A stretch of 64,000 bases of DNA from NCBI GenBank assembly GCA_021307315.1, contig JAJSPD010000100.1, forward strand, positions 80,952 to 144,951, given 5' to 3'. The translations under genes and the position numbers were made by a program. How positions within the stretch are numbered: position 1 is the first letter of the stretch; every line of letters begins with the position of its first letter. Source of the DNA: Bisporella sp. PMI_857 (taxonomy: Eukaryota > Ascomycota > Leotiomycetes > Helotiales > Helotiaceae). The notes beneath the pieces were generated by a model, which saw nothing but the letters and a program-made list of their open reading frames with translations, did no database searches and was not told the origin of the DNA. This document shows positions 1 to 64,000 of the stretch, in pieces.

Positions 1-231
1 TGATGGGATTCCTACTGATATTTTAGCCATGAAGAAATGGCCATCTGCGCAGACTGACATAAGTGAAAGAGGACTAGGAAAGTTCTGCGAAACGGAAGCG
101 GACTTGTTGATGCCATTTGAAATTTAGCGTGGCTCGGCCCATCATTTTTAACAAGCAAGCTTGCCTGAGGCTTCAAGCCTGGAAAGTTTGGCCCCGCTAC
201 AGTATTTCGGGTGGGGATGAAGACCAGAGTT

Positions 232-833
232 ACTTCGTACATGCCACAATATTCCAGCTTTTTCCGTCGGTGCACGCTTAGGCTTGGCACTGGTACTTTA
301 AAGAATTTGTTAGTATTTTGCATAGATTTTTGGCATTATGAACATTGCAATATGCCCAGTATTATTTTATTTAGTACAGGCGATTATTAAAGCATCAGTA
401 CCTTATATATTCTCTAGTTTGTTGAGGGCTTGCAAAGAACTTTCGGCGTGACGCACGGACGTAAAAGGCTGAAATATTACAACATGTACGAAGCAGAATT
501 AAACATCAAAATTAAGCGGGAATGATCGGGGTCCCAATGCGTTGACACTCCGGCGTCGGGGGAACCACTACTTCGTACGTGTTGTAATATTTCAGTCTTT
601 TACGTCCGAGCGTCACGCCGAAAGTTCTTTGCAAGCCCTCAACAAACTAGAGAATATATAAGGTACTGGTGCTTTAATAAATCACCTGTACTAAATAAAA
701 TAGTACTGGGCGTATTTCAATGTTTATCATGCCAAAAATCTATGCAAAATACTAACAAATTCTTAAAAGTACCAGTGCCAAGCCTAAGCGTGCACCGACG
801 GAAAAAGCTGGAATATTGCGGCATGTACGAAGT
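232..833. repeat. Nested imperfect inverted repeat (foldback element)
   Basis: The left arm (232-493) and right arm (570-833) are reverse complements with scattered mismatches around a spacer of about 75 bp. The outer ends read ACTTCGTACATG... and the inner ends read CTTCGTACGTGTTG...; outer and inner ends also resemble one another. The structure could be two diverged copies of one terminal-repeat element, or a foldback MITE with duplicated ends. It has no coding capacity, and ORFs in it are by-products of the palindrome. Positions 1-231 show nothing recognisable. Confidence 0.7.
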
Positions 834-1097
834 ACGTTTACCACCCATGGTAGGTTTATAATTTGGGTCCTGGGTTGTGCTCGCCGAGCAACAATTCGTG
901 GCCAGTTTGTCAATTCATCGGATTTGGGACCTAAGGTTACAAAAAGTGGATCTTGCATCTTGGTCACTACGCTAAAACGCCAGCCTTGTAGCAACCCTGT
1001 CTTCCAGAAGATTTCCTCAAGCTCAACCTACGTAACCAAAGTGGCTCTTCAGACAGACACCGCATTATTTATGATATGAAAGATCTATCTTCCTGAT

Positions 1098-3261
1098 ATG
1101 GCTGTTACAATGTCATACTCAAAAGATGGCAGGGTGGTTGGCGCCCCTGCTCGGGAGAAACTGAAAACTTCGGATCTACCTCTTGCTTCCGCAACGCGCT
1201 CTACGATTGATGGCCTGCAACGGACATTTAAGAAGAAGGGTGGTTATGACTCTCTACGCCAACAGGTGTGGCAGGAGTTGAAACGCAGCGTAAGTATTCC
1301 TTGTTGTCTGGTCATGGTGGATTTGACGCATAGCCTAGGAATTCGCAGCAAGCTTCACGAACGCACTGTCGCGAATTGCTGAAGAAGAATTGGAAAAGAA
1401 CCCCAGGCAATTACTTACACTCGATCGGGGTAAAGCGACACTGCCAATGGAGGGTGCGCTGGAACGTTCGTCGGTTTATTCGGATGCAGAGGCGCAGCTA
1501 GACCAAATACTCAGCGAACACATACCGTCTATCGAGGCAGCGGTTCGGAAGCACAGAGCTGATGAGATAGGCCGCGAAGCTGCAGAATCTGAGCAAGCCA
1601 AAGGCAGCAAGACCGATGAGCAATATGCGGAGGTGTACGCAAGAAAGAGAGACGCTCGAGAAAAGCTCAGAATAGAGGAACGGGCTAAGGCGCAGGAACT
1701 TATTGACGAGAAAAGACGCGCCGACAAGGCAAAGAGACGAGAGGAAGAGAAGCGAATTGAAGAGCAGCAAGAGAGGAGAAAGGAGGAGAAAGAGGCAAGA
1801 AAACGAGAAGAAGCCGAAGAAAGAGAAAGGCGATACAAGGAAATAAAAGACAAGCAAGATCTTGAGCGTGGACGAGATTGTAATAGAGACAGGGATAGGA
1901 GAGATCGAGGGAGAGGTAGGGAGGGAGAAGGCTTCAGCCACAGAGACAGAGACAATCGCGAAGATGATCAACATAGCAGCTGTGACGACGAACCCCGACT
2001 TGAAAGCTCAAGCGATTCTCGCGACAAATCGGATCTCAAGTCAGCATTGTCGAAGGAAGAAAGCGACCGCCTAGAGCAAGAAGCCTTAAATAATCTTTTA
2101 GACGAAGGCAAACGAGTAGCTGAAATGTCATCAAGACAGCAATTGGGCTTTTCTATTGACCGCTCTCTTGCACCACCTCCACGAAAGACTGTTCCAGCCT
2201 CTGCAATTATACCCAAAGTCTCTGTTGTCGACTCAGCCGAGTCTAAGAGTGCCTCCTTCCAGATGCCATACTCATCCTCTAGACATTTCGATAATAGGGA
2301 TAGGCGGAGTAGTTACAGAAGTCCTAGTTATGACCGGCCGTCAGCACTTAGATCAAGCAGAAGTCCCAGTCATTACCATCGAGCTGTAGATTCCGATGAT
2401 AGGAGAGATAGTCGGGACCGAAGGCGGCATGATAGTCGGGAGAGAGATTATCGACGGCGGAGGTCAAGTAAAGAGAGAGAGGAACGTCGTCGTACACGAT
2501 CTCCTTCTCGTGATCGACGAAAGTCCTACCGATCCCGCAGCCCAGATCGACGTAGCCGTAATGCGCTTCCTCTACCTCGAGACTCAAGACCGATTGAACA
2601 ATTCACACAATCTGAGACAGAAATGAGAGCGGAAGAAGCCAGGGCTTATCTCGCTCCAATGAAAGAGGGCCAGGAGAAGGGCATACAACCTCCCGGATAT
2701 TTTAATCGGAGATCTAAGGTTTCCTCAACGCCACAGCATCGGGACGACAGAGTGGACAGTCCTATTTCGTCAAGGAACAGAGATCATTCGTATGATCGAG
2801 ATAGGGCCAGGGATCGTTCTTCTCGCAGGGATCGTAGTCCGCCGCTCCGGATCAGATCTACTAGTCCGGTCAATATTGATAGATATGTGCCTGGAGCTAA
2901 GAGGAGTACGAAGAGAGACAGGAGCAGAGACAGGAGCAGAGATAGAGAGAGTCGGCGCGATAGAGACAAGGATCGAGATAGCCGGCGGTCACGGGACGAT
3001 GATAAACACCGGAGGAGAAGCCGTTCTCGAAGTCGCAGAAGGGACGGAAAGGACGATCGTAGCCGCAGCCGCAGCCCGTACGACAAATATAAGGATTCTA
3101 GAAGAGATAGACATCGAAGCCGGGATAGGTCTAGGGGCAGGGATAAGGATAGAGATAGGGGCAGGCAACGTGAGAAAAGCAAAGACTGTGACCACGACCA
3201 CGATCATCGAGAGAGGAGAAGCAGGAACAGAGAAAGTCGGAGAGATTCTAGGCGAGACTAG
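1098..3261 (+). CDS. shg1: COMPASS component Shg1 / BOD1-domain protein with RS-rich tail
   Basis: Two exons: 1098-1289 and 1339-3261, with a 49-nt intron (GTAAGT...CCTAG). Splicing is phase 0 and joins a Shg1-type domain (about residues 18-120) that contains FKKKGGYDSLR, then an EEELEKNP block, then DRGKATLPMEGAL. In this family Shg1 is a small subunit of the Set1/COMPASS histone H3K4 methyltransferase. A long charged coiled coil (about residues 120-260) follows, then an Arg/Ser/Asp-rich tail to the C terminus (about 700 aa in all), longer than yeast Shg1 but usual for filamentous fungi. An in-frame TGA directly precedes the ATG at 1098, so this start is favoured unless there is an upstream exon. 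The arginine-rich tail generates many spurious ORFs on both strands. Confidence 0.85.
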
Positions 3262-3459
3262 ACTTCTGGTGTAGCCAACATCCCTGCGAGGCGAAAGCTA
3301 CATAGCAGATCATAAACTTAGGAATTTCTCAACATTAATTGATAATTTGTATATCGAAAGCTTGATTTATTGTAGCGCAAGGGTTGTGCTTTGGTTTAGA
3401 ATAAAATTTCATCGATAAATCTTACCGTGGCTTATTTGACCAATTTCGAACTGAATTTT

Positions 3460-3800
3460 TGTTACGCGCAGGTAACAGACTTACTTCGTATGTCTTGGGG
3501 GCCTGAGGCAGGCTCGGTAAGTTCACTTGGTAAGTTCGCTTACACAGAGAACTCCTGGGGTAATGGACACGTGATGGATCATGCTTATGCAAATGATCCC
3601 ACCCACGAAGGTTCTATATAAGTAGATAGGGGTCTCTTTAGGTAGGAGCTTCGTGCTCAACTTCAAATAGCATTCTCATACTTAGTTATTGGGATCTATT
3701 CTCTGTATATGTGATATACCTACTTCTTCCCAGACCTACAACCCACGGACTAGATCTTCTATTCCTATATTACTCTCGGAGTAGTACAGGAGCCGTAACA
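3460..3800. mobile_element. Solo LTR of an LTR retrotransposon
   Basis: The segment begins TGTTACG and ends CGTAACA, a 7-bp terminal inverted repeat. It is flanked by an exact 5-bp target duplication ATTTT (3455-3459 and 3801-3805). A TATA-like TCTATATAAG lies at about 3612. No internal retroelement genes are present, so this is the product of LTR-LTR recombination. Family (copia or gypsy) cannot be told from the LTR alone. Confidence 0.85.
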
Positions 3801-4021
3801 ATTTTCTGCATTACTATTGGACGCGTTCGTTGATTTTCTACTGCTTGGTAAATAGTTTCACCTCCGGTTTAAGACAAGATAAAAGCATTTGAATCGGTTA
3901 CATTTTCAAGTTCTGTTCTCGGCTAATGTTGGCGGATGTGTAAAAATCGTCAGCCATAATGCGGAGCCCTGGCTATTTTGGCCCGAGTGTCATCCATTTT
4001 CCAGTAACAAGCTTGCGAATT

Positions 4022-4334
4022 TGGCAACAGTAGCCGAGCATCTGTCTGCCTTTTTCCACCACATTATTGACTAAAATGCCGGGAAAAGCACTTTCGCTGA
4101 AAATTGGTCAAGGGAACTTGCATTGCGCATGGCTTAGGACAAAATGAGACTATAAACCGCGACGTACCAAAAGAATAGTAAAAGCAGTTGCCAAGGAATT
4201 ACCGTTTGATCACGATTAATTGAGCCAACGTATAAGTTTCTGACGACGACATACATACTGATCAGAGAATGAGATCTGAACTTCAAGATTTCAAGCTTAG
4301 AAAAGAGCAGAATTATCCATAGTTGAGAATTTTG
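4022..4334 (+). repeat. Dispersed repeat family R1, copy A
   Basis: Clearly similar along its length to 23902-24230 in the same orientation. It starts with GGCAACAGTAGCCGAGCA and includes TTTGATCACGATTAATTGAGC and GACGACGACATA blocks. No protein is conserved between the copies. The flanks 3806-4021 and 4335-4640 hold no recognisable gene. Confidence 0.7.
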
Positions 4335-4631
4335 CAGTTAAACTAAGTTATGGTGTCATTGAACAGGATCTAATCTAGGTCGTTCCGGGGGGGTGATCTG
4401 AAGGTAGCCTCACCTTTTCTGAGTAGCACTTCTCTACTACGTACACACATATCTTTGCCCACATACCGTGTTTGGTGCATTCGATATCTGTTTGGCTTCT
4501 TTTTCACACATGTCATGTATCCGCGATGGATTAGGTTGCAATTTTGGCTCCTGTAGGAGGACCATTCGGGCAGATTGAGGCCGGATATGGTTCCATACCG
4601 GCGCGTGAAACAGCATTAATGAAATTGGTCT

Positions 4632-4720
4632 TGCCATAATTCAGTGATGACAATGGTATCCAATCCAGTTGTGACTCAAGAAATGTCATCTTCCTTCCCA
4701 TCCCATAGCGCCGGTGGCCT
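4632..4720 (+). repeat. Dispersed repeat family R2, copy A
   Basis: Similar to 13701-13785 in the same orientation. Shared blocks include TTGCCATA, CAGTGATGACAATGG and a CCCATC...AGCGCCG segment. Both copies are degenerate and non-coding. Confidence 0.45.
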
Positions 4721-4827
4721 AGAGCATGGGTTAGGGTTAAAATCGTCACTCGTCTCCACTTTTTCCTTGTGGTCAGCACGAACGCTGACGCGCGGGCACC
4801 TTGAAAATTTCGTGTGCACCAGTAAAT

Positions 4828-4922
4828 GCAGGTCATCAAGTGTGGATCTAAACAAAGCAGGTCATCGAGTGTGGATCTAGACAGGGCAGGTCATCAAGTG
4901 TGGATCCGGACAAAGCAGGTAG
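4828..4922 (+). repeat. 29-bp tandem repeat, 3.3 copies
   Basis: Units start at 4828, 4857 and 4886, each GCAGGTCATCAAGTGTGGAT followed by a variable 9-bp end; a partial fourth unit starts at 4915. ORFs through it are repeat by-products. 4923-5212 is AT-rich with nothing else recognised. Confidence 0.85.
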
Positions 4923-5212
4923 TCTGCCCCACCAAAATCAATAACATTATCAGCAATCAATTGAATTTAAAAAAGAAGAGACATGGCCTGCCTATGCAAT
5001 GTATTAACTTATAGATTCCTCCCTAGTTGAAGACTTCAACGTGAACGCTTTCATCTCAACCGATTAGTAAACGAAATAAGAGTTTAATGTTCCTTGGTGG
5101 CTAGTTAGTTGTAAGGAAATAATAATTTGAAGAAATATTCTGATTGGCTAAATCCCTCACTTAAGTGAGATCTTACCGCTCCGGCGGTTAAAGGGATAAT
5201 TCCCCTACTGTA

Positions 5213-5647
5213 CAAGGGGGTATCATGAACGGGCTGCGCCCCCCCTGGTCAGAACATCAAATATCAGTAAAAATCACATCAAGACGCAATGCAAATGCCT
5301 TCATTTTCTTAGTATTTGCGTCTAAAGTAAATGTAAACAATATGTAATTGATTTTACTATATTTTATGCTTCTCTTTAGCATTATAATGGTCTGAATTCT
5401 TTGTGGCTAGTGAGAACCATTCTAGAGAGTAAGAGTTTTAACGCGTTCTCTTTTGCTAATCGCTAGCCAGGAAAGTGATTCGAATCGCGAAAAGACTTGC
5501 AATTATAGTATTTACCAGGCATATTGTGCTTTGGACACAATTACTAAGAAAATGGTAGCATTTTCGTTGCGTCTTGATGTGATTTTTACAGATATTTGAT
5601 GTTCTGACCAGGGGGGGGGGGCGCAGCCCGTTCATGTTACCCCCTTG
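5213..5647. mobile_element. MITE with long terminal inverted repeats, TA target site
   Basis: A 435-bp non-coding element. It starts CAAGGGGGTATCATGAACGG and ends with the near-exact reverse complement. The arms stay similar for about 120 bp, including a poly-C/poly-G run and TGGTCAGAACATCAAATATC. TA flanks both ends (5211-5212, 5648-5649), suggesting Tc1/mariner-type mobilisation. The segment 5650-5972 has no recognisable feature. Confidence 0.8.
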
Positions 5648-5972
5648 TAGAGACGGCAAGCGAGCAGATGGAGAAAACAATATTCAAGGGTGTGGTGGAG
5701 CGGGGAGCAATAGGGACGATGATTCCGCGCAGTTTTATTTGGGCACCCGGGCGCCCATGTATCAGTAGCCCCTGACACCCAACCACACCCACGATGTCGT
5801 CGGGAAATCACATGATTACGTGCATCGAGGCTTGGCAGAGCCTTGCTACTCTGCCGCCTAGCGTCCCCCACCCTAAAAACCCGTCAGCATAACTCTAGCT
5901 GACGCGAAAGTTAAACCCTTACACTTCGTTTCAGGGCATTCAAACATTCTTCACAGTACTGCAACCTCGGAG

Positions 5973-6740
5973 ATGCCTGTGAACCAAACATCTTTGTCGA
6001 GTGGTGGAATCTGCGAATCTGCTGGATCGATGACTGAGCACACCCAGTTATATAATCCATTTGGGGATGGACTATCGACCTCCGATGACCTCAGCACTGG
6101 TGATGGAGTACAGACATCAGTAGATGCCAGATACAACTCTAAACTACGACGACGAAAGGTCGAAAAAAATGGGTTTCTAGGCTCTGTTGAACGTCCTATG
6201 AAGCGGCTCAAATCTACACGGGTGATCGAGATGGAATTACCTCATAAGTTGTTCTGGAATCCCAGGGACCCGTCAACACATCATGACAACTATCTACCTA
6301 TATCATCGTCGATATTTAAATTATGTGAAAACTACGCGTTCCAGCATGAGGAGCAGTTTGCGCATGGAAATAAAATTTTCGATTTCATGACGGAAATATT
6401 TACAGCGAAACGTAACTGGCAAAAGCTTGTCGTGCAGCGTTCAGCGCGCCATGCATTACGCAAGAGCTTTCTCACATACCTTACTCGCAGGCTAGAGAAG
6501 AACCCGGGTACACAAGTAAACCACAACCTGGAAGTCCCGGAGCCATGCAACGTGGAATCGTGGTGGGCGGCGCCGACAGTCACTATAGAGAATAACCGGG
6601 AAGCGGCTGAAGAACGATACAATCAGACCACGGTTACGCCAGAGCATCCGCTAGCAGTCTACACTAATGGGAGTGGAATTAATAAGAAGGTGGGAGCTGC
6701 CGCGGCAGCACTAGCTACCAGCACATACACCTCTGTCTAA
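5973..6740 (+). pseudogene. Chimeric ORF: unknown N-terminal part joined to LINE RNase H fragment
   Basis: A 255-codon ORF starting at an ATG. The first roughly 150 residues match nothing I recognise and include a basic KLRRRKVEK stretch. From about residue 160 the sequence resembles the RT-RNase H linker and RNase H start of Tad-like LINE ORF2 proteins: ALRKSFLTYLTRRLEKN, a WWAAP motif, then AVYTNGSGI, where the catalytic Asp of the usual YTDGS motif has become Asn. The ORF stops soon after, and LINE homology continues in another frame to the MITE at 6791. It is probably a decayed retroelement joined by chance to upstream sequence. Confidence 0.5.
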
Positions 6741-7990
6741 CACTATCTACGCTGCCAAATTAGTGGGCATCTTGTCCTAGAGCAATAATACAGTCGAAAC
6801 TGTATATATGAAAACTCCTTATATGAAAAACCTCTAGATATGGGAATGAAGGCCTGGAACGGTCGATTTTATAGTGGGTAGATGGGAAAACCTCTTTAAA
6901 AGCATATGGGAATGAGATACAAGCTTTTTTGGTGCATTCCCATATAAGAATGTGGTGGGGCCTAAGTTCCTGTTCCCAGATTAGTTATTATATGATTGTC
7001 AACACCCCTTAATTGGACCAAATACCTTTGTTTTGACCTTTCTAAGCTTCATTATACCTTGTCGACGAGCTAGAGAACCAATTATCCCAGGTGTACCAAT
7101 CGCAGCACAGCCTAGAAGTCGAAGGCGTCGTAATCCTACAAATGAAGAGAAATATGGCCTTCGATATCTACGGAACTCTGAATTGCAAGGCCGCAGACGG
7201 TTTTGGTGTATATACCACTAGAAAATGCTTCTAGAATGCAATATAATCTTGCTTACATAAGACTTCTTTACATGAGAAACCCCTATATATGGGAATCAGG
7301 ATTTGGAACCAAGCGTTCCCATATAAACAGTTTCGACTGTAAGAGGAGCTTGCTTCCTGTATGTAGAAAACTTCAGAGATCAATCAATCGTTCATTGCAT
7401 TACTTTGTGAACTTCCTGAATGGATAAGAAACCACAGGCTGGATGCAGATCCGGAGCTAAAGACTCCCAGACCAAACTATCTTAAACACCTGGGTGCGGC
7501 AGCAGAGGCATTTCTGAATCGGCAACTAAAAGTCAGCGGGAGCAGCACGAGTGGGAACAAGGCACACCGGTCAAACGACCCTCGCGCTCACCGAGAGCTC
7601 AACAGGAAAGATCGGGTTAAAGCAATTCCTCTTGAAGTGGAAAGCACCCGAAGTGACAAGCCCCCAATGCGATTGTGAACAAGGCAACCAGACAACTCGA
7701 CATGTCGTTCTAGCATGTCCCATGTTTAAAGATCTCAGGACGGAGATATGGGGAGCGGGAAGGACGAGAGAGGGAGGATGGACCTGAGGGATATTTTGAA
7801 TACGCCAAAGTTAGCCAAGGAAAGCAGCAGGTTTCATGATCAGAAAGAGACACCTCAGGCAATTTAGAGCTGTACTAGAAGAGGCATCTTACAGGCGAAG
7901 CACTGAGTTATTTGGGCATCAAGGTACAAATAGGTGTCTGGAGAACCTGGTCATGGATTCTTACCACTCTGGGCAACCTCCCTTGTTGTA
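6490..7990 (+). mobile_element. Decayed LINE 3' fragment (RNase H to C-terminal zinc motif)
   Basis: LINE similarity begins inside the chimeric ORF at about 6490. It runs through an NTIYAAKLVGIL block near 6740-6775, is interrupted by the MITE at 6791-7339, and resumes at about 7342. A C-terminal zinc-binding segment (CDCEQGNQTTRHVVLACP) lies at about 7666-7720. The usual DLRDILNTPKLA tail follows in another frame at about 7780. Several frameshifts and stops separate the blocks, so the copy is dead. Confidence 0.7.
6791..7339. mobile_element. 549-bp non-autonomous pogo/mariner-like element nested in LINE
   Basis: The ends are CAGTCGAAACTG and its exact reverse complement CAGTTTCGACTG. A TA dinucleotide flanks each end (6789-6790 and 7340-7341), the Tc1/mariner/pogo signature. 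Subterminal sequence is rich in CATATATGGGAAT-type repeats in both orientations. A 62-codon ORF inside (7033-7221) has no recognisable domain. Confidence 0.8.
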
Positions 7991-9625
7991 CATAAGTTAG
8001 ACTAGAACACCGTCTGCATAGCCACGACAGAGCGGCTAGGTCGGACGTTAAATTGAACTCAAGTCAAGTATCCGTTGCGCTGGTGTTTGACAAACGCTGA
8101 CATCAATAAAGGAGTAAGATTCGGCACCCTCGCGCCGGCCAGTGTAGCCAGTAGTGTGTACGCCGTAATTACTGCAGTAATTTCACACCTGAGTACGCAC
8201 TGCAGTATAACCTCCTCCGAAGAATACGTACTAAATAGCACTGCAGTAATATAATGTCCGTCCCTGGGTGGCGAGACGCCCTCCGTGACGAGACAAACCG
8301 GAGGTACTTTGACTTCAAGCGACTCACACTCCACGAACACTCCGATATTCCTCATGGTTCTTTGGCGATTATGTGCTGTGACTACTCCTATACCCTGGGG
8401 TACCTCCCAACTCGAAAATTACATTCGCGTCGTCGTCTCCCTGACCGCTTTTGCAGAAAGCATCCTTTTATAACGTCACATGAATGTTCCACCAGAGCAC
8501 CACTATCAAGGCTGTTCCACTGTCGAAACTCATAAAAGACTTTCATCTGACCAGAAAAGTCCGATAATAACTCTGGAAGGCATCAGCAGCTCTGTGGCCG
8601 CCGTAGCGAACTGATTCATGCAACGTTGCCACCCGGATCGGTACTCCAATCAAAGAGATCAACGATCGTGGTTAGGGCAAAACACCTCGCATGTCTCACA
8701 TAATTATTACGGCGTAATTTACAGAATACCAAACATGTTGCCTTCTCCTGTGGCTGTCACTTTGTAGCTGTGCCAGCCTTCACGGTCGGGCCTTGATTGA
8801 TGGCAAGAGATTTCGTTGTCGACAAAGCATGACAAGACGCAACGACAGCAGGGACGACGATGGCGGGTGCCATTGATCCTTGCGGCTGCAGTCCTCCGAT
8901 TGTGTGTTCCGTGCGGCTGCTCCGGAGCTCAAGCGACGAGACTCGAGAGTCACGGACGCCGGAGCAACTTTTGTTTTCAAACGCATGCGGCTACTACTTT
9001 AAACGATGAGACCAGGACTTGTTTTCCAAGTGGCATCAATATACTTTCATTTTTCCATATCTGTTTGATGTCGGGTTGATTGCAGATAGGCAGATGCGCT
9101 GTTTGAGTGCCAGGCGCACCTAAATCACAGTTTGCACATTCGCATCATGGAGAATTGCCTACATTCGTATTCATTGAATGCGATCACAAACAGCATATGA
9201 TGTAGGTTAGCGGACTTTTTAAATATGACCGCTCAAGACTAGCTCCGTATCTACGAACTTGTTGCAATGAGCGCGACAAGCCATGGGGACGCGTCAGGAC
9301 TCTGTCTCGACAGAGTTTAACTCAATACCAGACGTGAATAATTACGTTGATAACGGACTGTCTTGTCTCTGGAGATTGAAAAACTCCTTCTGATTGGCTG
9401 AAGGCACTGTTTATTTAAGCGAATCCCGCCGCACTGGCGGAACGCGCCAAGCAAACGCGTGCCCTCAACTTGATTTGATTGATGTACCACAACCTCAAAT
9501 ATTTTATGCTACATCATTTAGAAGCACATTGCCTCATCTAATGCTCATAGGACCTTCCTTGACCTTTTAAGGTGCCTAGGTTTTGTGTTAGCCACTGAGT
9601 TGATAACACATTCACATACCTAAGA
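7991..9625. other. Intergenic region, no gene recognised
   Basis: Only short unsupported ORFs occur here. Between about 8155 and 8260 there are several CTGCAGTAAT/ATTACTGCAG short palindromic motifs. The rest is unique-looking sequence without domains, RNA genes or clear repeats. Confidence 0.5.
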
Positions 9626-10807
9626 TGTCACCCGATCTAGGTTAGTGGTTGCATCTAACAGACCCCATTACTACAATCTTTCCATTGCTAACCTGCAATT
9701 CCAGGAACTTTTGCTCTGCTCCCACGTGAGATCCGAGACCGTATATACTCCTATGTTCTCAGCTTCGACACAACTCCCAAATGCCACTGCGAGGTCCACG
9801 GTACCCACAATGATCATGAACACCCCACAGCTATCCTCCTCACCTGCCGCCGCATCTGCTCCGAAGCACTTCCTTGTCTATACCAAAGCAATGATTTTGG
9901 CATATGGATCGATTATGATGAGGCCCATCTCTGTTGCAACAAGAGTATTATGCAGAAACTAGGGTACAAATTGACATTTGGGTTGATGCCGAAAGGACCA
10001 CGGATGCCACAGCATTTTGATATTCCGCAGGGCATGATTAAGCATTTACAAAGTCTCTCCTTGTATGTGGGAACCATTGGCGGTATTACGGAGTATGATA
10101 TCGTGCCTACGAAGCGACAGACTATCTTTGGACCGGAACGCCCGTCTTATATTCCACTACTCAAGGCTGTTAATCAGGCTTGTCAGCTTTTGGAAGGATG
10201 TCTAAGTATACATAAGCTCAAGGTAGTCGTAGCAGCTATGAGCAAGAATCCAGGCAGCATTGAGATGGTTATGGATCCTATCGGAAAATTAAGGGGAGTT
10301 AAGAGATGTGTTATTTGTATCTACTCGATGCAGCCGGACCAGTGGCTAAATTGGGAGCTAAAGAAGAGCTACCGAATGTACATGGCTCGAATCATGGGAA
10401 TGCCTAAAGGCGCCATAGCCACATCCTACATTCCTGATGAGAACAATGGCCAAGCCGAGAAAGGCATCTTTGATTTGGTAGGATGTCGGGGCATCCCAGG
10501 AATTGGCAACGCGGACAGGATCGCGGATAGCAGCGACTATGATAGTGATTTGGATGATGTCTTTTATGGCGATGATCATGATGAGTTTGAAGAATTCTTG
10601 GAATCAATGGTGCCTGGGTACTATGATGATGATTTTGAAGACATGATGAGCGAGGATGAGAATGATGAGGAAAATGGGTTTGAGGACGAGGAGAATGGGT
10701 TTGAGGATGAGGAGAATTGGTTTGAGGAGGAGGACACTGTGGAGGAGGATGAATTCGAGGGGAGTGATGATGGACTAATGCCGGATTTGGTGGATGATGT
10801 TGACTAA
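9626..10807 (+). CDS. 2EXR/F-box-like fungal protein with acidic C terminus
   Basis: Two exons, 9626-9641 and 9705-10807, with a 63-nt intron (GTTAGT, branch GCTAAC, TTCCAG). Splicing gives 372 aa opening MSPDLG, then FALLPREIRDRIYSYVL (about 7-23) and AILLTCRRICSEALPCLYQ (about 44-62). This pair of motifs is typical of the large fungal 2EXR/DUF7730-type families, which resemble F-box proteins and have no established biochemical role. The central part is unrecognised. Residues from about 285 are highly acidic, with tandem ENGFEDE-like heptads. The tiny first exon explains why the reading frame appears to start late. It is one of the few intact non-transposon genes in this part of the window. 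Confidence 0.7.
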
Positions 10808-10829
10808 GTACTCTCCTCCGACTTATTAA

Positions 10830-12534
10830 CGGCATGTTTTTCATGGTGTGTATTGCTAAGCAGATATACCAGCAGTTCGAAGCCCGCAGGCAGGTTGGCG
10901 GAGTTGGTAGCAAACACAAATTTTATTTCAATTTTTTATGCTGCTTCAATGTTTCAATTCCCTGTCCCACGACGGCGAGATCAGCGGCGTGCAGATAGCG
11001 AGCTCTTTGCTCCAGCTTCCGAACTACTACACTCACAATTACAACATCGTCCAACTCAATCTCTGGTGGCTAAAGAGATATGTGCGTGCAGCCATCCAGC
11101 CCACTCCGCTCCCTGATGATGGCTCCTCTGACTCTATGGGTGAGGAACAGTCCACTTACCAAGCCGGCGACACGGCTCCCGTGAGCCGCTTCGACAACTA
11201 CAAATGGCGGGGTCCGCAGCTTCCTCACTTCTCGCTCTTCGAGTACTGCATGCTGGTGCAAATCAGGAACCTGCGTGATGCCGTAATAGCCAATGTAGAA
11301 TATGACGCCGAACACCATAAGCACGGTCTATGCATGCAGCGGCTGGCTCACAAAAAGTCTCAAGTAACGACAGTTACTTTTACCGGCCAATTTTCTGAAT
11401 TCCAGGCTGAGGAGGAAGCCGTTCAAGGAGGTCATCCGAGGACAACTGCAATCGAGAATGACCTTGGCGAAGTACTATTGGGGCTATTGCATGGAACCAA
11501 CTGCGCCCGCTCTTCCAGCGACATGCGGCTGATATGAGACGAAACGGGACGCTTCTGCCAAGGTTTGGACTCTTTCACGCATAACCGCAACTTTGCAAGG
11601 AATATTGAATTGCTTCGGAAGTCGAGAGAAGATAGTCGGATTGATGCTGCGTTGCGCCAGTTAGCGAATCGGCCTGATGATTCGCTCGACCACGAGATCG
11701 ATGATATAGACCCTGCTAATCTGGAACCGGACGACGAAGAGTCCTATGCTCCCATGGATGAGGGTTTTAGCGCCGAGACGCTAATAGCAGCATATCATTC
11801 CATCGCCAAGTCTTGGGATGCAGAAAAACTTACTACGAGCCGGCGCATTCCTACATTATTATCAGGACCAACCTGTACTCGATCCTTGGAGTTAGATTGT
11901 CTGCAGCCGCTTGACGTTTTCGGGCTGCCTACATATGCAACCTCCGGGCTCAAATTCTTCCCTGCAACTACGTTGGAATGCTGGAACAATCGAGTAAAAA
12001 GGGTTTGTAACGCTTGGGGACACTGGTGATTCGACAGCTGAGGATCATCCTGCATTCGAGCTCGATGATTTTAATCTCCCCTTCGGAGATAGCATCCTAC
12101 AGCCCCAGCTAAATATAGCAGAGGAAACACCAAATCTAGTGGACCGCCGCTCTCGGGTACGCAAAAACCCTACTGGCGCATCTCTTACATTGCTTGTCAT
12201 GGAGGATCTCGTTGTGGAGAGGGTAATTTCGAGTGCTTTAGCCTGGGCGGATCACGCCTATTATTCATCTGAGCAGCCGGATCAGATGCTCCTTTATGTT
12301 GGAGGTGAAAGTGGGGTTGGCAAGAGCCATATCATTAAAGGCATTACTGCTGGCATGGATCTCATTCTCCGCAAAGGTGAAGTTATTCTCATGGCACCGA
12401 CAGGAGCGGCAGCAGATAATATTGGCAGCAACACCTACCATACATCGCTAGGTATCAGCATTAACAAATCCCGAGAAACGAATATGAGTCCTCGCGTTAG
12501 GAGACTCTGGTCTAGGAAGAGTAACTTACGTTAA
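10830..12534 (+). pseudogene. Helitron PIF1-like helicase relic
   Basis: Broken reading frames give successive blocks typical of fungal Helitron Rep-helicase proteins: IYQQFEARRQVGGVGS (about 10860-10910), LPNYYT...LNLWWLKRYVRAAI (about 11015-11095), FDNYKWRGP and HFSLFEYCMLVQIRNLRDA, TFTGQFSEFQAEEE, and ARNIELLRKSREDSR (about 11590). The helicase Walker A GGESGVGKS lies at about 12301-12327, followed by LMAPTGAAADNIG. Frameshifts near 11500 and 12000 and loss of everything after 12534 show it is inactive. The Rep nuclease half is absent, so this is a truncated copy. 12535-12770 is unassigned. Confidence 0.75.
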
Positions 12535-12769
12535 TGAGAAGGTAACAGTAACCTGGAAACAAACACCACATAGCGCGAGAACAGAACTTTTGCAATCACA
12601 CAACAAAATCCATATCTAGCCGCTCTATTTCCGACCAATTGATCTACGAGAACGTTACATACCTCAGTCAATACCTTACTGAGACAATCCTGTGTAGAGT
12701 ATCGAATCTGCAAATGAGCAGCCAATGCCAACTTCCTTTGTTAGCACCGATGAACCCTGCGTAGTCCTC

Positions 12770-13090
12770 ACCATGGCAATTGGGCTACGTCAGTTTCTCT
12801 TTGAGCAAAGTACCAGAAGTCTTTGAACCTTCATGTGGACACGAAAGAGGCAATCAAACATTGCAAGATGTCCTCTTGGCATGGAAAAACTTCATAGATC
12901 CTGGGGGAGAGACCTGGGAAGTGAGAGGTGGAGGAGGGAACAAAGATGGACTTGATGGGGAATCTTAAACATAAGTTGCAAAACTAAGAAGGCAGCACGT
13001 TTTATAGTTTTCACGGGACTCCTCAGGCAATGTAGAGCAGGAATAGAGAACATGATTAACCTTACACTAGGTGAGAACTGAATTCTTTGG
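12770..13090 (+). pseudogene. LINE ORF2 C-terminal fragment
   Basis: Frame-shifted blocks match the C-terminal end of Tad-like LINEs: a CGHERGNQTLQDVLLAWKN segment at about 12830-12890 (the zinc motif has lost residues), then a GILN...ARF...GLLRQCRAGIE tail in other frames. It is similar to the fragment at 7551-7990, indicating two copies of one family. Confidence 0.55.
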
Positions 13091-13261
13091 GTATCACAGT
13101 ACGGGGAGAGGGTCGGCGGAACCAATCTCGAGGGGTCCGATTGCAAAGACCTCGGTTTTTCCCCTTTCAAATTGTGCATAACCTTACAGCAACGGCGTTG
13201 GAATTAGGTCTCAATATGGAGCTAAGCACATACTCGGCAATGGACCATTTGCCCACCTACC

Positions 13262-13640
13262 GACTGGGTAAGTCATCACGTCCGCACTGACATTAAGATT
13301 CGACCCTAGCTGTGGCAGGTCATCAATTGGGGGAGGTCATTAATTCCAGGTCATTAACTGGAGGAGGTCAACCGAAGACCGTCAACTGGGCAAGGCCATC
13401 ATTTGCAGACCAACTAACTAGAGAAGGCCGTGTCTGTACTGACATTGAGAGCTCATCTCCTAGACTAATCAACTCGAGTATCATCAACCGGGGTGGCTCA
13501 TCGACTGAGGAGTTCCGTCATGCTCGGCTAGAGGGACTCATCATATCCGCATTAACATTGAGATCTCATTTCACGGACGGTCATCCATTTTCAGACCTAC
13601 CGAGATCGTCGCGTCCGCGCTGACATTAAAGTTAAGTCAA
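13262..13640 (+). repeat. Degenerate satellite-like repeats
   Basis: An AGGTCATCAATTGGGGG-type 17-18-bp unit is repeated with decay between about 13317 and 13430. A CGTCCGCACTGACATTAA-type block recurs at about 13279, 13437, 13547 and 13609. No coding capacity. Confidence 0.5.
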
Positions 13641-13700
13641 TACCACCACTGGTGATACCGTCCGCACAATAGAGCCAGCATGCTGTAGTAATCTTAGGCC

Positions 13701-13785
13701 TTTGCCATATCCAGTGATGACAATGGAGGCCCCTATCAGTTACTACCCAAAAATTCTCTCCTCTTCGTTCCCATCGCCAGCGCCG
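13701..13785 (+). repeat. Dispersed repeat family R2, copy B
   Basis: Degenerate copy of 4632-4720. The region 13786-14753 up to the transposon contains no recognised gene. Confidence 0.45.
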
Positions 13786-14753
13786 ACATTGCCCTGCTAG
13801 AGTTGGCCTGCCAAAATTCCTGCAAGATTTTGCGGACAACATACTTTCCCCGGCTAGCGGTGCGGACAGCATACTACCCTTGCTAAGAGTTGCGGACGGC
13901 ATATTACTGCCACATGAGCGAATACTACGGTAGAGAGAAAGAGGGGACGGGGAGAAGGAATCCACTCTGCAACTCTTAACCCCTGAGCCAATATCTACCA
14001 CGTGGCGAACACTGCTCGACTCAGAGGCTGAAACCTCCGTCCTCTTGCCCAATCTGGTTCAGAACCGTAACAATTGCAAAAAAGGGTTGTAATAATAGCA
14101 AAAGTTACTCGCGCTTTTACCGAGCTCGCAAAATGTACTACTCTAATTGACTTCATTTCATTATCCTTTATGAGATCTGCTTCCGTTGTTCATCACGTGA
14201 TTATTTATTCCTAAGCTGTGCCGCAGGTGGTTGTCACCTCACCATGTTGGCCAAATAATGATGCTCTTATCAGGAATATCCAAGTTATAGTCCCGGCCCT
14301 TGCTCATCCCCTTAGCCTCTAAGTCTTAACTGTTTCATAAATCATAAGGGTCAGCTTGACAGATACGAGTGCAAGTCAGCATTCTTCGTTCGAATCGACC
14401 AGAGACAATGTTTGATGACATGTAGAATTTGATTGGTACAGATATGACCCATACTTTCCCCAAAGGATGACATGCAGTGGTTTGGCGGGTACACTCCACC
14501 AGCCAGAACACGACAAGCTCCGCTTCGGATGAAATGCATTAACAATTGGCTCCCCCACTGAGCTCATCCCAAGCCTTCATAGCCCGGTGGAGCAGTGGAG
14601 TTGGGGTGGCGTGGATATTTAGCACAGTCAGGTTTGCACTTATGCATGTAACCAACATCCAAGTGAATCGAAAATCATGGTCGTCCCGAAATGTCATCCT
14701 CATACTTGCTACTAAGCTGACCGATGGAGTATTTCTCTATCCCTATTCTTGTA

Positions 14754-16602
14754 ACGTATTCCACAAGCGAGCGGTCCACCCAAGCGAGCGGTCCACCCCA
14801 ACCAAAAAGCGCGACCTATAATCTTTAATATACAATGCAACAACCATCTTCTCTTCAATTACCTCATAAAGAGGGTAAACTATCTCTTGCTATAAATGCT
14901 ATCAATCAAGGCCAATTTCAAAGCGAACGAAGCGCAATAAAGACGTACGACGCGGTGCGAACGACGCTCCGACGACGACGCGCCGGAATCCGTCCGCGAC
15001 GCGATTGCACGCCCAATTCGAGAAAGCTTACAGAGCTAGAAGAATCAGTTATTATTCAACATATCCTAGACCTGGATTCACGAGGGTTTTCACCCCGATT
15101 AAGTGCCGTGGAAAATATGGCCAATAACCTTCTCCGGGCTCGCAGTGGAGGCAAGGTTGGCAAGAATTGGGCAGGGAACTTTGTCAAGCGCTCTCCAGAG
15201 CTTAAAACACGATTCAATCGCAAGTACGACTACCAGAGAGCCAAGAACGAAGATCCAAAGGTTATCCGGAAGTGGTTTAGACTCGTACAGAATACTATCG
15301 CTAAGTACGGTATCCACGAAGACGACATCTTTAATTTCGACGAAACAGGTTTTATGATGGGCATCGCTTCCACAGCAAAGGTTATTACGGCCTCAGAGCG
15401 ACGCTATCGACCTAAAATGGTACAGCCAGGAAATCGCGAATGGGTTACAGTGATCCAGGGAATCAACGCGCAAGGCTGGGCCATTCCACCTTTCGTAATC
15501 TTCGCCGGACAATACCATCTCTCAGCATGGTACAGCGAAGAAATACCAGGTGATTGGGTTCTCAGTGTAAGCGAAAACGGCTGGACTACAAATGAGCTTG
15601 GTTTTGAATGGCTTCAGCACTTTGAGAAGCACACGAAGAGGCGTACAAAGGGCACATATCGTCTCCTTGTCATTGATGGCCACGAGAGCCACAACTCGCT
15701 TCAATTCCAGGATTTCTGCAAAGAAAACAATATTATAACACTCTGTATGCCTCCACATGCGTCTCATTTCCTTCAGCCACTTGATGTAGGCTGCTTTGCG
15801 CCTCTTAAAAAGGCGTACGGCGGCCAGATTGAGGACTTGATCCGGAGCGGCATTAACCACATTACTAAACTTGAGTTCCTACCAGCATTTCGAGTAGCAT
15901 TTGAAGCCTCTTTTACTAAAAGCAATATGCAAGGAGGCTTTCGAGGTGCAGGGCTCGTTCCGTACGATCCAGAGGCTGTAATTTCAAACCTTGATATTCA
16001 ATTAAGGACTCCAACACCCCCTATCGCAGAAGACGTTCCCTGGGAGCCGAAAACACCAAGCAACTCTCTTGAATTAACCTCGCAAACGGAGCTAATTAAA
16101 GTTAAAATTGCACGCCATCAAAACAGCTCTCCTACAGCCATCAATACAGCAGTTGATCAGGTCCTTAAGGGCGCGCACAAAATGGCTCATCAGCTCGCGA
16201 TTCTTCAGGCGGAAAATGCTGCTCTTCGCAAGGCTAACGAACTTGTAACACAGCGAAAACATCGCCAAAAAAAGCGAATTCAGCAGCGAGGGTCTCTTAC
16301 AGTTCAAGATGGCCTAAATTTAATTGATCAATCGGACATTAATACGCAAATTTTGGAGGATATGCGTCAAAGTAGTAATAGTTCAAATGCGACTGCGGGA
16401 CGTCAAAGGCGATGTGGACGCTGCCGCGAGCCAGGACATCGCATTACAACATGTTCCCTAGGTCCTCGAGACATTGTAGATTAATTATTTTTAATTAGAA
16501 TTAAATTTCTTAAGGCGTTGTAGAAATATCTGTATTTGAAGTCGCTGGGTATAGCTAAGGTGGACCGCTCGCTTGGGTGGACCGCTCGCTTGTGGAATAC
16601 GT
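14754..16602 (+). mobile_element. Pogo/Fot1-like DNA transposon, structurally complete
   Basis: 1,849 bp with perfect 44-bp terminal inverted repeats (14754-14797 and 16559-16602) starting ACGTATTCCACAAGCG, and TA duplications at 14752-14753 and 16603-16604. Each TIR contains the 17-bp direct repeat CAAGCGAGCGGTCCACC twice, a likely double transposase-binding site. A single uninterrupted transposase ORF fills the element. Identical TIRs plus an intact ORF point to recent insertion. Confidence 0.9.
14835..16484 (+). CDS. Pogo/Fot1-family transposase (DDE_1)
   Basis: 549 aa, single exon. Residues 1-135 form the helix-turn-helix and CENP-B-type DNA-binding region. The DDE core has the expected triad: D169 in FNFDETG, D281 in VIDGHESH, D317 in LQPLDVGCF, giving DD35D spacing. 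It should excise and insert the element at TA sites. The C-terminal part is charged, coiled-coil-like from about 440 to 490, and ends with a CCHC zinc knuckle (CGRCREPGHRITTC, about 530-543), seen in many fungal members. No stop or frameshift, so it is plausibly functional. It starts 81 bp inside the left TIR end. Confidence 0.92.
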   Translation: MQQPSSLQLPHKEGKLSLAINAINQGQFQSERSAIKTYDAVRTTLRRRRAGIRPRRDCTPNSRKLTELEESVIIQHILDLDSRGFSPRLSAVENMANNLLRARSGGKVGKNWAGNFVKRSPELKTRFNRKYDYQRAKNEDPKVIRKWFRLVQNTIAKYGIHEDDIFNFDETGFMMGIASTAKVITASERRYRPKMVQPGNREWVTVIQGINAQGWAIPPFVIFAGQYHLSAWYSEEIPGDWVLSVSENGWTTNELGFEWLQHFEKHTKRRTKGTYRLLVIDGHESHNSLQFQDFCKENNIITLCMPPHASHFLQPLDVGCFAPLKKAYGGQIEDLIRSGINHITKLEFLPAFRVAFEASFTKSNMQGGFRGAGLVPYDPEAVISNLDIQLRTPTPPIAEDVPWEPKTPSNSLELTSQTELIKVKIARHQNSSPTAINTAVDQVLKGAHKMAHQLAILQAENAALRKANELVTQRKHRQKKRIQQRGSLTVQDGLNLIDQSDINTQILEDMRQSSNSSNATAGRQRRCGRCREPGHRITTCSLGPRDIVD

Positions 16603-16638
16603 TACAGGTTTTTAAATTATTTACGGGCTCTTGAATCA

Positions 16639-16836
16639 TTTACAGGCTCTTAAGCGTGCTCTCGACCTTTTTACAGGCTCTTAAGCGTGCTCTCGACCCT
16701 TTTACAGGCTCTTGACCCTGCTTTCGACTCTGAGCGCAGCGAAGTTTGGGGGCTTGCCCCCTTATAAACCTTTTAAAACACGTATATTCGAGCGCAGCGA
16801 GGCCTGGGGGTTTGGGGGCTTGCCCCCATATAAAGC
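16639..16836 (+). repeat. Short tandem repeats after the transposon
   Basis: Three copies of a unit of about 31 bp, TTACAGGCTCTTAAGCGTGC plus TCTCGACC, occupy 16639-16730. They are followed by two copies of GCGCAGCGA...GGGGGCTTGCCCCC (about 16735-16763 and 16794-16836). Non-coding. Confidence 0.7.
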
Positions 16837-16913
16837 AAGCTTTTTAGTTTAGCACGGGTTTTACGCAACCGGGATCCCTAGTTCTTATAGCTCTGCTCTG
16901 AAAAAATTACTGC

Positions 16914-17003
16914 AGGGTCTTTGAATATGATCACGTGACTTTCGTGGTGCCGTGGTCAATTAGACACTTTCGAGCACAAACAGCCATATCTGGCTACAGT
17001 AGG
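16914..17003 (+). repeat. Dispersed repeat family R3, copy A
   Basis: Similar to the reverse complement of 23709-23799, sharing ATATGATCACGT, GTCAATT..GACACTTTC and AGCCATATCTGGCT. Non-coding. The stretch to 17194 shows nothing else. Confidence 0.6.
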
Positions 17004-17194
17004 ATTCGAAATTGGCTTCACAGTCTCAGACTAACTCAACAAGGTGCTTTCAATCAGCATGGTGACAGCGATTGCAATTTCTGCCGGAAGCATTTCTTGA
17101 ATATTACCCAGAGGAATGATTAAATACAGTACACAGAAAGAAATAAACCTGTTTTACATGGTATATTACCCTATACAGCTATTGTGCTAAGCAC

Positions 17195-20100
17195 CTACCT
17201 GAAGCCAAGCTTGTTGAGTAGATTGCGGCGTCTTGACTTCGGAGGACGTTGTCTTGCACCTAAATGTGAACCCTCTTCTTGGAACGTGATTGGTGGCTCT
17301 TCTGCTTCTTCTGAGGCATTGCTGTCCATCACAGCATCTAACGCACGTAGTTTGTCCCCCAGGCCCTTTGACTGGGAATGGTCAGGTCCGACAGCTTTCT
17401 CATACCCATTTAGAGCCCGTGAATACATTATCCTAGCCCTCGAAAGGTTGGCTTGACGTTCGAAGACATAAGCAAGGCCCCATATTGTGTTGAGGGCAGG
17501 GATGTACGTCTCGAAGTTCGCACCGAGCGCCTTTTCGTATCCTTGCAGCGCTCGCTGGCACATCTTCTCCGCCTCGTCGAGCTTACCCTGGTCCGCATAA
17601 AGAAGCCCCAAGTTATTAACCGTGTTGAGGGTCGACGTGTGCTCTGCACCGAGCGCCATCTCGTATCCTTGCAGCGCTCGCTGGTACATCTTCTCCGCCT
17701 CATCGAGCTTGCCCTGGCCTTTGTAAAGGGTTCCTAAGTTATCGAGCGTAGTGAGGGTCGACGTGTGCTCTGCACCGAGCGCCTTCTCATATCCTTGCAG
17801 CGCTCGCTGGCACATCTTCTCCGCCTCGTCGAGCTTACCCTGGTCCGCATAAAGAAGCCCCAAGTTATTAACCGTGTTGAGGGTCGACGTGTGCTCTGCA
17901 CCGAGCGCCATCTCGTATCCTTGCAGCGCTCGCTGGTATATCTTCTCAGCCTCGTCGAGCTTGCCCTTGTCTTTGTAGAGGATCCCCAAGTTATTAACCG
18001 TGTTGAGGGTCGACGTGTGCTCTGCACCGAGTGCCATCTCGTATCCTTGCAGCGCCCGCTGGTACATCTTCTCCGCCTCGTCGAGCTTGCCCTGGCCTTT
18101 GTAGAGGATCCCTAAGTTATTGACCGTCCTCAGGGTCGACGTGTGCTCTGCACCGAGCGCCATCTCGAATCCTTGCAGCGCTCGCTGGTACATCTTCTCC
18201 GCCTCGTCGAGCTTACCCTGGTCCGCATAAAGAAGCCCCAAGTTATTAACCGTGTTGAGGGTCGACGTGTGCTCTGCACCGAGCGCCTTCTCGAATCCTT
18301 GCAGCGCTCGCTGGCACATCTTCTCAGCCTCGTCGAGTTTGCCCTTGTCTCTGTAGAGGAGCCCTAAGTTATTGACCGTGGTGAGGGTCGACGTGTGCTC
18401 TGCACCGAGCGCCTTCTCATATCCTTGCAGCGCTAGCTGGCACATCTTCTCAGCCTCGTCGAGTTTGCCCTTGTCTCTGTAGAGGAGCCCTAAGTTATTG
18501 ACCGTGGTGAGGGTCGACGTGTGTTCTGCACCGAGCGCCTTCTCATATCCTTGCAGCGCTAGCTGGTACATCTTCTCCGCCTCGTCGAGCTTACCCTGGT
18601 CCGCATAAAGAAGCCCCAAGTTATTAACCGTGTTGAGGGTCGACGTGTGTTCTGCACCGAGTGCCATCTCGTATCCTTGCAGCGCCCGCTGGTACATCTT
18701 CTCCGCCTCGTCGAGCTTGCCCTGGCCTTTGTAGAGGATCCCTAAGTTATTGACCGTCCTCAGGGTCGACGTGTGCTCTGCACCAAGCGCCTTCTCGTAT
18801 CCTTGCAGCGCTCGCTGGCACATCTTCTCCGCCTCGTCGAGCTTACCCTGGTCCGCATAAAGAAGCCCTAAGTTATTAACCGTGTTGAGGGTCGACGTGT
18901 GCTCTGCACCGAGCGCCTTGTCGTATCCTTGCAGCGCTCGCTGGCACATCTTCTCAGCCTCGTCGAGCTTGCCCTGGTCTCTGTAGAGGTTCCCCAAGTT
19001 ATTAACAGTGTTGAGGGTCGACGTGTGCTCTGCACCAAGCGCCATCTCGTATCCTTGCAGCGCTCGCTGGTACATCTTCTCCGCCTCGTCGAGCTTGCCC
19101 TGCACCGTATAGAGGTTCCCCAAGTTATTGACCGTGGTGAGGGTCGACGTGTGCTCTGCACCGAGCGCCATCTCGTATCCTTGCAGCGCCCGCTGGTACA
19201 TCTTCTCCGCCTCGTCGAGCTTGCCCTGGTCCCTGTAGAGGTTCCCTAGCAGAAGAATTGCATCGTCTAGGATGATTCGTTCCTCCCCCATCTGATTTTC
19301 TACGCTTCCTCCCTTGTGAGCTCCGGAACTCGGTCCCGTCTCGTGTATTTCTATCCGGTGGGAACACGCTTGCGCATGAGGAAGGAGTCGACGCTGCAGA
19401 GTAGAGTAGTCCCGTGATAAGCTGTCAGGTACGGCGCAGCCAACAATGATAACCGCTAATTGAGCTAGCTTTTGTCTAGACCCCTCGCCCTGGAAGTGGT
19501 ACGCCCATCGATGGACCACCGGGTGGGTGGCATAACTCCCGCAGTCTTTGACATCTTCAATAAGCGAGTAATTTCGAAATAGCCGAACTGCCTTTGTGAG
19601 TTCTAATTCATTACCTGCGATGCTGCCAATCCATTCTGACAAGCTTGACGCAGCAGCCGTAGACGCATTACATGCTGCAGCAAATAACCCGTACCATAGA
19701 TCTTTTCTGTCAAGAAATGCCCAGAGGAGGAGAAAGTTGGCCGCAGCTATGTGTGTTTTTCGAATCGCATCATACGAGATAGCCCACGTGGTCCAGACAC
19801 TGCGATCGGGATAGTCCTGGAGTGGGGCTCCTTCCCAGTCACCTGATTCCATAAGCTCTTTCCACTTCTCCTCGTAGAATTCGATATACTTCTGAAGCTC
19901 GGTCCCAGTCTCCTGTAGAAACGCAGCAGCCTGTGCAATCGCGAGCGGGAGGCCGTCTAATAAGCCCAGTAAGCGGTCGCCCTCAGCTAGGTCTGTAAAG
20001 TGTTGTTAGCTGAACGCCTGTACTGTATGTCAACAGAATAATATCTATACTCACTATACTTTCTATGATACCGGCTCTGCAGAATAGCTCGTGCTTGGTC

Positions 20101-21942
20101 CTGATTAACATTACCAAGCCGTTGCGAGTCCCCGAGCTGCTCTAGCTTGGCCAGTCGAGTCGTGATTAGGACAGAGCCATGGTTGGCGCCAGTGAAATAT
20201 TGCATCACATCGTATGCATTAGAATCAGAAGCGTGATTACCGTAATCCCTATCGACATTGTCGAAAACAAGCAGCCAACTGACATTATCCTCTCTAGCAA
20301 GCCAGCCTATGACTTCCTGGACAACTATGTTGATGTCGCCGTTACTGCCAGCAGCGTATGTCTTACTCGACTGGGAAATCTGGCCTTCTGGAATCCTGCT
20401 CGCACAACTTGCTATGCTCTGCATGACGCTGTCCTTGCTCCTCCCATCCAGCCAGAATACGCCACTAAACCGGCGCTGATACCGCGACGCGAACTCTACC
20501 GCCAACTGCGTCTTGCCAATCCCACCGAGCCCGTGGAGCACGAATCTCTTCTGCCGGCAACTCTGCTTTTCTGGTAGGAGCACTCGTTCTAGCTCTGCTA
20601 TCTCGGCAGGCCGTTCTATAAATTTGCTCACTCTCGGGACACCTTTGAGACTAAAGACTGTTCGATATTCTCCAAAATCTACACGAGTATTTAGTTACAT
20701 AGCCGATAAAGCAACTAACAATTAAAGAGGCTAACATTCTCTTCCTGTCATATTGTCTGCGCATGCTTGCATTTGCTTGAACACGCCCTGTGATCCGACA
20801 TACCGCCGCGTAGCCGCCGCAATTTCTTTCCTCTTCTTCGACTCCTCGAGGCCAATCTCCTCCAACCCTCGATCAACATTAAACCGGTAATACTGACCAC
20901 GATCATCAAGATGTGCCTTGTCTCGACGAAATCTCTCTGCCGTCTGCTCCGTCTCTGTTGCGATTGAGACGAGCGTCTCGCCGAAATGTAAAACGTCATC
21001 CCGAAATGGTTTCAACGAAGGGACGCCGGTACCGATCGACACCAGACATTTGATCTTCTCCTCAAGTGGCTGCGGTCCCCATAGTAGCTGAGCCTGATTC
21101 CATACCTCCCATACCGGATTGTTCGCTCCAGTAGCTCCATCCACAAACTCTTCACCAAACCGCCCAACAGCAATAGCATCAAAGAAGGAGGACGCTGCCG
21201 AAGTTGCACGGCAGGCTTCCCAGATTTTGACGCTGTTTAGAAGGTCACTACTGCTGCACGGCGATTTGTAGCTTGAAAGGCATATTGTCTCGCTCGTCTC
21301 CTTACTTGTCGCACAGACGAATCTAGATTGCCCAATTAAATACGATCTAGGAAAGCTTTCTGCCAACTCACACTTTGCATGCATTGTCCGACAAATCCTT
21401 CAGCAGCGCATCCTCCTTTAATTTTTGTGCTGCAACTACTTCCTTCACAGCTTGCACCAGCTCCTCCGAGTCGAACCTGCCTTGAATATTCCCCTTTACT
21501 GTAACACAATGTCGCTTCTTCTGGAAGATTCGGTCTGAGAGTGATAGGTACGCATCGATGCAGTCGTCGATACTCATCTTCAGCCGGCCGAGCATGATAG
21601 CGATGAGCCTGGTCGATGTCGGTTAGCACGTATATTAATGAATGCGCCGATTGCAACAACTTGCCCACCAGTACTTGTTCCCCCGATCATGTCAAAGTAG
21701 TCGCACGGCTTCGGAGGGTTCTCTGGGTCGATAGTCTCCATGAGCTGCTGCAGGATAATCAGCGCAGACAGACCACGAACTCCGCCGCCGTCGAGCGCAA
21801 GCAAGCGAAGATCTTTGTCTGGCATCGTGGCGGCGAAGGATTTCAGCAATTCTTGAGTTCCCGAGTCATATGTGCGGTAGATTATCGACTTAAAAGGTTG
21901 AGGTTGGATTAAGGCTGGCGCTTCTCGACTCAGCTGAACCAT
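17195..21942 (-). CDS. Patatin-NB-ARC-TPR NOD-like receptor
   Basis: Five exons (complement): 21665-21942, 21372-21608, 20736-21322, 20055-20678, 17195-19992; introns 56, 49, 57 and 62 nt. The spliced frame is 1,507 aa with no stop. Patatin-like phospholipase domain (about 45-330): oxyanion DGGGVRG 51-57, nucleophile Ser90 in GTSTG, Asp233 in DGA. NB-ARC: P-loop GLGGIGKT about 417-424, LLVFDNVD Walker B, GSVLITTR, then GLPLAIAQAA. TPRs: 14 units of 42 aa from residue about 825 to 1412, then one degenerate unit. Fungal NLRs of this layout are candidate allorecognition or immune receptors in which repeats sense a partner and the patatin lipase is the effector. The first intron is GC-AG (GCAAGT donor); the conserved GTSTGGLIAIMLGRL string requires that join. 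The frame stays open 26 codons upstream of the ATG to a TGA. Confidence 0.9.
17483..19246 (-). repeat. 14 x 126-bp TPR-coding tandem array
   Basis: Lies within the NLR. Fourteen 42-codon units share the core QGKLDEAEKMYQRALQGYE and an LGAEHTSTL block. Differences concentrate at a few codons: the LY-RDQ/ADQ/KGQ/TVQ/RDK triplet, Tyr/Cys after KM, Arg/Leu, Tyr/Phe, Met/Lys, and N/T/R before TVNNL. Such high internal conservation is typical of fungal NLRs undergoing repeat shuffling. The plus-strand ORFs over this array are shadows. Confidence 0.95.
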
Positions 21943-23056
21943 AATGTTGCAGGCGCGGCAATCCAGCCAGTCGCTGGTGAAACCCTGTTGATGCTCATGA
22001 CTGTCTAGTCGTTCAACAATGCCTCAGCTAAGCCTCATGCGTGATTGAATCATGGCTTGTCTTGTCGCTGATGGCGCCGATCGACGTGGAAGGGCGAACG
22101 CACGTTATGGGTACAGTTGAAGCTAACAGTACTTCTCCGTCAGTATGGCGCCAATACAAGGACGAAAGCGTAAACAAGATGACACGGTTTGAGAAGTCAG
22201 AATAGCCAATGATATGTAAAGGCAAAAAGCTGATGATATACTGAAGGAGCGGAATTGTGCTTCTGGTCAGCAAAGGAGAGCACAGTCACAATGTGGATGA
22301 CAAAAGTCGCCGCCCGCTGCATGAGCAAAGCCTAATATTGTGCATAATACTAAATTTTGATTGTGGGTTGGATGAAGCTTTCGTGCGCTTACCGCATTGG
22401 GAATGCATGCAAAAACATGCATTCGAAAATGCTTAGTAAAGATCCTCGCTGCCTGACGCTGCCTGAGGCTGCCAGGCAAGCTCGAACTTCCTAGATTAAC
22501 CTCCGCGAAAACATCCCGCATTATTACCTCAGTTTCCTCAGACCATAAGATTTTCGCTCACGCGGACGCTGCGCTAATCCTATTTGAGAATGCTCGCGAA
22601 TCTATGGTCTGAGCAGGGAATTAGTCCCCACCATATTAGGACGCGACTTTTTGAATTGTAATAGATAACTTCACCACCACTTCGAATACAGTCATAGTAA
22701 TTGCAAGAAATTTGAAACCGAACATCTTGAACAAGATGCCATCTTCCAAATCTCCAAATTCGCCCTCTACGCGGAGGCATCACGCGCGGCGTGCCCCAAC
22801 TACCCCGCACCTACCCACCCTTCCTCGACGCGTCCAACAGCCCCAAAAGCAGACCGAGTACCCGTATATCAGTGGCATGAAAAGGGGGGTAGGGTGTGTT
22901 ATATGCTGAAATATTTGCGTGATAAGCGCCGGTAGTCTTTGAAATGCTTCATATTGCACTGGTTGCGGAAAAGTCGACGTTTCCCTTGGCCGATAGTGCA
23001 TTTTAGCGCCTTAGCTTTCTTTTAGCGAGTAGAATCACTATAGTGAGCCATGCCAT
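21943..23056. other. Intergenic region upstream of the patatin NLR
   Basis: Presumed to contain the promoter of the minus-strand NLR; no motif could be assigned. A hairpin-forming inverted repeat with CAGACCATA...ATCTATGGTCTGA ends lies at about 22539-22608. No gene recognised. Confidence 0.4.
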
Positions 23057-23142
23057 CGCTAAAACTTAGGGGTTCAATCACTAAAGCACAGCGCTCGTTC
23101 GCTAAGGTTTAGGGGTTCAATCACTAAGCCACAGCACTCGCT
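23057..23142 (+). repeat. 43-bp direct repeat, two copies
   Basis: Units 23057-23099 and 23100-23142 share TTAGGGGTTCAATCACTAA and CACAGC.CTCG with a few substitutions; a partial third unit follows. Non-coding. The region to 23708 holds no recognised gene. Confidence 0.75.
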
Positions 23143-23708
23143 CACTAAAAATGGTGAAACTCGACCATAACGCGGAGTTGAGAATTTAAATAGATATAGA
23201 TCGAATCTACTAAGTCCCTAGATGATATATTCCAAGTTACTATTGATCTCATCTCATCGTTGGTGCTGTAGGAGGCGACGGTTATTTGGAGGAGTGGAGA
23301 CACGTTGGCGCTCGGTACATATAACTGCCTCAAATCTCGATTGATTCTTAAAACGAAAGCAGATTTAGAATCAGCATTTCAAGGCGCACAGAATGGTGGG
23401 GCTCGATTTTTGATAAAGGCGTTGTGGTGTTGAGAATTGACATTGTGCAAATATAGCAGTCGCGTCCTTTTGGTGTTGTTTACAGCAAAAACTCGCTTCC
23501 TAATATTGCGCTCACCAAATTAACAGCTCAGACGTTCGCCATAAAAGCTGAGGTAAGCAAACCTCAAAATAGACTAGCGTTTTAAATAAGCGAACGTATG
23601 AGGGACTGAGGTAATTGCTGACAATCATAGATAGCCAAGCTCCGAGAGCAAGTCAAGGACCCGGAAATCCAACCAATGAAGGGGATGTTCCTTATCGCTA
23701 GAGGTTGC

Positions 23709-23799
23709 AGAGCTATGTAGTCAGCCAGATATGGCTTTTCATACTAGAAAGTGTCAAAATTGACAGTACTCGATTAACGTGATCATATTTTAGACCTTG
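23709..23799 (-). repeat. Dispersed repeat family R3, copy B
   Basis: Reverse-complement relative of 16914-17003. Confidence 0.55.
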
Positions 23800-23901
23800 T
23801 TGTGCCTTTTTCAAGCGGGGCTAAAAGAATAAGTATTTTGATATTATGCCTAAGGCATTAAGTTTGCAGACTCGCATTTGTGGCTGACGAGTTCTTGGGT
23901 C

Positions 23902-24230
23902 TGGCAACAGTAGCCGAGCAAGTTTCCTTGTCCGCAACTCTTTTTTGCCTTTTTCCACTACATTATAGATTGAAATGCTTGAAAAAAGCTTTTGATAAAA
24001 ACTGATTAAAGAAACTTGCATTGTGCAAGGTTTAGAGCGAAATGATACTATGATGCGCGATATATTCAGAGAATAGTAAAAACAGCTGCTAAGAAATTGC
24101 TTTTTGATCACGATTAATTGAGCTAAAATATAAATTTCCGACGACGACATATATACTAATGAAAGAACAAGGTCTGAATTTCAAAGTTCCAAGTTTAGAA
24201 AATAACAGAATTATCCAGTGTTGAGATATT
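23902..24230 (+). repeat. Dispersed repeat family R1, copy B
   Basis: Relative of 4022-4334 in the same orientation. Conserved blocks include GGCAACAGTAGCCGAGCA, GAAACTTGCATTG and GATCACGATTAATTGAGC. Confidence 0.7.
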
Positions 24231-24327
24231 TGCGCTTTGGCAATATACTACGGGATTCTCGCATCGCAGGGATTTCGGTTATTCCTCCAGGATTTGACCT
24301 TTTAGGTTATAGATATGGACTTTACGG

Positions 24328-24425
24328 GGTCAGCCATTTAGGTGCGGACATCCTCGTGGTTATTGGTTCAAAGGAGTGGGGCAGTAGTGAGTGGGCATTT
24401 GGTTTTTGGTCAGCACGTTTTTCCT
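24328..24425 (+). repeat. Dispersed repeat family R4, copy A
   Basis: Similar to 51105-51203 in the same orientation, sharing GGTCAGCCATTT, CATCCTCGTGG/CATCCTAGTCA, TTGGTTCAAAGGAGTGG and TTTCTGGTC..CACATTTT-like blocks. An apparent 135-codon ORF across it (24218-24625) has no domain and is not called. Confidence 0.6.
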
Positions 24426-24768
24426 CTCCACCGCTCCAAACTTGGATATCGTGGGGAGGTGACCGAATGGTTCTAATTATAGAATCGCGGGGCAGCCCAA
24501 TCGCCTGGAGGATTTCTACGGCAATCACGGCGTCACATTCAATCGTGGCCAGCACTCTAATTGTCAGCGCATGGTTATATTTGATAGGAGGGGATGTATC
24601 TTCGAATGAAACTCCCAGCCATTAGAATTTGAGTCAGCACTTGATTTCGACGGCAGAATCAGATATCGCCCTTTTCGCAAGTCAGCTCTGCTTCCAAGAT
24701 GACAAGACGATTCAGTCATCTTCTGTCTGCAACTATGGCTTCAGCTGTGACATATATCAAGAAGAGAT

Positions 24769-25383
24769 GACATGTATGGGAGATGCGGTAATATGCTTTA
24801 TCGGTCGATTGAAGAAAGCGACGAAGGACACTCGACGACTATTGCATCGAGTAGCCACAACCATCCGAAAGAAGTATTCCGAGTTAGTTTTACGTATGGA
24901 GAAGCCACGATCTCTACGACGCCTAAAGAAAGGTGTAACCGAGAATTTCCGGAGGAGAAAATTTACCTTTATAGAAAAGGCAGATGAACTGAGGAGTGAG
25001 TTTGAATGCGACCAGTGTTTCCAGTAGTTTAAACTGGCAAACTGGCAGTTTGGACATGGTTCTGTGCACGTCTTAGCATACGGCACGTGCACGTAGTTGC
25101 TGAGCAACAACGCAATTCTATCGTATTAATTATTTTGATTTTGAAGATAGAATTGCGTTGTTGCTCAGCAACTACATGCACGTGCCGTATGCTAAGACGT
25201 GCACAGAACCATGTCCAAACTGCCAGTTTGCCAGTTTAAACTACTGGAAACACTGAATGCGACATATACGTTTTGGGACGGAGGAACGGAAAACTATTCG
25301 AGTACATATCTAGAGATGGACCTTCCTCGCCCCTCAGCTTGACAGACGTCGTGAGTAGCTCCCTTTTCATCCAGAACCTATAA
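24769..25383 (+). pseudogene. Unknown ORF split by a foldback MITE
   Basis: An open frame from an ATG at 24769 runs into the MITE at 25013, where it stops artificially. Removing the element and one target duplication keeps the frame open to a TAA at 25381-25383. The flanking codons (GAA TGC GAC | ATA TAC) join cleanly. The product would be about 120 aa, basic in the middle (RRLKKGVTENFRRRKF). No family recognised; a real gene interrupted by insertion is possible but unproven. Confidence 0.4.
25013..25255. mobile_element. 243-bp foldback hAT MITE with 8-bp duplication
   Basis: A near-perfect palindrome: arms of about 105 bp starting CAGTGTTTCCAGTAG, with a short AT-rich loop near 25130. Exact AATGCGAC duplications at 25005-25012 and 25256-25263 give the hAT hallmark of 8 bp. 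No ORF inside. High arm identity suggests recent insertion. Confidence 0.93.
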
Positions 25384-25893
25384 TTTAAAGTTTTGTAAGA
25401 CCAGAATTATCCACCAGCAGAAAGATATATACCAGCTAGCGTCTTGAAACGAGGTACGAAATCTTTGCTTCGTCGAAAGGGGAAAACCCCCTTAATGAGG
25501 ATTAAAGATTTTCGGATGGAGACATAACTGGTGCTGGGGACTTCAGCTTTGGACTTAATGCTATTGAAGAAGTGTGGATCTATTAGGCTTTTAGCCTACC
25601 TTGTAGATATATTGGATAGAGATCAATTAGAACAGAATAGGACCTTTCTAATTTGATTAGGTTACATACATAATTCCTATGACTTTCAACCCGAGCCACT
25701 ACCTTCCTTTATAGCCTACGAGGAAACCCCACAAGGGTGGTACACAATTATAGCTACGCGGAAGATTCGAAGACCAAAACAATCTTGCATTTACTAGCAC
25801 ACATAAGAATTGATAATCTTGAAGGGGTGCCATTATGTACCTTAGTTGCAGCAACCGCTACCTTGAGCGGCCTTTAACGATTCTAAGGAAGGA

Positions 25894-26856
25894 TTATACT
25901 ACAGATGGACGAAAAAGCTGGTCAAACGGCATAATTTGCCGCGTGGCGATAACCAAAATCCTCAAATACTGACAAAAGGACTCTTCTCCTTTGACCTCAT
26001 TCACCCCTTCCCATGCAAGACAGACGTTCGTCATCTCACCAACTTTAGCTACCCTCATCCTACTAAGCTTTCCCATCACTACGGAATAATCCAACCAAAG
26101 ATTCGGAACTGGTCCTGGGATAGACCTCGCTGGCTTTTGATCCGTGTAACGAAGACGTCCAGCAAAGATGCCTAGGAGGTCTCCGGGACGTATTGGAACT
26201 AGTGGAGCAGCCGTAAGGAGTGCAGACGAGGCACTACGGGAACTGAGAGTCCTCTTCGTAGACTCCCCTTCGTATGGTATTAAACCAACGAAGACGGATT
26301 TATTACGGTTAGGTGGACCTTTCAGGCCATGGCGGAGAATATGGATGTTTGACTTCGTAGAAGTTGGTTTGATCTTGCAGTTTGCCATGAAATCCTTCTG
26401 CTCCGTAGAGTCAGGGTCCCACATACTAAGATGGTCTCCCCAACACAGATTTTGCGGAGCATGAAGCCTATCAAAGATCCACTTTTCTTCAATATCACTC
26501 TTTCCTGAAAAATCATCCCCTTCCTCGGCCAGGATCCTCGCTCCGAGCTGTCGAAGAGGGAAGTCGTAAACTCTATGCCAGGAAAGTAACATGTCCAGTT
26601 CCTTAGGGTGCTGAAAAAAGTGTTCCTTGAATTTACTCGTCCGGTAAAGAACCAACGCTGTTGCACCGTTGGCTCTCAAGTCTGAAAGGAGCTTCCAGTA
26701 AGCAGTCCACTTGAAGATGGTGCCTCTGTCTTTGCCTTTATGCCTTGCGAGACAAAGCTTCTTGGCAGCAGCTTTCTCTTGAGGAGTAATTTCGGTCTTC
26801 CGACCGGACGATTTAGGACAGTGTTTGCGTTTGCCCATCCCCTCCTTTGCCTGCAC
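25894..26856 (-). CDS. Hypothetical protein, possibly SET-domain-like
   Basis: 320 codons on the minus strand, uninterrupted; a second in-frame ATG at 26838 gives MGKRKHCPKS. The N-terminal part is lysine-rich. The C-terminal third has IRPGDLLGIFAGRL, NLWLDYSVVMGKLSRM, MTNVCLAWE and RILVIATRQIMPFDQL. Their order resembles fold elements of SET proteins (a G-x-G start, an N-x-C-like core, and an A-T-R-x-I-x-P-x-x-x-L end), but no cysteine-rich post-SET or clear NHS motif is visible. The first 13 or so codons lie inside the left TIR of the hAT element (26819 onward), so the start may have been created by that insertion. Function unknown. Confidence 0.45.
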   Translation of the reverse strand: MQAKEGMGKRKHCPKSSGRKTEITPQEKAAAKKLCLARHKGKDRGTIFKWTAYWKLLSDLRANGATALVLYRTSKFKEHFFQHPKELDMLLSWHRVYDFPLRQLGARILAEEGDDFSGKSDIEEKWIFDRLHAPQNLCWGDHLSMWDPDSTEQKDFMANCKIKPTSTKSNIHILRHGLKGPPNRNKSVFVGLIPYEGESTKRTLSSRSASSALLTAAPLVPIRPGDLLGIFAGRLRYTDQKPARSIPGPVPNLWLDYSVVMGKLSRMRVAKVGEMTNVCLAWEGVNEVKGEESFCQYLRILVIATRQIMPFDQLFRPSVV

Positions 26857-29800
26857 CCATTACTAGGATAGGCTAAGTAAAAGGGAATGCTAGGAGGGGG
26901 AAGGCACACCAAAAATCACGGGATCTCGAGGCTTGGGAAGGCTGATATATAAACAACATTAGGACTAGGAAGGCTGCCAAGGCTAGCCTTAGTCACATAG
27001 TTAAAAATATATATATATATATATATAAAACTGCATCCCGATAGACAAAAATGACACTTTCAAGGTGTTGTAAGGCCATCTACCTCCCCATCGTCATCCC
27101 CACGCAACTCGGTAGGGGTAATCCAACTCTTTTGACCTTTCCACTTCCCCAGCATCTTTCTGTCCATGATCATCCACATTCTAAGGCACTGCGTAGCTTC
27201 GATAATGTCTGCTTTCAGCCGATTTCTTTGCCCCGTGATCAAGAGCTTTCCTTGAGAAAAGACCCGTTCGCAATCACTCGACATAGCTGGGATTGCGGCC
27301 ATATCGAGACCCATTTGGGCTAGTCGATATACTGACTTTTGCTTCGACTGTCGGATCCAGAACTGAGGTAAAGTCTCCTTTTTATCAAGACGAAAGGCGT
27401 ACGCTTTATTCCACACGTCAAGAGGGTCTTCTTCTTGATCCGGCCCATATAAAAGCGTCATATCTGTATCGAGTTCGAACTCGGTAGGCGATCGAGCTCT
27501 CTTGGCCCCGGGTACAGATCCTGATGATATATCCGATGGGATAGGCATCTCTCGATACTCATCCCATAAGGTTTGCAAGGCCGCCTTTCCTCCTGGGAGC
27601 CAATCCTTAGCGTTGGTAGCGTCCTCCCACAGCACCGCATCCTTCCATTTGTGCTCAAAATAGAACCACTTCATGGAAGGATTCGTAACAACTGAAGCGT
27701 AATGGGCGGGGGTATCGTTAACGATTGCAAAATATTCATCGAGCTTAGTCCAACAATTAACGATGCATGCGCGTAGGTGATTTGTAGCCGGCGTAGAGAG
27801 ATGGGTAGTATTGTCGCGAAGGATTAAATCATCTCGTCGTTCTCGCACATGCGCTAGAAGTTTGTTGAGAGTAGTCAAGTAGTCGGAAAGAACGCCCCTG
27901 TCACCCTCTGCGCGTTTGGTAGGGTCATAAAATGGTCGGAGGATAAAGACGATCTCTGACAGGGCTATCCAATCGTCGCCATTGAGAGTATCGTTCTTCA
28001 AAAGATGCGCTAACTCATCATCTGTCTGTGCCTTTTTGGTGGAAGATCCATGCATTGTATCAGCGTGGTCATTGTATCAGCGTGGTCAATACAAAAGCGG
28101 TCGATTCGATCTCGAAGTTTCAAGGCTCTCTCGATCATGAGATAGAGAGAGTTCCATCGAGTAGCGTTGTCGACTATTAACTTCAGATGATTAAAACCTT
28201 CTGAGTCCTTAGCTGAAAACTGCTTGATATCGGCGAATTTGTCTCGGCGTTGAGGGGATCGACAGATAAAAGTAACGACGTTGTGAAGCTTGCCAACAGG
28301 ACCGCGTTTCCTCCATATATTGAGTTCTTTCAAGAGCTCCGAATGCTCCTTCACGTTCTCGATATCCTTCTCAAAAGCGTCATATTCCTTCCCGTACAAG
28401 AAAGCCTTCGCAGAGAGGTTGATCACATGGCCGAGGCACCGCAGACGCCGAGCACGCCGTTTTTTCTCAGTCATGTGAGGAAAGAAGTGAGCAACGACAA
28501 TTTCGATGGCCGTATCGTTGTTGTAAGCATTATCTGTAACAAAATATCCTATCCTAGACCCTAGGTTGTAGTCCTTGATCACCTGAATGATCACTTCCGC
28601 TTGGTTCTCTCCTGAATGAGGCCCGCGAAGCTGTCGAATTGCTAAGAGAGTCTGTAGAAGAGGTGCAAAAACAGTCAGTATATTCACTCGAAAAGTAGCC
28701 CATGCTGCGGATGTAAATTATCAACAATTTCACTTGATATCTCACCCTCAACAACACATATCATCACGATAGTTACTGCATTAGAAATCCCTAAATCAGG
28801 GATTTACAATGTCGTATCTCTTGTGAGTCCAACATATGTGGTGGGGTAACGTCCACAAGTGAAGATGGTGTGTATTGCAACCAGCAGACAAGCGAGATAG
28901 CACTTACCGATTGTTTCTGCCCATGCTCGTCGATATAATGCCCGATAATACCAAGAAGTGCCATGTGATTTGGTGAGGTCCAGAGATCGAAAGAGAAAGA
29001 TATCTTGCTTTGGCTCATTGTAAGCGACTCTGTAAGTTTCTGTTTCCGGGCCTTAAAAGCGTTAATAATATACTCGCGGATCGTATGGCTAGAATGAGGA
29101 AGGATCTTTCGGATGGTAGGGTAGAGTTGTTCTAAAAACTCTAGAAACACTTCGTTGGCAACCAAACTAAGCGCCATTTGGCAGATTACTAAGAATGCAA
29201 CCAAGGCATCTGTGAACGGATCTCTCATCACTGAAGTCGTTAAGTTGACATATGCTTCCGATTGGCGTAGCGGAGGTGGCGTTGGATCCGTACCGTCGCG
29301 TTTAATATATCGATCAAGAGGTTGTTGCGGGACCTTGTTGCCGTGCTTCGATATTCGATGGGCTTTCAGGAGGTGGTTCTCTTTGTTTCTGCAATTTGCT
29401 TCGGCATATTGAGTTTCATCGCAGTGGGCACAATGCCATATTTTCCGGCATCGTAGGTCCTGGCCATGGTGGCTCGTGCCTAAAAGAGTCAATAAAAATG
29501 CAAGTATGGGAGAGAGACCATTACCTTTGGTGGCACGAATCAGCTCTTCAGCTTGGTTATTGTCCCAATACCAGGCCTGCCGCGTGGACTTCTTGCTTCG
29601 ATACGGCGCGTATTTTACGTATAAAACGTCTCTAATCTTGATTTGATTTTCTCGCGGTATCCTAGAGAGTGCCTCATTGAATGCCCGATCAGTTTTGGCT
29701 TCCAGGAGCGCTCGTACCGACGGATTTTCGTCACTTGGAAGGGTAGGCGTTTCACCAGAGATAGCAGTTGTTAAAGAACTAGTATCTGAAGCGTCGTCGA

Positions 29801-30268
29801 GCTCAATTGGCTCTGTAGAAAGCATAATAAAAGCATAACGGTTAAGAAGTGTTGACTGTTTTAAAGGTTTTCGTCGTGACCTTAAGTATACAGAATTGTA
29901 GTCTTCCATCATACAAGACAGGATTGATGATCAGTACTTCGAAGGACCTTCGTATCCAGCGAAATGAGCTTCTCAACAAGTACTTTCTATGTACTTGGCA
30001 TCTTGTCTTAATTTCCGCGACCCGACAATTTTTTTGAGTGGATGCTGACGGAAGAAATCCCCGAGACCCGACCAATCAAGGGTCCTAGCTGTCTCCCCTA
30101 TATACCCTGCCCAACCTATCCTTGCCTCCCCCCATTACTAGGAAGGCAACGCCGGGATATTTCATTAGGGTTAGGAAGGCAAGTTCCCCGGGATTGGGCT
30201 TACAGGGTTAGGAAGGAGCGCCAAGACTGGGGTTGGGCAGAGGAGGGGATGGGCAATCGCAAACACTG
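26819..30268 (-). mobile_element. hAT transposon (hAT-1), about 3.45 kb, inactive
   Basis: The left end reads CAGTGTTTGCGTTTGCCC; the right end is the reverse complement of CAGTGTTTGCGATTGCCC. The TIRs continue with CATCCCCTCCT in both. The subterminal regions carry repeats of a TTAGGAAGGCA/CTAGGAAGGCT motif (about 26850-26990 and 30120-30225), as expected for hAT binding sites. Flanking 8-mers (ATTTAGGA and GGTAGACT) do not match, so the duplication is lost or the ends were rearranged. An (AT)n run lies at 27009-27028. Confidence 0.75.
27060..29912 (-). pseudogene. hAT-1 transposase, broken by a 17-bp duplication
   Basis: Exons (complement): 29525-29912, 29479-28908, 28651-27060; introns 45 nt and 256 nt (GTAAGT...TACAG). 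Start 29912 or the ATG at 29825. A BED-like zinc finger (CAHC...HLLKAH) is followed by the hAT catalytic core SFDLWTS, VTDNAYNN and CLGHVINL, and a C-terminal dimerisation segment with MSSDCERVFSQ. The frame shifts at 28054-28087, where ATTGTATCAGCGTGGTC occurs twice in tandem. Deleting one copy restores CIDHADTM into HGSSTKK. Otherwise few defects are visible, so inactivation is probably recent. Confidence 0.85.
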
Positions 30269-30759
30269 GGTAGACTACTAGTTATGCATACGGAACTTTT
30301 GAGGATCTTTACAAACGTTAGGATTTGATACAAGTATCTTGTCTCCGACTCTGCCTCCTTACCCGCAGGCGATATCCTCCGTCAACGACCCAAACATGTC
30401 TCGAACTGTCTTGATGCAAATTTCAGTCCCAATTCACAAGACGTCAAACCAAACCAGTGATAAACAAAAATAGCCCGGTAACAAGTGGTCTTCCCGACAA
30501 CGCTGACGACGTCAATATGTGGATTGCTCAGTCTACTTCGGAGCGGGAATCCGGCTGGTTGATCGATGTATGGCATCAGGCACTGCGAACCTATGCATCG
30601 AATCGCTTTGTTGAACCTAGGCATATTCTTCCCCACATTCATTAGCATAGAGTCAGCTCCTCTCTGGAAAAGCTTGCGGCCTGACGCCAAGGTGGGCCCA
30701 GCAGACTTCTATATACGATACTTCAGGGGTCAAATGAATTGTAATTCCAACTCACATAT
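30269..30759. other. Intergenic region, no gene recognised
   Basis: Short ORFs on both strands have no domain support. Confidence 0.4.
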
Positions 30760-33700
30760 TCAATCCTGATATAGAATCTCCTTAAAATTATGGGTTGAAT
30801 GGGTAACATGTGATGTTAGTTTACACATAAAACAATAATCGAAATCGAAACAGTCTAAACAGTGGAATCGAGGGCCATATATATCCTAATCTGTTAGAAC
30901 TGCTACGCACGCAAAGACCGGTAGAACTTACGTGCTGACATTCACTACACCGATAGTCTCCGTGCTTTTTTGCTGTTGATATTTCGGTAGAGTTTGGGTA
31001 ACCTAGTAAATCAAGACTTATACTCGAAGTATGTGATCCTTTTCCTGGATCGTACATAATATTCCTGTTTTGATGATATACGGCAATCGCGTAAGGGGTC
31101 CACCGACCTTCTGGTTCGACTGTAGTTATAATAGAGTTGTGAAAATTATTATCCAACAGTAAATTAACGATTTGTGCATTACTACTTCGACAAGCCCAGT
31201 GTAGAGGAGACCAGATTGTGCAGCTTGTTTGAGGCATTTGGTAATATTGAATTGTTCTTTCCACCATGTCAATTGAAGCGCCTGAAGCCGCATAGTGAAG
31301 AATTCCATTTCCTTGTCTGTCAAGGTGGCAAGGATTTGCCCCATTAGATAATAAATAGTCTAGTATGTTGAGATGCCCACCTCGCGCTGCCCAATGAGCT
31401 GCACTTCTCCCTTGGGTATCTATTACGGTAGCTGTGAAACTAATGAAGAACTTTACTATTGCCATGTGGCCATTATAAGAAGCAGCTTGGAGAGCATTGC
31501 CATACTCGCCACCTTGAGTGTTGACATCGGCTCCTTTCTCAATTAGCAGCCTGACTATCGCCTCGTGGCCACCAGCTGAAGCAGCTTGGAGAGCATTGCC
31601 GAAGTGGCCACCTTCTACATCGACCTTGGCTTCTTTCTCAATTAGCAGCCTAACTACCGCCTCGTGGCCTTCGGCTAAAGCAGCTTGGAGAGCATTGCCA
31701 TACTCGCCACCTTGAGTGTTGACATCGGCTCCTTTTTCAAATAGCAGCTTCACTATCGCCTCGTGGCCACCAGCTGAAGCAGCTTGGAGAGCATTGCCGA
31801 AGTGGCCACCTTCTGCATCGACCTTGGCTTCTTTCTCAATTAGCAGCCTGACTATCGCCTCGTGGCCACGAGCTGAAGCAGCTTGGAGAGCATTGCCGAA
31901 GTGGCCACCTTCTGCATCGACCTTGGCTCCTTTCTCAATTAGCAGCTTCACTATCGCCTCGTGGCCATTAAATGAAGCAACTTGGAGAGCATTGCCGAAG
32001 TGGCCACCTTCTGCATCGACCTTGGCTCCTTTCTCAATTAGCAGCTTCACTATCGCCTCGTGGCCACGAGCTGAAGCAGCTTGGAGAGCATTGCCATACT
32101 CCCCACCTTGAGTGTTGACATTGGCCCCTATCTCGACCAGCAGCCTTGCTACCTTCTGGTGACCTAATTCTGCTGCCCAGATTAATGCTGTGTGCTTTTC
32201 TCCATCTTTATCGTCAAGTTTACTCGCTTCAGTTTCTAGAAGGCAACGTAGCACTATATCATGACCATTAAATGCTGCAATTCTAATGTTGTTCATATGT
32301 GGCTGATCGCTCCAACCTCTCCATGCCCCCCAAAGTATAGGGAACCACAAATTGAATCGATCACCCTCTACCAGATTAAGTTTACACGCCTTGGCGAGAA
32401 CTATACTTTCCCTATCAAACGTTGAGTTTCTGAAGTGGCTTGGCCAATGTTGAGCTGAATACTTTAAGAAAGCCTCGAAACCGGATTCGGAGTCTTTATT
32501 TTCTTCGTTAAGGAGCAACTGCCTTTGAGAACGTTTCCATCTTAAGTGTGGCTCGCCCCTCTGTTGATGTCGAACTTCGACTTCGATCTCGTCCAGTTCT
32601 CTCAATAATAAATAGTCTATACAAATACGTGCCATTATATTTTCTGAATCGACAGGGTTTAAACAGTGTCTCCACACGGTACTAGCTATTACGGATTCTT
32701 TTTGGACGAGAAATTCTTTTGCGGTTTGGTGAATAAGATAGATCTTAGAGCGTTTGATAAAGACGAATAATCCACAAAGCTGACGAATAAGTTTTTCGAG
32801 ACGGGCGTCTTCTATCTTGAATTCCATATAAGACTGTGAATTTGGTCGTTCAGCAAGGCCAAATGCGATAGCCATCTCACTTATCGTTAGGGGTCGATAG
32901 GCACCAACAATAATGTGCAGGATCTTGGTAGCCACTGGTTTTTGCCTCTTTGTAATTTTGCCTAATATCTTCTCGTAAGCGTCCGCAACGGATGATGGAA
33001 GTTGAAGCGATTCAACCGACTCCCAATCAGGCCGAAGGCTATCCCGGTATTGTTCTTTAATATCCTCGAAAGCAAGATGTAGCCAAAGATAAGTTCGATG
33101 CTCCATTTGGAAGAGACATTGCTCAAGCGATGTTCTTGTAGAATTACTTAAGGAATGCTCAGCGGCTAACTTTCCTACTCTTTCTCGAATAACTAAATCA
33201 ATTTCTTTATGAATCTTATCATTCTCATGCTCGCCGGATAAGCGTATTGCTGGCAAATTATCTGGAATATCCCGAAAACTAGACTCGATATCATAGTAAG
33301 GACGACTGGTTACGAGAAACTTGAGGGATGTTCTCTGCGAGGCTTGGTGCGATGACTCCTGATAGAAGTTCGACAGAAATCTAATAAGGATTTGACGGTC
33401 GCTTTCTTGGCACTCGTCCATTGCATCAAGCACACAGATTATATCATGTGAGTCTTCATCGGTGGCTGCGTTGATTAAAATATGCCAAAGTTTGTTGTGC
33501 TCTTTTTGAAGCTCTTTATCATTCTTTTCCCACGCATCTATTGCATGTTTAAGAAGCTGGGGTTGTACATCAAACAGCTGGTGTAATAATGAGCATAGAG
33601 CAATAGCAAGCCTGTCTTGCTGTTCGTTATCCTTGAAAAAGAAGTAACAAACCGAACGAGAATCGGAGTTACGAAGTTCTTTCTCGATCAAAGATCGCGA

Positions 33701-35123
33701 TAGCACCGACTTTCCACAACCAGGATCAGCCGAGATCCAGAGCAGGTTGTTCCTTTGGCTGCTTTGCCATTGTATATAGTGACGATGCTCAAGAACCCAT
33801 ACACATGTGCCATCGACTCGTTCTGGGTTATTGTTTTTGAATTCCTCGTAAGTACACACTTTAAAAACTCGGTGACATTCTCGTTGCTGATCGCTCATAT
33901 ATCGTAGTTCCTGTTTTGAGATGCTTTCTTTGTTTTGAGATGCTATTCCTTGGATTTCAGACACAATTTTTTGGAACGCAGCAGAGTCTATCAAATAGAA
34001 GTGAGCAATGACGCATTTTATTTTCCACTATGTAAATGAGAAGTCGACTAATAGACTTAATGTCATCACTAAAACCTAGAGCTCCTTGAATAATGCTAGG
34101 ACGTATTTATCGAGAATTTAGCCCTTAAACGCCGAGCCTTGTAACTCACCTATTTGTGGCACCTTAGGTACGAGTCCTTCCAGGACCACGGGTTTGAGCG
34201 TAAGCAGAAACTCTTTTCCAAAAGCCGCTGCGGCAGCTGCCGCATATCGATGCCACATCCAGTTCTTATGGCCATCGGCATAGTCGGCAATACCCCGTAT
34301 TACAAGACATCTTGTATCATCTATTATTCCAGCAGCTTCCATCTCGAAACAACGAGCGTTGTGGTACAATTTGCTCATATTATCTCTCTCAATGCCATTC
34401 TGCATCACGCTATTGCCAGATATAATAGTACTCCGGTGGTATATCAAGCTTGTTGAAACCCTGTCTGGTCGACGGACGGTCATTTGCATATCGCAATTAG
34501 AGCAGTCTTTAGCATTGCCATGCCGATATGTCGCCTCGAAAAGCCTATCGTTGTGTACACCTGGATGTGTAAATTTGGCATTCTTGGCTACAATCTCACG
34601 GAGGTGATGATCAAACTTAGTGTCGCCGCACTCGTGATTAGTTACAACCGATCCTAGAGCAGAAAGGAGTCTGCGATCCGGTTTATTGAAATTACTAGTA
34701 TTTTCGTAGCTATGGCCTTCTAGACGGCGTCCAAAGTCCCACTGGATAATTGCAGGAGCACCAATAGCCTCGGAGTACCCAATAACCACATCTCCCAAGT
34801 GGATATCATCTTCAGCATTCTCGCAAGGAGGAGAGTGTGGCACTCCGCCACCAATCCCAACAAACAAATAGATCTTGAGATTTAGGAAACTTCGACTCAT
34901 TGGTGCGACTAATCTGGACGCAGACACCAGACCCGGCTGACCAGGTGGTAGACACGCTATAACAATATTGTGTCCACCAATGGACCCGAAATAGTATGAA
35001 TTCTCATCGTCAACAATTCGAGGTGGCTCTTCATAGCGCTCATCAAGTGCCAAGCGTGCCGCAACCTGTTCGCGGCAAACCGCAGAGCCATGCGACGGTA
35101 TATTGATCTGCGGACGTTGGCAT
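30760..35123 (-). CDS. PNP-NACHT-ankyrin-ZZ NOD-like receptor, N-terminal frameshift
   Basis: Exons (complement): 34150-35123, 30932-33987, 30760-30885; introns 162 and 46 nt. Exon 1 encodes a purine-nucleoside-phosphorylase-like domain (YTVAWLCGLP start, VGIGGGVP, CFEMEAAGI, GIADYADGH). Exon 2 has a NACHT P-loop (ADPGCGKSVLS), Walker B-like IICVLDAMDE, LVTSRP, then about 11 ankyrin repeats. Exon 3 restores a ZZ-type zinc finger: CSEC before the intron, then YGPRFHCLDCFDFDYCFMC. Such proteins are putative fungal immune or incompatibility receptors, with the PNP-like domain as effector. The frame between the ATG at 35123 and the rest is off by 2 bp at a CCGCG run (about 35071-35076), so this copy is either a fresh pseudogene or carries a sequence error. 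Confidence 0.85.
31490..32130 (-). repeat. 99-bp ankyrin-coding tandem array
   Basis: About seven 33-codon units share GNALQAASA.GHEAIVKLLIEK. They alternate between endings GAKVDAEGGHF and GADVNTQGGEY, and vary at the residues before GHEA (AR, FN, AG, AE, YN), which lie on the ankyrin ligand-facing surface. Nearly identical units imply recent expansion or gene conversion. Confidence 0.9.
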
Positions 35124-36213
35124 ACTAGTGAAGGGAATAATAGTAGAGAAGACTAGCAGAAAGAGTAATGGCAAAAGCTACCACGAATAGACCTGAAGAT
35201 AAGGAGAACTTAATGCCAGACAGGTGCTATGATGTGCAAATGGAAGGTTGGTAGATAGAAGTGTTGAATAATGATCTAAGGCTGGGAAATATTAGCGGTT
35301 CCCTTCAGGCTTCAGGCTCTGGACTCTATAGTAAGTGTGGCGGGAGACAAGGACAGGGGCACACACCAGTCAGGGACGTGGAATTTCCTTGTACAACCCA
35401 AATGCCAGCCCAACCTGCTAGCGGTGCGTGGCAGTGCTTAGCGGCCGCTGAATTATTCAAGGCTGAGTGCGTTTTTTTAATCAGCCCCAAGTGCCAAAGG
35501 TCACGCGCATAGAAATGCAAAATGATACGTCCCAATTTCCTACCTTAACATCTCCTACTACCACATGGTCTATACTTGAACAAGATGAGGCAGAACCACG
35601 CAGGCTGGATAGTGGAAAGGCTGTCGTTAAATCATGTGATGGCTTCTTTTCCTGAAGTGCAATCATTAACCCCAGCTATCTTCGTTTCTCAAGAATCTAT
35701 AGGATTCCGCGACCAAACTTTGTGACCTGGACTGGGGATTTGGAATAGCACCGTCTCACCCAAGCTCGCCATCCCATTCTCTCCAATCAAACACCTTCAG
35801 TAATGACAGAATATAGTTAGCTAACTTATTCGGAATGCAGCACAGTTTGGCTAACATGCTTAGTTAATTGTGAGATTCTGTCAATGCCCTTCGGTTGGAA
35901 CTCGATTACGTGCATGCTTTTTGAGGGTTGGAGTAGCCGATGCCGGCGAAGTCAGTGGAATTCGGACAGTCCAAGAACGTGTGTTTTCAAGTCTGTGACA
36001 TATAACTACTAGACTCCCACATTCGTGCAAGGCATGACGGAAACCCGGTGGGGAAAACGTACGCGGAGTCTAAACCAAGTACAAATCAACAGCGTTCTGA
36101 ACAGAGTACAGTTTTCGCATTCATTATCATCCCTGTAAATGAAAGAGGCTGTCCTTGAGCCCTTGTACCAATGCAACAAGTGTTTCCCGACGCCGCCGTT
36201 GCGTCTCTGGTTC
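35124..36213. other. Intergenic region upstream of the PNP NLR
   Basis: No supported gene. It presumably contains the minus-strand NLR promoter; nothing specific is recognised. Confidence 0.4.
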
Positions 36214-36380
36214 CGAGGGCGACGATACGAGTGTGACTTATAGTAGTTAGGAGAGGTTTAGGGCGTCTAGGAGTGGCCACAGAATATAACCTGTAAAACA
36301 TTATAAACGGTATTAAAGTATGCATAGATTTTAAGATGCTTAATGTCAAAGTACCTATAATTTTTCCCGGCACGCAGGGA
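36214..36380 (-). repeat. Dispersed repeat family R5, copy A
   Basis: Similar to 50847-51008. On the minus strand both begin CGTGCCG.GAAAA and run to GTCGCCCTC, and both keep a partly matching open frame (IIGTLTL / LIGTLAL, then LYSVATPRR / LYFVATLEH, then RIVAL). Diverged, probably a remnant of a retroelement or SINE-like family. 36381-37539 is AT-rich with no gene. Confidence 0.55.
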
Positions 36381-37539
36381 TGGACGTTCTCCTTTCCCTC
36401 AACCTCCAACATTTTCTCGCTATACCCCGTGCCTTGGCCAGCTTATGATTCCTCCCAAATTTTGTCTCCAAGCCCCCTCCGGGTTTTTCGAAGACTTTGT
36501 TATCTCAATCACCCGGAGAGGCAACGATGCAGAGAGGCCACATGAGACTGTTGAGAATGCCTATGTGAGGAATCGAGTAGGGCCTCATAGGTTGCCATGA
36601 ACCTGCCAGGAAAGCTCGGTAGAATAGCGAGAGGTCTTTCGGGACGTGTAATTCAGAGAGCTTTTCAACTGGCTACTAAAGAGTAGAAGTAATAAGACCT
36701 TTCCCAGACTCTAAGTTACAAGATACCAAGAGAAAAATAGACACACAAAGCATGAGCTACTACTTGCCCATATGCCGGATAAACCTATTTTGCTTTTGTT
36801 CTGAATAATGCTCCAATGCGTACGGATTGCTGGCTCAGTCTTATCTGAGAATTTCTTAAAAATCCATTCCTAAGGCTTATCTTTCTTTTTGTATACTACT
36901 AAACGCTGCTTATTTAGCATTGACCACCTGTTATGCTTAGCTTTGTATGTACTTTCCCGTGTTTCATCATTTGAATTCCCACTATTATTACTACTGGATT
37001 CAAAACTTTTGTCGCTTTATTACTGTCTTTAGCAGAGATATATTCGCATCTATGCTAAGATGGCGCCGAGCAGGCACTATTCCATTATGACTTAAGCTGC
37101 GACTCGCTGTAGCTGAAAGAACTAATTTATTAAATAAAAGCTAAGATAGTGTATATCGGCTGACTCTAGTTAAAAAGAATGTATACTAGTCTGTTGGCTT
37201 AACCGTAAAGTTCTCGATCTTTTTCACATGGCCGATGCTTTTAATAAGTTGAGTCAAGTAGCGGAAAAAAACTCCTTAGTTATTACAGCTATCCTGGACT
37301 AATGCTGTAAAGGACCAGCAGTGCAAAAAGTGTAGACGGAATGTGATATCGGTCAGCGTTGGAAAAACAGCTCCAAGTAATCCTTTACGACTATATGCCA
37401 ACTTTGCATTCGTGGCCGTGAACACAGAAAGCGCTAGCGAAAGTAGCTGACTTTTAGAGCTAGAAGCAACGACAACTCCGATCTTCGATAAAAAGAATAG
37501 CCTGACTTAAAAAAGTGCCAATAAGATTTCACGTGTACT

Positions 37540-37625
37540 TTCTGTGGGTTCACTCTAATACGGGGCACCACCACGTTCCTGACGTGAGTGCTATTGTATT
37601 CTTGAGTGAGTGATTGATTGATTGT
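37540..37625 (-). repeat. LTR-like repeat R6, copy B (insertion target of the LINE)
   Basis: The reverse complement is nearly identical to 55843-55912, including CACTCACGTCAGGAACGTGG and GTGCCCCGTATT.GAGTGAA. The LINE (TAA)n tail abuts it at about 37630. Confidence 0.75.
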
Positions 37626-37979
37626 TAAGTTATTATTATTATTATTATTAACTATTTTACGTCTTGGCGGGGGGTGCATAGAAAAGCTACATGGCCCCCT
37701 GAGCTCCGAAACCGAAGAAAGGACGCCAGAGGATAGGCCTCTGGTATAGTACAGCCCTTAGCGTGAGCTGAAGGGATAGAGGGTTATATACAGATACTAG
37801 CGTTGTGCCCTAACTGCTAGCATAAAAAGCGGTGACATAGAAGATCTAAGCTTATAGACAATCTAGAAAATACAGGCGCCTTCCACTTGTGCGCTGCCCT
37901 CTACTCTCCTTGGCCACAACAACAACTTGTAATTATTATGTGATTTGTAAAAGTACTAAGTAAAATATGCCGGCCTAGT

Positions 37980-40900
37980 CTAGGCTAGGCAGGCGGAGCG
38001 GAGAAAGTTCCTCGAAAAAGGAGGTTTCCTTCCACACTGAGTGAGCTTATAGGCTCCTTCTGGAGTGCCGAGAAGCTCTGAAATGTCGTGGAACGGGTAG
38101 CGTGAGGATAGAGGGTTTGTTGATCTGCGGCGTGCTATGCGACAGAAAAAGAAGTGGACGGGCGTTTTTAGGCGGCCACAAAGGCAATTAGGTTCAAATA
38201 CAGCATGGTTGAATCGCTCGCGGTAAGCTGAGAAGTCCCCGTGGCCGCTGCGCGCGGCTATCAGGTGTCCTAAAGCTTTCCGGGGCAGCGAAAGCTCTTT
38301 TGGGGGCAACAGAGCTGTGGAAATTGGGATCGTCTGATACGAGATAGGAGCATTAGCCAGCCACCATTTGAGGTGTTTTTGAGGGAGTTGTGCAGCTATA
38401 TAGCGTTTTAAAGACGCCCAGGAGTGTGGGGAAGAGGCCGGAGGAGGAGGTTGCAGCGCTCCGCGGCGGGCAAGAGCGTCGGCGAGTTCGTTGCCCGGCA
38501 CTTGAGAGTGCCCTGGAACCCAGCGGACCCGGATTGTTCCTTTGCGAGGACGAGCTGCTCAATCTGCTTGTAAAGCGCAAGCTTCTTGGAAAGTGTCGGC
38601 TGACGAGCCGAGAAAAGGAGTAAAAAGCCGTAAAGCGACTTCTTGGTTGTCGAGGCAAATCCAGATATTTGTAGCGTGGTAAGCAGCTCTACAGGACATA
38701 GTATCTATGATTCCGGCGACGGCAGCTCGAGCCTCAGCATCAAAGACTTCGACATGGTCCCCGTAAGCGATTGACGCTTCGGTGATTTTGTTTCCATGTT
38801 GAAACGCAATGTAGCCTCCGCCTGCAATGCCTGTTGCGAGCTTGGAGCCGTCTGAGTAAATTATTATGTCATTGTGTGGAATTGAGTCTAAGAAAGTTTG
38901 GAAAAGAACCGCGGCCTCTTGTCGAGTGAGTAGCGGTTTTTCTCGGGTACATGCCCCGATTCGGAGCTTAGCAGCTATTCTGCTTTCTGGAGTATGCCAA
39001 GGAGGAAGCTGTATCGAGTTCAGCTGTTCTGTTGGCGGGAGAGCCAGCCAGCGCCGAGCATGTCGCGGCGTAAGCCGTGTGACGCGTCGAGCTGTTCGGC
39101 ATGCTTTTGCACGTGCTTTAAGAGGATGTCGGGGGTCGAGGCGGTAAATACGAGCTGAATCCTTGAGTGCTAAGGAGTCTAGCAGGTGTTCTGGAAGAGG
39201 GATTCCGGCTTCTCTGTGTAGAATCGGAAGAGGGGTAGTTCGGTAGACTGGCAGTATTGCTCTGGCACTTGAGATTAGTGCTTTTTGAAAAGCTTTTAGG
39301 ATCCCTTGTTGGCTGTTGCTGATAAGCCTGGATTCAAAGTGTTTTGTAGCTCCTGGCCACCAAGTTTGAGCCCCATAAAAAGCTACAGGTAGCACGCATG
39401 CTGTTACTGCACGCCGGAGCAATGCTGGAGAAACTCCTCGGGCCGTGTTTCCAAGTCGAGCGAGAGCCTGGCTAATACCAAGAGCTTTTGAAGCTTGGTT
39501 AAATGCGTGAGCTCTGAATTGAAGTTTGCGGTCAAAGATAACTCCTAGCCATCGAATCTGAAAGTTTGGAGTAACTGTTATTGTGCTTGTGACTACCGGA
39601 GGAGAGATTGATTGGTCACGTTTTCGGGAAAAGTGAATAAGCTCTGTTTTGTCTGGGTCGAACGTAATTCCTTCTTCTTTTCCCCATTCGAGAGCTTGCT
39701 CGAGTCGAGCCGATAATTTTTCGGCATTTTCGGTCAGTGAAGACGAAATCTCGAGTTTTGCGCCATCGTCTGCGTATCCAAAGTTTTTGCGAGGGTTGTC
39801 GAGAGAAAACAACGGAGCGATATATAGCATAAATAGGATTGGAGATACTGGGGAGCCTTGAGGGAGCCCGCAGTCGATTTGAGTTTCAGGGCCTACTTCT
39901 CCGTCTAAGCCAATATGAACTCGCCGGCCGGTTGCAAAAGAAATAATCCACCGAACAAGCAAGTCTGGCCAGCCTTGTTCTCGAAGCCTGCGAGCCAGCC
40001 GACCGGGGAGTACTGCGTCAAAAGCTCCTTTTATGTCGTACGTCAGCATTGAAGCGACTTTGCCTTGAAGAAGCGCTATTTCGACGTCGTAAGTGAGGCA
40101 GGTAGTTAAGTCCGTAGCTGAGCGAAGCGGGAGAGCGCCGAACTGCTGTTTAGTTAAAACTTTTGAAGTTACAGCGATCCATGCTATTCTTTTAGCAATT
40201 AGTCGTTCGAGGCCTTTTCCTAGAACCGAGAACAGTGCAATTGGCCTGTACGAGCCAGGAGAAGAACGGTCCGGCTTTTTTGGCTTGCTGAGGATTGCAA
40301 GAACTGCTGTACGGAAACATTTAGGGTGGTGTCCAAGCTGGAGGCATTGGCGGTATAGTGTAACAACTAGTGGGCGGATTAGGGGCCAAGCTAGCCGTAG
40401 AACTGGCGTCGGGATCTCGTCTTTGCCAGGAGCTGTATTGCCGGCTTGTAAAATTGAAGTCTCGATTTCGTGGTCTGTGATGTCGGGAAAAGCTAGAGAA
40501 GTGCGAGGAATTGCCGGTGCAGAGAAGGGGATATCTCCGGCTTCGGCGGCGTTCCTTAGTAGATTGCGAGTTAGGACATTTCTTTTTTCCTGTGGTAAAA
40601 CAGCTAGAGGTGCGCCTGGTCTTGTAGGATCCTTCAACGGAGGGGTCCTGAACGAGCCTGTGGACGTATGCCATTTTGCCATTTTGAACACGTTTTTGCT
40701 TGTTGCAGTATTAAGCATTTCGCGGTAGTAAAGGTCTTTAGCTCGCCGTACAGTGTTCCGTAGTGCTTTTTTTACTTCGGAACAATCGTCTGATATACGG
40801 CGTGCTTGCCGGAAGTTTTTAGCGGCTTCAGAGCATTCTGTAGTCCACCACGGGTTTCCGATAGAGCATGCATAAGAGCGTTTGGCTGACTTTGCATAGG

Positions 40901-41807
40901 CTTTTTGGATTTGGCTGGTGAGCTTGCTGGCGTATATGTCGAGCTCTGACGGGTTTTGAGGGGTTCTTAGTTGCTGAACTGGCTTTATGTGCGCTTCCAG
41001 AGTTTTAAGAAAGCTTTCTTTGTTAAGTGTGGCTAGACGAAGTGGGGTAGTTGGTTCGCGGTGCCGGGGGTCCCAGTATACTGTCGAAAGCAGTGTACGG
41101 TGGTCTGAGCTAGTTTCTAAGTCTTCTGACATTTCTGTAGCTATCCCGAGAGCTTCCAGCTCGGAAGTCGCGAAAGCTAGATCTAGAACGTTTCCTCGGT
41201 TATGAGTAGCTTCGTTTGTGCTAGAAGATAGTGTAAAGTCGAGTGAGTCTATCCAAGTAACAAAGTCTGACGCTGCTGCATTTGGGTTGCTGTCGAGCGA
41301 TGGCTGCCAGCGGTGATGGTGGAGATTAAAATCTCCAGCGATAAGTGTTAAACGTGGAAAGAAAGTGTTTGGGAGCGAAGTAAGAGACCGGGCAGCTTGT
41401 CCTGTTCTAATAGCGTTAATAGGAGCGTTGTAAATGTTTACAATAAGGAAAGACTGGTTATAAGGAGTAGACAGTGTGAGAAACAAAAGGTCGGGAGTTC
41501 CGGGGTCGTTAGGCTGCAGTGGTCGAAGCTGTACAGCTTTTAACCCTACGCCTTTCCGCTGATATGTGAGTACCCGTGGAGAAATAGTCCAGTTGTCTAC
41601 CGGAGAAAATGTTTCGTAAGAAGAGTGGCGTTTTGTGATTCGCCGAGCTAAGTCTTGTGTGTAAATGTACGGCTCTTGTATTAAAAGAATATCGATTTGG
41701 TTTAGAAATGCTAGATTCAATGCAATTTCGTGATTTGTAGAGCACTTGTTCACGTTGACTTGCATTATTGTGAGTGGGGGCCGAGAGCGGCGGCGTTTAC
41801 TTGGCAT
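37980..41807 (-). pseudogene. LINE ORF2 (endonuclease-RT-RNase H) with one in-frame stop
   Basis: 1,276 codons with a single internal TGA at 38559-38561. Residues 12-245: apurinic-type endonuclease (IQEPYIY, AGDFNLHH, SSDHRTL). Residues about 470-760: reverse transcriptase with SYRPIALFSVLGK, YDIKGAFDAV, CGLPQGSPVSP and the catalytic GYADDG at 677-682. RNase H starts at about 980 with YSDGS and continues past the stop into WVPGHSQVPGNELAD; the C terminus has a CLCG...HFFF zinc-type segment. The frame is the same on both sides of the TGA, and TGA fits a former CGA (Arg). Removing this one change would leave a full-length frame. Confidence 0.88.
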
Positions 41808-42566
41808 TAGAAGCTTCTGCGGCTAATTGGCTGCTTGGGCTCGCAGTTTCCGGCTCTGCAGCGTCAAGGTCCATAGCAGTAGTTCCAAAGCTTCTTTTTC
41901 TTGTAGCATAAGGAGCCGTAGTTGTGTGCTTGCGGCGGGTTCGTACAGAAGTGGTAGCTTGGCTGGGGGCGAGAGAGCTGGTAGTTTGGCTGGGGACGGG
42001 AGAGCTTGTAGCCTGGAAAGTGCGTAGAGCCTGAAGAGCGCTAGGCGCTGGTATTGTTGAGGTAGTCGTGCTGGAAGTAGCGGAGCTTTCCTGACGTGCA
42101 GCGGCTTCGGTGTGAATAGGGGGCTGGCTGCAAGGGATTTGCACCGGCGGGTTGGTTTTGCAGTGAGCGGCTTTTAGTTGTAGCCTGGCTGCTGAGCCGG
42201 CTTGTCGGAGCCGGGCTACTTCTGTTTTTGGGGGGAAAGGAGTGCCCGGCTTAGGTCGAAGAGGGCACTCGGGAGCATCCGCTGGATGAGGGCCGTGGCA
42301 GTGTATGCACCGAGGGGGGCACTGGTGTGCGTGTGACGAGCAAGCTTTGTGTGAATCCTCGAGGTGCTCGATCGAGCCACAGAGGCGGCAGCGAAGAGGG
42401 CGTGCGCAGGAACGTTTGTTGTGCCAGAGAAAGCATCGGCTGCATTGTACGACACTAACTTTTTTAGGAAGAAGCCTGGCAGTTGCCCTGCAGCCGAACA
42501 ATATTAGAGATTTAGGGAAAGAGATAGACGAGTTTACTCTGACTATCCAAGAAGTCGGGTAGTCGT
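41797..42566 (-). pseudogene. LINE ORF1 (gag-like), 5' truncated
   Basis: The open frame is continuous from the element edge. It contains PTSWIVRV, then LILFGCRATARLLPKK, then cysteine/histidine knuckles (CSRCFLWHN, CRLCGSIEHLEDSH, CPPRCIHCHGPHPADAPEC), typical of Tad-clade RNA-binding ORF1 proteins. A Ser/Thr/Pro-rich C-terminal half follows. The last codons overlap the ORF2 start in ATGCCAAGTAA (11 bp), suggesting coupled re-initiation. The N-terminal part is missing. Confidence 0.8.
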
Positions 42567-42754
42567 AGTTAGACTGCGAACTGGGGTCCCACGGGGCGGG
42601 TTTTCACCTACTTGACCCCACCCGTTGGGGTCCCACCCCATGGGTCGGGGTCTATCAAAAGCACCCACCCCACCCCATGGGGTTTTGATGGGGTGCCAAG
42701 CACCCATTACATTTACACGTGATATTACAATAGTTTCTGTAAAGTTAGAGAAAT

Positions 42755-42788
42755 TCTACTAATAAGTCTACTAATAAGTCTACTAATC
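42755..42788 (+). repeat. 12-bp tandem TCTACTAATAAG, nearly 3 copies
   Basis: Units at 42755 and 42767 and a partial unit at 42779, just inside the left end of hAT-2; could be subterminal protein-binding sites. Confidence 0.7.
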
Positions 42789-42908
42789 AAAAAGATACGC
42801 GATATAAACGTATTAAAGCTTTGGTTTGCGAATTTTATTATATGCTTAGCGCTCTATCGCTAGCGTGTATACCTTTAATAACCCTTTGTATGAACTACGT
42901 TTGATTCT

Positions 42909-43446
42909 TTAACCCCGGCCTAGGTACTTATAGCCCGTCATTCCATCTCTCATTCTTTGAACCAAATGCATATCCTTTACCTGAATAGTAACTCTCTTAG
43001 CGTGGATTGCGGCAAGATTTGTGACTTTAAAGTAAGATTAGTATAAAGATTAGTATAATGTATTTATATGAAATAACTTACGTTCAAACTCAGTTACCAA
43101 AGCAGATTCTGCGGCTTCTTGGAGACATTGTAGAGCACTGAGTTGAATGCGAAATGCGTGTCGAGACGTAACGTCATACATTATTTCCTTAACTAGTCGA
43201 GTAAATGGAGCCTTTGGGATTAAAAGCTCAGTGCTTTTTTGGTACCGTTTGATTTCTCTAAGTGCTTTGGCTACGTTTAAATGTTAGTTTTATACTAATC
43301 ATTATATTAATCAACATACTGCCAGGTTTCATTCGATATTTCCTTTTTGGTACAGCTTTTGCAGAGGTTTTGGCAGAGGTTTTGGCAGGGGTTTTGGCAG
43401 AGGGTTTGCGAGCAGATTTGGTAGCTGTTTGTTTGGTACGTGCCAT
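42909..43446 (-). CDS. Histone H3 variant encoded within a transposon
   Basis: Three exons (complement): 43320-43446, 43082-43270, 42909-43024; introns 49 nt (GTATGT...CGTAG) and 57 nt (GTAAGT...AAAG). Spliced length 143 aa, no stop. The tail starts [14 protein letters not shown] (K4, K9 and S10 kept; R8 replaced by Thr), followed by SAKT/PAKT repeats instead of the canonical K14-K27 region. The fold is complete: [10 protein letters not shown] (alpha-N), PFTRLVKEI (alpha1), LQEAAES (alpha2), [14 protein letters not shown] (loop 2 and alpha3 start). Loop 1 is two residues longer than canonical H3, the length found in CENP-A. QEAAES lacks the usual Cys, and the C terminus replaces GERA with an 11-residue extension. 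KRVTIQ matches fungal H3. Divergently oriented from the next gene; about 500 bp separate the starts, with probable 5'-UTR introns at about 43448-43495 and 43575-43650. Confidence 0.88.
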
Positions 43447-43946
43447 TGTAACCTATTTAGATTAGAATAAATATTAGTATAATACAGAATGATATGTACC
43501 TGTGCAAAGTAGCGAAAAGAATTAGAAAAGCTGAAGATGAAAGTGAAGTTATAGCTTTGTGATTTCGACGAGAAGACTATAAAGAATTAGTATAATGATT
43601 AATATAAATATAGAATATAAAAAAGATAAATATAATACATACTTGTGTATAGTATAGTTGTTGGTAACTTTAATTGAAAGTTAAAAGAAGTCAAGTTGAG
43701 AAAAGTAGTTGGGTGCCTTAAAATCGAGGCATCAAAACTCGACTGCCTTATTTTTCAGGATAACGCGTACTTTTCCTCATTCATCATTTTTGCACCAACT
43801 TATTAAATCAGAACAAAGTCAAATATCTATCGCAGTACGTGTTTTTGGTGTACTATATTAATCTTTATACTAATTTTTGAAGCTCTAGTTCTTGCGAGTT
43901 GAAATTTGCAAAATACGCTTACGTTTCGGTTGCGTTCCTTTCCAAT

Positions 43947-45251
43947 ATGGCTTCCTCTTCTGAAAATCAACTTCAGCAGGTAATTTTTATGGAAATATTA
44001 TATTAATCTGTATACTAATCGGTTTAAAGGATATTATTGTCATTTCTGATGATTCAGATCATGAATTTGATATGGATCTTGATTCTTCGCAGCAAATCGG
44101 TTCTTCCAATAAACGCAAGCGCAAATCTCCGGGCAGTTTTTCTACCAATGTGCATACTGTTAAGGCTAGAAAAAGACTTGAAGCTATAAAAAGCAACAGT
44201 ATTCAGAATCAGATCGAAAAAGCGAAAGCCGCAGATCAAGCAGCAGTTACATACAGAAAAAAAGTCCTCAAAAAGTCTGCTGAATTTGCACTCGCATCTT
44301 TTGCCGAGCAGAAGCGAATGATTGAGCAGTCTGCTTTGCAGGTTAAAACAAAGCGGTTCGTTTGATTTTAATTATACTAATTTTTATACTAACCTGTATA
44401 GTGAACGGGATGGCAAAGATTGGAAATCTGTGGCAAAAGCTTTGGGTTATGGAGAAATTGGTGGCCTATATGCAATTGATGATGATGGAAATCCAGCATG
44501 GGAAGATATTGAGTATGATTCGGAAGACGAATACGAGTTTGAACATATGTGGAGATTAGATGAAAAGCAAAACGGAGATAAGGCGGTTGTCGGCAAAACT
44601 GCTAAGGAGTTGAAAAATGACGGGATTGCTAAGCATAAACGATCTATTCTAGTAAGTTTCAGATTAATATAATGATTAGTATAACGCTAATACAATTTTA
44701 GGATGCCAAGAAGCTTGAATTTAAGTTTTGGCAAAGAAAATGGCGCCGAAGCCGTCGATCCTTGTTCCGCAAAATCCGAAAGCTTTCTGCTGGTGGACAG
44801 GAATACTTGGAAAGAACAAGCTGTCCTTACATTTACAAGAAGTATAAATTTCTACTAATTTTTATACTAATCTGCTAACTGATATAGCAAATTCTATGCG
44901 TATAAAACTCCTACAAGATACTTTACTCAAGGAGAAAAAGCAGTTTGGAAAAATCTTGCAGCATGGGCATACGGAAATGAAGAGTGGATCGATCTGCCGG
45001 GCCCTGCAAATTGGTGGCCAGCCGACGATAAGTTAAATGAGACAGGATTCGGCTTTTCCGATTCGTTGACAGGTCATAAAGAAGCGTTTGATATGGTATA
45101 TGCTACGGAAATTCCGGAAGATGGATCGTACGAACGTATTTTCCCCGCTTATAATGATTTGTTTTTGATGACAGACAATTCTTTAAGTCAAACAATCGTT
45201 AAAGCATTCTTTGGCTTACAAAGCAGCTTTCAAAAGCCGCGTAAGCTGTAA
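43947..45251 (+). CDS. hAT-2 accessory protein with SUMO-interaction-like motif
   Basis: Five exons: 43947-43979, 44030-44355, 44402-44651, 44702-44841, 44888-45251; introns 46-50 nt. The phases agree throughout, giving 370 aa. Residues 12-21 are DIIVISDDSD, a textbook SUMO-interaction motif (hydrophobic core followed by Asp/Ser). Then comes a basic NKRKRK cluster, a Lys/Ala-rich coiled-coil-like stretch (about 60-115), an acidic block (EDIEYDSEDEYEFEH), a basic RKWRRSRRSLFRK segment, and a Trp-rich C-terminal half (NWWPADD). No known domain. The composition suggests a nuclear, chromatin- or DNA-associated protein. Position between the H3 gene and the transposase suggests it belongs to the element. 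Confidence 0.75.
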
Positions 45252-45488
45252 ATGTATATGTAGTTTTTAAGTATATACAATAAATGAAGCAGGGAACTTT
45301 AAGCGATATATTAAATTTTATACTAATCTTTATACTAATCATTATATTTTACATTAATTTTTGGAAGTTTAATTATAGCCTTTCATTTGTACGATTTTTT
45401 TTGAATTAGTAATTTAATTTGTTGTTTAAATACTTGGTTTTTCTTTCCGATTTGATGCTTTTTTTTTTACTTGCACACTTTCGTTGCT

Positions 45489-48299
45489 ATGGAGTCAAGT
45501 ACTTCGCAAGACTTTTCTGATCCTTTCAGCTCATTTGAGCTAAATACTTCTGACAATTTACCATTTTCGCAAATTGGTCCAAAAAACCTATATTTTCGAT
45601 GGAAACCCGAATATCACGATAAGTTTGTGGAATGGTGGTTAAGTACACAATGGGCAGTTCAAGCTGTTGCAAACCAATCAATTGATTTGGTAAAGCAATT
45701 GAATTGGGAATCTCAAAATCGAAAATCTATTGCCTGGAAACAATTCGATCAAGGAATACACCGGATCACCGGAGAGCCTAAAGTCATATGTCAAAACTGC
45801 AACAAGGTTCTCGCACATCCAAATACGCGGAATACCGGCACAAAAGCTTTGTCTGGTCATATAGCGTCTCGGCAATGCCTTGTTTATTCTAGCCAGAGTA
45901 ATACAAGGCAGAGAAAAGTGGAAGACATGTTTCACGCTATTTCTGTAAGTAGATTAGTATAAATATTAGTATAATGTCTAATATTAATAGCAACCAATCT
46001 TTACGAAGCAAGCATTTCACGACCAGGTCCTTGCAACTATTGTTTCACTTCGTACTTCTTTCCGCGCGGTCGAAAATCCTGAATGGAGAAAGCTAGCTGT
46101 TATGCAAAATCCAAATTTCGAACTTCCTTCTGCAACAACTATGAAGAATCGACTAATGGAACAATCAGTCAAACTTGAACAAAACATGCTTTCAAATGTT
46201 GTTCCTGGAAGCAAAATTGCAATTTCGCTTGATTGCTGGTCTAGTACAACAAGACTATCATTTATGGGTATAATAGCTCACTATATTGATAAGTCATGGG
46301 TTCTTTGTCAAGAATTAATAGGATTTGAAAGTTTGGTAGGCGTTCATTCCGGAAATGCTCTTGCTCAAGTTATCAATAACGTATTTCAACAGCACAATCT
46401 TTTTGATCGTGTTGTTTCAATTACAACTGACAATGCAAGTTCGAATACTACAATGGTTCTCGAAATCAACGGATACTTACAAGAAGCTTTGAAAGCTAAT
46501 AGTATTCTGAAAAAGAAAGTCCAACACGTGCCGTGTTTATCGCATGTGATTCAACTTAGTCTTCAAGCACTTTTGAGCTTTGTTCAATTGAGACCTACCA
46601 ACGAAACATTTGTTCGGAATTGGGTAGCAGAAAAGGAGCTGTCTGATCTTGAGAAAATCAAAGCTAGCAACAAACGTGGTATTCCATATATACTAGCAAA
46701 GGTATGTAACACGTGACTTTTATACTAATTTTTATACTAATCTTATATTAGATTCGAAAGCTTGCTATTCTTGTCAATTCCAGTGCACAGCGGAAACATC
46801 GGTTTCAAAGAGTTCAACAAGAACAAATCAGAGATTCATCTTCTCCGAATGATCCAGTTCTTACATTGTTAATTGATGTATGCACTCGATGGGACTCAAC
46901 AGTGCATATGATTCTTCGTGCATTGCGTCTTAAAGAGTCTATTAATCAATTTTGCGGTGCATATGATCCTGCTAAGCCTTTTTCATTTTCTGCATTGGAA
47001 TGGAAAAAAATTGGCTATCTAGCCGATTTGTTACGTCCTTTCAATTTTTTTACAACAACAATCGGCAAAACAACAAGCGTAACATTGCCTTATGCTTTAT
47101 CAATTTACGATGAGTTGTTTGAACACTTGCAAGAATCTCGCCGAGTATTAACCAAAAGTCTGTTGCTCAACTTTGGGTAAAAGATTTAATTGGTGCGATT
47201 AACGCTGCAGAAGCCAAGCTTGATACTTACTATAACAAAACATATAGTAGTCTTGGTAGTTTATATGGCATCGGAGCAATTCTTGATCCAAAATCGAAGC
47301 TGAAAAGCTTTGAAGAAGATTATTGCTGGCTTAATTTCAAAACAGTTGATTGGGCCAAAGAATTCGAGCGTCAATTTCGGTCGTTATACGATACGGAATA
47401 TAAAGAAAAGTCTACGAATGCTGACCGACTTTCTCAAATTCGAGAAGTTAATCACGATCCTTTAGCGTTAGCATTAAGTCGCAAGCGCTTTACTCGAGAC
47501 ATTCAGAACCCTTATCGCAAAGATGATGACTTTTCTCTTTCTGAAGTTGATGAATGGCTGGCTATGAGTATGTTTACAATTCTACTTTTTATACTAATTT
47601 TTATACTAATCTTTGTGTTGTTTTTTCAGAGCCTGATAATCGATCACCGCTACTTGTTTGGAAATCGCTTGAAACACAGCTTCCTGGCTTATCAGCAATG
47701 GCTAGAGACTTACTTTGTATCCCGATGGCCGGTGTTGGAGTAGAACGTGCTTTTAGCTTTGCACGTGATATATGCGGATATCGCCGTGGCCAGCTTCAAC
47801 CGACAACTATTCGGTCGCTTCTTTTGGTTTATCATTCGCTCGTTGAACATTCACGAACACGTGAGCTTCAAAATATACTATTTTCAACTATTGATATTCA
47901 GGATATGACCTTGAAGATATGGAAACGGAAATTAGAACGCGAGAAAAAGACCTTGAAATTCAACTTGATCAAATTGATCTTTGGGAAAATCATGACTATA
48001 TTAGTGATGAAGAACCAGAAGGAAACGAAGAAATTCGAACTCGTCGTGCTCAAGAACGCTGGGATTACAAGATTTCTAAATCTTTACGTCAGTCAATTCA
48101 TCAAAATCAGCCACTTTCGACTATTCAGTCTCAAAATACACTTCGGAATCGCCGCGAACCGTCAATTGAAACAACGAACTGGGAACTATCTAGTAATAGT
48201 AGTCAAGAGCTACCTCGACTTCCGACTCCTGATATTGGTGATATTGTGCCGGATACTCCAATAGGCATTCACAGGTCAAAAAGGCAAAAAAGAGATTAG
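45489..48299 (+). CDS. hAT-2 transposase with one frameshift
   Basis: Exons: 45489-45944, 45991-46701, 46752-47567, 47630-47860, 47902-48299. Introns are 46, 50, 62 and 41 nt; the last could instead be a frame slip. Zinc finger C101-x2-C104 ... H124-x5-C130 (BED-like), then the hAT core: SLDCWSSTTRLSFMGII, TTDNASSNTT, PCLSHVIQLS, and the C-terminal dimerisation region with IPMAGVGVERAFSFARD. Exon 3 is one base short of the length required by its phases. Translation shows the break at about 47143-47146 (QESR then SINQKSVAQLW), so this copy needs a 1-bp correction to encode about 870 aa. The C-terminal tail is acidic and ends HRSKRQKRD. Because only one lesion is visible, the element may have been active recently. 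Confidence 0.82.
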
Positions 48300-49000
48300 T
48301 TTTAGAATATTGTCACGGCTCTGGTTTTTCATCGCTTGGAGCATAGCACCGGATACCTCAAAAGCTCGGGCGGAGCTTACTACCGGATGCTTATAGCTTC
48401 CGGCCAGTTACTGTATATAGAGCTTTGCTTTTTTTTCTTTCTCTGTCCGTAGCTTGTTCTTTTAGTCATTACAATTGATAGTTGTTTACACTTTTGAGTC
48501 TATCTACCTAAATATACGGATCGAGATCCTTATTCAACTTGAGTTGTTACAAATATTAGTGTTGTATATTATTATAATTCACAATTTTTTTACTACATTA
48601 CAATATGTTTGGATTTAACATTTGAAGTTTAATTTTTATACTAATCTTTATACTAATCAACAACTTTGCATTTAAAGTATGTTTGTAAAAATAAGTATAC
48701 AAAATAGCCTTGTTTAACCTGTGTGCACATAGAAAAATCAATGCCAAGACTAGAAAGAACCATCTCGATACTAGAATACCCTATATATTCTTAAAATTCT
48801 GCCAGTCCGCCTTACATTCTTGTAGAGGGGTTTGACTGTAGTTTCTATATTTAGTTAATATTGTCGGGGCCCCATTGGGGTCCCGCGGGTCGGGGTCAAA
48901 ATACACAACCCACCCCACGGGGGAAGCGAGCCTCGAAGACCCGACCCATGGGACCCCGTGGGTCGGGGGCCCCGGCCCGCCCCGTGGGTTTCTGCGCAGT
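48300..49000. other. 3' region and right end of hAT-2
   Basis: AT-rich 3' sequence including TTTATACTAATCTTTATAC at about 48632-48660. From about 48865 the GC-rich right terminal repeat takes over. No further gene. Confidence 0.6.
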
Positions 49001-50248
49001 CTAACTGCTGGTCATGGTCTTGTCGTGATCCGGTCCGTGTGCATTTTGATTTTCAGTCAACTCTGCAGCTGTGGTGGCGAGCCGCGGCGACTTTAGGACC
49101 TCAACGACTTTGTCTCGGCAAGGCAAGGGCCGCGGGAGGAGATCTGTGGGCCTAACTTCTTGCGGAACATCGTATGTCGGCGAGAATCGATAAATCTTCC
49201 CCTGGTAAATAACCATGCCGTTCTTCTTGTCAATCTCCATTCCGATGTCGTAATGATGGAGTACGCCAGCGAATGGCTTGTCCAGCTCGTCGAAAAGATG
49301 TTTCCTGATGGTCGGGTTTGGAATCAGCTTTAACAGCAGTATATGTAGCTCCAGCCACCCAATCAGCAACCAAGCATCCCTTTTGCTTGTAGCCTCGTAT
49401 TGTCTGGCCTCCACAAGGGTTCCCACTCCATGTTGAGACATCAAAAAGAGGTCCTTACTAAAATGTTCTGGCATTGTTCTGGGCTCGCCAGAATCGTTGA
49501 ATGTGCTCGACTGAAAGAGTACAATCTGAGACCACTCAAAAATTGTCCACAGTCTTGCGGAGAATTTTGCATAGGTGAACGCAAAACGGCACTCCCTGAT
49601 CAACTTTGGAACTCTGTAAAGCATCTTCTCAAAATACTTGTCCTCTGTCTCACTGCGCGGAGCTTGTGGCAGACATGTCCAGTCGGTCCAGACGTATGAC
49701 CATTGCTTCTTTTCCCTACGCAAGGTCTTCGATATTTCTTTGTAGTCTACGCCTTGGGGGTCGGGGTCGTCCTGGGTGTGCCAGTAATGGCTGACGAAGA
49801 AGCTATCTTTGCTGTCGCAAAAGCCTTCTACGATGGGCATAATGACGTAGCTGTCTAGTTCTTTCGGGTCCCATTTCCGAAATTTGCCGTGTTTAAGGAA
49901 TGATTCTTTCGTTTGAAAGAACCAGAATGCGTAAATACTTTTCATTACGTCTTCAACAGTGGAGAAAGAGTTCAATAACCTCGTGTATTGAGCAATGTCG
50001 GCATCCATCTGGGCTTTGGTCGTGTATACAGAAGGCTGAAGCGAGCGCCAGGCTGAAATGCTCCTTGTAACGAGTGATTTGAAATCTAAAAACGATGAGA
50101 ATGAGCTTTCTGTATATCTCCGCGACCGAGTCTGTGATGGTGGGGATATTCGAGACCTACCATTCTCAACAGGACTATTGGCAGTTGAACTGACCACTCT
50201 GGCCTGCATTTCGGATTTTTGTGAGAACAGCTTTCGTAGCCACGGCAT
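49001..50248 (-). CDS. TIR-like-fold candidate protein
   Basis: Single exon; ATG at 50246-50248 gives 415 aa (MPWLRKLFSQ). The core has SFFVSHYWHTQDDPDPQGVD, YVWTDWTCLPQAPRS, and CRFAFTYAKFSARLWTIFEW. This order (beta strand with SH.W, then W.D..CLPQ, then a strand and W..EW) is shared with fungal and plant proteins of a TIR-like superfamily, in which signalling or NAD-related roles are suspected. The assignment is by pattern only. The stop codon TAG and the last codons lie within or next to the right terminal repeat of hAT-2, so the natural C terminus may have been altered by that insertion. Confidence 0.5.
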   Translation of the reverse strand: MPWLRKLFSQKSEMQARVVSSTANSPVENGRSRISPPSQTRSRRYTESSFSSFLDFKSLVTRSISAWRSLQPSVYTTKAQMDADIAQYTRLLNSFSTVEDVMKSIYAFWFFQTKESFLKHGKFRKWDPKELDSYVIMPIVEGFCDSKDSFFVSHYWHTQDDPDPQGVDYKEISKTLRREKKQWSYVWTDWTCLPQAPRSETEDKYFEKMLYRVPKLIRECRFAFTYAKFSARLWTIFEWSQIVLFQSSTFNDSGEPRTMPEHFSKDLFLMSQHGVGTLVEARQYEATSKRDAWLLIGWLELHILLLKLIPNPTIRKHLFDELDKPFAGVLHHYDIGMEIDKKNGMVIYQGKIYRFSPTYDVPQEVRPTDLLPRPLPCRDKVVEVLKSPRLATTAAELTENQNAHGPDHDKTMTSS

Positions 50249-50846
50249 TTTCGATGGATGTAGCAACGAGGGACACGCAACTAAAATAACCTCTGAACAA
50301 TCGGCAAATGGCCTCCCATATATCCTACCTCGTTAAAATACCCCCGCTTTCACGATAACATGCAGTGACTATAATTGTAAGGCTGTGTTGATACGCTTGA
50401 AGACTGCGCCTCATTGGCTGCAGCCAGGCTGTGAGGCTGTGCATGCATACACAAATATTGTATCTTGGCCAGCGAAGATTGCCGACATGATGAGCTCAAT
50501 GAGCAGAAATTTGCATCAAACCAAACGGTACAGCAATTTCGTCGATTGCCACAAGCTTGTCTGTTATGAACTCCGTACAACACTTCCCCGCCTTGTGCCA
50601 CACCCAGGGTACCCCCGCATCGCCTGATAGGCTTTAGGGAGCGGTAAGCGCCCAAGCGCCGAGCACTAAGCGCAGCCGGAGACCTCGAGGCGCTGAGCCG
50701 AGATAAAATGCACATGCATCTTGGCGTGAAGTCCGTGTGAAGAAACCACGCGCATATGCAAAAAGGCGAAGCTGATATTGCAAAGCCTCTGTATAGCGAA
50801 GGAACCCTCTTCTGCTGTAAACGGCGACATCCCGTGCATCAGGTTG
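50249..50846. other. Intergenic region, no gene recognised
   Basis: Promoter side of the TIR-like gene. ORFs here have no domain support. Confidence 0.4.
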
Positions 50847-51008
50847 GAGGGCGACAATCCGAATGTAAATTTTTAGTAAGAGGAGCTCAAAGTGTTCCAG
50901 GGTAGCTACGAAATACAAATTATACAAAAATAACACATTAATTAATAGGTGTAAAAAAAGGGAAATATTCAAAGCCAAGGTACCTATCAATTTTCTCGGC
51001 ACGCAGGG
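50847..51008 (-). repeat. Dispersed repeat family R5, copy B
   Basis: Diverged relative of 36214-36380. Confidence 0.5.
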
Positions 51009-51104
51009 TTTCTCGCTACGTAGGGAGGGACGTTAAGTCAGCAATCTACTACCTTATCCTGATTCTGAGGTCGGCAAGAAACGACTCGCCGCCGAACGTC
51101 GGTG

Positions 51105-51203
51105 GGTCAGCCATTTTGACTGCGTCATCATCCTAGTCATTAGTTCAAGGAGTGGGACGGCAGTATCAGTGGGTACTTTGGTTTCTGGTCGGCACATTTT
51201 CAG
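51105..51203 (+). repeat. Dispersed repeat family R4, copy B
   Basis: Relative of 24328-24425. The following stretch to 52734 contains no supported gene; a 60-codon open segment at about 51560-51745 (VKHFINHDLLRDLVSQ) is unrecognised and may be a decayed gene. Confidence 0.55.
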
Positions 51204-52734
51204 GGTGTTGGTAATCGCCCACCTACTAAAGAGCCCCATCTCCCCTTCCCAAACTTGGGGTATCGTTGGCGGGTTACCGGGAGTTTTATAGCAACGCGAG
51301 TTAGTTTCAACTTTAACAGAAAGGCTTAACGTTACTAAGTTAGTTACTTTACTTAATTTTATAAAATTTTAAATATAACAATTCAACTGTTATTCTTACA
51401 CGTAAATGAAGTGTGAGACTATGCAAAACGTTGCATTGGGGTTCTGGAATATAGTATTATATCCTCCAACTTGATTAAAGACGATCCCCTCATAACTCAC
51501 GCGTAAGTACTTTTGGTTTCTATGCTGCAAAGCACTAACACTCCCTCACACAATGGGGTAACGTCATGATCCTTCTGGCTGCATTCTCAGATGTCGCTGT
51601 GAAGCACTTCATTAATCATGACTTACTCAGAGACCTCGTAAGCCAGACTCGGGATTCCCTGTCGGCATGGCCGTTGTCAGTATTGGAGCAAAAATACGTT
51701 AAAATCCTGAAAAATATGGCCTTGAAGGCGGGCTTGTATCAATAGCAAGTTCCAACACGGTCACCTCCCTTGCTAAACCACCACTCACAGTTATTTCAAT
51801 CCATAGAGAGCATAACATAACAGACCTAGCATATTCTGATGGTCTCGAGCCAAAACCAACGACAGCGGACATAGCATGTCATATCCGTTTATCAAAACAG
51901 ACTCTTAAGCTCGTGGAGATGAGCGGCGGCCGGGTGTTGATGGAGCATCTGCAATACATCACAGGTGTGAAACGTGAACTGGATAGCACAGGGTCACAGA
52001 AGGCAAGAACCCTAGGGCGCAAACATTTTCGAGGTCTACTTTAATGCAGCTCTGTGGATGGCAGAAGAGCGCCTTGCTTGCAGAGCTGGCCTCAGCGAGA
52101 ATTCTCTATATACTGCCGTGTAAAACAGCCACTTGTTGTACTTAATACCACATCTTCAATACATCTCTTTCAACACTGTTGGACAGGAATTAAAATTACT
52201 CGTTGATTTACCGGCGGTCCTGGAGTGAATCAGTGATATCAATCACTTTATTGCTATTCTTTCAAAGCATGACATGATTCCCGCCCTCGAAAAGCAAAAT
52301 AAGCACCACTATGCCCAAGTTCCAACTCAAGTTTGCCCTTTGGAAATGAAAATTTCACTGTATTTTACAAAGGAAAAAATGTCGTGATATTTGATGAAGT
52401 TTGGGTTCATACTTGCATCTTTCTCATTTCGTATTAATCGCCTTCGCAATGTTCTCTTTTAGTCCCGTTAAACTAAGACAATTCAAAACTATACGCAAAA
52501 GAGTCTTTACCATTGGTAAAGGTTTGGTCATTACTGATAGGTGGCCAAACCAGAAAATATAGAACTGTTGCTGTCCCACGCTACCTATCGTTGACAGCAG
52601 AAAGTTCTTTCCTGGCTATCCACCAACAAATACTCATTTGCAGCTGGCGTCGACAGTCAGTTACTCATTTGTGCTTTCTTCCGGTCGTAACACCTACCAG
52701 GACGGTCTAATTTGCCTCTCATGTCACGACCAGA

Positions 52735-54150
52735 ATGGACAGCCAAAGAGACATCCATTCGCCGCCACAACCGAGCAGTTTAGTGAGGAATGATCAAGAC
52801 CCCGATACCAGCCCGGCCGGCCCATCTCACCGAGCTGTCACTCCCTTACTACCCAAGCGACAGCCTATTTCCAAGCCTATGCCTCAGCCAATCCATCGAC
52901 CCACAGGTCTTCAGCCTGTAGAACTTTTGAAAGTGGACAACCAGGTCAAGGCTCTAATTGTCGAGTTTCGCTCTATCGACTCTCCCCATGGTCTTCACAA
53001 ACAGTCCCTTGAACTCTCCATCAACCAACTCATCTATCAGGATGGCCCCATTATCCAATCTGATTCGGACGATTATGAAACACCAATGCTACGCTGGATC
53101 CATCTCCCGGCTAACAACATGGCATGGGTTGAGGTAGGTGATATAATGACATCGGTCCACAGTTTGGTTGTACAACACTGACCATCCCAGCGCCTGGTAG
53201 TACGCCTTTATAACGAAAAGATTACGGATGCAGATCGCGAGCATTTCAAAGGGACGAATTCAAGCTTGAAATCTGACGACATGGAGCTTTACTATGCCGG
53301 ATTGTTACTCGCTCCTGATAAATGGCTTGACAGGCAGTACAAGAGCTCACACGGGTCTGCCGCAGCACGATTCATGAAGCCGTTATATGAAAGCTTCCCA
53401 GGATGTATGTACATGCTCCCCACAGCCTCTGAACTACTGAATACTCAGTTATTCTCTACTAGCAATAGAACGCGATGATGATAAGGACTTGCCAGTGTAT
53501 GGTGGAATCTGGAATGAGGTCATCTTTGCGGGTCATGTTTGCCTTTGTTCAAATTGCAATAGCGTCTGATTCGATAGTCCTGGAATGAATCGCTGACTGT
53601 GTTGCAGACGCCTTACCTTCATTGGGAGGATGTGGATGCGTATCAGTCACTCAGGGACAGCCTCAATAACATTGCGGAAAAGAAGCCGTACAACTACGAT
53701 CCCCAGCCCCTGGACATGAACGAGAGTCCGTTTCAAAATAAGATTGCGGAGCAGCAATGCGTTAGTTTCTATTCTAAGAAACACAAGCAGAGCAATGACT
53801 CTGGATCTTGTTGGCGGAGATACGATTGGGAAGATGACCACGGCAAATCCGTCGATGAGAGGCTCCTGCTGGCATATGTGTACGACAAGCCGCCAATACA
53901 TCCTCGAAGGACCCTCGACAGGTCATACTACTCAACTCTCTGCGACAAGGAGATTGAGGAGAGAGACACCGATCAAGTGGTTTACCGGTACACGGACAAT
54001 ATCATGAAGATGAAGAAACCACGGCTGATCATGGTGGATCAATTATGGCTATGGGCGATTGACAACGGTAGGTGTCATCTTGATCGCTGGGAACGCAGAA
54101 TCTCCTTCTTTCCAAACCTTACTATTTGTACAGACCGGAAGGCTTTCATT
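52735..54150 (+). pseudogene. CorA-like Mg2+ transporter family protein, 3' truncated
   Basis: Exons 52735-53133, 53191-53404, 53463-53536, 53608-54067 and 54134-54150 are phase-consistent. They contain motifs of the large fungal CorA-like proteins: IVEFRSIDSPHGLHKQSLEL, RWIHLPANNMAWVE, PYLHWE, PPIHPRRTLDRSYY, DQVVYRYT and RLIMVDQLWLWAID. The family continues with a PKRWG-type segment and two C-terminal transmembrane helices. Here the last exon ends at a GTAAGT donor (54151) and no further exon is found, so the membrane domain is missing. It is therefore a truncated gene or pseudogene and cannot transport ions by itself. Exon 3 is the least certain. Confidence 0.65.
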
Positions 54151-54412
54151 GTAAGTTACCACGGTACTTTGAGACTTTTCTGACACATGGAAAATGAAAT
54201 TTGCATTCAAACGAGTGCCTTGTTCAAAATCAAGAAATCTCAAAAACGAGCGTGGTAGACAAGAGCCGGCTCTTCATCTGTACATATGCCAAAGCACTTC
54301 AACTTCGCCAACATCATACCAACCTCTGAGCCCGAATCCCTCCCCCACAGACCATTCCCACCAACACCCAACCAACAGAAGACCCGCCGTTCGAACCATG
54401 GTGGACATCTGC

Positions 54413-54685
54413 TCAGTACTTCTCGAACTTTGGTCCTCTTTTGCGTCGTTCTTGGCTTGTTTTGCCTGCCTCAAGAGAGGCTGACCCCTCGTCGTATTTC
54501 CTTTGCTCCTCGGCTGCTGCCTCCTCTTCTGCCCTTACCCTATCTGCTTCTCTCTCCCTTTCCTCCCTTTCCTCCCTCGCTGCCCTGCGTCTCTCTTGAC
54601 TCGCCTTGCCAGCACTTTCCATCAATTCATCGTTTGCAAAACCGCGTTCAAGGCTATTGTTGCTGTGTCTGTCGTTTCCTGACAT
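54413..54685 (-). CDS. Small charged coiled-coil ORF
   Basis: 90 codons beginning MSGNDRHSNN with a good start context, very rich in Glu/Arg/Ala (REEREEREREADRVRAEEE) and ending GPKFEKY. No family recognised. It runs opposite to the truncated CorA-like gene and lies where that gene's 3' part should be, so the breakpoint between two loci probably falls near 54160-54410. It could be an N-terminal gene fragment. Confidence 0.35.
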   Translation of the reverse strand: MSGNDRHSNNSLERGFANDELMESAGKASQERRRAAREEREEREREADRVRAEEEAAAEEQRKYDEGSASLEAGKTSQERRKRGPKFEKY

Positions 54686-55689
54686 GATGAAGGGACTGCA
54701 ATGTTAGTTTAGTGCATTGATGAAATTGAGGAACGGAAAGCTAACGGTGGTAGATGGAGGTGTGTGCGTAAGGTGGTGGAGCTTGAAAGGCGTCAAAGAG
54801 AGTTGTTGTTGTTTGATCTGGGATTTGAGAAACGTGTGGAAGCGAAAGGTGATCAAGTGATATGTGGTGAGTTTTGTTGCTGAAGGAAAAGTGTGAAGCT
54901 CTGGCTGTTTGGATCAACTTTTATCGAGGACATTCTGCACCTTTATACTTTCGCGCTCTGTGTACGACCTCGAGATTCAGCCTTGACTTCTCATTATTTT
55001 CGTCGAAGTATCCCCAACAATCCAACAGGCGCGTAAACGAAACCCAACAACCGAGACCCCTCGACCTGGAGTGAAAAATGGCCCCCAGCATGCGAGATAA
55101 CCGCCAGAAAAATACAGCTGCTGGAAGGCATGTTTGCATTGGTTGCCAAGATGAACCTTCAACTATTGATGCTGCGCCGCACCCAGCAGACCGTTGCCGC
55201 GCAACATCAAGTTCCAAAAAATTTCCAACTCCGTGATTTTAACCAAGACTGTCCCGTTCACTGTTTCGTGGCGGACGCGGACAACCCTTGTCGCCGTGAC
55301 TATTGTCAATCTCACCATGGGCCGACCCAGGAATGTTGGTCCCATGATACTTGAGAGTGGTTGTCGAGAGCGAGTATAACGAGGCTCAAATGACCTGGCT
55401 CCGAAACAACTATGCCCTCCGCATAATTGTCGCCGCTGTTCGGCGCGTTAGTTTGAACCAGACTTACATTCAGAACCTAGAATAAGAAAGCAAGTCATGT
55501 GATTTTCACGTTGGATATTTTAGCTTACCGTACTGCGAGAATGGAGAGAACATATAAGCTAGGCTATGACAGTAATCCTGTAGCATTTTTGTAAATCAAG
55601 CCGAGAGGAGAGGCTTCCTTTGGTGACGAAGGTGGTTTGAGTCGTCCTCACCTCCGGGCGGCCCGGCCCTTCCACCGCCCCCTTTTTCA
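54686..55689. other. Intergenic region, no gene recognised
   Basis: Only short unsupported ORFs. Confidence 0.4.
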
Positions 55690-55714
55690 GCAAATTTCGG
55701 TTATCTTTGAATGT

Positions 55715-55912
55715 TAGTACAATTAACTAGAGAGGTCATGTGGTCACGTGCTTGAACGAAGGGTGTCGTTCACGTGACCCGGAACGGGGTTATATAACTC
55801 GTAGTTTCACCGTAGTTAGAACTTAACACTCAATCAATCACTCACTCAAGAATACAATAGGCACTCACGTCAGGAACGTGGTGGTGCCCCGTATTCGAGT
55901 GAACCCACATTG
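55715..55912 (+). repeat. LTR-like promoter fragment R6, copy A
   Basis: A sequence with a TATA box (GGTTATATAAC at about 55789) is followed by CAATCAATCACTCACTCAAG and the block shared with 37540-37625. The layout (TGTTAG start near 55715, TATA box, then a sequence repeated elsewhere) suggests the end of an LTR retrotransposon. Internal genes are absent. 55913-56262 is the leader of the kinase gene. Confidence 0.5.
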
Positions 55913-56262
55913 AATCTTTGGCGAGCGCCAATTGCAAGAGATTTCTAGGCCCCAACCTGGTAGGCGAAAGGAAATCGCGCCATCAACGCGCGCGCTCCAG
56001 GTGTCCAATCATCATGAGACATCAAATGCTTTAGCCGCCCGCCACCAACCAGAACCTCATGCTTCGTCGAAACACCAACAGACTGAAATAGCTCATCCCT
56101 TTGTCGAAATACATTTCATCAGTTACCATCCGCCTTCGATCCGTCAATTCGATCATTCGATAGAACTATTCTCTCTCAAACTCCCTTCATCGTCAATTTA
56201 TCGAGCGAAGATCACATTCTGTCCCTGTCCACCGCCATTTTCAACGTCACTCGGTCGACATC

Positions 56263-57768
56263 ATGATTGAAGGCCCGGACAACTTCGATGACCTCGTGTG
56301 GGACAAGAATGATAAAGAATGGGAGATAGTGCAGCTGAAGCTTCGCCACCGATCTACACTACACGCTGTTGAGGACCTCGGGACAGCGAAGTTTGGAAGT
56401 ACCGCGAAATGGGTTAGCCCCATGAGTATCGGAGGCTATAATATCATATACAGACTCAAAGTTGAGGGGTTTGACTCTGAGGTCTTAGTTCGACGACCTA
56501 TTCCATGTTACGCCCAATTTCCTGTTGAGAAAACCTCTATTGAGGCTGCGACGATGATGTACCTCGAGAAGCACACCAAGATCCCGGTCGCTCGGACTTT
56601 CTTCCATGGTGAGGACCCGAAATTGGGATCATTCATCATTATGGAATATATCGAGCACCCCCAGTGCATGTCTACAGCTCACAATGCTACAAACGAGGAT
56701 GTTTCCAAACCGTTCACATTGAACCCCGATATTCCCGAGGAAGTCCTTCAAAACCACTATCAGCATGTAGCGGCATGCCTCCTCGAACTTTCGCAACACA
56801 CATTCCCTCGAATCGGATCACTGGTCGAGGTCAACCCGGGTACCTTCTCGATCGCAGCAAGGCCTGTTACGAAGAACATGAACGATATGCTTCAGCTTGC
56901 AAATATTCCAGGCGTAATTCTCCCACCGCAATTGAAGACCTATCGAACCGCTGATGAATACTATGTATGGCTTGCAGAGATGCATATTGCTCAGCTCGTC
57001 TTCCAGCAAAATGATCTCGTCAGAACGGAACAGGAATGCAGAAACAAGTACGTCGCTCGACAACTCTTCCGCAGACTCGCCAGGGACGGGAAGCTCTCCA
57101 AATTTGGTTTCAAAGAGGACAACTGGTCGGCTCAGTCAAAAACCAAGAGCATGAAGCTGTCCTCAATGCCTTCGAATTCCGATTCATTCCGTCTTTACTG
57201 CGATGACCTTCGCCCAGCAAACATTCTCCTTACTGCGTCGGACGCAATTACTGCAATCATTGACTGGGAATTCACATATGCTGCCCCAATTCAATTCTCC
57301 CTGGACCCTCCGTGGTGGCTGCTTCTCGACACACCCGACCAATGGGACGCCGGTCTTGACAACTGGATCACACTGTATGAGCCGCGCCTGGAAACCTGGA
57401 TTTCAGCCATGAAGAAAGCCGAAGAAGATACAAAGTTGAACGGCGGAATCGCCGGTGTCCCATTATCTACGTATATGCGAGAGAGTTGGGAGACGGGCAG
57501 ATTCTGGCTGACATATGTTGCGCGGAAGAGCTGGGCATTCGAGACTATATTCTGGAAGTATCTGGATGAGAGGTTCTTTGGCCCACGTGAGCAGGGACTC
57601 CCGAGGAATCACTACTGGAAGGCGAGGATTGATCTGTTGAGCGAGGATGAGAGAAACGCGATGGAACCTTTTGTTGAACGAAAGATGGAGACCAGGAAAG
57701 AGCGGAAGATAGTGGACTGGGACCCGGAAGCCGCCAAGAGTCGCTTTGCGGAGATGCTTTTTGATTGA
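56263..57768 (+). CDS. APH-like (aminoglycoside phosphotransferase-fold) kinase
   Basis: 501 aa, single exon. The N-lobe is about 50-115 (SIGGYNIIYRLKV, EVLVRRP with the presumed ATP-binding Lys replaced by Arg, EAATMMYLEKHTKIPVARTF). The hinge is FIIMEYIEH. The catalytic loop is YCDDLRPANILL (about 313-324), with the Asp and Asn of the HxD-loop kept. The metal-binding IIDWEFTYAAP follows at about 334-344. This is the layout of the expanded fungal APH phosphotransferase families. Substrates are mostly unknown and the name does not imply antibiotic resistance. The gene is intact. Just upstream lies the LTR-like fragment, which may influence its expression. Confidence 0.85.
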   Translation: MIEGPDNFDDLVWDKNDKEWEIVQLKLRHRSTLHAVEDLGTAKFGSTAKWVSPMSIGGYNIIYRLKVEGFDSEVLVRRPIPCYAQFPVEKTSIEAATMMYLEKHTKIPVARTFFHGEDPKLGSFIIMEYIEHPQCMSTAHNATNEDVSKPFTLNPDIPEEVLQNHYQHVAACLLELSQHTFPRIGSLVEVNPGTFSIAARPVTKNMNDMLQLANIPGVILPPQLKTYRTADEYYVWLAEMHIAQLVFQQNDLVRTEQECRNKYVARQLFRRLARDGKLSKFGFKEDNWSAQSKTKSMKLSSMPSNSDSFRLYCDDLRPANILLTASDAITAIIDWEFTYAAPIQFSLDPPWWLLLDTPDQWDAGLDNWITLYEPRLETWISAMKKAEEDTKLNGGIAGVPLSTYMRESWETGRFWLTYVARKSWAFETIFWKYLDERFFGPREQGLPRNHYWKARIDLLSEDERNAMEPFVERKMETRKERKIVDWDPEAAKSRFAEMLFD

Positions 57769-57902
57769 GGACAAAGAACAAAGCACTTCAAAATGGACTC
57801 CAAAGTCACTCAACCTGACACTATTGAATCCACAAGCTTCTAGACTAGTTACTTGGTGCGAGCTCTTTCTCCTTCTCACTCTTGGAACTTGTGATCCAAG
57901 TC

Positions 57903-58156
57903 CTAGCCCAACCACCCCAACAGTTTGTCATGGAAAGCCGCCGGATCCTGAATCTGCGGCGCATGTCCTAAGTCCGCAAACTCAATCAACGTGCACCCTG
58001 GAATAGATGCCGCAACTTGCTTCCTAAGCACCTTATAATGGCCCAACAACGGCTTCATATCCGCCGGCGCTCACACCTTCCCAATCACAGTATTATCCCT
58101 GTCACCTACTATCGATAGCGTCTTAACTTCAAATTAGGCAGCTCATATACCACCGG
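57903..58156 (-). pseudogene. Alpha/beta hydrolase C-terminal remnant
   Basis: The minus strand encodes TLSIVGDRDNTVIGKV, a TGA, APADMKPLLGHYKVL, ASIPGCTLIEFADLGHAPQIQ and FHDKLLGWLG then TAG. The acid residue (GDRD) and the catalytic His (GHAPQ) of alpha/beta hydrolases are both visible. A premature TGA and a 1-bp frame loss near 58130 (PNLK / KTLS) show it is dead. The N-terminal half with the nucleophile is gone. Confidence 0.7.
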
Positions 58157-58200
58157 CTACGTGAAAATTATATCTGTGACTAGCGAAAGGGAAAATTGAT

Positions 58201-58470
58201 CCTGAGTCTATGGGCACTGGCCAGCCAAGATGCGCCAAGTACGAATTTGGCGAAGAGAAAACAGCAAAGAGTGAGATAGAATACTTCTACATCAAGGCCC
58301 GCTATTTGGACTTTGACGGGAAAGCATTTGGGGAAGCTTCAAGTAAGCATGCTATTGAGAAATTCCGTAGGGCGAAACCGATCACTGCGCTTGAAGGTTT
58401 CCCCCTTAAATACCATCCAGGCGAAAAGCATGTGAACGTTAAGTCGCATAGTCCTGCCTGCCATTTCTAG
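58201..58470 (+). pseudogene. AAA-ATPase N-terminal (DUF7025-like) fragment
   Basis: The open frame contains KSEIEYFYIKARYLDFDGK, FGEASSKHAIEKFRRAKPI and ALEGFPLKYHPGEKHV. This matches the N-terminal DUF7025-type region found ahead of AAA+ modules in many fungal ATPases. It stops after 87 codons; no Walker motifs follow. Gene fragment left by rearrangement. Confidence 0.6.
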
Positions 58471-59057
58471 AGAATTGCTACGCGAGTCCCCGTGCCACCT
58501 GCTTTTTCTCTCAACCTTGATATTATTTCTACCAACTTACCACTTCATGCTTTCACTTTCAAATCTACGCAACCTGCTTGATTCTTTGGCTCAACTTTGC
58601 CCAACTTGACTTTAGATTACTACATGTTGTGGCATTTAGATTTCTACGACTATGGCAACTCCTACCGTGCTCCCTTTACTGATTCACGCTTTCATCTGAA
58701 GAGCGAATATTCACTCGATACTTTTGTGTCTAGTAAGCCTAGCTGGATTTTTTTCTGCTAGCTTGATTGATTATTAACATTTAGCTTGCAGCTCTTTCAG
58801 CCGTCGGATACAGAGCCGGGCAGATCCTTGAGGTCATGGCAGATCCTTCAGCATATGAGTACGAACTTGTCCGGTTGACCGATCAACAATTCCAAGAGCT
58901 TGAAGATCGCCTCGCTGCTATGCACTCACCACCAGCTCGTATTCTAACCTAGGATGAGGTTGAGCGGCGTTTAAGTGAGATCCAGGTTATTTTATGGCGC
59001 CATGGCCCTATCTTTCCTGTATGGCAGAGTCGTTTCACGATCGAGGGGATCAGCCAC
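58471..59057. other. Unassigned region
   Basis: Contains a broken open segment at about 58836-59030 (ADPSAYEYELVRLTDQQFQE...) without a recognised family. Confidence 0.35.
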
Positions 59058-59673
59058 CTTCGGAAATCGAACTAGTCGAGATAGTATTAGCAGTGATCCA
59101 TTTGAAGAGCCTGTTGATCATGAAGTAGATCAGTATTTGTCACTTCGTAAGTTAGTTTTTTTTTGGGTTATATTCGGTTAATTCTGTTTTTATACTAATC
59201 TTTATACTAATCTTGGTAACAGCAAACGACAACAGACAAATACTCAAAGTGTGGAAAGATCTTGAGCCTCGACTTCCAGGCTTAGCAGCTTTAGCAAGAG
59301 ACATTCTGTGTATACCTATGGCTAGTGTTGGCGTAGAGCGAGTCTTTAGTTTCGCTAGAGATATTTGCCACTATCGCCGAGGGCAGCTAAAACCTAGCAA
59401 TTCGTATACTGATTTTGGTGGTATTATGATCAAGTTAAGAATCATAGTATCGACGATCAGCATATAGCTTTGTCGTGCAACATAGAAGTTGCTGATATGA
59501 CTGACGAGCAAATTGCAATTGAGTATCAACAACGAGAATCTGAAATTGATTTAAGTTATCAACGAGCCAATGATTTGGATAACAATCTGTATATAAGCGA
59601 TGAAGAGGGATTTGGCCAAGCTGCTCGTACAGCTCTACAAAAAAGCCGTTTAGAATATATTAGCCGGCTGTAA
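59058..59673 (+). pseudogene. hAT transposase C-terminal fragment related to hAT-2
   Basis: Exon pieces 59058-59146 and 59223-59673 are separated by a 76-nt intron (GTAAGT...AACAG) at the same position as hAT-2 transposase intron 3. They encode NDNRQILKVWKDLEPRLPGL, ARDILCIPMASVGVERVFSFARDI and RRGQLKP, then a frameshift, then DEQIAIEYQQRE..NNLYISDEEG. Similarity to residues near the end of the hAT-2 protein is clear. The upstream gene is missing. Confidence 0.75.
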
Positions 59674-59851
59674 CAAATAGAGGGCAGCAGGAGGGATTGC
59701 AATATAACAGATAAAATATGTGACTAGCGATGTCGTTGCAATAGTGATGAATTGATATTAGAAGTATGCTTGTAAGTCTAACATGGAAAGAAAAACTCAA
59801 GCTTGCCTTGTTCAGAAAGCTCTAGCTGTTCCTTATATCTTTCACTGTGCT

Positions 59852-59957
59852 GTAGCTGTGAGCCTGTGGCTGCTGTAGCTGTTGTAGCTGGAAGCCTGTG
59901 GCTGCTGGAGCTGTTGTAGCTGGAAGCCTGTGGCTGCTGTAGCTGTAAGCCCGTGGC
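59852..59957 (+). repeat. 32-bp tandem repeat, about 3 copies
   Basis: Units begin at 59852, 59884 and 59916 (GTAGCTGGAAGCCTGTGGCT plus GCTGNAGCTGTT) and trail into 59957. Confidence 0.85.
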
Positions 59958-60019
59958 TGGCCATGGGCGGAGCGTGCCGCTTGCAGCCCTGAAAGTCCTA
60001 CAGCTGAAAACCCTTCGGC

Positions 60020-60404
60020 TGACTGTTACAGATATCGCATTAATGTGGAAGGCCTTTCACGAAAAGATGTAGAAAATCTTATATCCCGAGTAAGTGTTTC
60101 TTAAACGTATAGAAAACGATTTCTTTCCGCTTACTAAATACTTTTAGCTCCAATACACCATACCCAGAAACAATCTCTTCACAAAAAGCCTACTTTTTCT
60201 ACATTTTTGAATACTCGTGTTATTCGAACAGTATGGAAATGTTCTGGAGATAAAATCTGTGCTCACGCTGCTGACTACGTTAAACAATCTCACACTTCTT
60301 GGTCAGGTATTGATTTTCAGAAAAAATACGAAGCGACAGATATTTCTCAAAGGATTTTTGCTGAAGAGTACATTGAGTATAATAAGCAAAAGCGAACATT
60401 AGAG
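60020..60404 (+). pseudogene. Unclassified transposon gene, 5' part (possibly MULE-like)
   Basis: Exons YRINVEGLSRKDVENLISR (about 60030-60090), then after a probable intron TVWKCSGDKICAHAADYVKQ...FAEEYIEYNKQKRTLE. The WKC...C...A pattern and the style of the downstream part recall cysteine-rich N-terminal regions of fungal MULE-like or unclassified elements. The gene is cut by the transposon at 60407. Confidence 0.4.
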
Positions 60405-60406
60405 TA

Positions 60407-62970
60407 CCGTATTAATTGGGTTATAAGACCATGGTCTTATAGCTAATTTATCGTCTTTTGGTTAGCTGGGGTAATGGTCTTATAAGATGGGATGGTCTTA
60501 TCTTAACTTTATTACGTAATCCGATGCCCGAGCCCCTATTTTCACTTCTTAGCCACCTATATCCTAAGTGATTTATATACTTATTTGCCTCCAAATCGCT
60601 GTATTCGATCACAAATATGCCTCCAGTTGCTCCCTCTAGCTCGTCGCCGCTTCTGCCAGGCCAGTCAACCCTTGAAATAGCTCTTGATGGAGGTCTTGGT
60701 GTAAAGCGCCCCGCACGAGAATCTCGCCCTGGTCCCGACCCCCGAAAGAAGCCTCGTAGCTCTGATACTGTATTAAATCGCCGTTTCGCTGGTGGAAAGA
60801 GCGAACTCCAGGTTCTTAAACAATTTGCAGAATGGCGTATTCGATCGGAAGGAGGAGAGCCTGGGGATCAAGAGATTGCGCAGAAGGTTGTAGAGAATAT
60901 TGAAGGCGATGGAGTTATGGAACCTAAAGAGGAAGAGACCGGGGATTATAAAGAGAAACGATATAACTATACTCGAGAGCATAAATTAGCTGCTATCTCG
61001 TACTTTCAGAACACATGGAGGAAGGGAAACCCAGAGAAGAAAAAGGAGGATTTCGTACGAATTTCTAATCGTTATGCTGCGAAAAAGCTGAAGATCTCTC
61101 GTAAGATGCTTCGTGATTGGGTGATAACTAAAGAAAGGATTATCAATCAAAAAGCTGGCACGAAACGTTACCGTGTAAAGAATACTATAGTAAAAGAGCA
61201 GGAGATGGAGAAAGAGCTGAACAAGCGGTTTCTAGAAGCTCGAGACCTAGGCCGTAAAATCTCATTCAAATGGTTCTTGAGACACGCTCACGATATATAC
61301 GCAAAACTCTATCCCCAAAGAGTAATACGTAATGAAAATGGGAAGAAAGCGTACTTGGATTTCCGCTTTTCCACTAACTGGTTCAGAGGCTTTAAACGCC
61401 GCTATTCTATCTCTTTTCGAACTGGAACGAAAAAAGCACAAAAGCCACCAGAGGAATTGCGAAAGGTGATTGAGGAGTGGCTACGGTACAATCGGCGTAT
61501 GACCGTGCAAATAATTGACGTTAATAGCGAAGCTGAAAGCGTGAGAGAAGCTGCTGGAAGTATTGAGACCGCTATTACTACTACAATTAACGCTGCTTCT
61601 ACTATACCACGTAAAGTTGGACGATTTTATCTTTCCGAGATTTCTAATATGGATCAATCACCTTTGCCTTGGGAGGTACAAAAAGGGAGAACTTACGCAA
61701 CCAAAGGCTCTAAAACAGTGCTTATTCGTACTGCTCGTTCTGGATGGGACAAGCGCCAGTGTACTCTCCAGATTCTCGTTTTTGCAGACGGCGTTCAGCG
61801 CTGTAAACCTCTTCTTATATATCGAGGAAAGCCAAATTCCAAAGATTCACGAAGAACAGCTGAAAAGAAGAAATATAACCCTGGCGTTGTAGTAATTTTC
61901 AACGAGAAAGCATATGCGAACACCAAGACTACTATTGACTGGGTTAAATCACAGTTCTCGCACGCTTCCGCTTTTCCTTTATCTGCTAACGAACCTCGAT
62001 TCCTTTCTCTCGACGCTTTCGCACTACATAAAAACAAAGAAACGAAAAAACCTGTGTCTGCAGCGGAGCAGAAAAAGCGGGAGGAGATGGAAAGAATACA
62101 AGCTGAGCTTCGCGCCGAGTTTAAGAAGCTTAATACTACTTTGACTATTATCTCAGGAGGTTGCACAAGCTACGTTCAGGTTTTTGACGTTTCTGTTAAT
62201 AAATCGATTAAAGCGTATATCGAGGAATACGAAGACGAGCATATTGATCAGAATATCGAACAATGGAAAGCCAATAAATTCACGGTCGGAGAAAGGAGGA
62301 TTTTAATGACACATTGGGTAAAAAGAGCTTGGGACCGGTATCACGAAGAGCATAAAAAGACTTTAATCAAGACTTTCCAGAACGTTGGTTTATCTCTTAA
62401 TCCCGATGGAACTGAAGATCATCTTTTTAATATCAAAGATTTACTTGATATTACTGTTGGAGATTGGCACCGCGTTCCTGAACCTATTCACGAGCCTGCG
62501 GAGTATAAAGCAATAGAAGAAGAAGAAGACGGAGATACAATTGAGGTTGATATAGGAGATGGAATTACATATATTGCTACAAAGGAGAGAACAGAAGGAG
62601 ATATAAGTGGAGAGGAGTTTGATTCGGAACTCGAAAATGATTCAGAAGCAGATTCGAATAGCGGTAGCGAAGAGGATAGATACGAAGAAGAGGAAGAAGA
62701 GGATTAATTTTATATTCAACTGCTTGAGTTTCCAGAATTATATATTATTCGTGGCGGCGACGCTATTCGCAGATAGAATATATATATAATTTTAGAGGGG
62801 TAAAATCTGAAGCCACGTTATCTTCGCTGGCAACCCCGCTTCTAGGCCATTATTAATATAAGACCATGGTCTTATATAAAAGTGGAGAACCAAGAGGTTG
62901 GCTGGGGGAATGGTCTTATAAATGGGGTGGTCTTATACTCGGGCATGGTCTTATAACCTAATTAATACGG
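60407..62970 (+). mobile_element. TA-flanked DDE transposon, structurally complete
   Basis: 2,564 bp. The left end CCGTATTAATTGGGTTATAA and the inverted right end (CCGTATTAATTAGG when reversed) match, with TA at 60405-60406 and 62971-62972. Subterminal palindromes of TATAAGACCATGGTCTTATA (about 60421-60441 and 62859-62878) and further TGGTCTTAT copies near both ends are likely transposase sites. A single transposase gene lies inside. The insertion splits the surrounding element. Confidence 0.88.
60617..62707 (+). CDS. DDE_1-superfamily transposase
   Basis: 696 aa, uninterrupted. The DNA-binding region is about 115-285 (helix-turn-helix segments with RNRY-like and FSTNWFRGFKRRY motifs). The catalytic core is NMDQSPLPWE (D346), FLSLDAFALHK (D466) and SGGCTSYVQVFDVSVNK (D524), the pogo/Tc5-related arrangement found in fungal and oomycete elements. 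The segment between D466 and D524 contains a charged insertion. The C-terminal tail is very acidic (EEEDGDTIEVDIGDG to EEEEEED). Intact ORF plus good TIRs suggest recent activity. Confidence 0.88.
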   Translation: MPPVAPSSSSPLLPGQSTLEIALDGGLGVKRPARESRPGPDPRKKPRSSDTVLNRRFAGGKSELQVLKQFAEWRIRSEGGEPGDQEIAQKVVENIEGDGVMEPKEEETGDYKEKRYNYTREHKLAAISYFQNTWRKGNPEKKKEDFVRISNRYAAKKLKISRKMLRDWVITKERIINQKAGTKRYRVKNTIVKEQEMEKELNKRFLEARDLGRKISFKWFLRHAHDIYAKLYPQRVIRNENGKKAYLDFRFSTNWFRGFKRRYSISFRTGTKKAQKPPEELRKVIEEWLRYNRRMTVQIIDVNSEAESVREAAGSIETAITTTINAASTIPRKVGRFYLSEISNMDQSPLPWEVQKGRTYATKGSKTVLIRTARSGWDKRQCTLQILVFADGVQRCKPLLIYRGKPNSKDSRRTAEKKKYNPGVVVIFNEKAYANTKTTIDWVKSQFSHASAFPLSANEPRFLSLDAFALHKNKETKKPVSAAEQKKREEMERIQAELRAEFKKLNTTLTIISGGCTSYVQVFDVSVNKSIKAYIEEYEDEHIDQNIEQWKANKFTVGERRILMTHWVKRAWDRYHEEHKKTLIKTFQNVGLSLNPDGTEDHLFNIKDLLDITVGDWHRVPEPIHEPAEYKAIEEEEDGDTIEVDIGDGITYIATKERTEGDISGEEFDSELENDSEADSNSGSEEDRYEEEEEED

Positions 62971-62972
62971 TA

Positions 62973-64000
62973 ATTAATTTCCATGTTTTAGAAAACAAAT
63001 ACTAATACAAGAAATAGCGAATACAATTCGATTATGAAACATTTTCGAAACAATGGAACCGGATGCCCGTTTTGGTACAATACGGAAGAAACCAAACAAA
63101 AATGCTCTGGCAAGCCAAAGGTTTTTGCATCTAAAAACTTGGTAAGTATTTTCAAAACCTTTAGAAAACTTTTATATTCTGATTACGATATGCTTAGAAT
63201 TTGAATGACGAGTATAATTATTTTGTAGGATGTGAATTTCACAATTCACATACTAAAATCTTGCATTTTTATAAACATATCGACCCTCTTACACAAGTCA
63301 ATCCACTTTACTTAAAGGAGCTATTTGATGCTGGATTTGCTCCTCAAATTCAAGAATGTTATCAAGTTTTCGGACAAGCATCACGCGTTCCTGATTGTGG
63401 TAAAACGTTAACCTTGTTATGTTTTAAAAATGAATACTGATTGTTTTGGAATACCCCATCCTTCCGGACCACAAAAGCTTCAAAATCGTTCTTGTTCTGT
63501 TCAGTTTAATCTTCTTATTCCGGGTGATTTAAATGCAACGCCATATATTTTGTTTTCGTCAACTGGTATTCATACACATAATGCTCCACCACCTCGAAAC
63601 ACTCCGCAAATGCTTATGGACAGCTTTTTAATAGAACTTAGAAAACTGGTTAGGGCAGGGTTAACAAGCAGTAAGTATATGCTTTTAAAACGTTTTGAAA
63701 TTATTTTTAACATATATAGCTCAAACTCTGCACAGCCCTACTATACGAAATTTTCTTCAACAATTTAGTGTAAAATTGTTGTCTGACACTCACCCGAGTT
63801 TTTACAACAAATCGAAAATACAAGCTCTGATTCGCACCGAAGTATTGAAAAAATATCCTGAAGGAGTTAGTTGGGCAGGTAAATACAAATTACAAACAGT
63901 TAGAAATCGAAAAGCTAATATGTTTTAGGTGTTTGGGCTGAGTACAATTTGCATCATCGACATGCAGGAAATCAACAATATATTCATTCTATGATTAACG
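62973..64000 (+). pseudogene. Unclassified transposon gene, 3' continuation, runs off the window
   Basis: Pieces: KHFRNNGTGCPFWYNTEETKQ (about 63035-63100), CEFHNSHTKILHFYKHIDPL (63225-63290), FGIPHPSGPQ...FNLLIPGD (63440-63530), STGIHTHNAPPPRNTPQ (about 63558-63608), HPSFYNKSKIQALIRTEVLKKYPEG (63790-63865). The G.H.H..PPP..TP pattern recurs in cysteine/histidine-type regions of fungal MULE-like proteins. Probable introns start at GTAAG donors (63140, 63672). The DDE core would lie beyond 64000. Confidence 0.4.

What the first reader, a model, noticed from the sequence alone, without database searches (positions are those of the whole stretch)
42909..43446. A full histone H3 variant gene inside a hAT transposon
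The minus-strand gene splices in frame into a complete H3 histone fold. Its canonical ARTKQTA start keeps K4, K9 and S10, the tail is remodelled and SAKT-repeated, loop 1 is two residues longer as in CENP-A, and the C-terminal extension is novel. It lies between the inverted repeats of a hAT-type element beside its transposase. I know of no described transposon carrying an H3 gene. A self-encoded H3 could mark element chromatin, evade silencing, or target insertion to particular (for example centromeric) nucleosomes. The sequence and location are direct; function is inference.
Basis: partly seen in the sequence, partly recalled or inferred. Interest (0 to 1): 0.96.

Follow-up and report, generated by a model that had tools for sequence, protein, structure and literature searches.

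The report
Jumping gene carrying its own histone
A transposon in the fungus Bisporella carries, besides its transposase gene and a gene of unknown function, a gene for an altered histone H3 that is not a recent copy of the host's H3 and that likely serves the transposon by changing how its DNA is packaged; similar elements are already in print from other fungi.

Summary
Window 42570-49003 is a 6434-bp hAT element with imperfect inverted ends, holding an H3-variant gene (-), a middle gene of unknown function (+) and a hAT transposase gene (+). A near-identical copy on contig C221 has a perfect 8-bp target duplication, so the H3 gene is inside the mobile unit. The host is Bisporella sp. PMI_857.

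The claim that no such transposon is known fails. Manning 2013 describes hAT elements of Pyrenophora tritici-repentis with transposase, central ORF and H3-like gene; Dhillon 2019 describes H3-bearing hATs in Mycosphaerellaceae. Both read them as capture of an H3 gene.

New here: grouping this H3 with the host's H3 is rejected (p-AU 0.00024). It groups (100/98) with nine fungal H3s from Leotiomycetes and Talaromyces that share core changes seen in 0, 0 and 2 of 103 other H3s. The middle protein's only database relative is in Tricladium, which also has such an H3. All ten predicted introns carry a 12-bp-period motif almost confined to this element family.

I read it as an old, element-owned histone; how it helps the element is inferred. 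Context in other species, transcription and selection could not be tested.

The parts
42570..49003 (.). whole hAT element, window copy, 6434 bp
   Evidence: alignment to the C221 copy (99.5% over 6450 columns) ends at these bases; C189, C258 and C47 share the right end, C14 the left
42570..42600 (+). left terminal inverted repeat TAGACTGCGAACTGGGGTCCCACGGGGCGGG
   Evidence: shared with C221, C14 and the small derivatives
48974..49003 (-). right terminal inverted repeat, TAGACTGCGCAGAAACCCACGGGGCGGGCC on the minus strand (imperfect match to the left one)
43320..43446 (-). H3-variant gene, coding exon 1 (tail)
43082..43270 (-). H3-variant gene, coding exon 2 (alpha N to alpha 2)
   Evidence: PF00125 match
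42909..43024 (-). H3-variant gene, coding exon 3 (alpha 3 and C-terminal extension, stop)
43453..43499 (-). predicted intron in the 5' untranslated region of the H3-variant gene
   Evidence: GT...AG and motif dimer, by eye; no transcript seen
43947..45251 (+). middle gene, five predicted exons (43947-43979, 44030-44355, 44402-44651, 44702-44841, 44888-45251), 370 aa, function unknown
   Evidence: no Pfam match at E<=1; one relative, P0121 of Tricladium, 41% over 345 columns
45489..48299 (+). hAT transposase gene, four predicted exons (45489-45944, 45991-46701, 46752-47567, 47630-48299); the window copy has one-base frame lesions in exons 3 and 4
   Evidence: Dimer_Tnp_hAT 2.3e-10; zf-BED 0.048, below its cut-off; lesions against C221, which has one of its own in exon 1
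43037..48658 (.). TTATACTAAT units in pairs 12 bp apart: one pair in each of 10 predicted introns, further pairs or single units between and after the genes
   Evidence: 29 units with at most one mismatch in 2242 non-coding bases of the element, 0 in 4192 coding bases (one single unit lies further left, at 42754); 35 genome-wide hits of the pair, 31 in this family

Best explanation
Window 42570-49003 is a hAT transposon that carries a diverged histone H3 gene, a gene of unknown function and a hAT transposase gene, and its H3 is likely an element-owned histone that would pair with host H4 and form altered nucleosomes that keep the element's DNA open to its transposase. Shown: the anatomy, the mobility of a sister copy, that this H3 is not a recent copy of the host's H3 or CenH3, and that it shares a set of core substitutions with nine other fungal H3s. 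Inferred: that those nine are also element-borne, that the protein is made, that it enters nucleosomes, and what it does there. The proposed working: the conserved core keeps the H4- and DNA-binding residues, while the shared changes L103E, D106L/M and A127V (H3 numbering) alter the surface where, from recall, two H3 copies meet and the chaperone Asf1 binds, and the loss of R63 removes a recalled DNA contact. The variant would then form its own tetramers, or looser nucleosomes, on or near the element. My odds: about 0.7 that it is an element-owned H3 lineage, about 0.35 for the open-chromatin mechanism given that.
For: Two near-identical copies (C3, C221) with intact H3 and middle genes; 8-bp duplication ATGTTGAT flanks C221. 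Ten H3 variants on one side of a branch at 100/98, and 87/89 without five signature columns. Grouping with host H3 rejected, p-AU 0.00024. L103E and D106L/M in 10 of 10 variants and 0 of 103 other single-domain H3s; A127V 10 of 10 against 2 of 103; R63 kept in 0 of 10 against 99 of 103, the other 4 having K. H113, A114, R116, V117, T118, D123 and L126 invariant in all ten. The middle protein's only relative among 2414 candidates is in Tricladium, which also has an H3 variant on three contigs. In the host's 14 matches to this H3, those of the variant type lie only in element copies; the rest are the host H3 and two CenH3-like loci. ESTs of the H3-like gene of the P. tritici-repentis element are reported.
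Against: No genomic context was visible for the nine other variants; only Bisporella's is shown in a transposon. The ten were picked by me from two capped lists. K9 and S10 are kept in the Bisporella tail, so escape from K9 methylation by losing the target is not supported; the K4 and K9 positions are kept in 5 of the 9 variants with a start, by eye. C3 and C221 differ by three amino-acid changes and no silent change in H3, which gives no sign of recent constraint. Four element copies are RIP-altered, so the histone did not shield them. Neither assembled full copy has an unbroken transposase frame. Small derivatives move, or moved, without an H3 gene of their own. Both structure predictions were too poor to use.
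Confidence: 0.4

Rival explanations
1. Passive cargo: the element captured an H3 gene by transduplication, as both papers propose, and the gene has drifted since without use.
For: Published reading for P. tritici-repentis and Mycosphaerellaceae. Three amino-acid changes and no silent change between the two Bisporella copies. The tail is poorly conserved.
Against: Drift would not give the same L103E, D106L/M and A127V in ten proteins of two classes, with the H4- and DNA-facing residues invariant. The middle gene, also intact, goes with an H3 variant in Tricladium. Recent capture from this host is rejected.
Confidence: 0.2
2. A host H3-variant family exists in some Pezizomycotina, and only the Bisporella element has picked up one member.
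For: The other nine variants are annotated simply as histones, and I saw no context for them.
Against: Bisporella has no variant of this type outside element copies. Tricladium has its variant on three contigs and the middle-gene relative as well. P. tritici-repentis has the same three-gene layout.
Confidence: 0.2
3. The histone is a tether or decoy: it links the transposase complex to host nucleosomes to guide insertion, or it ties up H3 chaperones and so disturbs silencing in general.
For: Altered residues lie, from recall, on the Asf1 and H3-H3 surfaces (positions). The middle protein has an IIVISDDSD stretch like a SUMO-binding motif (motif recalled; sequence).
Against: No interaction data; the motif is not in the annotated Tricladium protein.
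Confidence: 0.15
4. A CENP-A mimic that steers the element to centromeres.
For: Loop 1 is longer in the Bisporella protein; all ten variants next to CenH3 is not rejected (p-AU 0.287).
Against: Bisporella variant with CenH3 alone rejected, p-AU 0.0003. Loop length varies among relatives; the W84 of the two CenH3s compared is absent in 7 of 10 variants. Best solved-structure matches are ordinary H3.
Confidence: 0.05

Closest known systems
H3L-carrying hAT element of Pyrenophora tritici-repentis (Manning et al. 2013, PMC3538342)
   Same: [quoted passage not shown] H3L is neither H3 nor CenH3 and has tail insertions
   Different: About 5.6 kb against 6.4 kb, 10 long and 16 short copies against two intact ones here; sequence kinship not tested because the H3L sequence was not among the listed hits
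H3-carrying hAT elements of Pseudocercospora, Cercospora and Sphaerulina (Dhillon et al. 2019, PMC6710886)
   Same: hAT with 8-bp duplications carrying H3-like sequence; RIP of copies
   Different: About 9.5 kb, one or two H3-like copies without introns, all RIP-inactivated, read as a captured transcript. Here the H3 gene has introns at other places than the host H3 gene and is intact in two copies
Histone H3 and CenH3 of the host
   Same: Complete H3 histone fold by sequence; about 57% identity to the host H3
   Different: Separate group in the tree, signature substitutions, different intron places
hAT superfamily (hobo, Activator, Tam3)
   Same: TIRs, 8-bp duplication, C-terminal dimerisation domain
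   Different: Two further genes; BED finger only a weak match

Membership tests
hAT superfamily | 8-bp target-site duplication | tested here: met
   C221 copy ATGTTGAT and 4 of 5 small derivatives; not the window copy, nor the C232 derivative
hAT superfamily | hAT dimerisation domain in the transposase | tested here: met
   PF05699 2.3e-10, 40.6 bits against a cut-off of 21.4
hAT superfamily | BED-type zinc finger | tested here: inconclusive
   PF02892 E 0.048, below cut-off
hAT superfamily | catalytic DDE residues | not tested
   not examined
H3L-hAT elements of Manning 2013 | transposase, central ORF and H3-like gene between TIRs | tested here: met
H3L-hAT elements of Manning 2013 | sequence kinship of H3-like and central proteins with the P. 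tritici-repentis ones | not tested
   those sequences were not on hand; absent from the 120 rows listed and, for the middle protein, from the single hit, neither of which shows absence
recent capture of the host H3 gene | groups with the host H3 | tested here: not met
   p-AU 0.00024
recent capture of a host H3 transcript | no introns | tested here: not met
   two in-frame introns in the coding part
CenH3 / CENP-A | groups with CenH3 | tested here: inconclusive
   Bisporella variant alone rejected (p-AU 0.0003); all ten variants beside CenH3 not rejected (0.287)
CenH3 / CENP-A | located at centromeres | not testable with these tools
   needs chromatin data
element-borne H3-variant lineage proposed here | H3 variant lies in a hAT in other species too | not testable with these tools
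   no DNA context of fungal proteins held; two scans of viral contigs found no relative

The most novel reading that the evidence does not exclude
A lineage of fungal hAT transposons has carried its own dedicated histone H3, with a private H3-H3 interface, since before Leotiomycetes and Eurotiomycetes parted, together with a partner protein, and builds element-specific nucleosomes; the published 'captures' of H3 by hATs in other fungi would be branches of this one old lineage and not separate captures.
Probability: 0.3. Interest if true: 0.85.

Novelty: new member of a known kind. Interest (0 to 1): 0.58.

Why it matters
Transposons rarely carry core histone genes. If this H3 is a working, long-kept part of the element, a selfish element makes its own nucleosome part, and the two published cases of H3 'capture' need another reading. 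It would be a natural test of which H3 surfaces control silencing, assembly and partner choice, with a four-position signature (103, 106, 124, 127) to test in a laboratory yeast.

Tried and rejected
Recent capture of the host H3 and plain CenH3 origin: rejected for the Bisporella protein by tree tests. dN/dS among copies: not usable, because the diverged copies differ from the window copy mostly by C>T and G>A (C189 721 of 733 substitutions, C47 212 of 213, C14 71 of 82, C258 53 of 62, aligned blocks of 200 columns or more), and C3 against C221 offers three coding sites. Structure prediction of the Tricladium middle protein (mean pLDDT 42) and of the H3 variant with ten sequences (57): too poor, no fold search run. 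Scans of viral contigs for the middle protein and the H3 variant: 8 and 50 stretches matched a pattern, none confirmed. Contig lengths as a proxy for linkage: the Tricladium middle protein (contig of 521878) and H3 variant (three contigs, longest 1902397) were not shown to share a contig. A branch-point reading of the intron motif: it occurs in both orientations, so it cannot be branch points alone.

Selections: the ten H3 variants were picked by eye from the 120 rows listed in each. The 103 others are the host H3 and 102 of the other 186 listed histone proteins; 84 longer than 185 residues were dropped. The tree has 26 rows chosen by me. Intron borders in the script were off by a few bases; the corrected ones are in the parts list.

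Papers: PMC6710886, abstract, background, results and the first of two parts of the discussion; PMC3538342, twelve passages and the first of two parts of the transduplication section; PMC4994206, two reference-list passages only. Searches run: over open-licence PubMed Central text only. I found no third H3-bearing hAT report in their listings; most subscription papers are not held.

Full report
What it is. The window lies in contig C3 of a 55.6-Mb fungal genome, and its H3-variant protein is in public data as Bisporella sp. PMI_857, on a contig with the length of C3. The element runs from 42570 to 49003, with ends TAGACTGCGAACTGGGG... and ...TTTCTGCGCAGTCTA. From left to right: the H3-variant gene on the minus strand, and on the plus strand a middle gene of five predicted exons and a hAT transposase gene of four. 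The H3-variant and middle genes are divergent.

Copies. A second full copy on C221 aligns over 6450 columns at 99.5%, has the same three genes and is flanked on both sides by ATGTTGAT. The window copy has GTCGTAGT on one side and ACTGCTGG on the other, so its flanks were probably rearranged after insertion. C189 (cut by the contig end inside the H3 gene), C47 and C258 (partial) and C14 (left part with the H3 gene, three in-frame stops in the main exon) are damaged; nearly all their differences from the window copy are C>T or G>A, mostly at CpA and CpT, as expected of RIP. Five small derivatives of 709 to 1140 bp share both ends; four have identical 8-bp flanks; none of their contigs gave an H3-variant match. 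The transposase frame is broken by one-base differences in both full copies, in different exons, whereas the H3 and middle genes are open in both; assembly error cannot be excluded.

The histone. It has 143 residues with all parts of the H3 fold by sequence; the best solved-structure matches are ordinary H3. The host has its own H3 on C35 and CenH3-like loci on C24 and C80, the latter with stops. Introns of the host H3 lie in the tail and near the end; those of the host CenH3 in the tail and in alpha 1; those of the element gene at alpha N and at the end of alpha 2.

Kin. Two protein searches listed nine further H3s of the same type: Hyaloscypha 69%, Stromatinia 66%, Tricladium 62% and others down to 53% in Talaromyces. 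On a tree of 26 globular domains the ten lie on one side of a branch at 100/98; dropping five signature columns leaves 87/89. Holding the Bisporella variant with the host H3 is rejected (p-AU 0.00024), as is holding it with CenH3 (0.0003); all ten beside CenH3 is not (0.287). Positions 103 (E), 106 (L or M) and 127 (V) are shared by 10 of 10 variants and found in 0, 0 and 2 of 103 other single-domain H3s; M124 is in 10 of 10 against 27 of 103, and R63 is lost in 10 of 10. Tails differ: K4 and K9 positions are kept in Bisporella, in Tricladium from its second methionine, and in three Talaromyces, and lost in the other four with a start (by eye).

The middle gene. No Pfam match. One protein among 2414 candidates matches: P0121 of Tricladium varicosporioides, 41% over 345 columns. 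Tricladium also has an H3 variant, on three contigs. Search sensitivity is limited to shared five-residue words, so other relatives may exist.

The intron motif. Each of ten predicted introns (one in the 5' untranslated part of the H3-variant gene, two more in that gene, four in the middle gene, three in the transposase gene) holds one pair of TTATACTAAT units 12 bp apart, in either orientation; there are 29 units in 2242 non-coding bases and none in 4192 coding bases. In the whole genome the pair occurs 35 times with at most one mismatch, 31 of them in this family, against 0 for the reversed control; of the other four, one stands just before an exon that reads like a hAT dimerisation region (window 59190, by eye) and one just after a hAT transposase match on C249. 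It may be a binding site for an element protein; that is a guess.

What is known. Manning et al. 2013 report in P. [quoted passage not shown] the protein fitted neither H3 nor CenH3, and drift was suggested. Dhillon et al. 2019 report hundreds of RIP-inactivated, intronless H3-like copies in hATs of Mycosphaerellaceae and infer capture of a transcript. So the kind is known. The Bisporella element adds a member in another class with an intact, intron-bearing gene, and the tree and signature argue that its H3 is an old lineage and not a recent copy.

Most likely working. Shown: the gene travels inside a hAT, and its protein keeps the fold and the residues invariant in H3 at the DNA- and H4-facing end of alpha 2 and alpha 3. 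Inferred: it pairs with host H4; the shared changes give it a separate tetramer or chaperone surface (contacts recalled); and variant nucleosomes keep the element's DNA open for transposition. Against this stand the kept K9, the RIP of sister copies and the lack of expression or context data. I put 0.7 on an element-owned H3 lineage and 0.35 on the open-chromatin mechanism given that; the stated 0.4 is for the explanation as a whole, weighted to the first part.

Noticed in passing
43037-48658 and 59190-59211: Pairs of TTATACTAAT units 12 bp apart sit in all ten predicted introns of the element and in an intron-like stretch of another hAT-like gene in the window; genome-wide 35 hits, 31 in this family.
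   Followed up: partly
L036-L040 (C249, C232, C228, C110, C68): Small derivatives of 0.7-1.1 kb with the same inverted ends, four of five with perfect 8-bp duplications.
   Followed up: partly
G000 C80:5697-6063 (L003): A second CenH3-like locus beside the intact one on C24, with in-frame stops.
   Followed up: no
37980-42501: A LINE-like retrotransposon with endonuclease and reverse transcriptase, on the minus strand, ends just before the hAT element's left end.
   Followed up: no
30821-35053: An NLR-like pair of frames: NACHT/NPHP3 with ankyrin repeats, and a nucleoside-phosphorylase domain.
   Followed up: no
P0020, residues 1-18: The annotated start of the Tricladium H3 variant (SIILVRSIILIF) could be a read-through of the same TTATACTAAT motif upstream of the true start; back-translation only.
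   Followed up: no
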